Positions 1 to 48,980 of a DNA stretch of 48,980 nucleotides are shown here, piece after piece. The DNA is taken from the NCBI GenBank assembly GCA_023399455.1, contig JAEWPN010000250.1, forward strand, positions 1 through 48,980, written 5' to 3'. The DNA comes from Bacillota bacterium (GTDB lineage Bacteria; Bacillota; Clostridia; Lachnospirales; Lachnospiraceae). How positions within the stretch are numbered: position 1 is the first letter of the stretch; the number at the start of each line of letters is the position of its first letter. The notes beneath the pieces are model-generated. The model was not told where the DNA came from. It saw only the letters and a program-made list of their open reading frames with translations, and made no database searches. The position numbers and the translations under genes were made by a program.

Positions 1-816
1 TTCATTCTCTATGAAAGGAAAACTAACAATGTAATGCTCATCGCCGTCTGGCGAAAAGTGTTCATAAGTGCAATAATCAAGTACCCTGTCCATGACAGAT
101 TTATGAATACGAATTTTGATTTTAGTTTGCATAGTTGCCAAAATATCAGCAAAATCCAACTGCGGTTTTTGATAATTTCGTGGCGTAAAAAATTCCTCTT
201 GTATTTGCAGGTTTGATATGCGAGACAATTTGAATAAGCGAAAATCATTTCTTTTATGGCAATACCCTTGTAAATACCAATGACTACTTTTCAATACAAG
301 CTGATATGGCTCGACTGTTCGTGCGGTTTTATTTCCTCGGTGGGCTATATATTCAAACGAAAGTAACTTATTTTCCTGCAAAGCTGCTTTGATAATTTCT
401 AAATATGGTTGTATGTTGCTGTTACCCATCCACGGACTTAAATCTATACATATTTGATTTACTTTTAATTCAATGTCTTTCGCTCTTTCGGTGGGGATAA
501 AACTCTTGACTTTCGCAAGGGCGTTTACCAGTTCATCACCTCGTATCATGTCGGAAAGACTGGAAAGCCCCATCAAGATAGTGGAAAGGTCTGCAGTCGA
601 AAAAACTTTTTTATCAATCTTGTATTGCTGCATGATTTCAAAGCCGCCGCCCACTCCCGATGACCCGCGAACAGGAATACCCGCCATGTTGATAGTGTCT
701 ATGTCGCGGTAGATTGTGCGGGGTGAAACTTCAAACATATCTGCTAACTCCTGTGCACCTATACGTTCTTTATCAAGGAGTATCATAATAATACTAACAA
801 GCCGGTCAACTTTCAT
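1..816 (-). CDS. WYL-domain transcriptional regulator, DeoR/YafY type (truncated by window edge)
   Basis: The frame is open from the ATG at 816 to base 1 with no stop, so 272 codons are seen and the C-terminus lies outside the window. Residues 1-60 form a winged HTH (MKVDRLVSIIMILLDKE, then SPRTIYRDIDTIN), typical of YafY-like regulators. Residues about 140-215 carry a WYL domain with the EPYQLVLKSSHWYLQGYC motif. The start is supported by an AAAGGCGG ribosome site about 10 bases upstream. WYL regulators usually sense a small ligand or nucleic acid and act on adjacent genes. Here the divergent neighbour is a cysteine hydrolase, which is the obvious candidate target. Family call is firm; ligand unknown. 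Confidence 0.9.
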   Translation of the reverse strand, partial: MKVDRLVSIIMILLDKERIGAQELADMFEVSPRTIYRDIDTINMAGIPVRGSSGVGGGFEIMQQYKIDKKVFSTADLSTILMGLSSLSDMIRGDELVNALAKVKSFIPTERAKDIELKVNQICIDLSPWMGNSNIQPYLEIIKAALQENKLLSFEYIAHRGNKTARTVEPYQLVLKSSHWYLQGYCHKRNDFRLFKLSRISNLQIQEEFFTPRNYQKPQLDFADILATMQTKIKIRIHKSVMDRVLDYCTYEHFSPDGDEHYIVSFPFIENE

Positions 817-848
817 CTGATAGCCGCCTTTCAAAAATTCTTTTTATC

Positions 849-877
849 ATTATAGATTGCTGCCATACTGTTGTCAA
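849..877 (-). promoter_or_regulatory. Consensus promoter of the WYL regulator
   Basis: On the minus strand TTGACA and TATAAT are both perfect and separated by exactly 17 bases. It reads toward the WYL regulator start at 816. The -35 end overlaps the region from which the divergent hydrolase must be transcribed (plus-strand TACAAT at 889-894 is its only -10 candidate), so one bound regulator could affect both directions. Confidence 0.75.
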
Positions 878-936
878 CAATTGCGTGGTACAATAAAAAA
901 GCAAACAAATCAATGTACCTGTCAGGAGGAGACACT

Positions 937-1458
937 ATGCAGAAAAAAGCCTTAGTAATAATTGATATTCAAAATGACATAACAAAGAATTATAAGGATA
1001 TTATTGACAATATCAATAAAGCTATTGATTGGGCAGTCAATAATAATATTCATGTTATTTATATAAGGCATGAAAATTTATCAGCCGGCACGAGGACTTT
1101 TAAACCCAATACATATGGGGCTGAATTAGTTTCAGATTTGAAAATAGTATCAAAAAATATTTTTACAAAATACAAAGGAAACGCATTAAGCAGTGAAGAA
1201 TTTACAGACTTTATTGGTAAAAATGAAATATGCGATTTCTACATAACAGGAGCAGATGCTGTTGCTTGTGTTAAATCAACCTGTTACAACTTACGCAAAG
1301 CAAATTATAGCGTTAATGTATTATCAGATGGCATTACAAGTTATGATAAAAGAAGAATCGACGAAATGCTGCGCTATTATGAAAGTAAAGGCAGTAAAAT
1401 CATTAGTTTAAATGATTTGTTAGTTAATCACATCTTTGAAGCACAGAAACACGGCTGA
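937..1458 (+). CDS. Isochorismatase-like cysteine hydrolase
   Basis: A 173-residue protein of the isochorismatase/nicotinamidase superfamily. The catalytic Asp is in the N-terminal ALVIIDIQNDI segment, the Lys is in FTKYKGNA, and the nucleophilic Cys is in GADAVACVKSTC, giving the D-K-C triad in the right order. The ATG at 937 was chosen because CAGGAGGAGACACT precedes it at proper spacing; an in-frame upstream ATG at 871 has no ribosome site. It is AT-rich and divergent from the WYL regulator. Substrate cannot be told from sequence; many relatives are simply annotated as cysteine hydrolases. Confidence 0.85.
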   Translation: MQKKALVIIDIQNDITKNYKDIIDNINKAIDWAVNNNIHVIYIRHENLSAGTRTFKPNTYGAELVSDLKIVSKNIFTKYKGNALSSEEFTDFIGKNEICDFYITGADAVACVKSTCYNLRKANYSVNVLSDGITSYDKRRIDEMLRYYESKGSKIISLNDLLVNHIFEAQKHG

Positions 1459-1765
1459 ACTCCAGTCGATGAAGAAGGCCTGTTGACCTTGGATAGCGCC
1501 TGGCGGCAAACGATAAGACTTCGGGCCACTAAAGCATAGGCGGCTCCGGTTGTCTTGTTCATTTTTGCTTTATTATTTTTTATTCGAAAAGGCTTGACTT
1601 TGCTTAGTTGGTCTGGTTAGCGGAAAGCAAGACATTTTCAACTCGATACTCAAAGACATGGAGCATCGTTATCAGGAGGAAGTTTCTGCTTTTATTCCCC
1701 GTCATAAAGCCGATTATCGGTAGGTTTGCCTCATTGATAGTTAAATAAATAGCCGCCTTTTTCTC
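1459..1765. other. Gene-free stretch with a possible coding remnant
   Basis: About 300 bases between the hydrolase and the ABC promoter. The base composition is richer in G+C than the hydrolase before it. An open frame without a start, 1598-1723 (+), ends in MEHRYQEEVSAFIPRHKADY followed by TAG and looks like the tail of a lost gene. I could not assign it to a family. No clear terminator with a U-tract was found. Confidence 0.35.
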
Positions 1766-1794
1766 TTGACTATACACATACATAGTACTATAAT
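1766..1794 (+). promoter_or_regulatory. Promoter of the ABC exporter/MarR operon
   Basis: TTGACT (1766-1771), a 17-base spacer and a perfect TATAAT (1789-1794) lie upstream of the first ABC gene. Transcription would start near 1801, directly at the palindrome described next. Confidence 0.75.
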
Positions 1795-1804
1795 TATTGC
1801 TGTT

Positions 1805-1830
1805 ACAATTAATGCATATGCAACAATTGT
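1805..1830. promoter_or_regulatory. 26-base palindrome, candidate MarR operator
   Basis: Perfect outer arms ACAATT and AATTGT surround a perfect TGCATATGCA centre, with only two mismatched base pairs between arms and centre. It lies just downstream of the -10 box, where a bound dimer would block transcription. The MarR-type gene at 5553 ends the same gene cluster, so autorepression relieved by a drug or ligand is the natural model. Position and symmetry are seen; the link to this MarR is inference. Confidence 0.6.
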
Positions 1831-1857
1831 GATAGCGATAATTTAGGAGAATCTATT

Positions 1858-3633
1858 ATGAAGAGATTTTTAGTCTATGCCAAAGACTATAAAAAGGAAC
1901 TGATTCTGGCAATTATTTGTATTGAGGTAGAGACGGTATTTGAGCTTATCATTCCTATGATTATGGCGGATATTATCGACGTTGGGATTGTGAACAGGGA
2001 TAAAAGCTACATTTTGTGGAAGGGCTTCCAGATGGTGGCCTGCGCGGTAATTTCTCTATGGCTTGGAAACTTATATGCCAAATTTACTGCCGTCTGCGGC
2101 AATGGGATTGGAGCGGCTATCCGGGCTGCGGAATTTAAGAAAATGCAGACCTATTCCTTTCCTAACACGGATAAATTCAGTGTTCCGTCTCTGGTTACAA
2201 GACTTACCAGCGATGTTACGACCATTCAGAACTCGATTACCAACGGTCTGCGGCCGGGATTTCGATCTCCTGTCATGCTGTTTATCGCTATTTTTCTATC
2301 CTTTAAAATCAACGCGGCGCTGGCAGTAGTTTTTTTGATTGCAGCTCCTATGCTTGGAATCAGCCTGTTCTTTATTGTCAGGAATGTCCGCCCTCTATAT
2401 GCGAGAATGCAGGCCGCAGTGGATTATGTAAACCGTATTATCCAAGAGAATCTGGCAGCGATCCGGGTGGTAAAAGCTTATGTCAGGGAGGATTATGAAA
2501 TTGCCAAATTTGAAGAAGTAAATCAGAATCTTAGGGATAATTCTGAAAAAGCCTTTTCTTTGGCGGTTCTTAACATGCCTGCGTTCCAATTTGTAATGTA
2601 TGTAACGATTATAAGCATTCTCTGGTTTGGTGGAAATCTGGTGGCAATTGGAGGAATGAAGGTAGGAAGCCTCACCAGCTTCTTAAGCTATGTTCTCCAG
2701 GTGCTGAACTCCCTTATGATGTTTTCCAACGTGTTTTTAATGTTCACCCGTTCCTTGACTTCATGGAAACGAATCTTGGAAGTAATGGAAGAGGAGCCTG
2801 CCATTAAGGACGAACTGGCAAAGAATATCGAAATGAAAAGCGGGAGTATCCGCTTTGAACACGTATATTTTAAATATAAAGAAACTGCAAAGGAATACGT
2901 ATTGTCCGATATTTCGCTGGATATTGAATCGGGGCAGACTGTGGGAATCATCGGGTCTACCGGTTCTTCTAAGAGCACTCTGGTTCAGCTGATACCGAGG
3001 CTTTACGATGTGACTGCGGGAAATATTGTTATCGACGGGCATCCTATTTATGAATTTACTCAAAGAAAGCTGCGGGATTCCATTGCTATGGTACTCCAAA
3101 AAAACACGCTGTTTTCCGGCACGGTAAGGGAAAACCTCTTGTGGGGCAAGGAGAATGCTTCTTTGGAGGAGATAGAGCGTGCCTGCCGCATTGCTTGTGT
3201 GGATGAATTCATCGGCCGTCTGGAAAATGGATATGATACTGAGCTGGGGCAGGGAGGCGTTAACGTATCAGGCGGACAGAAGCAGCGTTTATGTATAGCG
3301 CGCGCCATACTGAAAGCGCCGAAGGTATTGATTCTCGATGATTCCACAAGCGCTGTGGATACTGCGACTGAAGCAAGGATAAAGGAGGCGCTTGATAAGG
3401 AACTGCCGGGAATGACAAAAATCATTGTCGCCCAGCGGATAAGCTCTATCATGGATGCGGATCAGATCATAATTCTTGACGACGGTAAAATAAATGCCAT
3501 AGGAACCCATGAGACCCTGCTGAAGGATAATGAAATCTACCGCGATATTTATTCCCGTGAAGGCAACGAGCCGGAGGCAGATTTGCCAGACTTTGGTGAC
3601 TGCTTGCAGCAGCCGCAAGGAGGTAATTTATAA
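1858..3633 (+). CDS. ABC exporter half-transporter, degenerate-site subunit (TM287/BmrC type)
   Basis: A 591-residue half-transporter: an N-terminal six-helix exporter membrane domain (about 1-310) and an ATPase domain (about 345-570). The nucleotide site is visibly degenerate: Walker A is GSTGSSKST (last Gly before Lys is Ser), Walker B ends LILDDST with Asp in place of the catalytic Glu, and the switch residue is Gln (VAQRIS) instead of His. The signature VSGGQKQR is canonical. This is the pattern of the non-catalytic subunit in heterodimeric exporters such as TM287/288 and BmrCD. AGGAG precedes the ATG. Its stop overlaps the next start (TAATG), indicating translational coupling. Substrate unknown; drugs or peptides are likely for this family. 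Confidence 0.9.
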   Translation: MKRFLVYAKDYKKELILAIICIEVETVFELIIPMIMADIIDVGIVNRDKSYILWKGFQMVACAVISLWLGNLYAKFTAVCGNGIGAAIRAAEFKKMQTYSFPNTDKFSVPSLVTRLTSDVTTIQNSITNGLRPGFRSPVMLFIAIFLSFKINAALAVVFLIAAPMLGISLFFIVRNVRPLYARMQAAVDYVNRIIQENLAAIRVVKAYVREDYEIAKFEEVNQNLRDNSEKAFSLAVLNMPAFQFVMYVTIISILWFGGNLVAIGGMKVGSLTSFLSYVLQVLNSLMMFSNVFLMFTRSLTSWKRILEVMEEEPAIKDELAKNIEMKSGSIRFEHVYFKYKETAKEYVLSDISLDIESGQTVGIIGSTGSSKSTLVQLIPRLYDVTAGNIVIDGHPIYEFTQRKLRDSIAMVLQKNTLFSGTVRENLLWGKENASLEEIERACRIACVDEFIGRLENGYDTELGQGGVNVSGGQKQRLCIARAILKAPKVLILDDSTSAVDTATEARIKEALDKELPGMTKIIVAQRISSIMDADQIIILDDGKINAIGTHETLLKDNEIYRDIYSREGNEPEADLPDFGDCLQQPQGGNL

Positions 3634-5492
3634 TGGCCAGACCTACGTCTAATGTAAAACCGAAGAATGCGAAGAAAGCTTTGCTGCAGCTTCTTCGTTA
3701 TTTAGGACGGCATAAAGCTTCTTTGCTTGTGATTGCGGTATTCGTCTGTATAAGCTCTGCTTCCGGCATCGCAGGTACCTATTTATTAAAAACCGTGGTA
3801 AACGATTATATTATGCCGGGAGATATACCGGGACTTATGAAAATGATAGTTATCATGGGAGCTATATATGGGGCGGGAGTGTTGACCTGCTATTTTTACA
3901 ATAAGCTTATGGTCCATATTTCCCAAAAGATAGTATCGGAAATCAGAAGCGATTTGTTTGAGCATACGCAAAAGCTTCCGCTGCGCTACTTCGACTCCCA
4001 TACCCATGGCGATTTGATGAGCCATTTTACGAACGATGTGGACACCATATCGGAGGCATTGAACAATAGTTTTACGCTGCTCATTCAAAGCTTTATAACC
4101 TCTGTTGGAACGATTGTTATGCTGCTCATTCTGGATCTGCGTCTGTCGCTTATCGTCATAGTGTTTTCGGCTTTTATGCTTCTGTATATCCGTCATAACG
4201 GCAAGATGAGCAAAGCGTATTTCTCCGCTCAGCAGAAGAATCTGGGAGCGATTAACGGCTATGTAGAGGAAATGGTAGCGGGGCAGAAGGTGGAGAAAAT
4301 CTTCAATCACGAGGAGCAGGACTTTATGAGGTTCAGCGAGTTGAACGAAAAGTTGCGGGAAGCTTCTACGAAGGCCTTTACTTATACGGCAAAGACGATT
4401 CCCACCATCGTGGCGCTTTCCTACATCAATTACGCGGTTTCGGCCTGTGTGGGAGGACTATTTGCGCTGGCGGGTCTTACGGATATCGGGACACTGGCTT
4501 CTTATCTTGTATATGTACGGCAAAGTGCAATGCCCATGAATCAGTTTACCATGCAGATTAATTTCCTGATGGTGGCTTTGGCCAGTGCGGAAAAGATATT
4601 TGCGATGATGGAGGAAGAACCTGAAATTGATGAAGGAACCATTACATTAAAAAAAGTAAGGAGAAAGGATGACGGCACGCTTCAGGAAAGCGATACGTAT
4701 ACGGGAGCCTTCGCATGGAGAATCCAGCAGGCGGACGGCAGTTTTTCCTATGTGCCCTTAAAGGGAGACGTGCGTTTCCACGACGTCGTATTCGGCTATA
4801 CGAAGGAACATACAATTTTAGACGGAATCAATCTGTATGCAAAGCCCGGTCAGAAAATAGCTTTTGTGGGTTCTACCGGCGCAGGAAAAACTACCATTAT
4901 CAATCTGGTCAACCGTTTCTATGAAATAGAGGAAGGGCAGATTACATATGATGGAATTGACATCAGGGACATTAAAAAGTCGGATCTAAGGCGCTCCATT
5001 TCTCTTATTATTCAGGATACCCGTTTATTTACCGGAACCATAGCCGATAATATCCGTTACGGAAGGCTTCAGGCAAGCGAGGAGGATGTGGTGAAGGCTG
5101 CAAAGTTAGCCAATGCACACTCCTTCATTCAAAGACTGCCGGGAGGCTATGATACTCTGTTAGAAAGCGACGGAGCAAATTTATCACAAGGACAGAGGCA
5201 GCTCCTGGCGATTGCGAGGGCTGCAATTTCTCAGCCACCCGTGCTCGTAATGGATGAGGCTACCAGTTCAATCGACACCCGTACGGAGAAGCTGATCGAA
5301 AAGGGAATGGATACCCTGATGGAGGACCGTACAGTATTCGTAATCGCCCATAGGTTGTCTACCGTCCGCAATTCCAAGGCGATTCTTGTTCTGGAACAGG
5401 GCAAGGTCATAGAACGGGGCGACCATGAAGAGCTACTGTCGCAAAAAGGGCGATATTATCAGCTTTATACTGGTCAGTTTGAATTGAGTTGA
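3633..5492 (+). CDS. ABC exporter half-transporter, catalytic-site subunit (TM288/BmrD type)
   Basis: A 619-residue partner of the preceding gene, overlapping it by one base. Membrane domain about 1-330, ATPase about 380-610. Walker A GSTGAGKTT, Walker B VLVMDEATSS with the catalytic Glu, and switch His (VIAHRLS) are all canonical, while the signature is altered to LSQGQRQ. Together with the partner this gives one competent and one degenerate ATP site, as expected of a heterodimer. An insert of about 40 residues (roughly 345-385, with DDGTLQESDTYTGAF) sits between membrane and ATPase domains; such linkers occur in this subfamily. Family call is firm. Confidence 0.9.
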   Translation: MARPTSNVKPKNAKKALLQLLRYLGRHKASLLVIAVFVCISSASGIAGTYLLKTVVNDYIMPGDIPGLMKMIVIMGAIYGAGVLTCYFYNKLMVHISQKIVSEIRSDLFEHTQKLPLRYFDSHTHGDLMSHFTNDVDTISEALNNSFTLLIQSFITSVGTIVMLLILDLRLSLIVIVFSAFMLLYIRHNGKMSKAYFSAQQKNLGAINGYVEEMVAGQKVEKIFNHEEQDFMRFSELNEKLREASTKAFTYTAKTIPTIVALSYINYAVSACVGGLFALAGLTDIGTLASYLVYVRQSAMPMNQFTMQINFLMVALASAEKIFAMMEEEPEIDEGTITLKKVRRKDDGTLQESDTYTGAFAWRIQQADGSFSYVPLKGDVRFHDVVFGYTKEHTILDGINLYAKPGQKIAFVGSTGAGKTTIINLVNRFYEIEEGQITYDGIDIRDIKKSDLRRSISLIIQDTRLFTGTIADNIRYGRLQASEEDVVKAAKLANAHSFIQRLPGGYDTLLESDGANLSQGQRQLLAIARAAISQPPVLVMDEATSSIDTRTEKLIEKGMDTLMEDRTVFVIAHRLSTVRNSKAILVLEQGKVIERGDHEELLSQKGRYYQLYTGQFELS

Positions 5493-5552
5493 TGAAATTT
5501 GCTATAAGCGAAAGTAAGAGGAATACGGATATAAGAGAGGAAGTGGACTATA

Positions 5553-5987
5553 ATGAGCAGCAGCGTAAGAGAACTTTTTATACGTGAAGAAAAGGCGCGG
5601 AAACAGCTGATTTCTCCGGTGCTTCTGGATAATGGGCTGACGCCCGGCCAGGGTCAGGCCGGAATCTTGAATAATCTTCTAAAGGAAGATCATATAAGCC
5701 AGAAGGAGCTTTCCGTCCGCTGTCACATGGATACCACCACGATGTCGAGGGCTATCGATAATCTGGAAAAGCTGGGGCTTTTGAATCGTGAAATCAATCC
5801 TGAGAGCAGGCGCTCTACGCTCATCTGCCTGACGGAAGAGGGCAGGGGAAAGGCATTGAATATCCGGGCGGCTTTCGAACAGTTGGAAGGGATACTTGGC
5901 AAGGATATTCCCCGGGAGGATATGGAGACTTTTCACAGGGTTCTTATGAAGGTTTGTGAGAATCTTGAGAAGGGCATCCTTTCATAG
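5553..5987 (+). CDS. MarR-family transcriptional regulator
   Basis: A 144-residue winged-helix protein. The recognition region QKELSVRCHMDTTTMSRAID (residues about 50-69) and the wing LNREINPESRRSTLICLTEEG are typical of MarR. GAGAGGAAG precedes the ATG. It follows the two ABC genes by 60 bases on the same strand, a common arrangement in which the regulator represses the exporter operon. The palindrome at 1805-1830 is the best operator candidate. It may also be read from its own promoter, but I see no good one in the gap. Confidence 0.9.
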   Translation: MSSSVRELFIREEKARKQLISPVLLDNGLTPGQGQAGILNNLLKEDHISQKELSVRCHMDTTTMSRAIDNLEKLGLLNREINPESRRSTLICLTEEGRGKALNIRAAFEQLEGILGKDIPREDMETFHRVLMKVCENLEKGILS

Positions 5988-6028
5988 TTATAGGAAAGCT
6001 ATTATTTGGCTGGTTCTAGGAGGTTTTA

Positions 6029-7333
6029 ATGGGAGAAAGTATTTTTTATCAATTATTGTGGTTGTTTCTTCTGTATTCCTTTATTGGATGGCTGGGAGAA
6101 ACCTGCATAACGGTTATAAAGACGAAGTTATTTTCTAACAGAGGTATATTGAGCGGACCGTTCTGTGTCGTATACGGTATCTGTGCGGTCATTATGACTG
6201 TAGGTTTTAACGACCTAAAGGAATCGTGGATTTTCCTGTTTTTGGGATGTATGAGCGTTAGCACGGTAATCGAGTGGATAGCCGCACATATGCTGGAAAA
6301 GACAGGGCAAAGCCGATGGTGGAATTACTCCAATAAGAAATGGAATCTGGACGGATATGTCTGTCTTCAATACTCTGTGGCCTGGGGAATCCTGGGAGTA
6401 CTGGGACTTAAGTATGTGAATCCGTTGCTTTTAAGTTTCTATGAAATGTTTCCGGCAACCGTTATGAAAATTGTCCTCTGGACAGTGGCGGCAATAATGA
6501 TCATGGACGGAGCCGGTTCTTATATGGTTGCTGCCGGAATACAGGAGCGGTTCCCCAATGCGGGAAAGATGAAACACCGGCTGGGAAATATCAGTGTCCG
6601 CCTTGGAAACTATATTGCTGATTATATTAATAAGCGTATGGAACGGGCTTATCCCAAGCGGCAGAAGCAGCAAAAGAGCTGCGTAAAGGAGACAGTATTT
6701 GCAAAGGGCTGCGGATTTTATAAGCTGGTCCTGTTGTTTTTTATCGGAGCCTTTCTGGGGGACATTATCGAAACGATATTTTGCAGACTCACTGCCGGTG
6801 TGTGGATGAGTCGCAGCAGTGTGGTATGGGGCCCTTTTAGCATTGTCTGGGGATTGGCAATCGTGCTGGCTACCGCTCTTTTACATAACCATAGGCATAA
6901 ATCGGACAGTTTCGTGTTTCTGTTTGGAACTGTACTTGGGGGTGTGTATGAATACCTATGCAGCGTGTTTACGGAGGCCGTGTTCGGTCAGGTGTTTTGG
7001 GACTACAGCGAGATTCCCTTTAATCTGGGAGGAAGAATCAACCTGCTATACTGTTTTTTCTGGGGAATAGCGGCGGTCATCTGGCTGAAAAGACTATATC
7101 CGGTTTTGTCGGAAAAAATAGAAAAACTTCCGATGAAAATAGGGAAAGTTTTCACATGGTCTTTTCTCGTGTTTATGATTTGTAATATAGCCATGTCCGG
7201 GATGGCATTGACACGCTATACGGAAAGAGCGTATGGAGTAAGCCCGGAGAGCAGGCTGGAGGAATGGATAGATGAGCGTTTTAGCGATGAGGTAATGGAG
7301 AGGATCTATCCGAATGCTAAAACTACTTCGTGA
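6029..7333 (+). CDS. CmpB-type multi-pass membrane protein (PF06541-like), duplicated domain
   Basis: A 434-residue membrane protein often annotated as putative ABC transporter permease (ABC_trans_CmpB). Two related halves are visible: FLLYSFIGWLGETCITVI with FSNRGILSGPFCVVYG near the N-terminus, and LFFIGAFLGDIIETIF with WMSRSSVVWGPFSIVWG near residues 235-275. Each half has several hydrophobic segments and an aromatic WxY/WDYS segment. AGGAGGTTTTA precedes the ATG. No ATPase is adjacent, so the transporter label is doubtful. Its 3' end overlaps the converging DUF1232 gene by 11 bases. True function unknown. Confidence 0.75.
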   Translation: MGESIFYQLLWLFLLYSFIGWLGETCITVIKTKLFSNRGILSGPFCVVYGICAVIMTVGFNDLKESWIFLFLGCMSVSTVIEWIAAHMLEKTGQSRWWNYSNKKWNLDGYVCLQYSVAWGILGVLGLKYVNPLLLSFYEMFPATVMKIVLWTVAAIMIMDGAGSYMVAAGIQERFPNAGKMKHRLGNISVRLGNYIADYINKRMERAYPKRQKQQKSCVKETVFAKGCGFYKLVLLFFIGAFLGDIIETIFCRLTAGVWMSRSSVVWGPFSIVWGLAIVLATALLHNHRHKSDSFVFLFGTVLGGVYEYLCSVFTEAVFGQVFWDYSEIPFNLGGRINLLYCFFWGIAAVIWLKRLYPVLSEKIEKLPMKIGKVFTWSFLVFMICNIAMSGMALTRYTERAYGVSPESRLEEWIDERFSDEVMERIYPNAKTTS

Positions 7334-7706
7334 TTCTGTAGAAAAAGACCGTTTTTATTATCAGCCATAGGATAAGCAGCCAGACAAGAAGTATAGGTAT
7401 GGCATAGTACCATTTCTTCGGTTTCCCGCTTTGCCAGATATGTTCGGCTTCCGCTTTGCAATTTTGAAAGATTTCTTTTGGTATGAATTTTATTGTCAGA
7501 GAAATCAACGCGGGAAGAAGGATAACGTCATCCAGATAGCCTAGTACCGGAATAAAATCGGGTATGAAGTCGATGGGAGAGAGGGCGTAAATTACGGTGA
7601 TTCCTGCCAGAATTTTGGCAATAACCGGCGTTTCCGGACTTTTTAAAGCTAAAAAAAGTGCAGGGATATCGGTTTTCAACTGTTTTGCTCTTTCGCTTAA
7701 ATTCAT
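7323..7706 (-). CDS. YkvA/DUF1232 membrane protein
   Basis: A 127-residue protein with the DUF1232 hallmark VIYALSPIDFIPDFIPVLGYLDDV (residues about 38-62) and a C-terminal membrane helix (IPILLVWLLILWLII). Members are small membrane-associated proteins of unknown function, widespread in Firmicutes. AAAGAGGTTC lies upstream of the ATG. It is convergent with the CmpB-like gene and shares the last codons with it. Confidence 0.85.
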   Translation of the reverse strand: MNLSERAKQLKTDIPALFLALKSPETPVIAKILAGITVIYALSPIDFIPDFIPVLGYLDDVILLPALISLTIKFIPKEIFQNCKAEAEHIWQSGKPKKWYYAIPILLVWLLILWLIIKTVFFYRITK

Positions 7707-7753
7707 AAATGAACCTCTTTTTGCTTATATATAGTTAGGGTGTGTCTTTAAAG

Positions 7754-8086
7754 TCAACAATCTAACGTTTCTGTAAATATAGTTTGAATTATTTTATACG
7801 GAACTTCCTGATGAAGATAAACTTGCAGCATTCCTTTTGGCGTGACTTTATAACCTTCCAGTTGAGATTTATAATCGACAACGGCAGCAGCCTCCACATT
7901 GACATGGTCATTAAACGGAATAAGACGGACGAACCTTTCTCCTGCATAAAAGCTTGGCAGCTTCGCCCACATTTTTTCCTCTATTTCGCAGGATACGCTT
8001 TTATAGATGTTCTCCCGCAGTCTGCTAAACAATAATTGAATTTCTTCGTTATAGTTATCAACATAGCTTTGAATATCCTGATTCAT
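7754..8086 (-). CDS. DUF1801 (YdhG-like) small protein
   Basis: A 110-residue protein resembling DUF1801/YdhG proteins: a helical N-terminus (IQSYVDNYNEEIQLLFSRLR), a conserved basic/aromatic middle (EEKMWAKLPSFYAGERFVRL) and a DYKSQLEGYKVTPKGMLQV segment. Some relatives are proposed iron chaperones (frataxin-like fold), which is family knowledge and untested here. The ATG at 8086 was preferred to an upstream ATG at 8116 because AGGAGGAT lies 5 bases before it. Confidence 0.7.
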   Translation of the reverse strand: MNQDIQSYVDNYNEEIQLLFSRLRENIYKSVSCEIEEKMWAKLPSFYAGERFVRLIPFNDHVNVEAAAVVDYKSQLEGYKVTPKGMLQVYLHQEVPYKIIQTIFTETLDC

Positions 8087-8300
8087 AAAAATCCTCCTCG
8101 TTTTCAATACCTGCAAATTTCGGCCAAGGTATAATGTTCGAAAGAAAAATGCAACATCGTCTCAGCACTACAATTTTACCATATAATGAATCGATTTGTG
8201 AAATGATTTTATATAAAACAGATGATTCAGCAAAAGAACATCCGAATAAAAATATAATATGACATACTGTTGACTACTTAAAATGTTATAATATCTCCAG

Positions 8301-8376
8301 AGTGTGTCTGAAAGCTCTATTGTGTCGAATCGAATAATCCACTTGGTGTTATACAAGCAATTTTCAGACGCACCCT
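8301..8376. repeat. 76-base element with imperfect terminal inverted repeats
   Basis: The left end AGTGTGTCTGAAAGCT and the complement of the right end AGGGTGCGTCTGAAAATT match over about 15 bases with one gap. The inside is short and codes for nothing. It could be a MITE-like insertion-sequence remnant or a long hairpin. A similar string, AGGGTGTGTCTTTAAA, is at 7737-7752. The rest of the gap 8087-8456 holds no supported gene. Confidence 0.4.
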
Positions 8377-8456
8377 AAGGATAAGTTCAGGAATCAAAAT
8401 AGATATCAAGACATATTGGGAAGGTAAATAAAGCGTGGAAGGAGCGTGGCATAAAA

Positions 8457-8537
8457 ATGATAGAGATACCGGAAAGTCTAACGTTGGCAAAGCAACTGAC
8501 CGATACGGTCAAAGGAAAGAAAATAGCAAAGAGATAA
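8457..8537 (+). pseudogene. 5' fragment of an Fpg/Nei-family DNA glycosylase gene, cut by the IME
   Basis: Starts MIEIPESLTLAKQLTDTVKG and continues to KKIAKR before a stop at 8535 supplied by the inserted element. This is the N-terminal strand and helix of formamidopyrimidine-DNA glycosylase relatives. GGAAGGAG precedes the ATG. The rest of the gene is found 10.5 kb away at 19075-19827. In classical Fpg the residue after Met is the catalytic Pro; here it is Ile, followed by Glu, as in a divergent clostridial subgroup, so base-excision activity of the intact ancestor is uncertain. Confidence 0.85.
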
Positions 8538-8540
8538 AAA

Positions 8541-8584
8541 GCGGTCAACGCATTTATCAAGAAAAGCCCGATTTTACAAGGGTT
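8541..8584. repeat. IME left terminus, inverted relative to right terminus
   Basis: The blocks GGTCAA, GAAAAGCCC and ACAAGGGTT occur here in order and recur, as the complement, at 19072-19029 with nearly the same spacing. These are likely the core-type and inner binding sites of the element's integrase. Confidence 0.65.
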
Positions 8585-8627
8585 ACAGATGTTGTGGAAT
8601 GTTGTCAAACGCACTGGAAATTACTCC

Positions 8628-8660
8628 GTGTGCAACACGTTTGCAACAGGTGTGCAACAA
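8628..8660 (+). repeat. Three tandem 11-base iterons near the IME left end
   Basis: GTGTGCAACAC, GTTTGCAACAG and GTGTGCAACAA follow one another with no gap. A fourth, ATGTGCAACAA, is at 19007-19017 near the right end. Their place inside both ends suits arm-type integrase or Xis sites. Confidence 0.65.
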
Positions 8661-8679
8661 AAATATCAGTAATAATTAT

Positions 8680-8719
8680 AGGACATTTTTCAGTGAAGCG
8701 ATTCGCTGGAAAGTGTCCT
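8680..8719 (+). terminator. Hairpin with U-rich tail at the element's left end
   Basis: AGGACATTTTTCA pairs with TGGAAAGTGTCCT (two wobble pairs) and is followed by TTTCTTTT. Reading on the plus strand it could stop host transcription entering from the glycosylase promoter. Confidence 0.45.
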
Positions 8720-8723
8720 TTTC

Positions 8724-8809
8724 TTTTACCCGAATCTCCATAATTAAATTGCTTCGCAATTTTCGTGCTACGCACTTCATAATTATGTCGATATTTCCTC
8801 GGGTGAAAG
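8724..8809. repeat. Nested three-way palindrome downstream of the integrase gene
   Basis: An outer stem pairs ACCCGA (8728-8733) with TCGGGT (8799-8804), extended by CTTT/AAAG. Within it CATAATTA (8739-8746) pairs with TAATTATG (8780-8787). Inside that are two hairpins: AAATTGC-TTC-GCAATTT and GTGC-TAC-GCAC. The region codes for nothing and lies between the iterons and the integrase stop. It may be a minus-strand terminator for int or a folded recombination or replication site. Confidence 0.55.
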
Positions 8810-8847
8810 TAAGGTCTCGCTTTGCTCGACTTTCCTTTCTTTCCTCG

Positions 8848-9903
8848 TCATATCTTATTAATCGCATCGACTAGCTCCTTAATATCAAAGTGAGTATAAA
8901 CTTTCTCTGTGAGTGTCATTGCTCCAGAGTGTCCTACAATTTTCTTGATAATCGTCTGATCCACACCAGCTTCCGCTAACATAGATATACAGGTATGTCT
9001 ACAACAGTGAGGTGTACGGTCAATCTTTAGCTGTTCCATTAATGGTTGGAAGTAGCTGTCATAATAGTTTCTGTACTTAAAGTGCTTACCGTCTTCCGTA
9101 TGAAGCAAGTATTCGCAGTCGGGTAAAGAATTAAACCATGACTGATAAAAGAGAAGAACTTTATCGGCAATGGGAACTTTACGGATACCATTTTCCGTTT
9201 TACTGCTGATTACATCAAAGTATTGTTCGTCTAGATGAACATTCTCTTTTTTCAAATCCAACAATTCAGAAATTCTAACTCCATTATACAAGAGCATAAG
9301 GATAATCTGATAGTACTTGTCCTCTTTCTGTTCCCAGATTCGGGCAATCTCGTCTTTGTCAAATTTGTTGCGGTCATACTTGTTTGGATTACGGTCTTTG
9401 TATTGAAGAATATCCACAAAAGAAGAATAATCCTTGTTACAAATATCGTTTTTTAATGCAAAGTCATAGAGCTGATTAAAGAGGACTTTTATTTTCTTTA
9501 GGGTTGGAAAATTCTTTCCGCAGGTATCAATGACTTCTTGCAAGTCAACTAGTTTCAAATCCTTAAATACTTTGTTGTAAAGTGAACTGCAAGCCTTATA
9601 GGATGCAATATAACCCTTTACATTGGATTCTGATACAGATGCATATTTTCGCTTCGACCACTCTTCGTAAACATCTGAAAAGGTCATCTTAGCAGCTTTG
9701 AGATCAAAAGGATTCTTATTATAGTCGGCAAGCATCTGTAATCCTTCTGCCTTGGTTGGGGCATACCCGATAATAATGTAATCCCTTACTTGTTTATCCT
9801 TCGCTTTGTCATAATGCCATCCAACGGACTTTTTGACAGCGTAAGGATTTCGGCGTTTTCCGGAAAGCTTTGTAACACTTCCGTAGCCATTTGGTAACTT
9901 CAT
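8848..9903 (-). CDS. int: Tyrosine recombinase (integrase) of the IME
   Basis: A 351-residue tyrosine recombinase. The N-terminal arm-binding region begins MKLPNGYGSVTKLSGKRR, a core-binding SAM-like domain follows (about 75-165), and the catalytic domain has Arg in GVRISELLDL, His-x-x-Arg in TPHCCRHTCISM, His in KIVGHSG and the nucleophilic Tyr in EKVYTHF. All six expected residues appear in order. I chose the ATG at 9903 because AAAGGA lies 8 bases before it; the ATG at 9912 overlaps that site. It sits at the left end of the element, as usual, and integrates into the glycosylase gene. Confidence 0.92.
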   Translation of the reverse strand: MKLPNGYGSVTKLSGKRRNPYAVKKSVGWHYDKAKDKQVRDYIIIGYAPTKAEGLQMLADYNKNPFDLKAAKMTFSDVYEEWSKRKYASVSESNVKGYIASYKACSSLYNKVFKDLKLVDLQEVIDTCGKNFPTLKKIKVLFNQLYDFALKNDICNKDYSSFVDILQYKDRNPNKYDRNKFDKDEIARIWEQKEDKYYQIILMLLYNGVRISELLDLKKENVHLDEQYFDVISSKTENGIRKVPIADKVLLFYQSWFNSLPDCEYLLHTEDGKHFKYRNYYDSYFQPLMEQLKIDRTPHCCRHTCISMLAEAGVDQTIIKKIVGHSGAMTLTEKVYTHFDIKELVDAINKI

Positions 9904-9977
9904 TCGCACCATTCCTTTCGTATATTTATTTGTAAAATCTGCAATGCAGAATAATACCGTAGTAAAAATAACTAGTT

Positions 9978-10409
9978 CTAATCATGAATGACCTTGGTAA
10001 CACTTGGTCTGATTGTCTTCCAGATATCATAATTGTCGGTTGTCTGACTACCAGATTCCAATAATTCTTTCATTGCCTGCCAGTCTTTTAGGAACTGGAT
10101 AAGGCTCTTATCTTCAAAGAAAATGCCAGGTTCTCCATTTAGGTCTCTTAATTTCACATCAAACACTTCATCAATAGCAAATAGTAACGGTAATACATCC
10201 CCATCTGCCTGAATATCAAATTCAGCAAGTGAATTAACGTTCACGTTTAGTGCATCTGCAATTTTTCTTAGTTGGTCAGGCTTTGGAATGTTCTTACCTA
10301 ATTCATATTTGCGGATAGCAACTTCATGTATCCCTGCTTTATCTCCCAACTCTTTTTGTGTTAATCCACGAAATGTACGGATTAACTTAATCTTTTTACC
10401 TGTAGTCAT
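9978..10409 (-). CDS. XRE-family HTH regulator of the IME
   Basis: A 143-residue protein with an N-terminal HTH_3 domain (GKKIKLIRTFRGLTQKELGD, then HEVAIRKYELGKNIPKPDQL) and a short C-terminal part of unknown role. GGAGGTCA precedes the ATG. It is divergent from the Xis-like gene, the classic arrangement for a repressor controlling excision and replication functions. The palindrome TACTATAGTA at 10476 and the strong promoter at 10534 are in the shared control region. Confidence 0.88.
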   Translation of the reverse strand: MTTGKKIKLIRTFRGLTQKELGDKAGIHEVAIRKYELGKNIPKPDQLRKIADALNVNVNSLAEFDIQADGDVLPLLFAIDEVFDVKLRDLNGEPGIFFEDKSLIQFLKDWQAMKELLESGSQTTDNYDIWKTIRPSVTKVIHD

Positions 10410-10475
10410 GATTGACCTCCATTCTGCCTTGATCAGGCATTTTCACAATGATTGATACATATGTTCGAACCTTGC

Positions 10476-10485
10476 TACTATAGTA
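10476..10485. promoter_or_regulatory. Candidate operator in the IME control region
   Basis: A perfect 10-base palindrome, TACTATAGTA, in the 208-base gap between the divergent XRE and Xis-like genes. Binding by the XRE protein is inferred from position only. Confidence 0.4.
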
Positions 10486-10533
10486 AGAATATAACATACC
10501 AAAATAAGAAAGTAAACATTAAATTTTAAACTA

Positions 10534-10562
10534 TTGACAGAGCGATAAAAGGTCTGTATAAT
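10534..10562 (+). promoter_or_regulatory. Consensus promoter for the IME xis/ATPase/mob genes
   Basis: Perfect TTGACA (10534-10539), 17-base spacer and perfect TATAAT (10557-10562). A small GAGCA/TGCTC hairpin (10577-10591) is in the 5' leader. Such a strong promoter needs a repressor, fitting the divergent XRE gene. Confidence 0.8.
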
Positions 10563-10617
10563 ACACAACATAAACAGAGCAAGAAATGCTCTAATAGAAT
10601 TATAGGAGGTGATATCT

Positions 10618-10860
10618 ATGGCGGAAATGATTTATCAAGTAGAACTTCCGCCATTTACCGGAAGGAATGTTCCAATCTCAGAGATTGCGAAAGCGATTGG
10701 AAAAGATCCACAGTATGTCAGGGTAGGGTTACAACAGGGAATTCTGAATTTCGGATATGTTTTGAAACTAGAAGATTCCAAAGAATTTAACTACTACTGC
10801 CCAGATCGAAAGGTCTGGGAAGAGACAGGATACTTCAGACCGGTAGAAATGGCAGTGTAA
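10618..10860 (+). CDS. Excisionase-like small DNA-binding protein
   Basis: An 80-residue protein with an N-terminal helix-turn-helix-like segment (VPISEIAKAIGKDPQYVRVG) and a C-terminal basic/aromatic part (FNYYCPDRKVWEETGYF). TAGGAGGTGATAT precedes the ATG; an in-frame GTG at 10609 overlaps this site and is less likely. Small proteins of this kind occupy the first position after the divergent repressor in many Firmicute IMEs and are probably recombination directionality factors. Function is inferred from size, HTH and position. Confidence 0.6.
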   Translation: MAEMIYQVELPPFTGRNVPISEIAKAIGKDPQYVRVGLQQGILNFGYVLKLEDSKEFNYYCPDRKVWEETGYFRPVEMAV

Positions 10861-10889
10861 CAACAGACGATGGAAAGGAGGTGGATGCC

Positions 10890-10919
10890 ATGGGGGAGAT
10901 AAATCAAAAAAAGTCCTAA
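10890..10919 (+). CDS. Nine-residue leader peptide candidate
   Basis: ATG at 10890 with an excellent AAAGGAGGTGGATGCC upstream encodes MGEINQKKS and stops inside the first arm of the next hairpin. It is too short to be an ordinary protein; a regulatory leader peptide or a fortuitous start are both possible. Confidence 0.35.
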   Translation: MGEINQKKS

Positions 10920-11008
10920 CCGTGCAGGGTCAGGACTAGAAGATAATTGTAGCGGAGCTAACGATTATCTTATCTCACAAGTATGATTATATCATTAGCT
11001 CCTGCTAC
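10912..11008 (+). promoter_or_regulatory. Structured leader with competing hairpins before the ATPase gene
   Basis: Three stems: AGTCCTAACC/GGTCAGGACT (10912-10937); AGATAAT/ATTATCT (10941-10970); and GTAGCGGAGCTAA (10949-10961) with TTAGCTCCTGCTAC (10995-11008). The second and third cannot form fully together. No U-tract follows, so translation control, an RNA processing site or a replication origin are options. Confidence 0.5.
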
Positions 11009-11050
11009 TGACAAACACAACATTTTGACAGATAACAGGAGGAAGTAGCG

Positions 11051-12052
11051 ATGAATGAAACAAAGACAGAATTAAAATTAATCCATATGGAAGATGTGAT
11101 ATCAAAAGAAGTCAGCTGGCTATGGTATCCATATATTCCATTTGGAAAGATTACGGTCATTGAAGGAGATCCAGGGGAAGGAAAGACAACCTTAATACTT
11201 AAGATAGCAGCATTACTTAGTAAAGGATTGCCACTTCCCTGTACGGATGATATTCCTTATGAGCCAATGGCAGTAATCTATCAGACAGCAGAGGACGGGC
11301 TGGAAGACACTATAAAGCCAAGATTGGAACGAGCAGGAGCTGATTGTTCGAAAATCCGAGTGATTGATGAATCGGAAAAGGAACTGACCATGAGTGATGA
11401 ACGACTGGAACAAGCAATTATTGAAACAAAGGCGAAGCTAATCATCCTAGATCCAATACAGGCATATATCGGAGCAACAGTGGATATGCACAGAGCAAAT
11501 GAAATCAGACCAGTATTAAAGCGGTTGGGAGTAATTGCTGACAAGTATCAATGTGCAATTATTCTTATCGGTCATATGAATAAGGCTTCTGGCACTAAAT
11601 CAACGTATCGAGGACTTGGCTCCATTGATATTCAGGCAACTGCTAGAAGTGTTCTTTTGGTAGCAAGGCTTAAAGATAAACCAAACATCAGAATTATGGC
11701 ACAAGATAAATCAAGTCTGGCACCAGCAGGAGATTCCATAGGATTTGAATTAACAGAAGAGAATGGATTTGAATGTATCGGAGCCTATGACATAACAGTA
11801 GATGAATTGCTAAGTGGACAGGAAGGTAGAGGGAAAAAGAAGTTCAATATAGCGATTTCTTTTATCACAGAGTATTTCAAGACAGTATCCGAAGTTTCTT
11901 CTAATCAGATTGAAGAAGATGCAGCCAGTCAGGGAATTAAATGGAATACCTTATTAGCGGCAAAGAAGAAATTGGGAATTGTAGCAGATAAGAGAAAGCA
12001 GTCGGACGGTAAACAATATTGGATATGGAGTATGCCGGAGAAAAGAGTTTAA
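11051..12052 (+). CDS. RepA-like RecA-fold ATPase (AAA_25) of the IME
   Basis: A 333-residue ATPase with Walker A GDPGEGKTTL (about residues 39-48), Walker B LIILDPIQAYIG (about 135-146) and the conserved GHMNKASGTKSTYRGLGS segment typical of hexameric RepA-like helicases. The C-terminal 75 residues look like a winged-helix tail (ISFITEYFKTVSEVSSNQIE). AGGAGGAAGTAGCG precedes the ATG. Such proteins support replication of plasmids and IMEs after excision. It precedes the relaxase in the same direction. Confidence 0.85.
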   Translation: MNETKTELKLIHMEDVISKEVSWLWYPYIPFGKITVIEGDPGEGKTTLILKIAALLSKGLPLPCTDDIPYEPMAVIYQTAEDGLEDTIKPRLERAGADCSKIRVIDESEKELTMSDERLEQAIIETKAKLIILDPIQAYIGATVDMHRANEIRPVLKRLGVIADKYQCAIILIGHMNKASGTKSTYRGLGSIDIQATARSVLLVARLKDKPNIRIMAQDKSSLAPAGDSIGFELTEENGFECIGAYDITVDELLSGQEGRGKKKFNIAISFITEYFKTVSEVSSNQIEEDAASQGIKWNTLLAAKKKLGIVADKRKQSDGKQYWIWSMPEKRV

Positions 12053-12139
12053 CAGTTTGTGTTCTAGGAAAAGCGGATTCTAAATTCTTGAAAAGAGTTT
12101 AGAATTTGCAATTCTAAAGAAACAGACGGTTAAACTCTT

Positions 12140-12235
12140 GCGGGTAATGATATAACCCTCGGAGAGCCCCCGCCGTTTTGGTTTGCCAAAACTGCTAGGG
12201 GGTTATCATCTTCGGCAAAGCTAAGATGATAACAA
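12140..12235 (+). other. Candidate oriT upstream of the MobV relaxase
   Basis: The 225-base gap before the relaxase holds a dense set of inverted repeats: GGGT/ACCC around 12142-12158, a CCCCC/GGGGG outer stem enclosing GTTTTGG-TTTG-CCAAAAC (12175-12192), and a perfect 11-base stem GTTATCATCTT/AAGATGATAAC (12202-12233). MobV family origins usually lie directly upstream of mob and contain such repeats. The nick site cannot be assigned. Confidence 0.55.
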
Positions 12236-12277
12236 GCACTTCTCCGGAGGAACAACAGATAAAGGAGGAGAAAATCT

Positions 12278-13639
12278 ATGGGTAGCGTTTCCTATTCAGC
12301 ACATATCAGCAATGGTAAAAGTGCAATAACAAGTAAGAGCAAATTACAAGGAGTGGCAAAGCATAATCTTCGTAAATATAAATCTGATGATTACAGTTCT
12401 AAAAATATTATACTACTAGAAGGAACCGAGAATCTATATCAGGATGTAAGAAATATTTACCAACAAGAATTTGATGAAGCCGTCCGAGAATACAACGAGA
12501 AACAAAAACGACCAGAAAGAAGAATTGATGATTATTTTGAACATGTTGCAAAACTGGATCAAGATATGGCGGTGGAAATTATCTTCCAATGTGGGGATAA
12601 GAGCTTCTGGGAAGAACATGAGGACAGTAAAGAAAGAATGTACAATGTTTACCGATATGTACTTTCCAGATTACAAGAGTATCTTCCAGATTTTAAAGTC
12701 GCCAATGCAGTAATCCACTTTGATGAAGCTAGTCCACATATGCATGTGGTAGGAGTTCCAGTATGGAGCGGTACGAAAAAAGGATTATCAAAGAAGGTTT
12801 CAAAACGAAATGTTTTTACACCTTCAAGCCTGTCAGTTGTACTACAAGATAAACTTCGAGAAGAAGCCAGATCCTGCTTTCGGTTTAACATCCATGAGAT
12901 GATTGGTGAAAAGAAAAAAGGCAGGAATTATGATTTATCAGTAGCAGAATATAAGGTACAGCAAGAACTTCTAAATCTTCAAAAGGTGGAGTCCCAAAAG
13001 CAACTACTAGAAACTTCCGTGGATTCAGCTAGACAGCAATTGAATGATTTGAAACTCCAATATGATGAAATGGATGAAGAAATTCAATCAGATCTGACGG
13101 ATAAAAAGAAATTGGTTGAATCGCTTGATACACAGTTGGAAACCAAAAAGTTGGTGCTGGAAATTGCAGATGATGAACTAAAACAAAAAAGTTCTTTTCT
13201 GGAATTATTAGATGTTGTAAAGCAAATGCTTCAATCATATTTACCACTACAACCTGACATAGAGGAATTTGCAAATACAGTGGAAAGGGGAGAAAACATA
13301 ACCACTGGAAATTCATTTCGAAGTTTTCTTTCCGCATTGGGACAGTTGCTATTGTCCTTTAAGGAAATGGTTCAAGAAGGTTTCTGCTGGTTCCCACTTT
13401 TAATGAGATGGAATACAAGTAAGGGAGAAGTTGCTCCAGTGTTTCGGGATGATTCGGGTGGATATAATTACAAGTTGGAAGGATTTCGGAATGTTGAGAC
13501 AAAGGTAATCTATAGGGCTGAGAATCTGAAAGAGGAAATTTGTTCAGATAATCGTATGGGGACGTTGGAACAGATACAGGGAAGTGTGGAAGTTCTGGAA
13601 AAGCAGATAAATAAGATTGAGAGAGAGTTTCGAAGATAG
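12278..13639 (+). CDS. mobV: MobV-family relaxase (Pre/Mob)
   Basis: A 453-residue mobilization protein. N-terminal motif I region has KHNLRKYKSDDY, followed by NIILLEGTENLYQDV, and motif III is HFDEASPHMHVVGVP (about 149-163), the HxDExxPHxH metal-binding signature of MobV. Residues about 215-300 are a long coiled coil. AAAGGAGGAGAAAATCT precedes the ATG. It would nick oriT and pilot the single strand into a helper conjugation channel. A hairpin without a U-tract (13648-13672) follows. Confidence 0.88.
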   Translation: MGSVSYSAHISNGKSAITSKSKLQGVAKHNLRKYKSDDYSSKNIILLEGTENLYQDVRNIYQQEFDEAVREYNEKQKRPERRIDDYFEHVAKLDQDMAVEIIFQCGDKSFWEEHEDSKERMYNVYRYVLSRLQEYLPDFKVANAVIHFDEASPHMHVVGVPVWSGTKKGLSKKVSKRNVFTPSSLSVVLQDKLREEARSCFRFNIHEMIGEKKKGRNYDLSVAEYKVQQELLNLQKVESQKQLLETSVDSARQQLNDLKLQYDEMDEEIQSDLTDKKKLVESLDTQLETKKLVLEIADDELKQKSSFLELLDVVKQMLQSYLPLQPDIEEFANTVERGENITTGNSFRSFLSALGQLLLSFKEMVQEGFCWFPLLMRWNTSKGEVAPVFRDDSGGYNYKLEGFRNVETKVIYRAENLKEEICSDNRMGTLEQIQGSVEVLEKQINKIEREFRR

Positions 13640-13791
13640 AGTATTTAGCCTTGGATATTAAAAATCCAGGGCTACTATACCGTACTTTTATATCTCATAA
13701 AGATAAAGGATGTTGTAGAACTGCTGGGTATAATTTGATATAATATAAAACAAAGAATAATAATTTACAAATTTGAGTTTTGAGACTATCC

Positions 13792-13983
13792 ATGGAATTT
13801 GTTGAATTTTTACTTTCTAGCATAAATAGAATTGCATACAAATTGAATCAGAATACATTGACAGAAGACAACTATGTGACTGCTGCTGGTGGTAAATATA
13901 ATCCAGAGAATTTTGACGAATATTTTGGAAACTTTAGTAGTGTATTAGAATTATGTGGAATAAAGATTAGAAAAAACAGATAG
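13792..13983 (+). CDS. Solo HNH-associated repeat protein
   Basis: A 63-residue protein whose body (NTLTEDNYVTAAGGKYNP, then FDEYFGNFSSVLELCGI) matches the pattern of the three repeats in the HNH protein 600 bases downstream (for example NTVSTKDYAENGKYKVQ and SRFESWSNVIKIAGL). So it is one free-standing copy of a homing-endonuclease-associated repeat, a probable DNA-binding unit. The ribosome site is weak; a TTG at 13780 is an alternative start. It may be a real small protein or a leftover of a longer nuclease. Confidence 0.5.
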   Translation: MEFVEFLLSSINRIAYKLNQNTLTEDNYVTAAGGKYNPENFDEYFGNFSSVLELCGIKIRKNR

Positions 13984-14001
13984 TTTGAGGAGGTAATTAC
14001 A

Positions 14002-14457
14002 ATGCAAAGAAAACCAGTTACAAAGAAATTGGTTGAACAGTGGTTGCAAGTGTATGAACAATATAAGAATAAATTAAAGCCTAATAGAAAAACAGGAAAA
14101 GAGATAGTCGAATATCTCATATCAAAATATCAAGTGGAATTAATTAATAATGAAGAAGCTAGTAAAGTGGTATATTTTAGTATAATGGAGAACGAATTTT
14201 TAAGAAATAAGTTATCTTCAATGGAAGAGCCAAAACCAGTTACATTCTGCTGGAGTAATAATGGAGAAAAAGTATTCATTGGAATAGATATGATTACAGG
14301 TTTTTATTATGTGGAAGATAACGAGAATTTATATGATGAATTATATGCTTTTAGGGGATTGGATGAAGCAGAATTAAATAACTATTATTGTGTAGCTGAA
14401 TATATTAATTGTCTAAAAAAATGTAATATGTTAGAAAGTGTACTAAATGATGTATAA
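14002..14457 (+). CDS. Hypothetical protein of the IME cargo
   Basis: A 151-residue protein with a strong GAGGAGGTAATTACA ribosome site. It begins with a basic helical region (PVTKKLVEQWLQVYEQYKNK) and continues with an acidic mixed alpha/beta C-terminal half (GEKVFIGIDMITGFYYVEDN). No membrane segment or catalytic motif is visible and I do not recognise the family. It lies between two HNH-repeat genes on the same strand, 18 and 51 bases away, so the three are probably co-transcribed. Confidence 0.6.
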   Translation: MQRKPVTKKLVEQWLQVYEQYKNKLKPNRKTGKEIVEYLISKYQVELINNEEASKVVYFSIMENEFLRNKLSSMEEPKPVTFCWSNNGEKVFIGIDMITGFYYVEDNENLYDELYAFRGLDEAELNNYYCVAEYINCLKKCNMLESVLNDV

Positions 14458-14508
14458 GAATGAATTCGTTGAAACATATTCTGAACTACAGACATATGGA
14501 GGCAGAGA

Positions 14509-15408
14509 TTGGAATATAAACTTAATAATTATAATAAAAATATAGATGAAAGTGAGCTTATTGCAGATTTAGTTAATGTTTCAAAAATACTTGGGAAAAG
14601 CCATGTTTCTCGTAGTGCATATGAAAAGCATGGAAAGTATTCGGCAACTCCATTTCTGAGGAACTTTGGATCATGGAGTAATGCTCTTATTAAATCAGGG
14701 CTAAGTGTGGAGCAGGATAAGAAGGAATTAATTAGAATTGAAAATACAGAGTTGATTATTGATATACAAAGAGTAGCGAAAAAAATTAGTAAAAACACAG
14801 TATCAACCAAGGATTATGCCGAAAATGGAAAATATAAAGTTCAAACATTACTATCACGATTTGAAAGCTGGTCAAATGTAATAAAAATAGCGGGACTGGA
14901 ATCAACTGGATTTTATATTCCTACCGATGAAGAACTGTTTCTTGATATAGAAAAGATTTGGATAAATAAAGGAAGTCAGCCAACTACTACAGATATAAAA
15001 AAAGGAATGTCTAAGTTTTCTTTAAACACATATTCACGTAGATTTGGTGGATGGAGAAATGCATTAATCTGTTTTTTGGAATATGTTGATAAAGATATTG
15101 AATATGAAGATGTACAAAAAAAGGTTGAGCAAAGTGTAAAAGAAAATAGTGACGTGTGTAAAAGTGTAGAGAGGAAAATTGAATGTAAACATAAAACATC
15201 AAGAGACATTAATGATAGACTTAGATTTAGAGTATTAAAAAGAGACTTTTTTAAATGTTGTGCATGTGGAGCATCTCCAGCAAAAGATCTAGCTGTACAG
15301 CTACATATAGATCACATAGTTCCTTGGGCAAAAGGTGGAGAAACGGTAATAGAAAATTTACAAACATTATGCTCTCAATGTAATTATGGGAAAAGTGATA
15401 TTCTGTAA
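14509..15408 (+). CDS. HNH endonuclease with three N-terminal DNA-binding repeats
   Basis: A 299-residue protein. Three related repeats (about 16-68, 80-130, 138-190) each hold a GKY/SKF-like turn and an FGSWSNAL-like end, as in HNH_repeat proteins. The C-terminal HNH domain has CCACG, then HIDHIVPWAKGG and LQTLCSQCNYGKSD, with the two CxxC pairs that bind zinc. The start is TTG at 14509 with GGAGG 8 bases upstream. It may be a homing-like nuclease or a defence nuclease; no intron or intein is seen around it. Confidence 0.8.
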   Translation: MEYKLNNYNKNIDESELIADLVNVSKILGKSHVSRSAYEKHGKYSATPFLRNFGSWSNALIKSGLSVEQDKKELIRIENTELIIDIQRVAKKISKNTVSTKDYAENGKYKVQTLLSRFESWSNVIKIAGLESTGFYIPTDEELFLDIEKIWINKGSQPTTTDIKKGMSKFSLNTYSRRFGGWRNALICFLEYVDKDIEYEDVQKKVEQSVKENSDVCKSVERKIECKHKTSRDINDRLRFRVLKRDFFKCCACGASPAKDLAVQLHIDHIVPWAKGGETVIENLQTLCSQCNYGKSDIL

Positions 15409-15536
15409 GAAGATGGAATTCGCTTAGAAATGATCAGGAATTTTTGAATTTGTATTCATGAATATTTCTTGCTACTGTGTGCATAATACTATATAATCGT
15501 AATTGGAACTATGTTTAAGCAAAGAATTAGTTTTGC

Positions 15537-15565
15537 TTGACACATTCCATACGATTTGGTAATAT
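15537..15565 (+). promoter_or_regulatory. Strong promoter of the IME non-coding RNA
   Basis: Perfect TTGACA (15537-15542), 17-base spacer, TAATAT (15560-15565). The -35 box overlaps the 3' arm of a perfect hairpin AAGCAAA/TTTGCTT (15517-15538), a possible operator. Confidence 0.7.
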
Positions 15566-15570
15566 AATAT

Positions 15571-15756
15571 TACAAGATACTTCGTGGTGAAGTATAACTC
15601 CCATGACGCTTGCGATATCAGGTTTGCAAGAAGAGGCGTTAAGCGGGGATTTATTCGGGAAGTCTGCACCCGTACCTGAGAGCCAATGGCGAAAAAGAAC
15701 GTAGTCTTAAAAGAAAAGTTCCGAAAAGGTCTGAGGTTATCACCTTAGGCCTTTTC
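15571..15756 (+). ncRNA. Structured non-coding RNA of about 185 nt, unknown family
   Basis: Bounded by the promoter at 15537 and the terminator at 15723-15756. No open frame with a ribosome site lies inside. Predicted stems by eye: ATACTTC/GAAGTAT (15577-15595); GACGCTTGC with GCAAG and GCGTT; CGGG/CCCG; and the terminator. It is G+C richer than the cargo genes around it, as expected for structured RNA. It ends about 60 bases before the PBECR4-like gene, so it may be a free RNA, an attenuating leader, or both. No family recognised. Confidence 0.6.
15723..15756 (+). terminator. Intrinsic terminator between the ncRNA and the PBECR4-like gene
   Basis: A 14-base-pair stem, GAAAAGGTCTGAGG with CCTTAGGCCTTTTC (two wobble pairs) and a six-base loop. 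The U residues are within and just after the 3' arm, so termination may be partial, leaving some read-through into the next gene. Confidence 0.7.
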
Positions 15757-15816
15757 TTGTGTATAGTAAAAAACAAGCGAATATGCTTTTGAAGTACAGG
15801 AATATTGGAGAAGAGA

Positions 15817-17085
15817 ATGTCAGAGAACAATAACTACCTGAAATATGCAAAGAGCAGAAAAAAGGCACATATAAATATTGAGTTACAACAAATTGCGGCG
15901 GAATATAGTAAGTTGCTTAATAAAAAATTTTGTTATTATTTTAGTGGTGGGGTTAAGATAGAGTTCCAGTTTAAAATGGAGAATTTCTATCATTTACTTG
16001 GATTTCACAAGTTGACAGATGTAACGGTAGTTCGAATGGTTGAGAATCATAAGTTGAAGAAAGAAGATTTTTTTAAGTATATCTATGATGGCAATATTAC
16101 TATGGAAACAACTAATTTTGATGGAATTGGTGACTTTGAAACAAACATTGTACATATTCAAGATACAAGCCGTAAATCTGATTTTGGAGAGGTTAAGGCT
16201 AATCGATTTCAATATTTTACTGAAAAGAATGTTATGGAAATGTTGTTGCGTGATCCAGTTATAGATTTTGAAAACGACGACTGTGATACTATTATTGAAG
16301 CTGATAAAATTTTCTTTAAGCATGTAACAGAAAAGGTTCGTAATTTGAACTTATTTATAGGCTTTGACGAATCTGAAAATCAGTATTATACCTCAACATT
16401 TTTCCTGGAGAAGGAAGGGAATAAGTTTAGAATCAAAATTTCTGGAGAACCACAGCCAGAGTTGAAAATATTAATGAGAAGAATAATAGATACTCAAAAC
16501 AATTCATTAATAGATTTTTGTGTGAAATGGGAAAATGTACGAACCGAATTTATAAGTGAGCCATTTTATAGAGGACAGAGTCGACTGAAATCTTGGATTA
16601 ATAGTAAGCATATATCGTCAAAAAAAGTTGTAGAAGAAATAAAATTACAGCAGGAGCTATTGCAACAGTATCAGAAAGATGTGGATGAACTGGCATTGCA
16701 ATATAATATTGTAAATCTGATTCAGCAACTTAACGAAGAAGAAAAGAAGATAGATACACAGCTTGCGCTTATGGAGTATGAGATAGATGCAGAAAATAAG
16801 ACGGAGATTGATACATATAGAGCTTTGGAAATTGGTACAATTAGAACTGATAAACTTAAAATGGAAGCAAAGACTGAAGCATTGACTAACAAGCTTCAAA
16901 AGCATGAAAAACATCTTCCAGATATTATTGAACTTGAAGTGCAGGAGGCGTTGTTAGTTTATCAAGCATGTTTACCGGATATGAGTCTAGAGCGTGAACG
17001 GGTAAAAGAACTGCTACAGCAGTATGATATTTTTAATGAGAACGTGTTGCCAGAGGAATTTTTGAAGAGATATAAGAGTAGATAG
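15817..17085 (+). CDS. PBECR4-like putative nuclease with C-terminal coiled coil
   Basis: A 422-residue protein. The segment FYHLLGFHKLTD (about 55-66) with DFFKYIYDGNI and RFQYFTEKNVMEMLL resembles the PBECR4 domain, a predicted nuclease fold of the Barnase-EndoU-ColicinE5-RelE group found in phages and mobile elements. Residues about 75-240 fit the rest of that domain; about 265-385 are a long coiled coil. The ATG at 15817 has GGAG 6 bases upstream; a TTG at 15805 overlaps it. It follows the ncRNA and terminator directly. The family call is from memory and no catalytic residues could be fixed. It may be a toxin or an anti-phage effector. Confidence 0.5.
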   Translation: MSENNNYLKYAKSRKKAHINIELQQIAAEYSKLLNKKFCYYFSGGVKIEFQFKMENFYHLLGFHKLTDVTVVRMVENHKLKKEDFFKYIYDGNITMETTNFDGIGDFETNIVHIQDTSRKSDFGEVKANRFQYFTEKNVMEMLLRDPVIDFENDDCDTIIEADKIFFKHVTEKVRNLNLFIGFDESENQYYTSTFFLEKEGNKFRIKISGEPQPELKILMRRIIDTQNNSLIDFCVKWENVRTEFISEPFYRGQSRLKSWINSKHISSKKVVEEIKLQQELLQQYQKDVDELALQYNIVNLIQQLNEEEKKIDTQLALMEYEIDAENKTEIDTYRALEIGTIRTDKLKMEAKTEALTNKLQKHEKHLPDIIELEVQEALLVYQACLPDMSLERERVKELLQQYDIFNENVLPEEFLKRYKSR

Positions 17086-17114
17086 ATGACAAAATGGTGT
17101 TATTTAAATATAGG

Positions 17115-17190
17115 TTTTGACTAATCAGTAGAGATGCTCTGAGACTTTATGAGACGTCGTGGGTAAATCACACGTAACTAACATTGATGA
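17115..17190 (+). repeat. Degenerate internal copy of the IME right-end sequence
   Basis: TTTTGACTAAT, then CTGAGAC-N10-GTCGTGGGT (17139-17164), then an ACGTA...AACA..ATGA string. The same blocks are at 18929-18939, 18972-18997 and 19003-19020 just inside the true right end. The N10 spacing is identical; the distance from the first block differs by 21 bases. Confidence 0.55.
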
Positions 17191-17294
17191 CATAGAATCC
17201 AGTATTCATGCGGTTCTACAGTTTGCTTACAGCTATCAAAGAGATAAGAATTACTGCAACGCAGGACATCTCAGAACAATTCAAAACAATTCAG

Positions 17295-17329
17295 AACCTC
17301 TCAGGATATTTGTCTTGGGAGGTTTTTTT
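17295..17329 (+). terminator. Intrinsic terminator
   Basis: AACCTCTCA pairs with TGGGAGGTT (one wobble) and is followed by seven T residues. It closes transcription from the PBECR4-like gene before the WYL module. The rest of the gap 17086-17459 holds the relic right-end copy and no gene. Confidence 0.75.
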
Positions 17330-17459
17330 GGTATGTTTTGTTTGATAACTGTGGTAAAATGATAAAAGGTATAAAAAATCAGAAAAAGAAAGCAATAACT
17401 TATAATAATGCCAAACAGATGGCAATATTAGTAGTGTATCATAATATAAGGTGAAGAAA

Positions 17460-18158
17460 ATGAGATTACAAAGACTTTTAATGATTGTATTTTATTTGAA
17501 AATGCATAATTCAGCAACCATCACAGAGTTGTCAAAATACTTAGAGGTTTCTAAAAGGACAATCAGTAGAGATGTAGAGATGTTAAGGACAGCTGGAGTT
17601 GAAATTGAGAGCAGAATTGGAACTGCTGGGGGATATTTTCTTAAGGAGGATTTTTCCTTTGAAAGTATTCTTTTTAGTAAATCTGAGCTACAATCTATGT
17701 TATTAGGGACACAGTTTTTATTTCAGTTTAAAGATACAGAATTTGCAAAAGAGGCAGAGGTATTATATGACAAAGTTTCAAAGATATTAGAAAGTAATAT
17801 AGAGTCAAGTAATCAATCTAAGAAATTTGTATTAATAGATACTGAAAGTAGATTAGGTATAGATTGTGATATAAATATGACGTTAAAGCATATCGAGAAT
17901 GCCTATGATAGACATAAACTTTTGTTTGTAGATTATAAAAGTATGCTGTGCAGCAAGTTTTCAACTTCAGGTTTTGTAGCTCCATATGGATTAATTAATA
18001 AGTTGGGACATTGGTATCTGGTTGGATATTGCCATGAACATAAAGAGTACAGAATATTTAATATTGTATTTATTCAAAAGATTTATATAACGCAGGATTC
18101 TTTTGAAATAGATAAATCATTTAATTTAGATGTTTTTTGGGAAACTCAAAAAAAATAG
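17460..18158 (+). CDS. WYL-domain transcriptional regulator of the IME cargo
   Basis: A 232-residue YafY-type protein: N-terminal winged HTH (LSKYLEVSKRTISRDVEML, about 25-43) and WYL domain (VAPYGLINKLGHWYLVGYC, about 176-194). The ATG at 17460 follows AAGGTGAAGAAA; the GTG at 17451 is inside that site. It heads a three-gene group with a Cys-rich mini-protein and an MGMT-like protein, which it probably controls. It resembles in layout, not closely in sequence, the WYL gene at the window's left edge. Confidence 0.85.
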   Translation: MRLQRLLMIVFYLKMHNSATITELSKYLEVSKRTISRDVEMLRTAGVEIESRIGTAGGYFLKEDFSFESILFSKSELQSMLLGTQFLFQFKDTEFAKEAEVLYDKVSKILESNIESSNQSKKFVLIDTESRLGIDCDINMTLKHIENAYDRHKLLFVDYKSMLCSKFSTSGFVAPYGLINKLGHWYLVGYCHEHKEYRIFNIVFIQKIYITQDSFEIDKSFNLDVFWETQKK

Positions 18159-18179
18159 AAAAGGATAGGAGGTATTAAT

Positions 18180-18335
18180 ATGGAAATCAAGTACATATCA
18201 AATGGTGAAGAAGGTAAAACTTGTTTGGACTGCAAACATTTTGAAAGAGATGTGAATATGGAAGGCGTTGGTAAATGTTTTGGCAATGAAGTGAAAGCTG
18301 AAGGAAGTTGTAATTATTTTGAATCAAAAGAATAG
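18180..18335 (+). CDS. 51-residue Cys-rich protein, probable zinc-binding
   Basis: Small protein with four cysteines in a CLDCKHF, KCFG, SCNYF order, suited to one zinc or iron site. GATAGGAGGTATTAAT gives it an excellent ribosome site 22 bases after the WYL gene. Similar mini-proteins occur in clostridial mobile elements; function unknown. Confidence 0.65.
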   Translation: MEIKYISNGEEGKTCLDCKHFERDVNMEGVGKCFGNEVKAEGSCNYFESKE

Positions 18336-18422
18336 AAATAGTAACAGAACATGCGTGGCTGTTGAGATACAAGGAATTGTTAATATTTGATGGAATGAGG
18401 ATATCAAGGGAGTGAATTTCGG

Positions 18423-18890
18423 ATGGCAAAAAAGACATATAATGAGAAATTGATGGATAGTAAGGACATGCCTAAAATAGTTGAAATTGCAGATCCAAGA
18501 GAAATCTTAAGGCATGGTGGCAAAAAACTCTTAATAGCACCACCATTAGTTTATGATGAAATCATGAAAAGTGTGCCAGAGAAAATGATTATTACGTCGG
18601 AGGCTATTAGAGCATATTTGGCAAATAAATTTGGTGCACATAATACATGTCCTTTAACAGCAGGTATTTTTATTAACATTGTGGCACACGCATCTTCTGA
18701 ACGTGTTTTAGATGAAACACCATATTGGAGAACATTAAAAAAAGATGGTGAACTTAATGAAAAATATCCAGAAGGTATAGATGGACAAAAACAGCGTCTG
18801 GAATCCGAGGGTCATGTAATTATACAAAAAGGAAAAAGGTTTTTTGTTAAAGATTATTTAAAATATATGTTTGATTTAAGTTCCATGTAA
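18423..18890 (+). CDS. MGMT-like (alkyltransferase-like) protein without the active-site PCHR motif
   Basis: A 155-residue protein resembling proteins annotated as MGMT family. It has IITSEAIRAYLANKFGA and CPLTAGIFINIVAHA where methyltransferases recognise DNA, followed by PYWRTLKKDGELNEKYPEG and LESEGHVIIQKGKRFFVKDY. The usual PCHR cysteine motif is absent; the only cysteine nearby is in NTCPLT. It may bind alkylated DNA without repairing it, as alkyltransferase-like proteins do, or act as a different DNA-binding protein. AAGGGAG lies before the ATG. Linked to the WYL and Cys-rich genes. Confidence 0.6.
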   Translation: MAKKTYNEKLMDSKDMPKIVEIADPREILRHGGKKLLIAPPLVYDEIMKSVPEKMIITSEAIRAYLANKFGAHNTCPLTAGIFINIVAHASSERVLDETPYWRTLKKDGELNEKYPEGIDGQKQRLESEGHVIIQKGKRFFVKDYLKYMFDLSSM

Positions 18891-18928
18891 AAGAAAAAAA
18901 CAAAAGTCGATGTGTATCGCACATATCT

Positions 18929-19073
18929 TTTTGACTAATATTTGTATGGAATATAGTCAAACTGAAACGTCCTGAGACGTAATAAAATGTCGTGGGTGTG
19001 AAACGTATGTGCAACAATGAATACTACAAACCCTGTATTTCTGGGCTTTTCAAGCTCTCAAACGGTTTGACCG
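18929..19073 (+). repeat. IME right terminus
   Basis: Contains TTTTGACTAAT, CTGAGAC-N10-GTCGTGGGT, the iteron ATGTGCAACAA (19007-19017) and the inverted blocks AACCCTGT, GGGCTTTTC and TTGACC that mirror the left end. Host glycosylase codons resume at about 19075. Confidence 0.65.
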
Positions 19074-19074
19074 G

Positions 19075-19827
19075 AGAGTAGAGACCGGGCATACGAAGCA
19101 TTCCTTTGCCTGGTATACCGACGATCCGCAGGAGTATGCCGGAAAGCTTCAGGGAAAGACCGTAGGAGAAATCCATGGAATCGGAAGCATGGTGGAGATG
19201 GAAGTGGAGGACTACAGGTTTACGGTGGGAGATGGAACAAATATAAGGTATTTTGAAAAGGGAGAAAAGCTTCCCGAAAGATATCAGATGAGGATAACCT
19301 TTGAGGACGAAAGCTCTCTCATATGTACAGTCCAGATGTATGGTTCGATGTTTCTGTTTCGGCCAGGGGAATACGATAATTTTTATTATCTCGTGGCGAA
19401 GGAAAAGCCCATGCCCGGAACGGAAGGCTTCGATTACCCGTATTTCCAATCGCTAAAAGAGGAGCTGAGCGGGAAGCTTTCCGCAAAGGCGATGCTCGCT
19501 ACCGAGCAGAGGATTCCGGGACTTGGCAACGGCGTACTGCAGGACATCCTTCTGGAGGCCGGAATCCATCCGAAGCAGAAAATCGGCAGTCTGCGCGAAG
19601 TGGATTGGAAGCGTTTATATACGGCAGTTTCGAATGTTCTTCGGGAGATGACGGAAAAGGGCGGAAGAGATACTGAGAAAAATCTCTTCGGACAGGCCGG
19701 AGGATACCGCACTAAGCTCAGTAAGAAGACACTTGGAGGTCCATGTCCATATTGCGGTAATCCCATACAGAAGACGGCTTATCTGGGAGGAACGGTATAT
19801 TTTTGTTCTCAGTGCCAGCGGGCTTGA
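19075..19827 (+). pseudogene. 3' fragment of the Fpg/Nei-family DNA glycosylase gene
   Basis: Frame continues from GTAGAGACCGGG (19078) through HTKHSFAWYTDDPQEYAGKL to the stop at 19827, about 249 codons. The helix-two-turn-helix region has EQRIPGLGNGVLQDIL and the C-terminal zinc finger is CPYCGN...YFCSQCQ. Added to the 26-codon 5' piece this gives about 275 residues, the usual Fpg length. A truncated product could start at the ATG at 19189, but it would lack the N-terminal catalytic residues. The intact gene would be restored by precise excision of the element. Confidence 0.85.
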
Positions 19828-19894
19828 TTTTGCCGGAAAATGCGGTATATTATTTTCTGCACACTTTTTCAACTCCGGAGGAAACTCCTTTGTT

Positions 19895-20674
19895 TCAAGA
19901 CCCGCAGGAAGTATAATGCTTTACGCCGAACTTCCATAGCAGAAGACAGGGAAGAAGGAATAAACAAGCAAGAAGCGGCAGAAGGCTATAGAATGGCTTG
20001 CCCCGGTCCAATAAATTTAAAAGCGGATAGTATTGAATCAAAGAATATGGGATGATGAAGGTACAAAACTGCAGAACTCTTTTCCCGTAAATGTTCACCG
20101 GATATTTGCCGTATTCCCTCGCTCCGTCCGTCAGTACATTCATAAATTCCAGGCCCTCCGTGGTAAAGAAGCATAGGGCGGCATAGATGAGGAAAATGCC
20201 GGTAAAAACAGCCGTACCGCCAATCAGCATAAGGACTACAGTGCCTATTTTCTGAGCATCCCATGAAATGTTACTGTTTGCAATGCCATAAGCGAACATG
20301 ACGATTGCCTGAAGTATTCTTCCGATGCGGGTGAATTCGAAGCGGCTGCCGAGAACCTGAAGGATCTCATTTCTTGGACGTACCATGACCCTGTCGAATT
20401 CCCCTTTTTTGATCATCTCCGGGAACATATCGAAGCCTCTGGCAAAGGCCTCTGCCAGAGAATATTCCATGAGTGTGATGCCAAAGCAAAGCAGAACCTC
20501 GCTGTAGGTGAAGCCCTCGACGCTTGAAAATCGCCGGAACATAAAGTATATGCCGAGAAATACGTTGAAGGACACAAGAAATTGTCCGATGCAGGTGAGC
20601 AAAAAAGAGGTCTTATATCCCATAATGCTTTTAATGTGTATAAGAAAATATTTGGCGTATAATTTCATTTTCAT
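19895..20674 (-). CDS. ABC-2 family permease (DUF990-like), second subunit
   Basis: A 259-residue protein with about six membrane helices (SFLLTCIGQFLVSFNVFLGI near the start; IVMFAYGIAN; VVLMLIGGTAVFTGIFLIYA). FARGFDMFPEMIKKGEFDRV and VRPRNEILQVLGSR form the conserved cytoplasmic loop of this family. It follows the sister permease by 9 bases on the minus strand and is last in the ATPase-permease-permease operon. The substrate is unknown; relatives export lipids, peptides or drugs. Confidence 0.82.
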   Translation of the reverse strand: MKMKLYAKYFLIHIKSIMGYKTSFLLTCIGQFLVSFNVFLGIYFMFRRFSSVEGFTYSEVLLCFGITLMEYSLAEAFARGFDMFPEMIKKGEFDRVMVRPRNEILQVLGSRFEFTRIGRILQAIVMFAYGIANSNISWDAQKIGTVVLMLIGGTAVFTGIFLIYAALCFFTTEGLEFMNVLTDGAREYGKYPVNIYGKRVLQFCTFIIPYSLIQYYPLLNLLDRGKPFYSLLPLLACLFLLPCLLLWKFGVKHYTSCGS

Positions 20675-20683
20675 CGTCTCCTT

Positions 20684-21487
20684 TCAGCCGCCTTGCAGCG
20701 AGATACGCTTCATTGCGAGGGAATTCAAGAGTTTTCCTATGAGAACAAGAATCATAAGCCATAGGAACTGGAGCAAAATCGCCTTCCACATGGGAGCGCC
20801 GAACAAATCCCCGCTGTAAATCCGGAGAGGAACGTTCTGCATCGAAGCAAAGGGAAGCAGCTCCAGTATTTTCCTGATATTTTCAGGAAAAAAGGGCAGC
20901 GGAATAATTGCTCCCGAGAAAAATTCCACCGTCGAAACAGCAACGATACGGATTCCGGCTGGAGATATTGTGAAAAAGGAAATCATATACACGAGCATGC
21001 AGAAAGCTACCGTTACCCCTGCTCCCGTAAGCATGGTGAGCAAAAAGAGCATGAACGCCGGAAGGCTTTCGGGAAGCATCATTCCATAAGGCGCAGGCAG
21101 AAAGCCTGCCACAAGGAGTATAGGCATGCATCTGAGAACCGCTTTGGAAATTCTATTGGCGAGACTTCTGGAAAACCACATGTTATATATATCGATAGGG
21201 CGGCAAAGTTCATAGGCGACATTGCCGTTTACGATGGAGTCGAAGATTTCGTTCTCCATAAGCCAGGCCATGAACAACGAGAGAAATGCCTGCTGCATCC
21301 AGATATAGGCGGAGGTAGCCTGAAACGTCATCGGGAATACATCGGGATCTGTATTGTAAAAAGCGCGGAACATCATGATTTCCATCCCTCCCCAAACGAA
21401 CTGGGTAACGACTCCCGCGGCAGCCGCGGCTCGATATTGAAGTCCCATAGAGAAGCGGAGGCGGAAAAATGCGATATATTTTTTCAT
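20684..21487 (-). CDS. ABC-2 family permease (DUF990-like), first subunit
   Basis: A 267-residue membrane protein with about six helices and the conserved MENEIFDSIVNGNVAYELCR loop, paralogous to the loop in the next permease (GEFDRVMVRP). The ATG follows AGGAGGCCGG and lies 10 bases after the ATPase gene, so the three are one operon. The two permeases probably form the membrane heterodimer. Confidence 0.82.
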   Translation of the reverse strand: MKKYIAFFRLRFSMGLQYRAAAAAGVVTQFVWGGMEIMMFRAFYNTDPDVFPMTFQATSAYIWMQQAFLSLFMAWLMENEIFDSIVNGNVAYELCRPIDIYNMWFSRSLANRISKAVLRCMPILLVAGFLPAPYGMMLPESLPAFMLFLLTMLTGAGVTVAFCMLVYMISFFTISPAGIRIVAVSTVEFFSGAIIPLPFFPENIRKILELLPFASMQNVPLRIYSGDLFGAPMWKAILLQFLWLMILVLIGKLLNSLAMKRISLQGG

Positions 21488-21497
21488 ACCGGCCTCC

Positions 21498-22286
21498 TTA
21501 TATGTCGTAAGAGCGGTAAAAATCCGCCAGTGCTGCTTCGGTACTTTCGAAATCCTTCCGGATATCGCTCAGAGTTCCGTCAAGGAGGATGTGCCCCTTG
21601 CCTATCAGAATGACTCTATTGGTCAATGCCTCGATGTCCTGCATATCGTGAGTCGTTAAAATGACAGTAGTGTTATTTTCTTTATTCAGTTGTAAAATAA
21701 ACTCTCTGACGGCAAGCTTCGATACGGCATCCAATCCTATGGTGGGCTCGTCCAGAAAAAGTATGCGGGGATTATGTAAAAGCGAGGCCGCGATCTCACA
21801 GCGCATCCTCTGACCTAAGGAAAGCTGTCTCGTAGGAGTTTTCAGCAGATCCGCAAGGTTCAGCATGGAAGTGAGCCGTTCCAGATTGCGGCAGTAGGAG
21901 GCGGTATCTATCCTGTAGATTTCCTTCAGCAGCTCGAAAGAATCCGCAACGGGAACGTCCCACCATAGCTGGGTGCGCTGACCGAATACGACACCGATGT
22001 CTTTCACGTGTTCGATACGGTTCTTCCACGGAACGCGTCCATTGATCAGACAAGTACCGCTGTCCGGTGTAAGTATACCGCTTAGAATTTTGATGGTAGA
22101 GCTTTTTCCGGCTCCGTTGGGGCCGATATAACCGACCATGTCTCCTTCTCCGATGGAAAAGGAGACATCATCCAGCGCATGGATATATTCATAATCTCTG
22201 CGAAATAGAGCCTTGCATGCCGAATAAAATCCTGCGTCACGTTTAGAGACCTTGTAGGTCTTGCTTACATGTTCCAGTGTAATCAT
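21498..22286 (-). CDS. ABC-2 exporter ATPase
   Basis: A 262-residue ATPase with Walker A GPNGAGKSST, Q-loop VVFGQRTQLWWD, signature LSLGQRMRCEIA, Walker B RILFLDEPTIGLD and switch His in LTTHDM. The QLWWD stretch and overall length match ATPases paired with DUF990 permeases. It is first in the operon, divergent from the HAD gene; AGAGGAAG precedes the ATG. I see no confident promoter on its side of the 207-base gap. Confidence 0.9.
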   Translation of the reverse strand: MITLEHVSKTYKVSKRDAGFYSACKALFRRDYEYIHALDDVSFSIGEGDMVGYIGPNGAGKSSTIKILSGILTPDSGTCLINGRVPWKNRIEHVKDIGVVFGQRTQLWWDVPVADSFELLKEIYRIDTASYCRNLERLTSMLNLADLLKTPTRQLSLGQRMRCEIAASLLHNPRILFLDEPTIGLDAVSKLAVREFILQLNKENNTTVILTTHDMQDIEALTNRVILIGKGHILLDGTLSDIRKDFESTEAALADFYRSYDI

Positions 22287-22431
22287 GTTTGCTTCCTCTT
22301 AGTAGTAATATAATTTACAGTTACTTATATCTTGCCAAGTCGGTTTATAATTTTGGATTTTGCCAAAAAAGGCTGTGACAATTAATGCAGTGGATAATTA
22401 TAAGTGAAGGATAAGTGTATCACGGGCGGGG

Positions 22432-22461
22432 TTGCGCGTCAAGAAGGTATAATGATATAAT
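22432..22461 (+). promoter_or_regulatory. Probable promoter of the HAD/CPBP pair
   Basis: TTGCGC (22432-22437), 18-base spacer, perfect TATAAT (22456-22461), 30 bases before the ATG of the HAD gene. Confidence 0.5.
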
Positions 22462-22493
22462 TCCGTTATGGTTAATGAACAAGGAGAAATGGA

Positions 22494-23147
22494 ATGAAAT
22501 ACAAGTATTTGTTATTTGATTTGGACGGAACCCTGACGGATCCCAAGGAGGGAATTACGACATCGGTACAATATGCACTTAAGTCTTTTGGAATTGACGA
22601 GCCTGATCTGGACAAGCTGGAGCCCTTCATCGGTCCTCCGCTTAAGGACAGCTTCATGAAATATTACGGCTTCAAAGAAGAGCAGGCCCAAAAAGCAATC
22701 GTAAAATACAGGGAATGGTTTTCCCCCACAGGAATCTTTCAGAACAGAATATATCCGGGTACAGCACAGATGCTGGCAGCGCTGAAAAATGAAGGGAAGG
22801 TGCTGGCGGTAGCATCCAGTAAACCCACCGTATTCGTAGAAAAAATCCTAAATCATTTTGAAATCCGCCAATATTTCGACGTTGTGGTAGGAAGCGAGCT
22901 AAACGGTGTGAGAGGAAGCAAAGAAGAAGTGGTAGAGGAAGCCCTTCGCCAGCTTTCCGCAAGCATAGATAAGGAACACACTGCAATGATAGGCGACCGG
23001 GAATTCGATGTATTCGGAGGGAAGGAACACGGCCTGACAACTGTGGGAGTGACCTTCGGCTATGCGGGAGAAGGTGAACTGGAGGCAGCAGGAGCCGATT
23101 ATATCGTGAACACAGTAGAAGAATTGAGGAGGCTTTTGATACAATGA
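22494..23147 (+). CDS. HAD-superfamily hydrolase, phosphoglycolate phosphatase-like
   Basis: A 217-residue HAD protein: motif I LLFDLDGTLTD, motif II region VASSKPT, motif III Lys in GSKEEVVEEAL region, motif IV MIGDREFDVFGG. A helical cap lies between motifs I and II (C1 type), as in Gph/PpaX-like phosphatases. AAGGAG precedes the ATG. The stop overlaps the start of the CPBP gene (ATGA), so the pair is translationally coupled. Exact substrate unknown. Confidence 0.88.
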   Translation: MKYKYLLFDLDGTLTDPKEGITTSVQYALKSFGIDEPDLDKLEPFIGPPLKDSFMKYYGFKEEQAQKAIVKYREWFSPTGIFQNRIYPGTAQMLAALKNEGKVLAVASSKPTVFVEKILNHFEIRQYFDVVVGSELNGVRGSKEEVVEEALRQLSASIDKEHTAMIGDREFDVFGGKEHGLTTVGVTFGYAGEGELEAAGADYIVNTVEELRRLLIQ

Positions 23148-24031
23148 CACCCCAACCGGAATCTTCATTAAAAAAGACATGGAATATACTCATGCCCTTC
23201 GTGGTATATTTCATCGCTCACGATTTAGCACAGGTACTGCTTGCATTTCTTATGAATATGAGTTTAGGTTTGGGAGGAAGTTACGCGAAATACATTCTTG
23301 CCCATCCCCAGACAATAAACGCCGTCCTAAATGCCCTCTCCCTGTTAATAGGCATGGCCTTCGTCTGGCCCATGGCTAAAACAGAATTCCGGCTTGCCAA
23401 GCTGCTTCGCAAAAGTCCCGGGAAAAACGCCTCCCAGGCAGCGCTTCAGACAACGTCCAAAGCAAAGTTCCGGGCATTAAATCAGGCAACATCCGGAACA
23501 AGCGCTTTCATATCGTACATTCTGCTGGCAATATTTGCAATAACGCTGGCCATGGGAACGAATATTCTCCTATTGCTCACCGGAATCGCAGGAAGATCCG
23601 CCGCCTATCAGGACATAGCATCCAGGCAATTCGGAGTGGCTTTTGCCGCAGGCATAGTCATTTACGGTATTTTATCCCCGCTTGCCGAGGAAATTGTATT
23701 CAGAGGCCTTATCTACAACCGAATGAAAAGATACTTCAACTCCGTACTATCCATTGTCGTCTGCGGCATATTATTCGGCGGCTATCACGGTAATCTCGTA
23801 CAAGGAATCTACGGCTGCATACTCGGAATAGCGATTACCTTTTCCTACGAACTGTTCGGAAACTTCGCTGCTCCCGTTTTCTTTCATTCTCTGGCTAATC
23901 TGAGCGTTTTCATGACTGCATACAGCAGTCAGGGATTGACAGGAATGGCTACTATGTTAAATTGCTTTATTTTTCTGACAATTTCATTCATAAGCCTTTT
24001 TCTCATGTGGAAACAAAAAAAATATATCTAA
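23144..24031 (+). CDS. CPBP-family intramembrane glutamic protease
   Basis: A 295-residue membrane protein with the CPBP (Rce1/Abi) motifs: EEIVFRG (motif 1, about residue 188), FGGYHGN (motif 2) and FFHSLANLS (motif 3). About eight hydrophobic helices. Members process prenylated or peptide substrates, and several bacterial ones act in bacteriocin maturation or immunity. No bacteriocin gene is visible nearby. It overlaps the HAD gene by 4 bases. Confidence 0.88.
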   Translation: MTPQPESSLKKTWNILMPFVVYFIAHDLAQVLLAFLMNMSLGLGGSYAKYILAHPQTINAVLNALSLLIGMAFVWPMAKTEFRLAKLLRKSPGKNASQAALQTTSKAKFRALNQATSGTSAFISYILLAIFAITLAMGTNILLLLTGIAGRSAAYQDIASRQFGVAFAAGIVIYGILSPLAEEIVFRGLIYNRMKRYFNSVLSIVVCGILFGGYHGNLVQGIYGCILGIAITFSYELFGNFAAPVFFHSLANLSVFMTAYSSQGLTGMATMLNCFIFLTISFISLFLMWKQKKYI

Positions 24032-24174
24032 AATTTTTCCAGAAGCCTTATTCTTTTGAAATGATAAATTCCGGACTATATAGAGTCTGAAACCTAGAAT
24101 TTATCTGGAATAAACGACGATTATCGAGAATAAAACCGAAATAAAATAGTGAGAAAATATTAAGAAAAGTCTGA

Positions 24175-24220
24175 CAATAATCAATACAATAATCAAATAG
24201 TCAAATTATCAGACAATAAT
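24175..24220 (+). repeat. Direct CAATAAT repeats upstream of the gltB promoter
   Basis: CAATAATCAA at 24175 and 24187, and CAATAAT at 24214; the first and last are preceded by CTGA and CAGA. They lie 15-60 bases before the -35 box, where an activator could bind. Confidence 0.4.
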
Positions 24221-24234
24221 GGCTAAAATAATTA

Positions 24235-24263
24235 TTTACAGCATAAAAAAATAGGTGTATAGT
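24235..24263 (+). promoter_or_regulatory. gltB promoter
   Basis: TTTACA (24235-24240), 17-base spacer and TATAGT (24258-24263). Transcription would start near 24270, immediately before the leader terminator. Confidence 0.65.
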
Positions 24264-24275
24264 AATTGCATAGGT

Positions 24276-24314
24276 CGCAAAGAAGCGTATTAAGAGCTTT
24301 TTGCGCCCTTTTTT
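24276..24314 (+). terminator. Leader terminator (attenuator candidate) of gltBD
   Basis: CGCAAAGAAGC pairs with GCTTTTTGCG (10 pairs, one bulged G), followed by CCC and six T. It is within about 10 bases of the expected transcription start and about 105 bases before gltB. Unless anti-termination occurs, only a tiny RNA would be made. Confidence 0.7.
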
Positions 24315-24418
24315 GCTATAAATTAAGCTATGAATAAGTTATTTATTAAGTTCCCCAAGGCCTAGGCTATTGCCAAACTCACAATTTCCTGGCGCCAACA
24401 TATGAAAGGAGAAAAGAT

Positions 24419-27400
24419 ATGTTTGATGTGAAAATGCCCATCCCGGAAGCGCCGCTTTACCGCCCTGAATTCGAACACGACAACTGCGGTATCGGTGCCT
24501 GCGTTAATATCAAAGGTAAAAAAAGTCATGAAACAGTTGAAAATGCCCTCAAAATAGTGGAGAATCTGGAGCACAGAGCCGGAAAAGATGCAGAAGGAAA
24601 GACAGGTGACGGTGTTGGGATCCTGACACAGGTGCCTCACAAATTCATGGTAAAAGTTACCGCTCCTCTGGGAATCACGCTTGGCGGAGAAAGGGAATAC
24701 GGAGTAGGCATGTTTTTCTTCCCTCAGGAGGAAATGAAGAGAAATCAGGCCATGAAGATGTTCGAAATCATCGTGGAAAAAGAAGGCCTGACTTTCCTCG
24801 GCTGGAGGAAAGTGGAAACCGTTCCATCAGTACTCGGACATAAAGCGGTTGAATGTATGCCCTATATTATGCAGGGCTTTGTTAAAAAGCCGGCGAATGT
24901 GGAAAAAGGTCTCGACTTTGACCGTATTCTCTACATCGTGCGCCGTGTATTCGAGCAGTCCGGTGACAATACCTATGTAGTATCCCTTTCCAGCAGGACT
25001 CTTGTATATAAAGGAATGTTCCTGGTGGGACAGCTGCGCACCTTCTTTTCCGATTTGCAGGATAAGGATTATGAATCAGCCATTGCAGTAGTACATTCCC
25101 GCTTCTCGACCAATACCAATCCAAGCTGGGAGAGAGCGCATCCTAACCGCTTCATCGTACACAACGGCGAAATCAATACGATTCGCGGAAATGCGGATAA
25201 GATGCTGGCCAGAGAGGAAAACATGGAATCCGAGCACCTGAAAGGACAGCTCCATAAAGTCCTTCCCGTAGTGAATGCTTCCGGCTCCGACTCCGCCATG
25301 CTTGATAACACCCTGGAATTCCTCGTTATGAGCGGTATGGATCTGCCTCTTGCGGTGATGATTACCATTCCTGAGCCTTGGGCGAATAATAAGACGATGA
25401 ATCAGCATAAAAAGGACTTTTATCAATATTATGCCACTATGATGGAGCCGTGGGACGGGCCTGCTTCCATTCTATTCTCGGACGGAGATATTATGGGTGC
25501 TGTGCTTGACCGCAACGGACTTCGCCCTTCCCGTTATATGATAACCGATGACGGACAGCTCATTCTTTCTTCCGAAGTAGGCGTACTGGATATTGATCCG
25601 ACAAAAATTGTGGTGAAGGAAAGGCTGCGTCCGGGCAAGATGCTCCTTGTGGATATGGTGAAGGGTGAAGTCATCGACGACGATAAGCTGAAGGAAAAAT
25701 ACGCTTGTGCACAGCCCTACGGCGAGTGGTTGGACAATAATCTGGTTACGCTAAAAAGCCTGCATATTCCTAATCAAAGGGTGCCGGAATTTACCAATGA
25801 AGAAAGAAGGCGTATGCAGAAGGCGTTCGGCTATGCATATGAGGAATTGAAGACGAGCATTCTTCCTATGGCCAGAAACGGAGGGGAAGCTATTGCCGCA
25901 ATGGGAGTAGACACTCCGCTGCCGGTGTTAAGCAAGACCTATCATCCGTTGTTTCATTATTTTAAACAACTTTTTGCACAGGTGACCAACCCGCCTATCG
26001 ATGCGATCAGAGAGGAGGTCGTGACTTCCACTACGGTATATATCGGAACGGAAGGAAATGTGCTGGAGGAGACGCCCAAGAACTGCAACGTGCTGCAGAT
26101 CAATAATCCGATTCTTACGAATACGGATTTGATGAAGATAAAGAGCATGAAAGTGGAGGGCTTTAAGGTAGAAGTGGTGCCGATTACCTACTATAAGAAC
26201 ACAAGCCTGGAACGGGCCATAGAGAGGCTGTTCGTAGAGGTGGACAGAGCTTATAGAGAGGGTGGAAATATTCTGATCCTTTCGGACCGGGGCGTGGATG
26301 AGAACCATGTGGCGATTCCGTCCCTGTTAGCGGTATCCGCTTTGAACCAGCATCTGGTCAAAACGAAAAAAAGAACGAGCGTGGCATTGATTCTGGAATC
26401 GGGAGAGCCGCGGGAGGTTCATCATTTTGCGACGCTGCTGGGCTATGGCGCTTGTGCTATCAATCCATATCTGGCTCAGGAGTCTATCAAAGAGCTGATC
26501 GACAGCAAGATGCTTGACAAGGATTACTACGCGGCAGTGGATGATTACAACAACGCCGTTTTGCACGGAATCGTGAAAATTGCTTCTAAAATGGGTATCT
26601 CTACTATTCAGTCCTATCAAGGCTCCCAGATATTCGAAGCTATTGGTATAAATTATGACGTTATCAACAAATATTTTACAAATACCGTATGCCGTGTCAG
26701 CGGCATCGCTTTAAAAGACTTGGAAAAGCAAGTGGACGATCTGCATTCGGGAGCCTTTGACCCGTTAGATCTTCAAACAGATTTGACGCTGGATAGCCTG
26801 GGGCACCATAAGATGAGAAGCGGTGCTGATGAACACCTTTACAATCCGGCTACCATTCATCTGCTGCAGCAGTCTACAAAGCGCGGTGACTATGGTATGT
26901 TCAAGCAGTATACCCAGCTTGTGAACGATGAAAACTCCGTTAAAAACCTTAGAGGGCTTATGGATTTTAATTATCCGAAGCAGAGCATTCCTCTGGAGGA
27001 AGTGGAGAGCGTGGAGGAAATCGTCACGAGATTCAAGACGGGTGCTATGTCCTATGGTTCCATTTCCAGGGAAGCTCATGAGACGATGGCGATAGCCATG
27101 AACACGCTGAAGGGTAAATCCAATTCGGGAGAAGGCGGAGAGGATCTGGAGCGCCTGACTGTAGGACAGGATGGACTGAACCGCTGCTCTGCGATTAAGC
27201 AGGTGGCAAGCGGACGTTTCGGTGTGACCAGCCGTTATCTCGTCAGTGCCAAGGAAATACAGATTAAGATGGCACAGGGAGCAAAGCCCGGAGAAGGCGG
27301 CCATTTGCCCGGAGAAAAAGTATATCCGTGGGTGGCAAAGACGAGACACTCGACTCCCGGCGTAGGCTTGATTTCCCCGCCGCCTCACCACGACATTTAT

Positions 27401-28966
27401 TCCATCGAGGATTTGGCGGAATTGATTTATGATTTGAAGAACTCCAATAAGGATGCAAGAATTTCTGTGAAGCTCGTTTCAGAAGCAGGTGTGGGAACGG
27501 TTGCTGCAGGTGTTGCCAAAGCGGGCGCGCAAGTCATCCTCGTATCTGGCTATGACGGCGGTACAGGAGCGGCTCCGAGAAACTCCATCCACAACGCGGG
27601 ACTTCCGTGGGAGTTAGGCCTTGCGGAAACGCATCAGACTCTTATTATGAACGGTCTGAGAGGAAAGGTGCGCATTGAGACAGACGGTAAGCTGATGAGC
27701 GGACGAGACGTGGCTATTGCGGCGATTCTCGGCGCGGAGGAATTCGGCTTTGCGACGGCTCCCCTTGTAACCATGGGATGCGTTATGATGAGAGTATGTA
27801 ATCTGGATACCTGTCCGGTGGGTGTGGCGACACAGAATCCGGAGCTTAGAAAGAATTTCAAGGGTAAACCGGAGTATGTTGTGAATTTCATGAAATTTAT
27901 TGCGACTGAGCTTCGCGAGTATATGGCTAAGCTGGGCGTACGCACTATCGACGAACTGGTAGGACGTACCGATTTGCTGAAGATGAAGGAAAGCCTGACG
28001 AAGAGACAGCAGCAGGTGGATTTGGTGCAGATTCTCTCCAATCCCTATGCAGGAAGTCAGGAGAAGATGACCTTCGATCCTAAGCAGGTATATGATTTCC
28101 AGCTGGAAAAAACTTTGGATGAAAAGGTGTTGTTAAAACAGCTTTCCGGAGCGATTGCCAAGGGAACGAAGCGGAGTATAGAGGTAGATGTGAAAAATAC
28201 GGACCGCGCGTTCGGAACGATCCTCGGCTCGGAAATTACCAAGCAGCTTGGAGATAGTGTTGAAGAGGATACTTACCGCATTTTATGCAAGGGTACGGGA
28301 GGACAGAGCTTTGGCGCATTTATTCCGAAGGGTCTTACGTTGGAGCTGGTAGGCGACAGCAACGACTATTTTGCCAAGGGCTTATCCGGCGGAAAGCTGA
28401 TCATTTATCCTCCGGCGGGAAGCGGCTTCAAGGCAGAGGACAATATCATTATAGGAAACGTTGCCCTATATGGTGCGACAAGCGGAAAAGTGTATATAAA
28501 CGGTATGGCGGGAGAGCGCTTCTGCGTTCGTAATTCCGGTGCCCATGCTGTAGTAGAGGGCGTAGGAGATCACGGCTGCGAATATATGACCGGAGGACGC
28601 GTGGTGGTACTGGGGCCTACGGGTAAGAATTTTGCAGCGGGCATGAGCGGCGGTATCGCTTATGTGCTGGATGAAAACAACGACTTGTACATCCGGTTGA
28701 ATAAAGAGATGGTTTCTTCTCACGAGCTGACTTCCAAATACGATGTACTGGAGCTTAAGGAAATGATAAAGGAGCATGTGGCTCTTACCAATTCGGCAAA
28801 GGGAAAGAAAATCCTCGATAACTTTAAGGATTACCTGCCGAAATTCAAGAAAATCATTCCTCATGACTATGAAAGGATGCTGACGACCATCGTACAGATG
28901 GAAGAAAAGGGACTTAGTGCGGAGCAGGCACAAATAGAAGCATTCTACGTAAACAGCGCGAAGTAG
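24419..28966 (+). CDS. gltB: Glutamate synthase large subunit
   Basis: A 1515-residue protein. A 22-residue propeptide precedes the N-terminal nucleophile Cys in HDNCGIGACVN (class II glutaminase). The central domain, the FMN-binding synthase barrel (SNSGEGGED, AKPGEGGHLP, VSGYDGGTGAAP), the 3Fe-4S cysteines in CVMMRVCNLDTCPVG, and the C-terminal GXGXG beta-helix are all present. Length equals that of typical GltB. It makes two glutamates from glutamine and 2-oxoglutarate with its GltD partner. GAAAGGAGAAAAGAT precedes the ATG. Transcription passes a leader terminator, probably nitrogen-responsive. Confidence 0.97.
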   Translation: MFDVKMPIPEAPLYRPEFEHDNCGIGACVNIKGKKSHETVENALKIVENLEHRAGKDAEGKTGDGVGILTQVPHKFMVKVTAPLGITLGGEREYGVGMFFFPQEEMKRNQAMKMFEIIVEKEGLTFLGWRKVETVPSVLGHKAVECMPYIMQGFVKKPANVEKGLDFDRILYIVRRVFEQSGDNTYVVSLSSRTLVYKGMFLVGQLRTFFSDLQDKDYESAIAVVHSRFSTNTNPSWERAHPNRFIVHNGEINTIRGNADKMLAREENMESEHLKGQLHKVLPVVNASGSDSAMLDNTLEFLVMSGMDLPLAVMITIPEPWANNKTMNQHKKDFYQYYATMMEPWDGPASILFSDGDIMGAVLDRNGLRPSRYMITDDGQLILSSEVGVLDIDPTKIVVKERLRPGKMLLVDMVKGEVIDDDKLKEKYACAQPYGEWLDNNLVTLKSLHIPNQRVPEFTNEERRRMQKAFGYAYEELKTSILPMARNGGEAIAAMGVDTPLPVLSKTYHPLFHYFKQLFAQVTNPPIDAIREEVVTSTTVYIGTEGNVLEETPKNCNVLQINNPILTNTDLMKIKSMKVEGFKVEVVPITYYKNTSLERAIERLFVEVDRAYREGGNILILSDRGVDENHVAIPSLLAVSALNQHLVKTKKRTSVALILESGEPREVHHFATLLGYGACAINPYLAQESIKELIDSKMLDKDYYAAVDDYNNAVLHGIVKIASKMGISTIQSYQGSQIFEAIGINYDVINKYFTNTVCRVSGIALKDLEKQVDDLHSGAFDPLDLQTDLTLDSLGHHKMRSGADEHLYNPATIHLLQQSTKRGDYGMFKQYTQLVNDENSVKNLRGLMDFNYPKQSIPLEEVESVEEIVTRFKTGAMSYGSISREAHETMAIAMNTLKGKSNSGEGGEDLERLTVGQDGLNRCSAIKQVASGRFGVTSRYLVSAKEIQIKMAQGAKPGEGGHLPGEKVYPWVAKTRHSTPGVGLISPPPHHDIYSIEDLAELIYDLKNSNKDARISVKLVSEAGVGTVAAGVAKAGAQVILVSGYDGGTGAAPRNSIHNAGLPWELGLAETHQTLIMNGLRGKVRIETDGKLMSGRDVAIAAILGAEEFGFATAPLVTMGCVMMRVCNLDTCPVGVATQNPELRKNFKGKPEYVVNFMKFIATELREYMAKLGVRTIDELVGRTDLLKMKESLTKRQQQVDLVQILSNPYAGSQEKMTFDPKQVYDFQLEKTLDEKVLLKQLSGAIAKGTKRSIEVDVKNTDRAFGTILGSEITKQLGDSVEEDTYRILCKGTGGQSFGAFIPKGLTLELVGDSNDYFAKGLSGGKLIIYPPAGSGFKAEDNIIIGNVALYGATSGKVYINGMAGERFCVRNSGAHAVVEGVGDHGCEYMTGGRVVVLGPTGKNFAAGMSGGIAYVLDENNDLYIRLNKEMVSSHELTSKYDVLELKEMIKEHVALTNSAKGKKILDNFKDYLPKFKKIIPHDYERMLTTIVQMEEKGLSAEQAQIEAFYVNSAK

Positions 28967-28987
28967 GAAGGAAAGGAGGTATATACG

Positions 28988-30481
28988 ATGGGAAAACCAA
29001 CAGGATTTATGGATTATAACAGGGAAGTTTCCAAGGAAACGGAACCGAAAAAAAGAATTAAGAATTTCGATGAATTTCACGAGCATCTCCCGAAGGAAAA
29101 ACAGAGAATTCAAGGAGCCAGATGTATGGACTGCGGTGTGCCTTTCTGCCAGTCAGGCTTGAACTTGGGCGGCATGACTTCCGGCTGTCCTCTTCACAAT
29201 CTGATACCGGAGTGGAATGACTTGGTGTTTACAGGAAATTGGCAGCAGGCATACAACCGTCTGAAAAAGACTAACAGTTTCCCGGAATTTACCGCCAGAG
29301 TGTGTCCTGCACCCTGTGAAGGAGCGTGCACATGCGGGCTGAACGGCAGCCCCGTGGCAATCAAAGAAAATGAATATGCCATTATTGAAAACGCTTATGC
29401 GGAGGGGTATGCGTCTGCGAAACCGCCTAAGGTGCGCACCGGAAAGCGTGTGGCGGTAGTAGGCAGCGGACCGGCAGGGCTCGCAGCGGCAGATCAGCTG
29501 AATAAAAGAGGACATCAGGTAACTGTATTTGAACGCTCCGACCGTATGGGCGGGTTGTTGATGTATGGAATTCCGAATATGAAATTAGATAAGAGCATTG
29601 TGGAGCGTAAAATAAAGATTATGGAGGAGGAGGGGGTAGTCTTCGTGGCCGGAACGGACGTAGGCAAGGATTTGACCCCGGAAAGCCTGCAAAAGGACTT
29701 CCATAGAGTTGTTCTAGCTTGCGGCTCCTCTAATCCGAGGGATATTTCCGCACCCGGAAGGGACGCACAGGGTATTTATTTCGCAGTGGATTTCCTTAAG
29801 GCGAATACCAAGAGTCTGTGTGATTCCAATCTTCAGGACGGAAACTATGTGAATACAAAGGATAAGCATGTGGTTATCATCGGAGGCGGTGATACGGGTA
29901 ATGACTGTGTGGGCACAGCTGTGCGTCATGGCTGTAAATCCGTAACGCAGATAGAAATGATGCCCAAAGCGCCGGATGCGCGCACCGAGAACAATCCTTG
30001 GCCGGAATGGCCGAAGGTCTGCAAGACGGATTACGGCCAGGAGGAAGCAATTGCGGTATTCGGACACGATCCCCGCATCTATGAATCTACCGTGAAGGAG
30101 TTCATCAAGGATAAAAACGGACGTTTGAAGAGCGTGAAAATTGTAAAGCTCGCTTGGGAAAAGGATGAAAAGACAGGCCGTATGAACATGAAAGAGGTTC
30201 CGGGAAGTGAGCAGACGCTTCCGGCGGATGTAGTCCTCATTGCGGCAGGCTTTCTCGGCAGCCAGAAGTACGTGACGGAGGCCTTCAAAGTGGAGACCGA
30301 TGAAAGGACCAACGTTAAGACAGCTCCGGGAGCATATGAAACCAACGTGAAGAACATCTTCGCTGCCGGCGATATGCGCAGGGGACAGTCATTAGTCGTA
30401 TGGGCTATCCGTGAAGGAATGGAAGCAGCCAGAGCAGTAGATGAGAGTCTGATGGGATACAGTAACCTAAACGTGCAATAA
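28988..30481 (+). CDS. gltD: Glutamate synthase small subunit (NADPH)
   Basis: A 497-residue flavoprotein of the GltD family. N-terminal cysteine clusters (CMDCGVPFCQ, CPLHN, CPAPCEGACTCG) bind two 4Fe-4S centres; FAD site VVGSGPAGLAAAD (about 155); NADPH site VVIIGGGDTGNDCVG (about 297); C-terminal AAGDMRRGQSLVVWAI closes the FAD site. It passes electrons from NADPH to GltB. AAAGGAGGTATATACG precedes the ATG, 21 bases after gltB. Confidence 0.96.
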   Translation: MGKPTGFMDYNREVSKETEPKKRIKNFDEFHEHLPKEKQRIQGARCMDCGVPFCQSGLNLGGMTSGCPLHNLIPEWNDLVFTGNWQQAYNRLKKTNSFPEFTARVCPAPCEGACTCGLNGSPVAIKENEYAIIENAYAEGYASAKPPKVRTGKRVAVVGSGPAGLAAADQLNKRGHQVTVFERSDRMGGLLMYGIPNMKLDKSIVERKIKIMEEEGVVFVAGTDVGKDLTPESLQKDFHRVVLACGSSNPRDISAPGRDAQGIYFAVDFLKANTKSLCDSNLQDGNYVNTKDKHVVIIGGGDTGNDCVGTAVRHGCKSVTQIEMMPKAPDARTENNPWPEWPKVCKTDYGQEEAIAVFGHDPRIYESTVKEFIKDKNGRLKSVKIVKLAWEKDEKTGRMNMKEVPGSEQTLPADVVLIAAGFLGSQKYVTEAFKVETDERTNVKTAPGAYETNVKNIFAAGDMRRGQSLVVWAIREGMEAARAVDESLMGYSNLNVQ

Positions 30482-30498
30482 AGAAATTATTTAAAAAG

Positions 30499-30538
30499 GA
30501 GGGTATTTACCGGGAACTTACGGTAGATATCCTCTTTG
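30499..30538. terminator. Terminator between gltD and the response regulator
   Basis: GAGGGTATTTACCG and CGGTAGATATCCTC form a 14-pair stem (two wobbles, loop of eight). A-rich sequence on the left and TTTG on the right let it serve both converging transcripts. Confidence 0.7.
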
Positions 30539-30543
30539 CATCT

Positions 30544-31239
30544 TTATTTATTGTAGTAATTGTGCAGTATGGTCTCCAATAAGCTTCTATCCATTTCGGT
30601 AGTGATTATATCGGAAATATTTCTTTTTTTGAATTTCTTGAGAATACTGTGGACCTGCGATTTTACGGTGCTCATTTCCACACAGCGCAGTTCGCATACT
30701 TCCTTTTTCGTGTGGCCGTTGATCAGAAGGTTGAGGGTATCAAGCTCACGAGGTGTCAATGTAGATAAGATATTGAGCATAAAAAGAAAGCTGCTTTCGT
30801 AGGTTTTGACCCGTTTGAATTCATTACGTATCTTGCTTGCAATCTCCGGCCGGATAGGAGACTGGTTATGGTAAGCGCCGATAACACCGTTTATAATATC
30901 TTCATTTTTGGATATCTTTAAAATATAGTCGCAGGCACCCAGCTGGAAGGCGGAAAAAATCATCTCGTCTTCTTCATATACGGTGAGGATAATGATCTTC
31001 ACATTCGGAAGTTTGGACAAAATCTGGCCGGTGGCACGGATACCGGCGTCCTTGCTCTCCATTTCTATATCCATAAGAATAACATCCGGCTTGAGGGAAA
31101 AGGCAAGTTCGCATGCGGCACTTCCGGTAGCAACATCTCCGATTACCTCGATATTAGGATCAGAGTTCAGTACGTTGACATAACGTTTGCGGATAGGCTC
31201 CATGTCCTCCGCAATCAAGACCTTTATTTTATTCGACAT
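30544..31239 (-). CDS. NarL/FixJ-type response regulator
   Basis: A 231-residue protein: receiver domain (VLIAEDMEPIR; phospho-acceptor Asp in DVILMDIEME, about residue 56; Lys in DYILKISK) and a C-terminal LuxR-type HTH (LTPRELDTLNLLINGHTKKE, then VEMSTVKSQVHSILKKF). Encoded 58 bases after the sensor kinase on the same strand. The pair is divergent from the sugar importer, so that operon is the probable target. Confidence 0.92.
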   Translation of the reverse strand: MSNKIKVLIAEDMEPIRKRYVNVLNSDPNIEVIGDVATGSAACELAFSLKPDVILMDIEMESKDAGIRATGQILSKLPNVKIIILTVYEEDEMIFSAFQLGACDYILKISKNEDIINGVIGAYHNQSPIRPEIASKIRNEFKRVKTYESSFLFMLNILSTLTPRELDTLNLLINGHTKKEVCELRCVEMSTVKSQVHSILKKFKKRNISDIITTEMDRSLLETILHNYYNK

Positions 31240-31297
31240 TTCTTAACCCCTTTCTATAGTGTTTCGGCGGAGCCGATTCTAGTATATCATCCACAAA

Positions 31298-32809
31298 TTA
31301 ACTGGTGCGGTTATTTGATGATATACTAGGCAGCAGAATCTGGACAGTAGTACCGGCTCCGGGAGAGCTTTCCACAGCAATTTTTCCTTCATGGGCAGTG
31401 ATGATTTTATAGGTAAGCGTAAGCCCTACGCCCCAGTGCTTCGAATAGGGATGGGAGGAGTAGAAATGAAGGAAGATTTTGCTTAAGTTTTCTTTAGAGA
31501 TACCCTTTCCGGTATCCGTAATTTCTAACTGAATCCATGGACTTAAGATCTCCAGCTTTAAGGACAGCTTTCTATCCCTGACCGGTATATCTTCCATGGC
31601 ATCCATGGAATTTTTAATGATATTGTGTATTGCCTGTCCCATATAAACGGGGTCGATGAGGGCATATATATCTCTTTTGGGGAAGTCGCATATGACGGAG
31701 ATATTTTCCGGCTTAAGTGAGAAGTCCTCTAAAGTTTCATAAAGCAGTCCCTGCATGGACTGGGATTTCAAGTTAAGCTCGCTGGTTTTCGTACTTCTGT
31801 GTATTTCATCGATTCGTGCATACAGAGTATCGCATCGTTTCTTTAAGTCTTCCAGCAGCTCCCTGTTGTCATCCTTAACGGGAACCATATCCATTTCGGA
31901 AGAAATAGCAAGTATTTCATTTTTAATATAATGACAGAAAATCTTGGAGGTCGTTTCAGAGGAGCTGATTTCTTTGGACAGGCTGAATTCGTTTCTATTG
32001 GTTTGGTTGGTGTATTTGATCAGGCGGTAAGCGCAGAAAGCGACAACAATGGTGGCTATGATTAGGAAATAAGGCAGTACGTTGTATATAAATGCATCGC
32101 TTTTAAGAGGTATGGAGCGGTAGCTTAAGGTTTTTGATATTTTCGATATTTTCAGATAAAAGGCAGGAACGGAGGAGATGAAAAAGATATAGATGAAGGA
32201 CAGGATGGAATAGCTGATGGTCAAAAACAAATAGTGCAGGCGAAAAATCTTGAGCTTCGGCGCTTTTCTATAAGCCCCGGCGATAATGCCCAGACTGATT
32301 AAAATGATCAGATTATTGGTAGCTCTGGTAAGGGTGAAGATTATCTTTTCGCCGCGAAGGTACTGCTCCACGGATACGTGGTCAGGATAAAGAAAATAAT
32401 AAGCCTTCAGGTCCATGGAAGGATCGTAGAGGAAGAACAAAAATAAGCAGTAGATCCATACGAAATAAACGATTCCTTTTTTTAACCTCGTCGTTTCAAA
32501 GGGATGGAAGTTCAAGGAAAAATATACGCTTATAATCAAGATGCTAAGGCTTGATAACGACATGGTGCGTATGATATTCAATTTACTTACATCGATGAAG
32601 AAAAGCCATTTCCAAAGGGCTGGAGGCAGATAGAAGTAATTTTTCAGAAGATTATAGTAATAAATATCCTTGGAAATATAGAGGATCATGCTGCTTATCG
32701 CTATAAAATAAGAAAAAAACAAGGTGGTAAGCAATACATTTTTTTCTTTAGATCCAAATGATGCCATAAAGATAATAAGTATTAATATCAGAATTAAGAA
32801 ATAAATCAC
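31298..32809 (-). CDS. Membrane sensor histidine kinase
   Basis: A 503-residue kinase with about seven N-terminal membrane helices (1-275) and no large extracellular domain, a His box IFCHYIKNEIL (about residue 297) and an HATPase domain with N box IHNIIKNSMDAME, G1 DTGKGIS and G2 HWGVGLTLTYK. The start is a GTG with GGAAAGGA ten bases upstream. The membrane domain suggests sensing within or near the membrane; ligand unknown. It pairs with the NarL-type regulator downstream. Confidence 0.88.
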   Translation of the reverse strand: MIYFLILILILIIFMASFGSKEKNVLLTTLFFSYFIAISSMILYISKDIYYYNLLKNYFYLPPALWKWLFFIDVSKLNIIRTMSLSSLSILIISVYFSLNFHPFETTRLKKGIVYFVWIYCLFLFFLYDPSMDLKAYYFLYPDHVSVEQYLRGEKIIFTLTRATNNLIILISLGIIAGAYRKAPKLKIFRLHYLFLTISYSILSFIYIFFISSVPAFYLKISKISKTLSYRSIPLKSDAFIYNVLPYFLIIATIVVAFCAYRLIKYTNQTNRNEFSLSKEISSSETTSKIFCHYIKNEILAISSEMDMVPVKDDNRELLEDLKKRCDTLYARIDEIHRSTKTSELNLKSQSMQGLLYETLEDFSLKPENISVICDFPKRDIYALIDPVYMGQAIHNIIKNSMDAMEDIPVRDRKLSLKLEILSPWIQLEITDTGKGISKENLSKIFLHFYSSHPYSKHWGVGLTLTYKIITAHEGKIAVESSPGAGTTVQILLPSISSNNRTS

Positions 32810-32870
32810 AAATAATCATTCCTTTCCCGCTAATTCCCCTATTATCTTAACACGATCGCTAAAAGCAAAG

Positions 32871-32893
32871 AAGGTTGATAAAATTTCAACCTT
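32871..32893. promoter_or_regulatory. Inverted repeat in the kinase/importer control region
   Basis: AAGGTTGA and TCAACCTT form a perfect 8-pair stem with a 7-base loop between the divergent kinase and sugar importer genes. Operator or hairpin; role unknown. Confidence 0.4.
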
Positions 32894-32909
32894 TCACGAA
32901 AAAGCAGCT

Positions 32910-32952
32910 CATGTTAAGGTCAGTATAGCAAACGCAACATGCAAGGTCAATA
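32910..32952 (+). promoter_or_regulatory. Direct repeat CATG-AAGGTCA before the sugar importer
   Basis: CATGTTAAGGTCAGTA (32910) and CATGCAAGGTCAATA (32938) are near-identical and 28 bases apart, 32-74 bases before the importer ATG. They could be binding sites for the divergent NarL-type regulator or a LacI-type repressor. Confidence 0.5.
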
Positions 32953-32983
32953 AAGAGTAAGATGTACATAAGGAGGGTAAATT

Positions 32984-34294
32984 ATGAAATCAGGACGTTT
33001 GTTAACGCTGCTCATGGCAGCAGTATTATCTGTTGCCGCGCTGGCAGGCTGTGGAGACACAAGTGCTCAGGGTGTTGTAGAGAAAGCAGATACAGAAGCG
33101 GCGGAAGCGGTAGATACCGCAGAAGCCACAGGGGAAAAGGTTAATTTGAAATATTATATATGGAGTGACACGGAAAGCTATACGAAAGAAATTGCTGAAA
33201 ACTTTAACAACAGCCAGGACAGAATCCAGGTGGAAGTCATCAGCATGCCGAACGAAACCTATGACGACAAGCTGAAGGTAATGCTTTCTGCGGGAAGCGA
33301 TGCGGATTTGATCAATCTGCGCTCTTTAAATCTTTTATCGCAGTTTCAGAAGGCGGGCGCTCTGACAGAGCTGACGGATATGGTAAAGGCAGGAAATCTG
33401 GACGTGAGCAAATATGGTTCCATGTGGGATGTATGCTATCCCGACGGTGTGGTATCCGCCCTTCCGATGAGAACCTCCTGCTGGATGCTTTTTTATAACG
33501 TGGACTTGCTTGAGGAGGCCGGACTTACTATGCCCGAGCAGCTGACCTGGGATGAGTATGCGGACATGGCGAAGCAGCTTACTTCAGGCGACGGCACCAG
33601 ATACGGCGGCTGCTTTGTGGATTGGAAAATTTATCATGCCATAGCAACACAGATGGGCACCTATTTGAACGATGACGATATTTCCAATGAAAAGACGGGA
33701 TTGGAAATACTGAACCGCTTATTTAACGAGGATCAGTCCCATGTCCCGCTTGCGGAAGTGAAAGCCAATGACAGTCAGTATTTAACTGATTTCGAAAACG
33801 GAAGGGTAGCTATGATCCCTCAGGGGGAATGGCTTTTTGACATGCTTAAGACCGATACGGAAGCGGGAAAGACCTCTGTTAACTGGGAAGTAGCGCCGGT
33901 CCCCGTACCGGACGGAGTAGAACCGGGCACCACATGGGGAGCAACGCAGTTCACAGCAATTCCGGGGGACAGCAAGCACCCGGCGGAAGCATATGAATTC
34001 CTGGAATACCTTTGCGGAGACGGAGGAGGATCTGTACTTCCCAAGTATGGCATTCTGCCTGCATATTCCAGCGAAGCAGGAGCGGAATCCTTTAAGGAAT
34101 CGGTAGGTAAAGACAGTGCGGTCGAGGTGGTGTTCAATTCCAAGACACTTCCGGAGGCGCCTGCCTATGATAAATATAACGACTTAATCGATGCCTTTAC
34201 CGAGAATGCAGAGCTTTATTTGTACGGCGAGAAGGGAATCGATGAGACGATGACGAATTTTGAGACTCAGCGTGAACAGATTATAAGTAAATAA
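32984..34294 (+). CDS. Sugar ABC transporter substrate-binding lipoprotein
   Basis: A 436-residue lipoprotein: signal peptide with lipobox LAGC (Cys at about residue 22), acidic linker, then a family 1 binding-protein fold (NLKYYIWSDTESYTKEIAEN; FENGRVAMIPQGEWLFDML; GATQFTAIPGDSKHPAEAYEF). AAGGAGGGTAAATT precedes the ATG. It delivers an oligosaccharide to the two permeases that follow. The GH42 and GH5 enzymes downstream suggest a beta-linked galacto-, gluco- or manno-oligosaccharide. Confidence 0.92.
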   Translation: MKSGRLLTLLMAAVLSVAALAGCGDTSAQGVVEKADTEAAEAVDTAEATGEKVNLKYYIWSDTESYTKEIAENFNNSQDRIQVEVISMPNETYDDKLKVMLSAGSDADLINLRSLNLLSQFQKAGALTELTDMVKAGNLDVSKYGSMWDVCYPDGVVSALPMRTSCWMLFYNVDLLEEAGLTMPEQLTWDEYADMAKQLTSGDGTRYGGCFVDWKIYHAIATQMGTYLNDDDISNEKTGLEILNRLFNEDQSHVPLAEVKANDSQYLTDFENGRVAMIPQGEWLFDMLKTDTEAGKTSVNWEVAPVPVPDGVEPGTTWGATQFTAIPGDSKHPAEAYEFLEYLCGDGGGSVLPKYGILPAYSSEAGAESFKESVGKDSAVEVVFNSKTLPEAPAYDKYNDLIDAFTENAELYLYGEKGIDETMTNFETQREQIISK

Positions 34295-34307
34295 TGTTCG
34301 TACGCAG

Positions 34308-34341
34308 CAGGGAAGCAGTTCTTGGAACATAAGCTTCCCTG
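34308..34341 (+). promoter_or_regulatory. Intercistronic hairpin after the binding-protein gene
   Basis: Perfect 9-pair stem CAGGGAAGC/GCTTCCCTG followed by TTCTT. Partial termination or 3' protection here would give more binding protein than permease. Confidence 0.6.
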
Positions 34342-34350
34342 TTCTTATGA

Positions 34351-34387
34351 GGGCATCCTCTGCTGTTTCATTATTCCTCAGATGCCC
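34351..34387 (+). promoter_or_regulatory. Second intercistronic hairpin
   Basis: GGGCATC pairs perfectly with GATGCCC across a 23-base loop, ending 16 bases before the permease start and next to its ribosome site. Confidence 0.4.
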
Positions 34388-34403
34388 CCGGAAAGGAATA
34401 ATA

Positions 34404-35288
34404 ATGATAAAAAATAAAAAAGCGCTCAGGTATCTGAAAGGATATTTATTCCTGCTTCCTAACTTCGTTGGTTTTTTCGTATTTATGGCTTTGCCGATCA
34501 TCATGGGTTTTATCATTTCTCTTACGGATTATAACGGCTTTCGTCAATTTAACTTCGTAGGGCTTAAGAATTATATCGACATGTTTCAGGATGAATACTT
34601 CAGAGTATCGCTTATACATAACATTGTTTACACCTTAGTTACCGTACCGGGAACAATCGTGTTTGCGCTGATGCTCGCTATGGCGGTAAATCAGGGCATA
34701 AAGGGCAGCGGCATATTTAAAACTATGTTTTTTCTTCCCAATATCAGTTCCATGGTTGCGGTAGGTATCGTATGGTCCATGATATTCAATCCTACGGTAG
34801 GACCTTTAAATCAGCTCTTGCGTTCACTCGGCATCGATAATACGCCTATGTGGATTTCCTCTACCAGTACAGCGCTCGGTTCTATTATGCTGGTAGCAAT
34901 ATGGAAGCAGGCAGGGTATTACATGATTATACTGTTAGCAGGACTTCAGGCAATACCTTCTCAGTTGTATGAGGCATCCTCTATAGACGGAGCCGGTGCA
35001 GTGGCCAAATTCTTCAAAGTGACCCTTCCGATGCTGTCGCCTACAATGTTTATGGTGACGATACTTTGCATCATTAACTCTTTCCAGGTTTTCGATCTGG
35101 TCAATATCATGACGGCGGGAGGACCGGGAAGATCAACCAACGTGCTCGTATTCCGCATCTATCAGGAGGGTTTTCAGAAGCTGCAGTTCGGTTATGCGTC
35201 GGCAATGGCCTATTTCTTGTTCCTGCTCGTAATGATCATCACGCTCATCCAGTTCAGAGGACAGAAAAAATGGGTTAATTACATGTAG
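34404..35288 (+). CDS. Sugar ABC transporter permease (MalF/LacF type)
   Basis: A 294-residue permease with six membrane helices and the EAA loop (LYEASSIDGAGAVAKFFKVT, about 205-224). The ATG at 34404 has AAAGGA 8 bases upstream; an in-frame ATG at 34347 lies inside a hairpin loop region and has no ribosome site. First of two permeases. No ATPase is in the operon, so a shared MsmX-type ATPase is probably used, as in many Firmicute sugar importers. Confidence 0.9.
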   Translation: MIKNKKALRYLKGYLFLLPNFVGFFVFMALPIIMGFIISLTDYNGFRQFNFVGLKNYIDMFQDEYFRVSLIHNIVYTLVTVPGTIVFALMLAMAVNQGIKGSGIFKTMFFLPNISSMVAVGIVWSMIFNPTVGPLNQLLRSLGIDNTPMWISSTSTALGSIMLVAIWKQAGYYMIILLAGLQAIPSQLYEASSIDGAGAVAKFFKVTLPMLSPTMFMVTILCIINSFQVFDLVNIMTAGGPGRSTNVLVFRIYQEGFQKLQFGYASAMAYFLFLLVMIITLIQFRGQKKWVNYM

Positions 35289-35305
35289 AAAGGAAGAGAA
35301 ACACA

Positions 35306-36148
35306 ATGGTAAAAGGTACTGGTAATTTAAAAACAAAGGCCTCCCGCAGCGGGCTGTTCGCCATTATGCTGATTCTGGGGATCTGTATGATTATTCCTTT
35401 CCTGTGGACGCTTTCGGCCTCGTTTAAAAATAACAATGAGATATTTTCTTATCCGATTAAATGGATACCGGAAATTTATCGATGGTCCAACTACAAGGAG
35501 GTATGCGAAAAAATCCCATTTATTGCTTATTATCTAAATACGCTTAAGATTTCCATCATCGTAACGGCAGGGCAGGTGGTTACTTGTTCGTTAGCGGCTT
35601 ACTCCTTCAGCAAGATGCACTATCCTGGCAGAGATAAAATATTCTTATGCTATTTAGCAACACTGATGGTGCCATGGCATGCAATTATGATTCCGCAATT
35701 TATTATTATAAAGAATCTTGGACTGAACGATTCTCACTGGTCCCTTATTTTGATCAATCTATTCAGTGCATTCGGGGTTTTTTTGCTTCGCCAGTTCATG
35801 ATGAGCATTCCGGAAGAGCTATCGGAAGCGGCACGGATCGACGGCTGCGGGGAATTCAAGATATATTCCACCATCGTATTTCCCATGTGCAAGCCGGGCA
35901 TTGCGACCCTGGTAGTTTTCACCTTCAATTTTATGTGGAACGACTATATGGCGCCGATGATTTATCTCACTTCGGAACGGCTTAGAACGATACAAATCGG
36001 TCTTGCATCCTTTCGGACCCAGTATGGGTCGGAATATGGACTGATTATGGCGGGCACGGTCTGCGCTCTCATTCCGATGCTTTTGATATTTGCTGTCGGA
36101 CAGAAATATCTGGTAGAGGGCATCGCTTTCTCGGGCTTAAAGGGATAA
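35306..36148 (+). CDS. Sugar ABC transporter permease (MalG/LacG type)
   Basis: A 280-residue permease with six helices and the EAA loop (ELSEAARIDGCGEFKIYSTI, about 172-191). AAGGAAGAGAAACACA precedes the ATG, 17 bases after the first permease. Together with it forms the membrane channel of the importer. Confidence 0.9.
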   Translation: MVKGTGNLKTKASRSGLFAIMLILGICMIIPFLWTLSASFKNNNEIFSYPIKWIPEIYRWSNYKEVCEKIPFIAYYLNTLKISIIVTAGQVVTCSLAAYSFSKMHYPGRDKIFLCYLATLMVPWHAIMIPQFIIIKNLGLNDSHWSLILINLFSAFGVFLLRQFMMSIPEELSEAARIDGCGEFKIYSTIVFPMCKPGIATLVVFTFNFMWNDYMAPMIYLTSERLRTIQIGLASFRTQYGSEYGLIMAGTVCALIPMLLIFAVGQKYLVEGIAFSGLKG

Positions 36149-36175
36149 TGATATAAGAATGCATAGGTGGATAAA

Positions 36176-38239
36176 ATGGAGCTTTATCATAAAATGAACA
36201 AGATCCTCTACGGAGGTGATTACAACCCGGAGCAATGGCCGGAGGAGATACGCAGGGAGGATATGGAGCTGCTTAAGAAAGCAGGGATCGATATCGTCAC
36301 CCTGAACGTATTCAACTGGTCGTTATTGCAGCCGGAGGAAGAGGTTTATGACTTTACGGTGTTAGATGAGGTCGTAGAACTGGTAAGCGAGGCGGGACTG
36401 CAGATATGTATGGCTACGGGTACCGCTGCGCATCCGGCATGGATGGCCAGGAAATATCCGGATATTTTGCGGACGAATTTTCAGGGGATGAAGAGAAAGT
36501 TTGGCGGAAGGCATAATTCCTGCCCTAACAGCCCGACATTTCAACGGCTTTCCCCTGAGCTTGCAGGAAGGGTCGCAGAGCGTTACAAGAATAGGAAAAA
36601 TATTCTCCTATGGCATGTAGGTAATGAATATGAAGGTGCATGTTACTGTGAAAACTGCGAAAAAGCATTCCGTCTATGGCTGAAAGAAAAATACCATACG
36701 CTGGAAAGGCTGAATAAAGAATGGAATACCCGTTTCTGGGGCCATATATTTTATGATTGGGAGGAGATCGTGGCTCCCAATCTTTTGAGCGAGCATTTCG
36801 AAGAAACGAGAAGCATGAACCAGCCTATTACCTTAGATTACATGAGGTTTAATTCGGATAGTATGCTGGCAAACTACCGGGCGGAGTCGGATAGTATTCG
36901 ACGCTTTATTCCCGATGCGGTGGTTACGACGAATTTCATGGGTGCTTATAAGCCGCTTGATTACCGTAAATGGGCTCCTTATCTGGATATCGTTTCGTGG
37001 GACAGCTATCCCCCTGCGGGAGCTGAACCGGCCTGCTGTGCAATGAATCATGATCTGATGCGTGGACTGAAGAATGGACAGTCCTTCCTGCTGATGGAAC
37101 AGACTCCCAGCGTGTGTAACTGGCTCACGGACAATCGGGTGAAAAGGCCGGGTGTCATGCGGCTTCTAAGCTATCAGGCAGTGGCCCATGGAGCCGACAG
37201 CGTAATGTTTTTCCAAATAAGGCGTTCTGTAGCAGGCTGTGAGAAATTCCATGGGGCGGTCATCGATCATGCGGGAAGCAGCAATACGCGAGTTTTTCTT
37301 GAATGCAGCCTGCTCGGCGGGGAACTGAAAGCCTTGGGGGACAGTTTTACAGGCGGCAGAACCTTTGCCAAAACGGCTTTGATTTTCGACTGGGATACGT
37401 GGTGGGCGTTAGAATGCTCCGCAGGACCAAGTGCGAGACTGAAATATTTGGAGGAATTTTACCTGTATTATAAAGCCTTCTATGAACTTCAGGTGCCGGT
37501 GGACATTATCGGAATGGAAGAGGACTTTTCAAGGTATGAGCTTATAGCCGCACCGCTGTTCTATATGATTAAGGATGGAGCGGCAGAAAGGCTTGAAGAA
37601 TTTGCCGCGGAAGGAAAGACGGCAGTTTTTAGCTACCTGAGCGGCTATGTGAATGAAAACGATACGATTACATCAGGCGGTTATCCGGGAAAGCTTCGCA
37701 AGCTTGCAGGTATATGGGTGGAAGAAATCGATTCCCTGCCGGAGAAAAGCAGTAATTCCTTTTGTTATAAAGGAAAGGAATATCCGGCCCAGCTCATCTG
37801 CGATTTAATGCACAGCGAGGGGGCCGAGGTACTTGCATCCTACGAGTCTGACTTCTACGCAGGAATGCCGGTGCTTACGCGCAGTACCTATGGAAAAGGA
37901 AGTGTATATTATATCGGAACCCGGTCGTCGGAGAAATTTTATAAAGAGCTTTTCTTAGAAATTTGTAAAGAAAGAAATATCTGTGCGGCGGATGGAGCCG
38001 ATGCGGAAAGAGGAAGAGAACGTGCTGAAAGGAACGTAGAAATGGCAGCGAGAGAGAAGGACGGCAGCCAATATCTGTTCCTGCTGAATCACGGGGAGCA
38101 TGAGACGGAGGTTTACATAAAGGCTGGAGGAACAGAACTTTTGTCGGGAGAAAGTAAGCCGCCGGAAAGCGTTTGGCGGCTGGAGGCGAAGGGAGTACGA
38201 ATTATTTTGGCAGAAGAACAAAAGCATAGGAGGGAATAG
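36176..38239 (+). CDS. GH42 beta-galactosidase
   Basis: A 687-residue cytoplasmic enzyme of glycoside hydrolase family 42. N-terminal ILYGGDYNPEQWPEE, acid/base Glu in LLWHVGNEYEG (about residue 149) next to a zinc-type CYCENC cluster, and nucleophile Glu in FLLMEQTPSVCNW (about 310). A trimerisation domain follows at about 390-600. The ATG at 36176 has AGGTGG before it; GTG at 36167 overlaps that site. It hydrolyses galactosides brought in by the upstream importer, in one operon with GH5. Confidence 0.92.
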   Translation: MELYHKMNKILYGGDYNPEQWPEEIRREDMELLKKAGIDIVTLNVFNWSLLQPEEEVYDFTVLDEVVELVSEAGLQICMATGTAAHPAWMARKYPDILRTNFQGMKRKFGGRHNSCPNSPTFQRLSPELAGRVAERYKNRKNILLWHVGNEYEGACYCENCEKAFRLWLKEKYHTLERLNKEWNTRFWGHIFYDWEEIVAPNLLSEHFEETRSMNQPITLDYMRFNSDSMLANYRAESDSIRRFIPDAVVTTNFMGAYKPLDYRKWAPYLDIVSWDSYPPAGAEPACCAMNHDLMRGLKNGQSFLLMEQTPSVCNWLTDNRVKRPGVMRLLSYQAVAHGADSVMFFQIRRSVAGCEKFHGAVIDHAGSSNTRVFLECSLLGGELKALGDSFTGGRTFAKTALIFDWDTWWALECSAGPSARLKYLEEFYLYYKAFYELQVPVDIIGMEEDFSRYELIAAPLFYMIKDGAAERLEEFAAEGKTAVFSYLSGYVNENDTITSGGYPGKLRKLAGIWVEEIDSLPEKSSNSFCYKGKEYPAQLICDLMHSEGAEVLASYESDFYAGMPVLTRSTYGKGSVYYIGTRSSEKFYKELFLEICKERNICAADGADAERGRERAERNVEMAAREKDGSQYLFLLNHGEHETEVYIKAGGTELLSGESKPPESVWRLEAKGVRIILAEEQKHRRE

Positions 38240-38243
38240 TGGC

Positions 38244-38442
38244 ATGAGGTTTTCTAACGGATGCTGGTTATGGAGATTACTATGTGGAGGAGGAACAAAA
38301 GGGCTACATGCGCCAGCAGCTTTCTCTGGGTGTAGGCAAATATTATTTGCAGGAAAACCTTCATTCAGTTCAGATTGTTGCTTCCAGAAATGAATATGCG
38401 GTAACAATTACTGCGGCAATTGTAGAAATTGATATGAGGTAG
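38244..38442 (+). pseudogene. Remnant of a GH31-like gene start fused to an unknown coding tail
   Basis: The ATG at 38244, with AGGAGGGA upstream, opens MRFSNGCWLW, which matches the usual start of GH31 alpha-xylosidase/glucosidase genes, then goes astray and stops at 38393. From about 38270 the next frame reads GDYYVEEEQKGYMRQQLSLG to IVEIDMR and stops at 38440. The junction is near GGTTATGGAGA. It looks like a large deletion that joined the first codons of one gene to the last of another. The tail family is not recognised. Confidence 0.55.
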
Positions 38443-38448
38443 AAGCTT

Positions 38449-39783
38449 ATGGATTTTGTGAAGATTAAAAATAATAAATTTTATTTTAGGGACAAGGAAA
38501 TTTCCTTTGGCGGGCTGGGTATTGGAAGCTGGCTGAACATGGAGCATTTCATGCTTGGAATACCAACGCCCGAAAAGCAGATAATAGAAGCCTTTGAGGA
38601 AGTATTCGGGGTAGAACGAAGCGATAGTTTTTTCGATGATTTTATTTGTTCCTTTGTAAAGGAGGAGGACTTTCAATTTTTAAAAGAGACCGGTGTAAAT
38701 ATTATCAGGGTTCCTTTTAACTATCATCTTTTTTTTGACGATAAAAATCCTAAGGTTTTGAAGGAGAGGGGATTTTGCTATTTTGACAGATTACTTGCAT
38801 TTTGTCGAAAATACGAAATTTTTCTGCTTCCCGACCTTCATGCTGTGCCGGGAGGTCAGAATCCCGACTGGCACAGCGATAACCAGACCGGTATACCGCA
38901 ATTCTGGCATTTCGAGGCATTTCAGGATCAGATCGTAGAGCTCTGGAAAGAAATCGCCGGATATTATGCGGAGGAAACGTGGATACTCGGCTACGATATT
39001 CTCAATGAACCCTTTCTTATACCGGGAGAGGACGGAAGGCTTCAGAAGTTCTATGACAGGGTAACGGCAGCCGTCCGTGAAGCTGACAAAAATCATATCA
39101 TTTTCCTTGAGGGAGATTATTTTGCCATGGATTTCTCCGCGATGAAGGAGTTAAAAGATGAACAGACAGCTATAACTTTTCATTTTTATCCGACAGTATG
39201 GGAAGCAGATTTGTGCGACCCCGATTATCCGAGAGAGAAGAGGCGAAGTGTATTCGAGGACCGGCTCGTCACTATGATAGCGGGCATGCAGAAATTCGGG
39301 AGACCTCTGCTGTGCGGTGAGGCAGGATATGATATTGCAGATCATGGACTTGCCCATGTGATGGAGATGGTGGAAGATACACTGGATTTGTTTAAAAAGC
39401 ACGATATTTCCTATACCCTATGGTGCTACAAGGATGCGGGATTCATGGGACTTGTGTATCCGCAGGAGGATTCCTTATGGATGAGATTCGCAAGGGAAAT
39501 GCGCGTAAAATGGACCCATTACGGAGAAATGGAGATGGGAAAAGAACTGGTGGAAATAATGTGCGGGCATTTTCCGGGCGAGGTGGAAGAAAAGATAAAA
39601 TATCATCTTCAGTTTAGGCAGCGGGCGCTGCTGTATACTCTGCAGAAAGAACAGTTATTGAAGCCTCAGCTTATGTCCTACGGATGGGAACAGATATCAG
39701 GGATGCCTGAATCCTTTGCAATGGAAAACTGTACATTCTATGAAGAATACAGGGAGTTATTAAGGAAATATATGAGAGGATAA
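38449..39783 (+). CDS. GH5-family glycoside hydrolase (intracellular)
   Basis: A 444-residue GH5/cellulase-fold enzyme: barrel start NIIRVPFNYHLFF, substrate region LPDLHAVPGGQN, acid/base Glu in GYDILNEPF (about residue 186) and nucleophile Glu in LLCGEAGYD (about 287). No signal peptide, so it acts on imported oligosaccharides, like the GH42 enzyme. The last 80 residues extend beyond the barrel. AGGTAGAAGCTT is a modest ribosome site. Substrate could be beta-glucoside or beta-mannoside. Confidence 0.85.
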   Translation: MDFVKIKNNKFYFRDKEISFGGLGIGSWLNMEHFMLGIPTPEKQIIEAFEEVFGVERSDSFFDDFICSFVKEEDFQFLKETGVNIIRVPFNYHLFFDDKNPKVLKERGFCYFDRLLAFCRKYEIFLLPDLHAVPGGQNPDWHSDNQTGIPQFWHFEAFQDQIVELWKEIAGYYAEETWILGYDILNEPFLIPGEDGRLQKFYDRVTAAVREADKNHIIFLEGDYFAMDFSAMKELKDEQTAITFHFYPTVWEADLCDPDYPREKRRSVFEDRLVTMIAGMQKFGRPLLCGEAGYDIADHGLAHVMEMVEDTLDLFKKHDISYTLWCYKDAGFMGLVYPQEDSLWMRFAREMRVKWTHYGEMEMGKELVEIMCGHFPGEVEEKIKYHLQFRQRALLYTLQKEQLLKPQLMSYGWEQISGMPESFAMENCTFYEEYRELLRKYMRG

Positions 39784-39890
39784 AATTTCTTCTTTACCCA
39801 TTGAAAAAATAGAACAAGTGCGATATACTGCTTATCGAATACAGAGTTATATGTGGATTCTAAAGACAAAATCTACAAAAGCGGAAGGAT

Positions 39891-41294
39891 ATGAGTAAGA
39901 AAATGTCCGGTAATTCGATGCAATATAAAAACAATATAAAAGTTACGGGTATGGGAAAAAGTAATGCCATAACGGAAGGAGTAATCTGGAAACAGTTGCT
40001 CCTCTTCTTTTTCCCTATTTTGTTCGGCACCTTTTTTCAGCAGTTATATAATGCGATTGATGCCATTATCGTAGGGCGATATGTGGGGAAGGAGGCGCTT
40101 TCTGCCGTGGGCGGAAGCACCAATACAGTAATCCAGCTAATCGTAGGCTTCTTCGTAGGTCTATCCAGCGGAGCCACTGTTATCATATCCCAATATTACG
40201 GCGCGAAGAAGCAGGAGATGGTGGAATACGCGGTGCATACCGCCATCGCCTTCAGTGTGATCGCCGGTCTTGTCATGTCGGCAGCAGGCATTATCACTGC
40301 TCCGGCGGTATTACAAGCTATGAATACTCCGGAGGACGTACTTGGGCCGTCGGTTACCTTTCTTCGGATTTATTATTTAGGAATGGTAGGAAATCTCGTT
40401 TACAATATAAGTGCGGGAATACTCAGGGCAGTAGGAGATTCCAAGCGGCCGCTCTACTTTTTGATCGTGAGCTGTATGACCAACATCATTCTTGACATGC
40501 TGTTTGTGGTAGGCTTTGGCATGGGAGTGGCAGGGGCGGCGTTAGCGACAATCATTTCCCAGGCGCTCAGCGCGGTATTGGTTATTATGCTGTTAGTAAA
40601 GACGACGGATATGCACCGTCTGTACATTCGAAATATCCGTTTGGATAGAAGAATGCTGGCAAGAATCATCAGGATTGGATTCCCCGCAGGAATGCAGTCG
40701 ATCATGTACAGCTCCTCTAATGTCATTATACAGGCAGGCATTAATTCTCTGGGAACTGATACCGTAGCGGCATGGACAGCTTATAGTAAAATAGACAGCA
40801 TATTCTGGATGATCGTCAGTGCCTTTGGCATCTCTGTAACTACTTTTGTGGGACAAAACTATGGAGCCGGGAAGAGGGAGCGGTTGAGGAAAGGCGTGCG
40901 GATATGCATGGCTATGACCTTTGCCTCCACCCTTTTCATTTCCTTCGTATTGTATTTTTGGGGGATATATTGCTACCGGCTGTTTACCACGGATGCTGCG
41001 GTAATCCGCATAGGGATACATATGCTGCGCTACCTCGTGCCGGTCTATTTCACATATGTGACGATTGAGATTCTATCCGGAGCTCTGCGCGGTGTGGGCG
41101 ACAGTTGGATCCCAATGCTTATATGTCTGATAGGGATATGCGCACTGCGTGTTGCATGGCTTATGCTGGCGGTGCCGCTTCGAAAGAATATTTATACGAT
41201 CATGTTCAGCTACCCGCTCACATGGGTGGTTACGACGATTCTGTTCATTATATATTATTTGTTTTTCAGTAAAATCAGAGGGCGTCAAAAATAA
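39891..41294 (+). CDS. MATE-family multidrug efflux protein
   Basis: A 467-residue transporter with twelve predicted helices and MATE features in both halves (QQLYNAIDAIIVGRYVGKEA near residue 50; WTAYSKIDSIFWMIVSAFG near 300; GALRGVGDSWIPM near 400). Exchanges cationic drugs or metabolites for Na+ or H+. The start is uncertain: AAGGA is very close to the ATG at 39891 and the ATG at 39903 or 39951 is possible. It converges on the LytTR regulator. Confidence 0.88.
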   Translation: MSKKMSGNSMQYKNNIKVTGMGKSNAITEGVIWKQLLLFFFPILFGTFFQQLYNAIDAIIVGRYVGKEALSAVGGSTNTVIQLIVGFFVGLSSGATVIISQYYGAKKQEMVEYAVHTAIAFSVIAGLVMSAAGIITAPAVLQAMNTPEDVLGPSVTFLRIYYLGMVGNLVYNISAGILRAVGDSKRPLYFLIVSCMTNIILDMLFVVGFGMGVAGAALATIISQALSAVLVIMLLVKTTDMHRLYIRNIRLDRRMLARIIRIGFPAGMQSIMYSSSNVIIQAGINSLGTDTVAAWTAYSKIDSIFWMIVSAFGISVTTFVGQNYGAGKRERLRKGVRICMAMTFASTLFISFVLYFWGIYCYRLFTTDAAVIRIGIHMLRYLVPVYFTYVTIEILSGALRGVGDSWIPMLICLIGICALRVAWLMLAVPLRKNIYTIMFSYPLTWVVTTILFIIYYLFFSKIRGRQK

Positions 41295-41352
41295 TATTTT
41301 ACGAGGATACTTTTAGAATCATAAAAAGAATTTACCGGAGGATAATCCCCGA

Positions 41353-42099
41353 TCAAAGAATATTCATATTCAGCCGGAGAGCCAGCGTCTTTACAATGCG
41401 GGTGGCGACCGGGCATACCTTTCCGTTTTCCAGAGTCACCAGACAATTTTTGATATTTACTTCTTTTACGTGAGAAAGGTTGATGATGCAGGATTTGTGG
41501 CATTGAAAAAATGAATCATCCAAAAGCTTTTCTATTTTCTTCAGGGAATAGAAAAGCTCGGTGTATCCGTTTCTCTTATAGATCCGAATCTTATGCGCTT
41601 CGGTGGAGGTCTCGATACAGTAGATATCGGGCAGTTTCATGGAAATGATGCGTCCGTCGATTTTTAATGCGATAGCCTTCTGAATGGTATTGGTAGGAAG
41701 CGTATACAGTTCCAGGGCTTTGAGAATACATTCCCGCATGCGGGAGGAAAGCTCCTTGCTGCCTTTTATAATATAATCCATGGCTTCGACTTTGTATTTG
41801 AAGGAAAGATAAGAAAGCTCGCTGTGAACAGTAACGAACACGATAAAGCCCCGCGGATCGTATTTCCTTATTTCTCTGGCGAGGGAGAAACCGTCCATGG
41901 AGGCATTCAAATTAATGTCAAGAAAATATAAAGATGGAGTCTTATGTTCGGTCAAATAGGAAAGAAGCTGATAGGGAGAAGAAGTGGTGCAGACGATAGA
42001 AGCATCCATATCTTCAATCATGATTGTGTTGGATACCAATTTTTTAAAATGCTGCAGTTGATTTTCATCGTCATCACAAATGTATACCGGTAACATCAT
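41353..42099 (-). CDS. LytTR response regulator (AgrA-like)
   Basis: A 248-residue protein: receiver domain (VYICDDDENQ; phospho-acceptor Asp in LYFLDINLN, about residue 60) and a C-terminal LytTR DNA-binding domain (IYCIETSTEAHKIRIY, FFQCHKSCIINLSHV, about 145-245). It is divergent from agrB. No histidine kinase is in the window, so its AgrC-like partner is encoded elsewhere or is missing. The tandem sites at 42218-42248 are its likely targets. Confidence 0.9.
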   Translation of the reverse strand: MMLPVYICDDDENQLQHFKKLVSNTIMIEDMDASIVCTTSSPYQLLSYLTEHKTPSLYFLDINLNASMDGFSLAREIRKYDPRGFIVFVTVHSELSYLSFKYKVEAMDYIIKGSKELSSRMRECILKALELYTLPTNTIQKAIALKIDGRIISMKLPDIYCIETSTEAHKIRIYKRNGYTELFYSLKKIEKLLDDSFFQCHKSCIINLSHVKEVNIKNCLVTLENGKVCPVATRIVKTLALRLNMNIL

Positions 42100-42217
42100 T
42101 CCCCCTCAATAAAGTTGATATTAACGATGTCATGATACGACATAACAATCGAATTTACTACCAATTACAACAAACTTATGATAATATTTTCATATATGAA
42201 TAAGTTGTAAGAAAGTA

Positions 42218-42248
42218 ATCGTTTAAGAAATGGAATTGAGCGTTTAGG
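42218..42248 (+). promoter_or_regulatory. Tandem LytTR-type sites before agrB
   Basis: TCGTTTAAG (42219-42227) and GCGTTTAGG (42240-42248) are direct 9-base repeats with a 12-base gap, i.e. 21 bases centre to centre. This is the spacing of AgrA and other LytTR regulators. The weak -35 region and TATAAA -10 (42280-42285) of agrB lie just downstream. Confidence 0.65.
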
Positions 42249-42279
42249 AAAAATATGGTAAAATTTTATCAAACTATGG

Positions 42280-42285
42280 TATAAA
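42280..42285 (+). promoter_or_regulatory. -10 box of agrB
   Basis: TATAAA with no recognisable -35 at 17 bases upstream, as expected for an activator-dependent promoter. The tandem LytTR sites end 31 bases before it. Confidence 0.5.
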
Positions 42286-42316
42286 TAGAATCACGAGATG
42301 AGGCGAGGTGTACAGC

Positions 42317-42895
42317 ATGGAGCATATGCTTGCGAGTAAGATTACGGCTTGGTGTTTGAAGCGCAATGAGATGTCGGAGACACAAGCCATAGCGGTTACC
42401 TATGGAATAGAATTAATCTTTAATTCTCTGTTCAAAGTAATAGGGCTGATATTGCTCGGGCTCGTTTTCGGTCGTGCATGGGATGTGATCCTATCTATTG
42501 GATGTTTTTCTTTGTTGCGTTCCTGTGCAGGGGGAGTGCATATGAAGTCAAGCCTTGGCTGCTTCTTGTCCATGGCGCTCGTGTGCGTCCTTTCCTGTGT
42601 GGGAGCGGATTATATCGGTTATCTGCCGGTTGGCGTAATGATAGCCTTAACGATAGGGATTATTGTGGTTAATAAATTGTATGCACCTTTTTTTACTGAA
42701 AATAATCCTATTGAAGACGAAAAAATCATTAAGAAAAAGAATATTGGTGCGGTAGTAATCTCTGTAATATTGCTGGTGATTATATGGATCACACCTATTT
42801 GGAATGTTAAAATGTTAATGCTTATACCGGTGACACTGGAAACTTTAAGTATACTGCCGTGTTGGCACGGAACAAAAAAAGCAGTGCAGAACTAA
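42317..42895 (+). CDS. agrB: AgrB-like peptide-processing membrane protease
   Basis: A 192-residue membrane protein with the AgrB catalytic region LLRSCAGGVHMKSSLGCF (about 66-83): conserved Arg, GG, catalytic His and Cys. About five membrane helices. The ATG at 42317 has GAGG upstream; GTG at 42308 is an alternative. AgrB cleaves and cyclises AgrD propeptides into thiolactone signals. No convincing AgrD follows before the terminator at 42932. It may process a peptide encoded elsewhere. Confidence 0.88.
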   Translation: MEHMLASKITAWCLKRNEMSETQAIAVTYGIELIFNSLFKVIGLILLGLVFGRAWDVILSIGCFSLLRSCAGGVHMKSSLGCFLSMALVCVLSCVGADYIGYLPVGVMIALTIGIIVVNKLYAPFFTENNPIEDEKIIKKKNIGAVVISVILLVIIWITPIWNVKMLMLIPVTLETLSILPCWHGTKKAVQN

Positions 42896-42931
42896 ACGGA
42901 TGTAAATCCTGCACCGCAGCACAAACTTAAT

Positions 42932-43004
42932 AATAAAGCAAGCATATTATTACTTAATGTCAAAGGGGAATTTGCAGAATCGTCTTAATATGCTTGCTTT
43001 TATT
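42932..43004 (+). terminator. agrB terminator with long stem and loop
   Basis: AATAAAGCAAGCATATT pairs with AATATGCTTGCTTTTATT (one bulge), a stem of about 17 pairs around a 38-base loop. U residues are in the 3' arm. Confidence 0.65.
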
Positions 43005-43008
43005 ATGT

Positions 43009-43066
43009 CCAAATTGATCATCGCAGGAGACGTTATGGAATAGGCTTCCTGCGATGATTAATTTGG
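43009..43066. repeat. 20-base inverted repeat
   Basis: Arms at 43009-43028 and 43047-43066 match at 19 of 20 bases (the mismatch is a possible G-U pair) around an 18-base loop. There is no U-tract. It directly follows the agrB terminator. The rest of the gap up to 43134 holds no gene. Confidence 0.65.
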
Positions 43067-43134
43067 AATGTCATATTTCCTAGTGGTTAATAAAATCAGC
43101 CTTTGCGTTAAATGCACGTCCATTGTTTTTTTAA

Positions 43135-43143
43135 TGCTATAAT
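43135..43143 (+). promoter_or_regulatory. Extended -10 promoter of the XRE gene
   Basis: TGCTATAAT, an extended -10 (TGnTATAAT), 47 bases before the ATG. No good -35 is seen, which an extended -10 can tolerate. Confidence 0.5.
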
Positions 43144-43189
43144 ATTAATATAAAGACAGATACTTATTTTTCTTTAAGGAGCAAATGAC

Positions 43190-43886
43190 ATGGCATTGAA
43201 TATTGGAGAGATCATTATAACAAAACGTAAAGAAAAATCCTGGACACAGGAGCAACTCGCGAATGCATTAGGTGTTTCCGCCCCGGCAGTAAGTAAATGG
43301 GAAACCGGAGCAACTTACCCTGACATTACATTGCTTTCTCCTATTGCACGCGCTCTAAATACTACGATAGATGAATTACTCTCTTATCAAAACGAGCTCT
43401 CCGGCGAAGAGGTCAGTGAATTAGCCAAAAGGGCCGGCAGTGTCTACGAAACCGAGGGATTTGAAGCAGGCTGGTCGTTCTGTCAGAAGATGTTAAAAGA
43501 ATATCCCAACAGCATCCCGTTAAAGTTTCATCTCGGCAATCTGTTCCAAAGTTTTATGTTTTTAAAACCGGGTATCGGACAGGAGGAAATACGATCGTAT
43601 TATCGATGCGCCGCTGATATTTACGAAGAAGTATTGTCTAGCATATGCACAAAGTATTCCGGAATTAAGTTACGACTATTCCAATAATCCTTGCTTTGAT
43701 AAGTTGACCGGGCACCCAAGCGATACATCATATATTAAAAAAATACTTGCCCACAGCATAATAATTGACCGGGAATATGCCCCCTTAGTAAATGAGCCGC
43801 GCTATCACGAGATCATTGACAGGTTACAGACGGTAGTTGATGTTCAAACCCACACTTTTAGTGAGTTGCCGTATCGGAGCATTTAA
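43190..43886 (+). pseudogene. XRE-family regulator, broken by a frameshift or deletion
   Basis: The first frame (43190-43687, 165 residues) has an HTH_3 domain (SWTQEQLANALGVSAPAVSK) and the start of a helical repeat region (LKFHLGNLFQSFMF, ADIYEEVL). It then runs into LSSICTKYSGIK and stops. Another frame is open from near 43653 to 43886 and ends in REYAPLVNEPRYHEIIDRLQ, the kind of C-terminal end seen in full-length proteins of this type (about 300 residues). An internal deletion with a frame change near 43650 explains both. The N-terminal part may still bind DNA. AAGGAG precedes the ATG. Confidence 0.65.
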
Positions 43887-43910
43887 CCGATGAACGGCCC
43901 GCATAATTCC

Positions 43911-44921
43911 CTAAAGTAACTGCAGTCCGTTCTCCTTGGCAGCAGCTATCGTCTCATCCGGCCAAAGCGAGCACTGTACCTCCCCAATGTGCGCTTTACG
44001 CAAAAAGAACATACAGATACGCGACTGTCCAATACCACCGCCGATCGTATACGGAAGTTCTTCCTCAATGATCGCCTTCTGAAAAGGAAGTTTTGTGCGT
44101 TCCGGGCATCCCGCTTTTTCCAGCTGGGAAAGCAAAGCCTCTTTATCCACCCGAATCCCCATGGAAGACAATTCCAGTGCGATGTCCAGAACCGGATAAT
44201 AAACAACAATATCCGCATTTAAAGCCCAATCATCGTAGTCAGGAGCACGCCCGTCGTGCTTTTCGCCGGATTCAAGCAGATCCCCGATCTGCATAATACA
44301 TACGGCGCCTTTTGCTTTAGCGATATAATATTCTCTCTCCTTCGGCGTGTTATCGGGGAACATGTTCTCCAATTCCTGCGTTGTGATAAAGAAGATGTCG
44401 TGAGGCAGGATCTCTTCTATATAATCGTATCTGATTGCCAGATACTTTTCCGTCTTGCGCAGCACCTTGTATACGGTGCGGACTATCTCCTTCAAGGTTT
44501 CGATATTACGCTCTTCTTTGGAAATTATTTTTTCCCAATCCCATTGATCTACATAAATGGAGTGAATATTATCAGTCTCTTCATCCCGGCGGATAGCGCT
44601 CATATCGGTATAGAGGCCTTCTCCATGGGAAAAGCCGTATTTTTGAAGCGCCGAGCGCTTCCACTTGGCGAGGGAATGAACGATTTCGGCCTCTGCGTCT
44701 CCTTGCTCTTTAATGCCGAAGGTAACTGGGCGTTCTACGCCGTTCAGATTGTCGTTCAAACCCGATTGGGGAGTGACAAATAAGGGTGCGGATACACGCA
44801 GCAGGCTCAAACGCTCGGCAAGAAGATTCTGAAAGAAATCCTTGACAGTTTTAATACCGATCTGAGTATCGTGCAAATTAAGTGCCGACTGGTAGTTTTT
44901 GGGAATAACCGGCTTGCTCAT
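43911..44921 (-). CDS. asnA: Aspartate--ammonia ligase
   Basis: A 336-residue class II synthetase-like enzyme making asparagine from aspartate and ammonia. Typical segments: LLRVSAPLFVTPQSGLNDNL, PVTFGIKEQ, EIVHSLAKWKR, GLYTDMSAIRRDE, SIYVDQWDWEKII and the C-terminal YTIGGGIGQSRICMFFL. Length equals AsnA of other bacteria. The gene is on the minus strand with AGGATGATTACTT before the ATG. Not linked to another amino-acid gene here. Confidence 0.96.
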   Translation of the reverse strand: MSKPVIPKNYQSALNLHDTQIGIKTVKDFFQNLLAERLSLLRVSAPLFVTPQSGLNDNLNGVERPVTFGIKEQGDAEAEIVHSLAKWKRSALQKYGFSHGEGLYTDMSAIRRDEETDNIHSIYVDQWDWEKIISKEERNIETLKEIVRTVYKVLRKTEKYLAIRYDYIEEILPHDIFFITTQELENMFPDNTPKEREYYIAKAKGAVCIMQIGDLLESGEKHDGRAPDYDDWALNADIVVYYPVLDIALELSSMGIRVDKEALLSQLEKAGCPERTKLPFQKAIIEEELPYTIGGGIGQSRICMFFLRKAHIGEVQCSLWPDETIAAAKENGLQLL

Positions 44922-45054
44922 AAGTAATCATCCTCGCTTTATTTTTCATTATTAATAATTATACATAAATATAATTATACACAACTAATATTTAACCGCG
45001 TTTCGCCCAATAATGCAAGCGATAAATAGTGCGAAGCAGTATTTATGTGCATTA

Positions 45055-45091
45055 AATGCCGCTATGAAGCCTACTGCTTCACAGCGGCATT
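45055..45091 (-). terminator. Hairpin overlapping the end of the Nim-like gene
   Basis: AATGCCGCT and AGCGGCATT pair perfectly (9) and an inner GAAG/CTTC stem stacks within. The hairpin includes the last codons and the stop of the Nim-like gene. A long U-tract is missing, so it may be a weak terminator or a stability element. Confidence 0.5.
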
Positions 45092-45574
45092 CTTTTGCCT
45101 GACCAGTTCGATCGCTTCCTTGCCTGACATATGCTCGATATCCAATTCTATCATGCAAAGCTGTGCCATCAATCTGTCAATTTCCTTAAGGCGCCCCTGC
45201 TCCTGCTCGGGAGAATATCTTTTTGCCAATCTCTCGATAGCGTTTCTTGCCTGCGCTTCGTCCTCTATGATCCGGGCTTTCCCGAAAACGATGACACTGC
45301 GAAAATAAGAGGTATATTCCTCCGGTACCACGCTGTCTTTATCGATAACGCAGAAGGAAGCCTTTTCATTTCTTGCAATGGAATCTATCTTATGCCCCGT
45401 TTTGGCACAATGAAAAAAGATTTTGGAATCATGGTACGCGTAGCTGAGCGGGACCGCATAAGGATAGCCATCGTCTCCGGATACGGCCAGAACACCGGAG
45501 GTTCCTCTTTGCAGGACATCGATACATTCTCCTTCCGATAAAATCTGTTTTTTTCGTCTCATTTCTCTAAACAT
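45071..45574 (-). CDS. Pyridoxamine 5'-phosphate oxidase-like flavoprotein (NimA type)
   Basis: A 167-residue split-barrel flavin protein: MRRKKQILSEGECIDVLQRG, then GYPYAVPLSYAYHDSKIFFH and KASFCVIDKD, typical of clostridial Nim-like proteins. Some members reduce nitroimidazoles; most are of unknown role. The ATG at 45574 has AGAGGTG upstream; an in-frame ATG at 45625 would start inside the EamA remnant and lacks a ribosome site. Confidence 0.85.
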   Translation of the reverse strand: MFREMRRKKQILSEGECIDVLQRGTSGVLAVSGDDGYPYAVPLSYAYHDSKIFFHCAKTGHKIDSIARNEKASFCVIDKDSVVPEEYTSYFRSVIVFGKARIIEDEAQARNAIERLAKRYSPEQEQGRLKEIDRLMAQLCMIELDIEHMSGKEAIELVRQKNAAVKQ

Positions 45575-45588
45575 ATGACACCTCTTTC

Positions 45589-45824
45589 TTATTTTGTATT
45601 GATTATGATCATGCCGACAATGCAAAGGACGATTCCCGCCAGCCTTCCTCTTTTGTTAGAAAGAACAAGAGAATGCTGGAAATAAGGGCTACCCCATAGG
45701 TAGCGATAAGGCCCAGAAATGGATTTACGTCGGAGGGTGTATTTTTGCTGAACATATGGTAGAAGACATTGGAAAGTATGACCAGCAAAATAGGCATTAC
45801 ATATAGGAAATTCAGATTATTCAT
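45589..45824 (-). pseudogene. EamA/DMT-family small transporter, internally deleted
   Basis: The first frame gives MNNLNFLYVMPILLVILSNV and a second helix (LGLIATYGVALISSILLFFL), the start of a small drug/metabolite transporter of about 140 residues. It soon ends at 45609. The end of the same family is present in another frame: RLAGIVLCIVGMIIINTK then stop at 45589. About 60 central residues are missing, with a frame change near 45650. It overlaps the GNAT gene by 8 bases and was presumably its operon partner. Confidence 0.75.
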
Positions 45825-46248
45825 TCCCGGCCTCCAACTGCTTATACATCAGGACATGGAGACAGTATTCGTCATAATAGGGTTCCCCCGACGTCACGTA
45901 ACCTTGTTTTTCGTAAAAGCCTGCCGCCTGTACCTGAGCTGACAGATATATTTTCCGTCCTCCGGATAAGCGTATTTGGTCTTCGGCTTCCTTCAGGATA
46001 TGTGCACCGATATTTTTCCCTCTATATGCCTTGGCTACGGCAATACGGCCCATGATATACGCTGATTTCCCGTTATCGAAATAGTAGCGGCAGGTTGCTA
46101 TCGGCAGCGCTCCATCAAATAGGACGAGATGGGTGGAAATATCGTCGATGTCGTCGAATTCATCTACAAAGCCCTGCTCCTTTACGAATATATCTTCCCG
46201 CAGAAGCGAGGCTTCTTTTGGTAAATAATCATAGCTTCTTGTGGTCAT
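45817..46248 (-). CDS. GNAT-family acetyltransferase (ElaA-like)
   Basis: A 143-residue acetyltransferase. Motif A region is GRIAVAKAYRGKNIGAHILK (acetyl-CoA loop R/Q-x-x-G-x-G/A type), and the C-terminal AGFYEKQGYVTSGEPYYDE is typical of the ElaA/YjcF group. The N-terminal LREDIFVKEQGFVDEFDDID is also typical. Substrate unknown. A plausible promoter lies at 46411-46439, giving a leader of about 155 nt. Confidence 0.87.
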   Translation of the reverse strand: MTTRSYDYLPKEASLLREDIFVKEQGFVDEFDDIDDISTHLVLFDGALPIATCRYYFDNGKSAYIMGRIAVAKAYRGKNIGAHILKEAEDQIRLSGGRKIYLSAQVQAAGFYEKQGYVTSGEPYYDEYCLHVLMYKQLEAGNE

Positions 46249-46320
46249 AATGAAATATGTTCCTTCGTAATATAATCGGTTTATGCGTTATTAAACAAAA
46301 AACATCCAAAAACAAACCTT

Positions 46321-46404
46321 CTGATGCGAAAAACGTATCATACCTACGGTCTGCCCCTGAATGCCTTATATGCTTTATCCGGTGACAAAGCATCAGCTTT
46401 TTCT
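46321..46404 (-). ncRNA. Structured 5' leader of the GNAT gene
   Basis: On the minus strand CTGATGC (46396-46390) and GCATCAG (46327-46321) close a loop of about 62 bases containing a GCTTT/AAAGC stem and a CGTA/TACG stem. The 3' arm could instead pair, weakly, with GGATG just before six U residues. This would allow switching, but the second stem is short. No known riboswitch class recognised. Confidence 0.35.
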
Positions 46405-46410
46405 GACAAA

Positions 46411-46439
46411 AGTATACTAAAAATGGGCAGGTATGTCAA
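46411..46439 (-). promoter_or_regulatory. Promoter of the GNAT gene
   Basis: Minus strand TTGACA, 17-base spacer, TATACT. It places the start of transcription near 46404. Confidence 0.65.
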
Positions 46440-46463
46440 TGAAACAAGGCCGAACTGTAACAA

Positions 46464-46477
46464 AAAACATTTGTTCG
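46464..46477. promoter_or_regulatory. Weak LexA-like box
   Basis: AAAACATTTGTTCG matches the Gram-positive consensus CGAACRNRYGTTCG at 11 of 14 positions. It lies upstream of the -35 box of the radical-SAM gene. Confidence 0.4.
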
Positions 46478-46486
46478 ATAAAACTG

Positions 46487-46515
46487 TTGAAAAAGGGGAA
46501 TGAATATGATATTAT
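46487..46515 (+). promoter_or_regulatory. Promoter of the radical-SAM/DUF4130 pair
   Basis: TTGAAA (46487-46492), 17-base spacer, TATTAT (46510-46515). The start of transcription falls within the stronger LexA-like box. Confidence 0.55.
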
Positions 46516-46519
46516 AATA

Positions 46520-46533
46520 CAAACAAGTGTTCG
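46520..46533. promoter_or_regulatory. LexA (SOS) box candidate
   Basis: CAAACAAGTGTTCG matches CGAACRNRYGTTCG at 13 of 14 positions and lies just downstream of the -10 box, 16 bases before the ATG, in a position to block transcription. It supports DNA-damage control of the next two genes. Confidence 0.65.
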
Positions 46534-46549
46534 AAAATGGCGGTGAGTT

Positions 46550-47902
46550 ATGATGAATTATAAGGTTTCGGAAGAGATGTCCGTAATGGAGAAGCTGGGA
46601 ATTTTAACGGATGCGGCAAAATATGATGTGGCATGTACCTCCAGCGGTGTGGACAGGAAGGGCAGCGGAAGCGGTATGGGCAATACCGTAGCCGGCGGCA
46701 TCTGTCATAGCTTCAGCGCAGACGGAAGATGCATTTCCTTATTGAAGATACTTTTTACAAATGAATGTATTTATGACTGCAAATACTGCATTAACAGAAA
46801 ATCCAACGATGTCGTCAGGACCTCGTTTACGCCGGACGAGGTGTGCGAGCTGACTATGGGCTTTTATAAAAGAAATTATATTGAAGGACTTTTTCTGAGT
46901 TCAGGGATCCTGTATAATCCGGATTTTACCATGGAATTGATTTACCAAACACTGTATAAGCTGCGCAGGGAGCATCGATTTCAGGGGTATATTCATGTGA
47001 AAGCGATACCCGGCGCAGACCCGTTTCTCATTCAGAAGACGGGGCTGCTGGCTGACAGGATGAGTGTGAATCTGGAGCTGCCTACAGCAGAGGGGCTTAG
47101 CCGCCTCGCTCCCAATAAGCATCGGAAGAATATTTTAGCGCCCATGCGCCAGATTCAAAATGGAATTAAATCCAGTAAAAATGAAATCGTTCTATATAAA
47201 AATGCACCCCGGTTTGTCCCTGCCGGACAATCTACCCAGCTTATCGTAGGTGCGACGCCGGAAAATGATTATCAGTTGATGACGGTGGCGGAAAATCTTT
47301 ATGAAAAATTTGAATTAAAAAGGGTATTTTATTCTGCCTTTGTGAATGTGAACGAGGATAAGGAGCTGCCTGCTCTGCCCGGAGGCCCTCCGCTCCTTCG
47401 GGAGCACAGGCTGTATCAGGCGGACTGGCTGCTTCGGTTTTATGGGTTTAAGGCAGGAGAGCTTCTGAGCGAGGCGCGGCCGAATTTCAATATACTTCTG
47501 GACCCCAAGGCCGATTGGGCGCTGCGTCATTTGGAGATGTTTCCTGTGGAAGTTAATAGGGCGGATTATCAGCTGCTGCTCAGAATACCGGGAATCGGGG
47601 TGAAGAGCGCGCAGAGAATCGTGATGGCGAGGCGGAGCAGTTTTCTTAGCTTTCCTGATTTGAAAAAGATAGGAGTGGTGCTTAAGCGGGCGCTCTATTT
47701 CATTACATGCAATGGAAAGATGATGTACAACACGAAGATAGAGGAGGACTATATCACGAGAAATCTTCTTACGGTAAAGGAGAAGCTTCCCTTTGACAAG
47801 GATGGAATTACCTACAAGCAGCTATCCTTGTTCGATGATGTAGGCTTTACTATGCAGCCGGATATTATCGATACTCATAAAGCAGTGCTGGGGCAGATGT
47901 AA
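46550..47902 (+). CDS. Putative DNA modification/repair radical SAM protein (TIGR03916 type)
   Basis: A 450-residue protein. The radical-SAM cluster motif is CIYDCKYC (about 73-80), followed by LSSGILYNPDFTMEL and GYIHVKAIPGADP; a C-terminal helix-hairpin-helix (LLRIPGIGVKSAQRIVMAR, about 342-360) points to DNA binding. These features match the family named putative DNA modification/repair radical SAM protein, known to be linked to a DUF4130 partner, which follows here after 16 bases. Reaction unknown. Two overlapping ATGs (46550, 46553) after GGCGGTGAGTT. Confidence 0.85.
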   Translation: MMNYKVSEEMSVMEKLGILTDAAKYDVACTSSGVDRKGSGSGMGNTVAGGICHSFSADGRCISLLKILFTNECIYDCKYCINRKSNDVVRTSFTPDEVCELTMGFYKRNYIEGLFLSSGILYNPDFTMELIYQTLYKLRREHRFQGYIHVKAIPGADPFLIQKTGLLADRMSVNLELPTAEGLSRLAPNKHRKNILAPMRQIQNGIKSSKNEIVLYKNAPRFVPAGQSTQLIVGATPENDYQLMTVAENLYEKFELKRVFYSAFVNVNEDKELPALPGGPPLLREHRLYQADWLLRFYGFKAGELLSEARPNFNILLDPKADWALRHLEMFPVEVNRADYQLLLRIPGIGVKSAQRIVMARRSSFLSFPDLKKIGVVLKRALYFITCNGKMMYNTKIEEDYITRNLLTVKEKLPFDKDGITYKQLSLFDDVGFTMQPDIIDTHKAVLGQM

Positions 47903-47918
47903 CGGAGGAATCAATAGT

Positions 47919-48689
47919 ATGGAAGAGAAATATCTAATATGTGAGGATTCCCTGGAGGGCATTTTCACAGGAATCTATAAAGCGTATTCCTTGAAGGAAG
48001 ATCACAGTCGTCTTCATATACAGATCGGGGAGGAGGAGAACCTGCGCTTATTCGCGGAATATATCCCCATCGTGCCCGACGCCGGAACGGCGGTAAGAGT
48101 ATCCCGCACCATTCAGAGGGAATTGGGTGAAGAGACGTATATAAGTATATGCCGCGCGCTTGCTTCTATGGACAAGCAGAAGGGAGAGGCTGTATACAAG
48201 ACCGCTGTGTGCGGCTTGCAAATGCAAAATGGCAGGCAAGTCATGGGCAATCTGACGAATCCCTATGTGCACAAGGTATTTGAACTGAACCGGGGAACCA
48301 ACAACGAGGTGCTTCATTTGATGGGATTTCTCCGGTTTCAGGAGCTGGAAAACGGCATATTATTTTCTAAGATAGGGCCTAAGAACAATATATTAACCTT
48401 TTTAGCTCCTCATTTCGCAGATAGATTGTCTCTTTTAAATTTCGTCATATATGATGATATCAGGGGGATATTTGTCGTTCATCCGGCTTCAAAAGACTGG
48501 TATCTCGTTACGAATGCCGAGATCGACAGTGAAATGATGGAGAATTATTCGAGGGAAGAGCTGGAATACCAGGAACTGTTTACGTATTTCTGCCATAAAA
48601 TAGCGATAAAGGAGAGAAAAAACCTGAATTTACAAAGAAGTATGCTTCCCTTAAGATTCCAAGAATATATGGTAGAATTTAGGAAATAA
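47919..48689 (+). CDS. DUF4130 protein, partner of the radical-SAM protein (TIGR03915 type)
   Basis: A 256-residue protein with the DUF4130 pattern: CEDSLEGIFTGIYKAYSLKE at the N-terminus, a helical middle (VHKVFELNRGTNNEVLHLMG, FLRFQELENGILFSKIGPKN) and FLAPHFADRLSLLNFVIYDD toward the end. It is described as a probable DNA metabolism protein and in some bacteria is fused to a uracil-DNA glycosylase domain; no such domain is present here. AACGGAGGAATCAATAGT precedes the ATG. Same operon and likely same pathway as the gene before. Confidence 0.85.
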   Translation: MEEKYLICEDSLEGIFTGIYKAYSLKEDHSRLHIQIGEEENLRLFAEYIPIVPDAGTAVRVSRTIQRELGEETYISICRALASMDKQKGEAVYKTAVCGLQMQNGRQVMGNLTNPYVHKVFELNRGTNNEVLHLMGFLRFQELENGILFSKIGPKNNILTFLAPHFADRLSLLNFVIYDDIRGIFVVHPASKDWYLVTNAEIDSEMMENYSREELEYQELFTYFCHKIAIKERKNLNLQRSMLPLRFQEYMVEFRK

Positions 48690-48928
48690 TGATCAATATG
48701 CAGTTTAATAAAGTAAAGGGATAAAAAATAAATTGTGCATTCTTTATATTTTGACAAATATTGAGGATTGGAAGTGGTCAATATGAAAAAATATTTCAGC
48801 GGCTAATATGTCAATACATCCAGTTTATAAAAATTTCACTTTACTTTTATAGGAAATAAGGTATAATACTCAAGTAACTGCGAGAAAGATATTTTCATGA
48901 AAGGATTTTTCAAGGAAGGGTGATATTT
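48690..48928. other. Gap with promoter of the HPr-like gene
   Basis: No gene seen. TATAAT at 48862-48867, with TTTACT 16 bases upstream, is the probable promoter of the last gene. The remainder is AT-rich without clear repeats. Confidence 0.5.
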
Positions 48929-48980
48929 ATGATACATCGTAAAATAAGGTTGAGACCCGACGAAGTGAAAAAGTTTGTGG
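48929..48980 (+). CDS. HPr-family-like protein (start only, cut by window edge)
   Basis: Seventeen codons are visible, MIHRKIRLRPDEVKKFV, preceded by AAGGAAGGGTGATATTT. This start is like that of small HPr-related proteins of Lachnospiraceae. The body is outside the window, so the call rests on resemblance of the first residues only. Confidence 0.5.
   Translation, partial: MIHRKIRLRPDEVKKFV

Follow-up and report, generated by a model that had tools for sequence, protein, structure and literature searches.

A folded RNA upstream of a PBECR4-family gene: a candidate type III-like toxin–antitoxin module with putative RNA mimics in phages

Inside a mobile insertion in the window (the whole 48,980-nt stretch of DNA analysed), a promoter, a compact structured RNA, an intrinsic terminator and a gene for a PBECR4-family protein, a predicted RNase, follow one another on the same strand (Table 1). 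We think it likely that this is a type III-like toxin–antitoxin module whose antitoxin is a single-copy, folded RNA free of repeats, and that phages carry mimics of that RNA. Past transcription from the one promoter, which would make the RNA, we infer each step. Most transcripts would end at the terminator, leaving the RNA in excess, and the mRNA for the PBECR4 RNase would come from read-through. The RNA, with its pseudoknot, would bind the RNase, block it and so neutralise its toxicity. When the supply of RNA drops, whether through loss of the element or through a shut-off of transcription in phage infection, free RNase would halt growth. In the same layout, the RNA motif drum (RF02958) would serve many short PBECR4 proteins, and the RNAs that some SPbeta-like phages carry alone near tRNA genes would act as decoy antitoxins.

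Table 1 Features of the module, of the insertion that bears it and of one related phage locus; positions are those of the window unless another locus is named.
Feature	Position	Strand	Basis or remark
10.5-kb insertion bearing the module	8528..19071	.	missing from genome G001
Tyrosine integrase in the insertion	8848–9912	-	
AAA ATPase in the insertion	11051–12052		
MobV-type relaxase in the insertion	12278–13639		
Sigma-70-type promoter, TTGACA-17-TAATAT	15537..15565	+	same order before the RNA in L001 and L002
Conserved RNA core (RNA-A), 138 nt	15575..15712	+	alignment A3, pair counts, model R1
Intrinsic terminator, 15 pairs, then a weak T tract	15723..15756	+	sequence scan
Gene for a 422-aa PBECR4-family protein	15817..17085	+	N-terminal predicted BECR RNase, C-terminal long helices
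DUF3800-I RNA (RF02969) in phage G398	8100–8207 of L044	-	76 bits, cut-off 44.2; overlaps tRNA by 10 nt

The promoter hexamers, TTGACA at 15537–15542 and TAATAT at 15560–15565, are separated by a 17-nt spacer with TG-N at its end. A scan for promoter-like sites returned 12, compared with 9.4 expected from shuffles, and we therefore weigh this promoter by its position and conservation and not by its rarity. The near-consensus promoter proposed in an earlier, sequence-only reading of this DNA holds on both counts, since the same arrangement is retained ahead of the RNA in the two other loci where RNA and gene can be read together, a Lachnospiraceae MAG (L001) and Blautia luti (L002). That reading also had the RNA end in a terminator of 14 pairs; the terminator is present, and its pairs number 15. 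A search for a further promoter between the terminator and the gene found none, so the PBECR4 gene should be expressed by read-through. The gene start is taken as the ATG at 15817, with a TTG at 15805 as an in-frame start further upstream. The order of promoter, structured RNA, terminator and PBECR4 gene is real and recurs across the gene family (window, L001 and L002). As a layout, it is that of a type III toxin–antitoxin locus, with an RNA upstream of an RNase toxin-type gene, a terminator between them and a single promoter.

Genome G001 is 97–98% identical to the window on both flanks of the insertion that it lacks. The insertion, whose ends fall within 8470–8560 and 19030–19130, seems to split a reading frame that continues in G001 and that, by eye, we take to resemble a DNA glycosylase gene. 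No clear direct repeat was found at the insertion ends, the longest being 10 nt. Immediately 5′ of the module (14509–15408) lies an HNH endonuclease gene with three homing-endonuclease-associated repeats (PF18780, PF01844).

RNA-A is made up, in order, of hairpin P1, stem P2 enclosing hairpin P3, hairpin P4, a pseudoknot strand, small hairpin P5 and GAACGUAGUC. The P3 loop UCAGGU pairs with ACCUGA in the strand after P4, forming the pseudoknot. The segment 15571–15762 folds at −61.1 kcal/mol (z = −3.5), and none of 200 shuffles was equally stable. Covariance model R1 scores RNA-A of the window at 172 bits, the window being one of the five sequences on which it was trained. Searches of the RNA for tandem repeats, and for direct repeats of at least 10 nt, returned none, in agreement with the repeat-free RNA described at the outset from the sequence. 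Across the window no Rfam family reaches its gathering score, an unrelated housekeeping RNA included, and neither the abiF RNA model (RF03085) nor a search for tRNA genes gave a match. At E up to 10, Rfam yields three chance-level matches within 15400–15900, drum not among them.

In both L001 and L002, the readable gene loci besides the window, the RNA sits just upstream of the gene. These loci came from a profile scan with a single peptide pattern that covered one genome per species over 84,980 species. Among the window, L001 and L002, the RNA core is 83.9–89.1% identical pairwise, more than the gene shows at any codon position (60.7–69.0%, 73.6–79.4% and 41.9–48.2% at positions 1, 2 and 3), a DNA-level comparison that covers three loci out of the window and the 68 homologues of its protein. 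Alignment A3 joins these three loci with two phages, G398 and G399. Its 29 pairs are paired in 143 of 143 cells and six pairs changed on both sides, in a structure drawn on the same five sequences, which favours the fit. Four of these two-sided changes fall in P1, one in P4 (GC, AU, UA) and one in P5, so that covariation is visible across the loci. The pseudoknot is invariant in all five sequences, and A3 therefore neither supports nor opposes it. Pair types were unexceptional, 240 of 500 shuffles reaching as high a value (a shuffle count and not a probability). The RNAalifold consensus of A3 contains P1 and a 51–56/108–113 pairing; P4 as drawn is absent from it.

Under stricter filters, the RNA-A model had no match in 397 genomes of the window's family and 391 of its class, which we take from L001 and L002 to be Lachnospiraceae and, probably, Clostridia. 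As a positive control, the search recovered four of four known carriers; it matched neither of the two nearest genomes. In plasmid and phage collections, neither the window protein nor the RNA had a match, with short chance matches only at E up to 10.

The window protein gives no match of its own to PF18813 (PBECR4) at E ≤ 1, and we group it with PBECR4, a predicted RNase, through its relatives. A homologue 87% identical to it (P0003) matches PF18813 at 3e-13, the one match among eight homologues scanned, the seven others having none. PF18813 is precomputed for 42 of the 68 homologues found by protein search, and short genes retrieved with a profile of the long family themselves match PF18813. 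The P0003 match places the predicted BECR RNase region at about residues 23–231. Across 36 aligned sequences (the window protein with 35 of its 68 homologues), H59 is kept in all 36 and residue 194 is threonine in 31 and serine in five. These residues match the published PBECR catalytic configuration, which, in the accessible part of PMC5512222, comprises a histidine in the N-terminal helix and a serine or threonine in strand 4. In the AlphaFold model (mean pLDDT 89.2), H59 lies in helix 56–60 and residue 194 in strand 189–197, and the C-terminal third of the protein consists mostly of long helices. The N-terminal resemblance to PBECR4, first noticed from the sequence, is borne out by the P0003 match, the precomputed assignments and the two kept residues.

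A fold search of the PDB with the AlphaFold model gave no significant match, HigB2, presumably a member of the RelE family, appearing weakly at rank 39; the BECR fold assignment therefore rests on the sequence family. A second structure aligner aligned mainly the C-terminal helices and found no convincing relative in the PDB. The top match of a BFVD fold search was A0A4D6ASU0 (8.8e-5). In Pfam and PADLOC, where a model for each of these families is not assured, the protein matched none of ToxN/AbiQ, CptN and TenpN. A profile scan of viral contigs with one peptide pattern found no relative of the window protein.

The promoter–RNA–terminator type of layout is common to short PBECR4 genes in the window's family, often with drum upstream. 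A candidate type III-like or RNA-controlled effector, as the sequence-only reading had it, is thus supported with one amendment: the window gene is a branch of a larger set of RNA–PBECR4 modules, in many of which the RNA is the orphan motif drum. A profile search of the 397 family genomes found matches at E ≤ 0.001 in 22 genomes, 20 of the 22 matches lying in open frames of 129–262 aa and two in shorter frames with a stop; in one locus (L022) the match is confined to the C-terminal helices. Ten short proteins were scanned, one of them (L042) from a separate search, and all match PF18813, eight above the gathering score and two just below.

Terminators ending 5–70 nt before the start were found at 16 of 23 PBECR4 loci versus 4 of 86 other open reading frames. 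The 23 loci, which include the window, L001 and L047, were chosen after a first terminator scan, so that this is a controlled count on a chosen set and not a blind test. The seven loci in which the scan found none are L004, L006, L012, L014, L015, L016 and L046. In three of these (L004, L006 and L016), a hairpin and T run can be seen by eye just after the assumed start codon, and their starts may therefore be miscalled. Loci with cut, fused or short frames were excluded from the test (L007, L018, L021, L022, L024 and L034); among them, L007, L024 and L034 have a terminator upstream and L018 and L021 have none. RNA-like stretches that Rfam does not match precede other PBECR4 genes (L003–L006, L042 and others). 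The stretch conserved in L003–L006 (GTGGTCGTTCGG...) shows a possible loop pairing, GGTTC/GAACC.

Drum is reportedly a motif of Weinberg 2017, and we know of no function for it. Among 30 loci scanned with Rfam it occurs at 11, each time directly 5′ of a PBECR4 gene, which is broken in L007. The linkage also holds in reverse. Searches for drum found 25 RNAs in 21 of 250 genomes of the family set and 20 RNAs in 15 of 291 genomes of the class set, one of the latter below the gathering score (L106, which was counted). A PBECR4 gene was scored when, on the strand of the RNA and no more than 900 nt downstream of it, the profile matched at E < 1e-4; RNAs were counted if they had at least 200 nt of downstream sequence, which omitted L069 and L111. 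By this rule, 29 of 43 drum RNAs have PBECR4 downstream on the same strand (19 of 24 in the family set and 10 of 19 in the class set), with an open frame of at least 150 aa in 23 cases and shorter pieces only in six. Among ten short proteins used as seeds for the profile, three belong to family-set drum loci (L067, L076 and L078) that match by construction; the class set is free of these seed loci and has the lower rate. PBECR4 was found upstream of or antisense to drum in none of the 43, a count that is partly short-sighted because the upstream sequence of some loci was shorter than 900 nt. Two viral contigs also have drum followed by PBECR4, with a match of about 106 aa in one (L090) and in two frames in the other (L091).

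For 14 of the 43 drum RNAs, no PBECR4 gene was detectable downstream. Four of these (L107–L110) are near-identical RNAs from one genome, and L105 is their relative. That genome (G635) also carries a fifth drum with a PBECR4 gene; its sixth lies where a contig ends. In L101, the drum RNA is followed after about 210 nt by a predicted gene for a uracil-DNA glycosylase instead of PBECR4. One flanking gene was scanned at each of eight other PBECR4-less drums, and these shared no common partner.

Drum and RNA-A have a pseudoknot in the same place, which suggests that they represent two versions of a single design. In an alignment of 31 drum RNAs (A5), the pseudoknot joins the first large hairpin, through its loop, to the strand just 3′ of the second hairpin; of the six pairs, 90.9% of cells are paired and five changed on both sides. 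None of 500 shuffles reached the covariation score of the whole structure. Two further measures were unexceptional, two-sided pair changes being as high in 55 and pair types in 118 of 500 shuffles, which are counts and not probabilities. The kinship of drum and RNA-A rests on the shared layout only, as the drum model has no match to RNA-A.

RNA-A also occurs apart from the gene, in two IMG/VR contigs, G398 (69.5 kb; 160.6 bits) and G399 (122.8 kb; 132.5 bits). Neither record, each of which may be a fragment, contains a match to PBECR4 at E ≤ 1, and tblastn with short PBECR4 proteins over the stretches around the RNA found none. The G399 terminase is about 40% identical to those of SPbeta phages, and a large protein of G398, which we take to be a relative of the SPbeta RNA polymerase, about 43%. 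In G398, the DUF3800-I RNA, a tRNA-Thr, RNA-A and a second PBECR4-type RNA follow one another, the last sharing 73% identity, across 128 nt, with the stretch 5′ of the PBECR4 gene of L042. In G399, a recombinase-like gene precedes RNA-A and tRNA genes follow it. The two phage copies of RNA-A share no downstream gene. G399 was compared with six phage records related to it by terminase; of the seven, it alone has RNA-A, which therefore looks like an accessory element.

Possibly the DUF3800-I RNA of G398 serves as a decoy against a different RNA-controlled system. Inspection by eye shows no DUF3800 gene among the open reading frames of the 9-kb stretch of L044. A search of viral contigs with one RNA pattern gave no match; matches to other patterns (L026–L029, L031 and L035) were set aside as unlike RNA-A in appearance. 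Under lenient scoring, phage loci L048, L053 and L054 show weak matches to other PBECR4 upstream stretches (E 7e-5 to 9e-3). A GOLLD RNA lies among tRNA genes in L048 (33357–33847, minus strand), from a 176-kb faecal phage record (MT835469.1).

The phage RNAs could instead be remnants of full RNA–PBECR4 modules that lost the gene, and not selected decoys. We consider this doubtful, though by no means negligible; it bears on the phage part only and is compatible with an antitoxin role. It would fit the broken PBECR4 genes that adjoin drum RNAs in L072 and L086, and the presence of RNA-A in only one of the seven phage records. However, the P4 stem stays paired in G399 through a two-sided change, and in G398 two kinds of PBECR4-type RNA stand back to back with a DUF3800-I RNA round a tRNA, an arrangement more in keeping with a collected set than with decay.

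In a second reading, the RNA is a leader attenuator or riboswitch that acts only in cis, senses a ligand, a tRNA or a phage signal and so controls read-through. A terminator does separate the RNA from the gene, the compact, conserved, pseudoknotted fold is riboswitch-like, and the accessible part of PMC12373285 discusses a riboswitch-like mode beside the antitoxin role for AbiF. Yet a pure leader attenuator fails to explain phage RNA-A, whose copies have neither PBECR4 nor a common downstream gene (one is flanked by a tRNA and a second RNA, and tRNA genes follow the other), and drum RNAs persist where PBECR4 is missing or broken; we regard this reading as improbable. Least probable of all, with only a slight chance in our estimate, is that the RNA is a required cofactor or guide that gives the protein its position or specificity and is not an inhibitor: one RNA family is linked to one protein family, and Cas13 reportedly arose from RNA-controlled AbiF (PMC12373285, accessible part), but the RNA core hardly varies and lacks a variable segment fit for guiding, and phages would presumably hardly profit from a cofactor of a host nuclease.

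Beyond the inhibitory RNA antitoxin that we favour for the window, we lean, with less confidence, towards a large and so far unrecognised class of RNA-antitoxin/PBECR4-RNase systems in the window's class (probably Clostridia), which would give drum its function, and towards SPbeta-like phages that carry sets of several RNA mimics by their tRNA genes. Among the open-licence literature searched, including the accessible parts of PMC5512222 and PMC7657543, we found no link of drum to PBECR4 or to a toxin, which may nevertheless have been reported elsewhere; the name PBECR4 was absent from it. If the proposal is right, an orphan structured RNA family gains a function, RNA-antitoxin systems come to include a further RNase superfamily, with RNAs that are compact and free of repeats, and natural counter-defence RNAs of phages become available as a set that can be tested. 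Orphan RNAs that neighbour tRNA genes in phages would be worth examining as antitoxin mimics, the DUF3800-I RNA among them.

The type III systems ToxIN, CptIN and TenpIN have the same gene order as the window, and the module would work like a type III system. As far as the accessible sources describe them, ToxIN and CptIN also share with it an RNA pseudoknot and an RNase toxin, the latter predicted here. TenpIN has both features too. ToxI, however, has multiple repeats, whereas the window RNA has none and the window protein groups with PBECR4; as antitoxin repeats were looked for and not found, we do not class the module as ToxIN-type. Drum resembles RNA-A in its 5′ hairpin, in a further hairpin with a loop that pairs just after the one that follows, its CGAAA-type segment, its terminator and its place before PBECR4. 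It differs in that its model does not match RNA-A at E ≤ 10 (15400–15900), and the gene behind RNA-A is about 220 aa longer.

The PBECR domains of polyvalent phage proteins belong to the same predicted RNase clade as the window protein and share its catalytic residues; they differ in that no RNA partner is described for them in the accessible part of PMC5512222. The closest tested precedent for the module would be AbiF with RCd22 (abiF motif RF03085) of C. difficile, which likewise comprises a promoter, a structured RNA, a terminator and an RNase toxin, an arrangement known here from the sequence. According to the part of PMC12373285 available, the RNA there neutralises in cis and in trans by direct binding. 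That toxin is an HEPN-type Abi_2 protein and not PBECR4, and its RNA contains short abiF motifs, of which the window has no match. Phage-borne RNAs have precedents as well: a cyanophage with an abiF RNA is reported in the accessible text of PMC9964418, which does not present that RNA as a decoy, and pseudo-ToxI of phage PhiTE mimics the RNA antitoxin of ToxIN (PMC3475682, in part). Like pseudo-ToxI, the RNAs of G398 and G399 would be phage-borne mimics of an RNA antitoxin, putatively so here; pseudo-ToxI is repeat-based, whereas these are folded and compact and occur in SPbeta-like phages, one of which carries several kinds.
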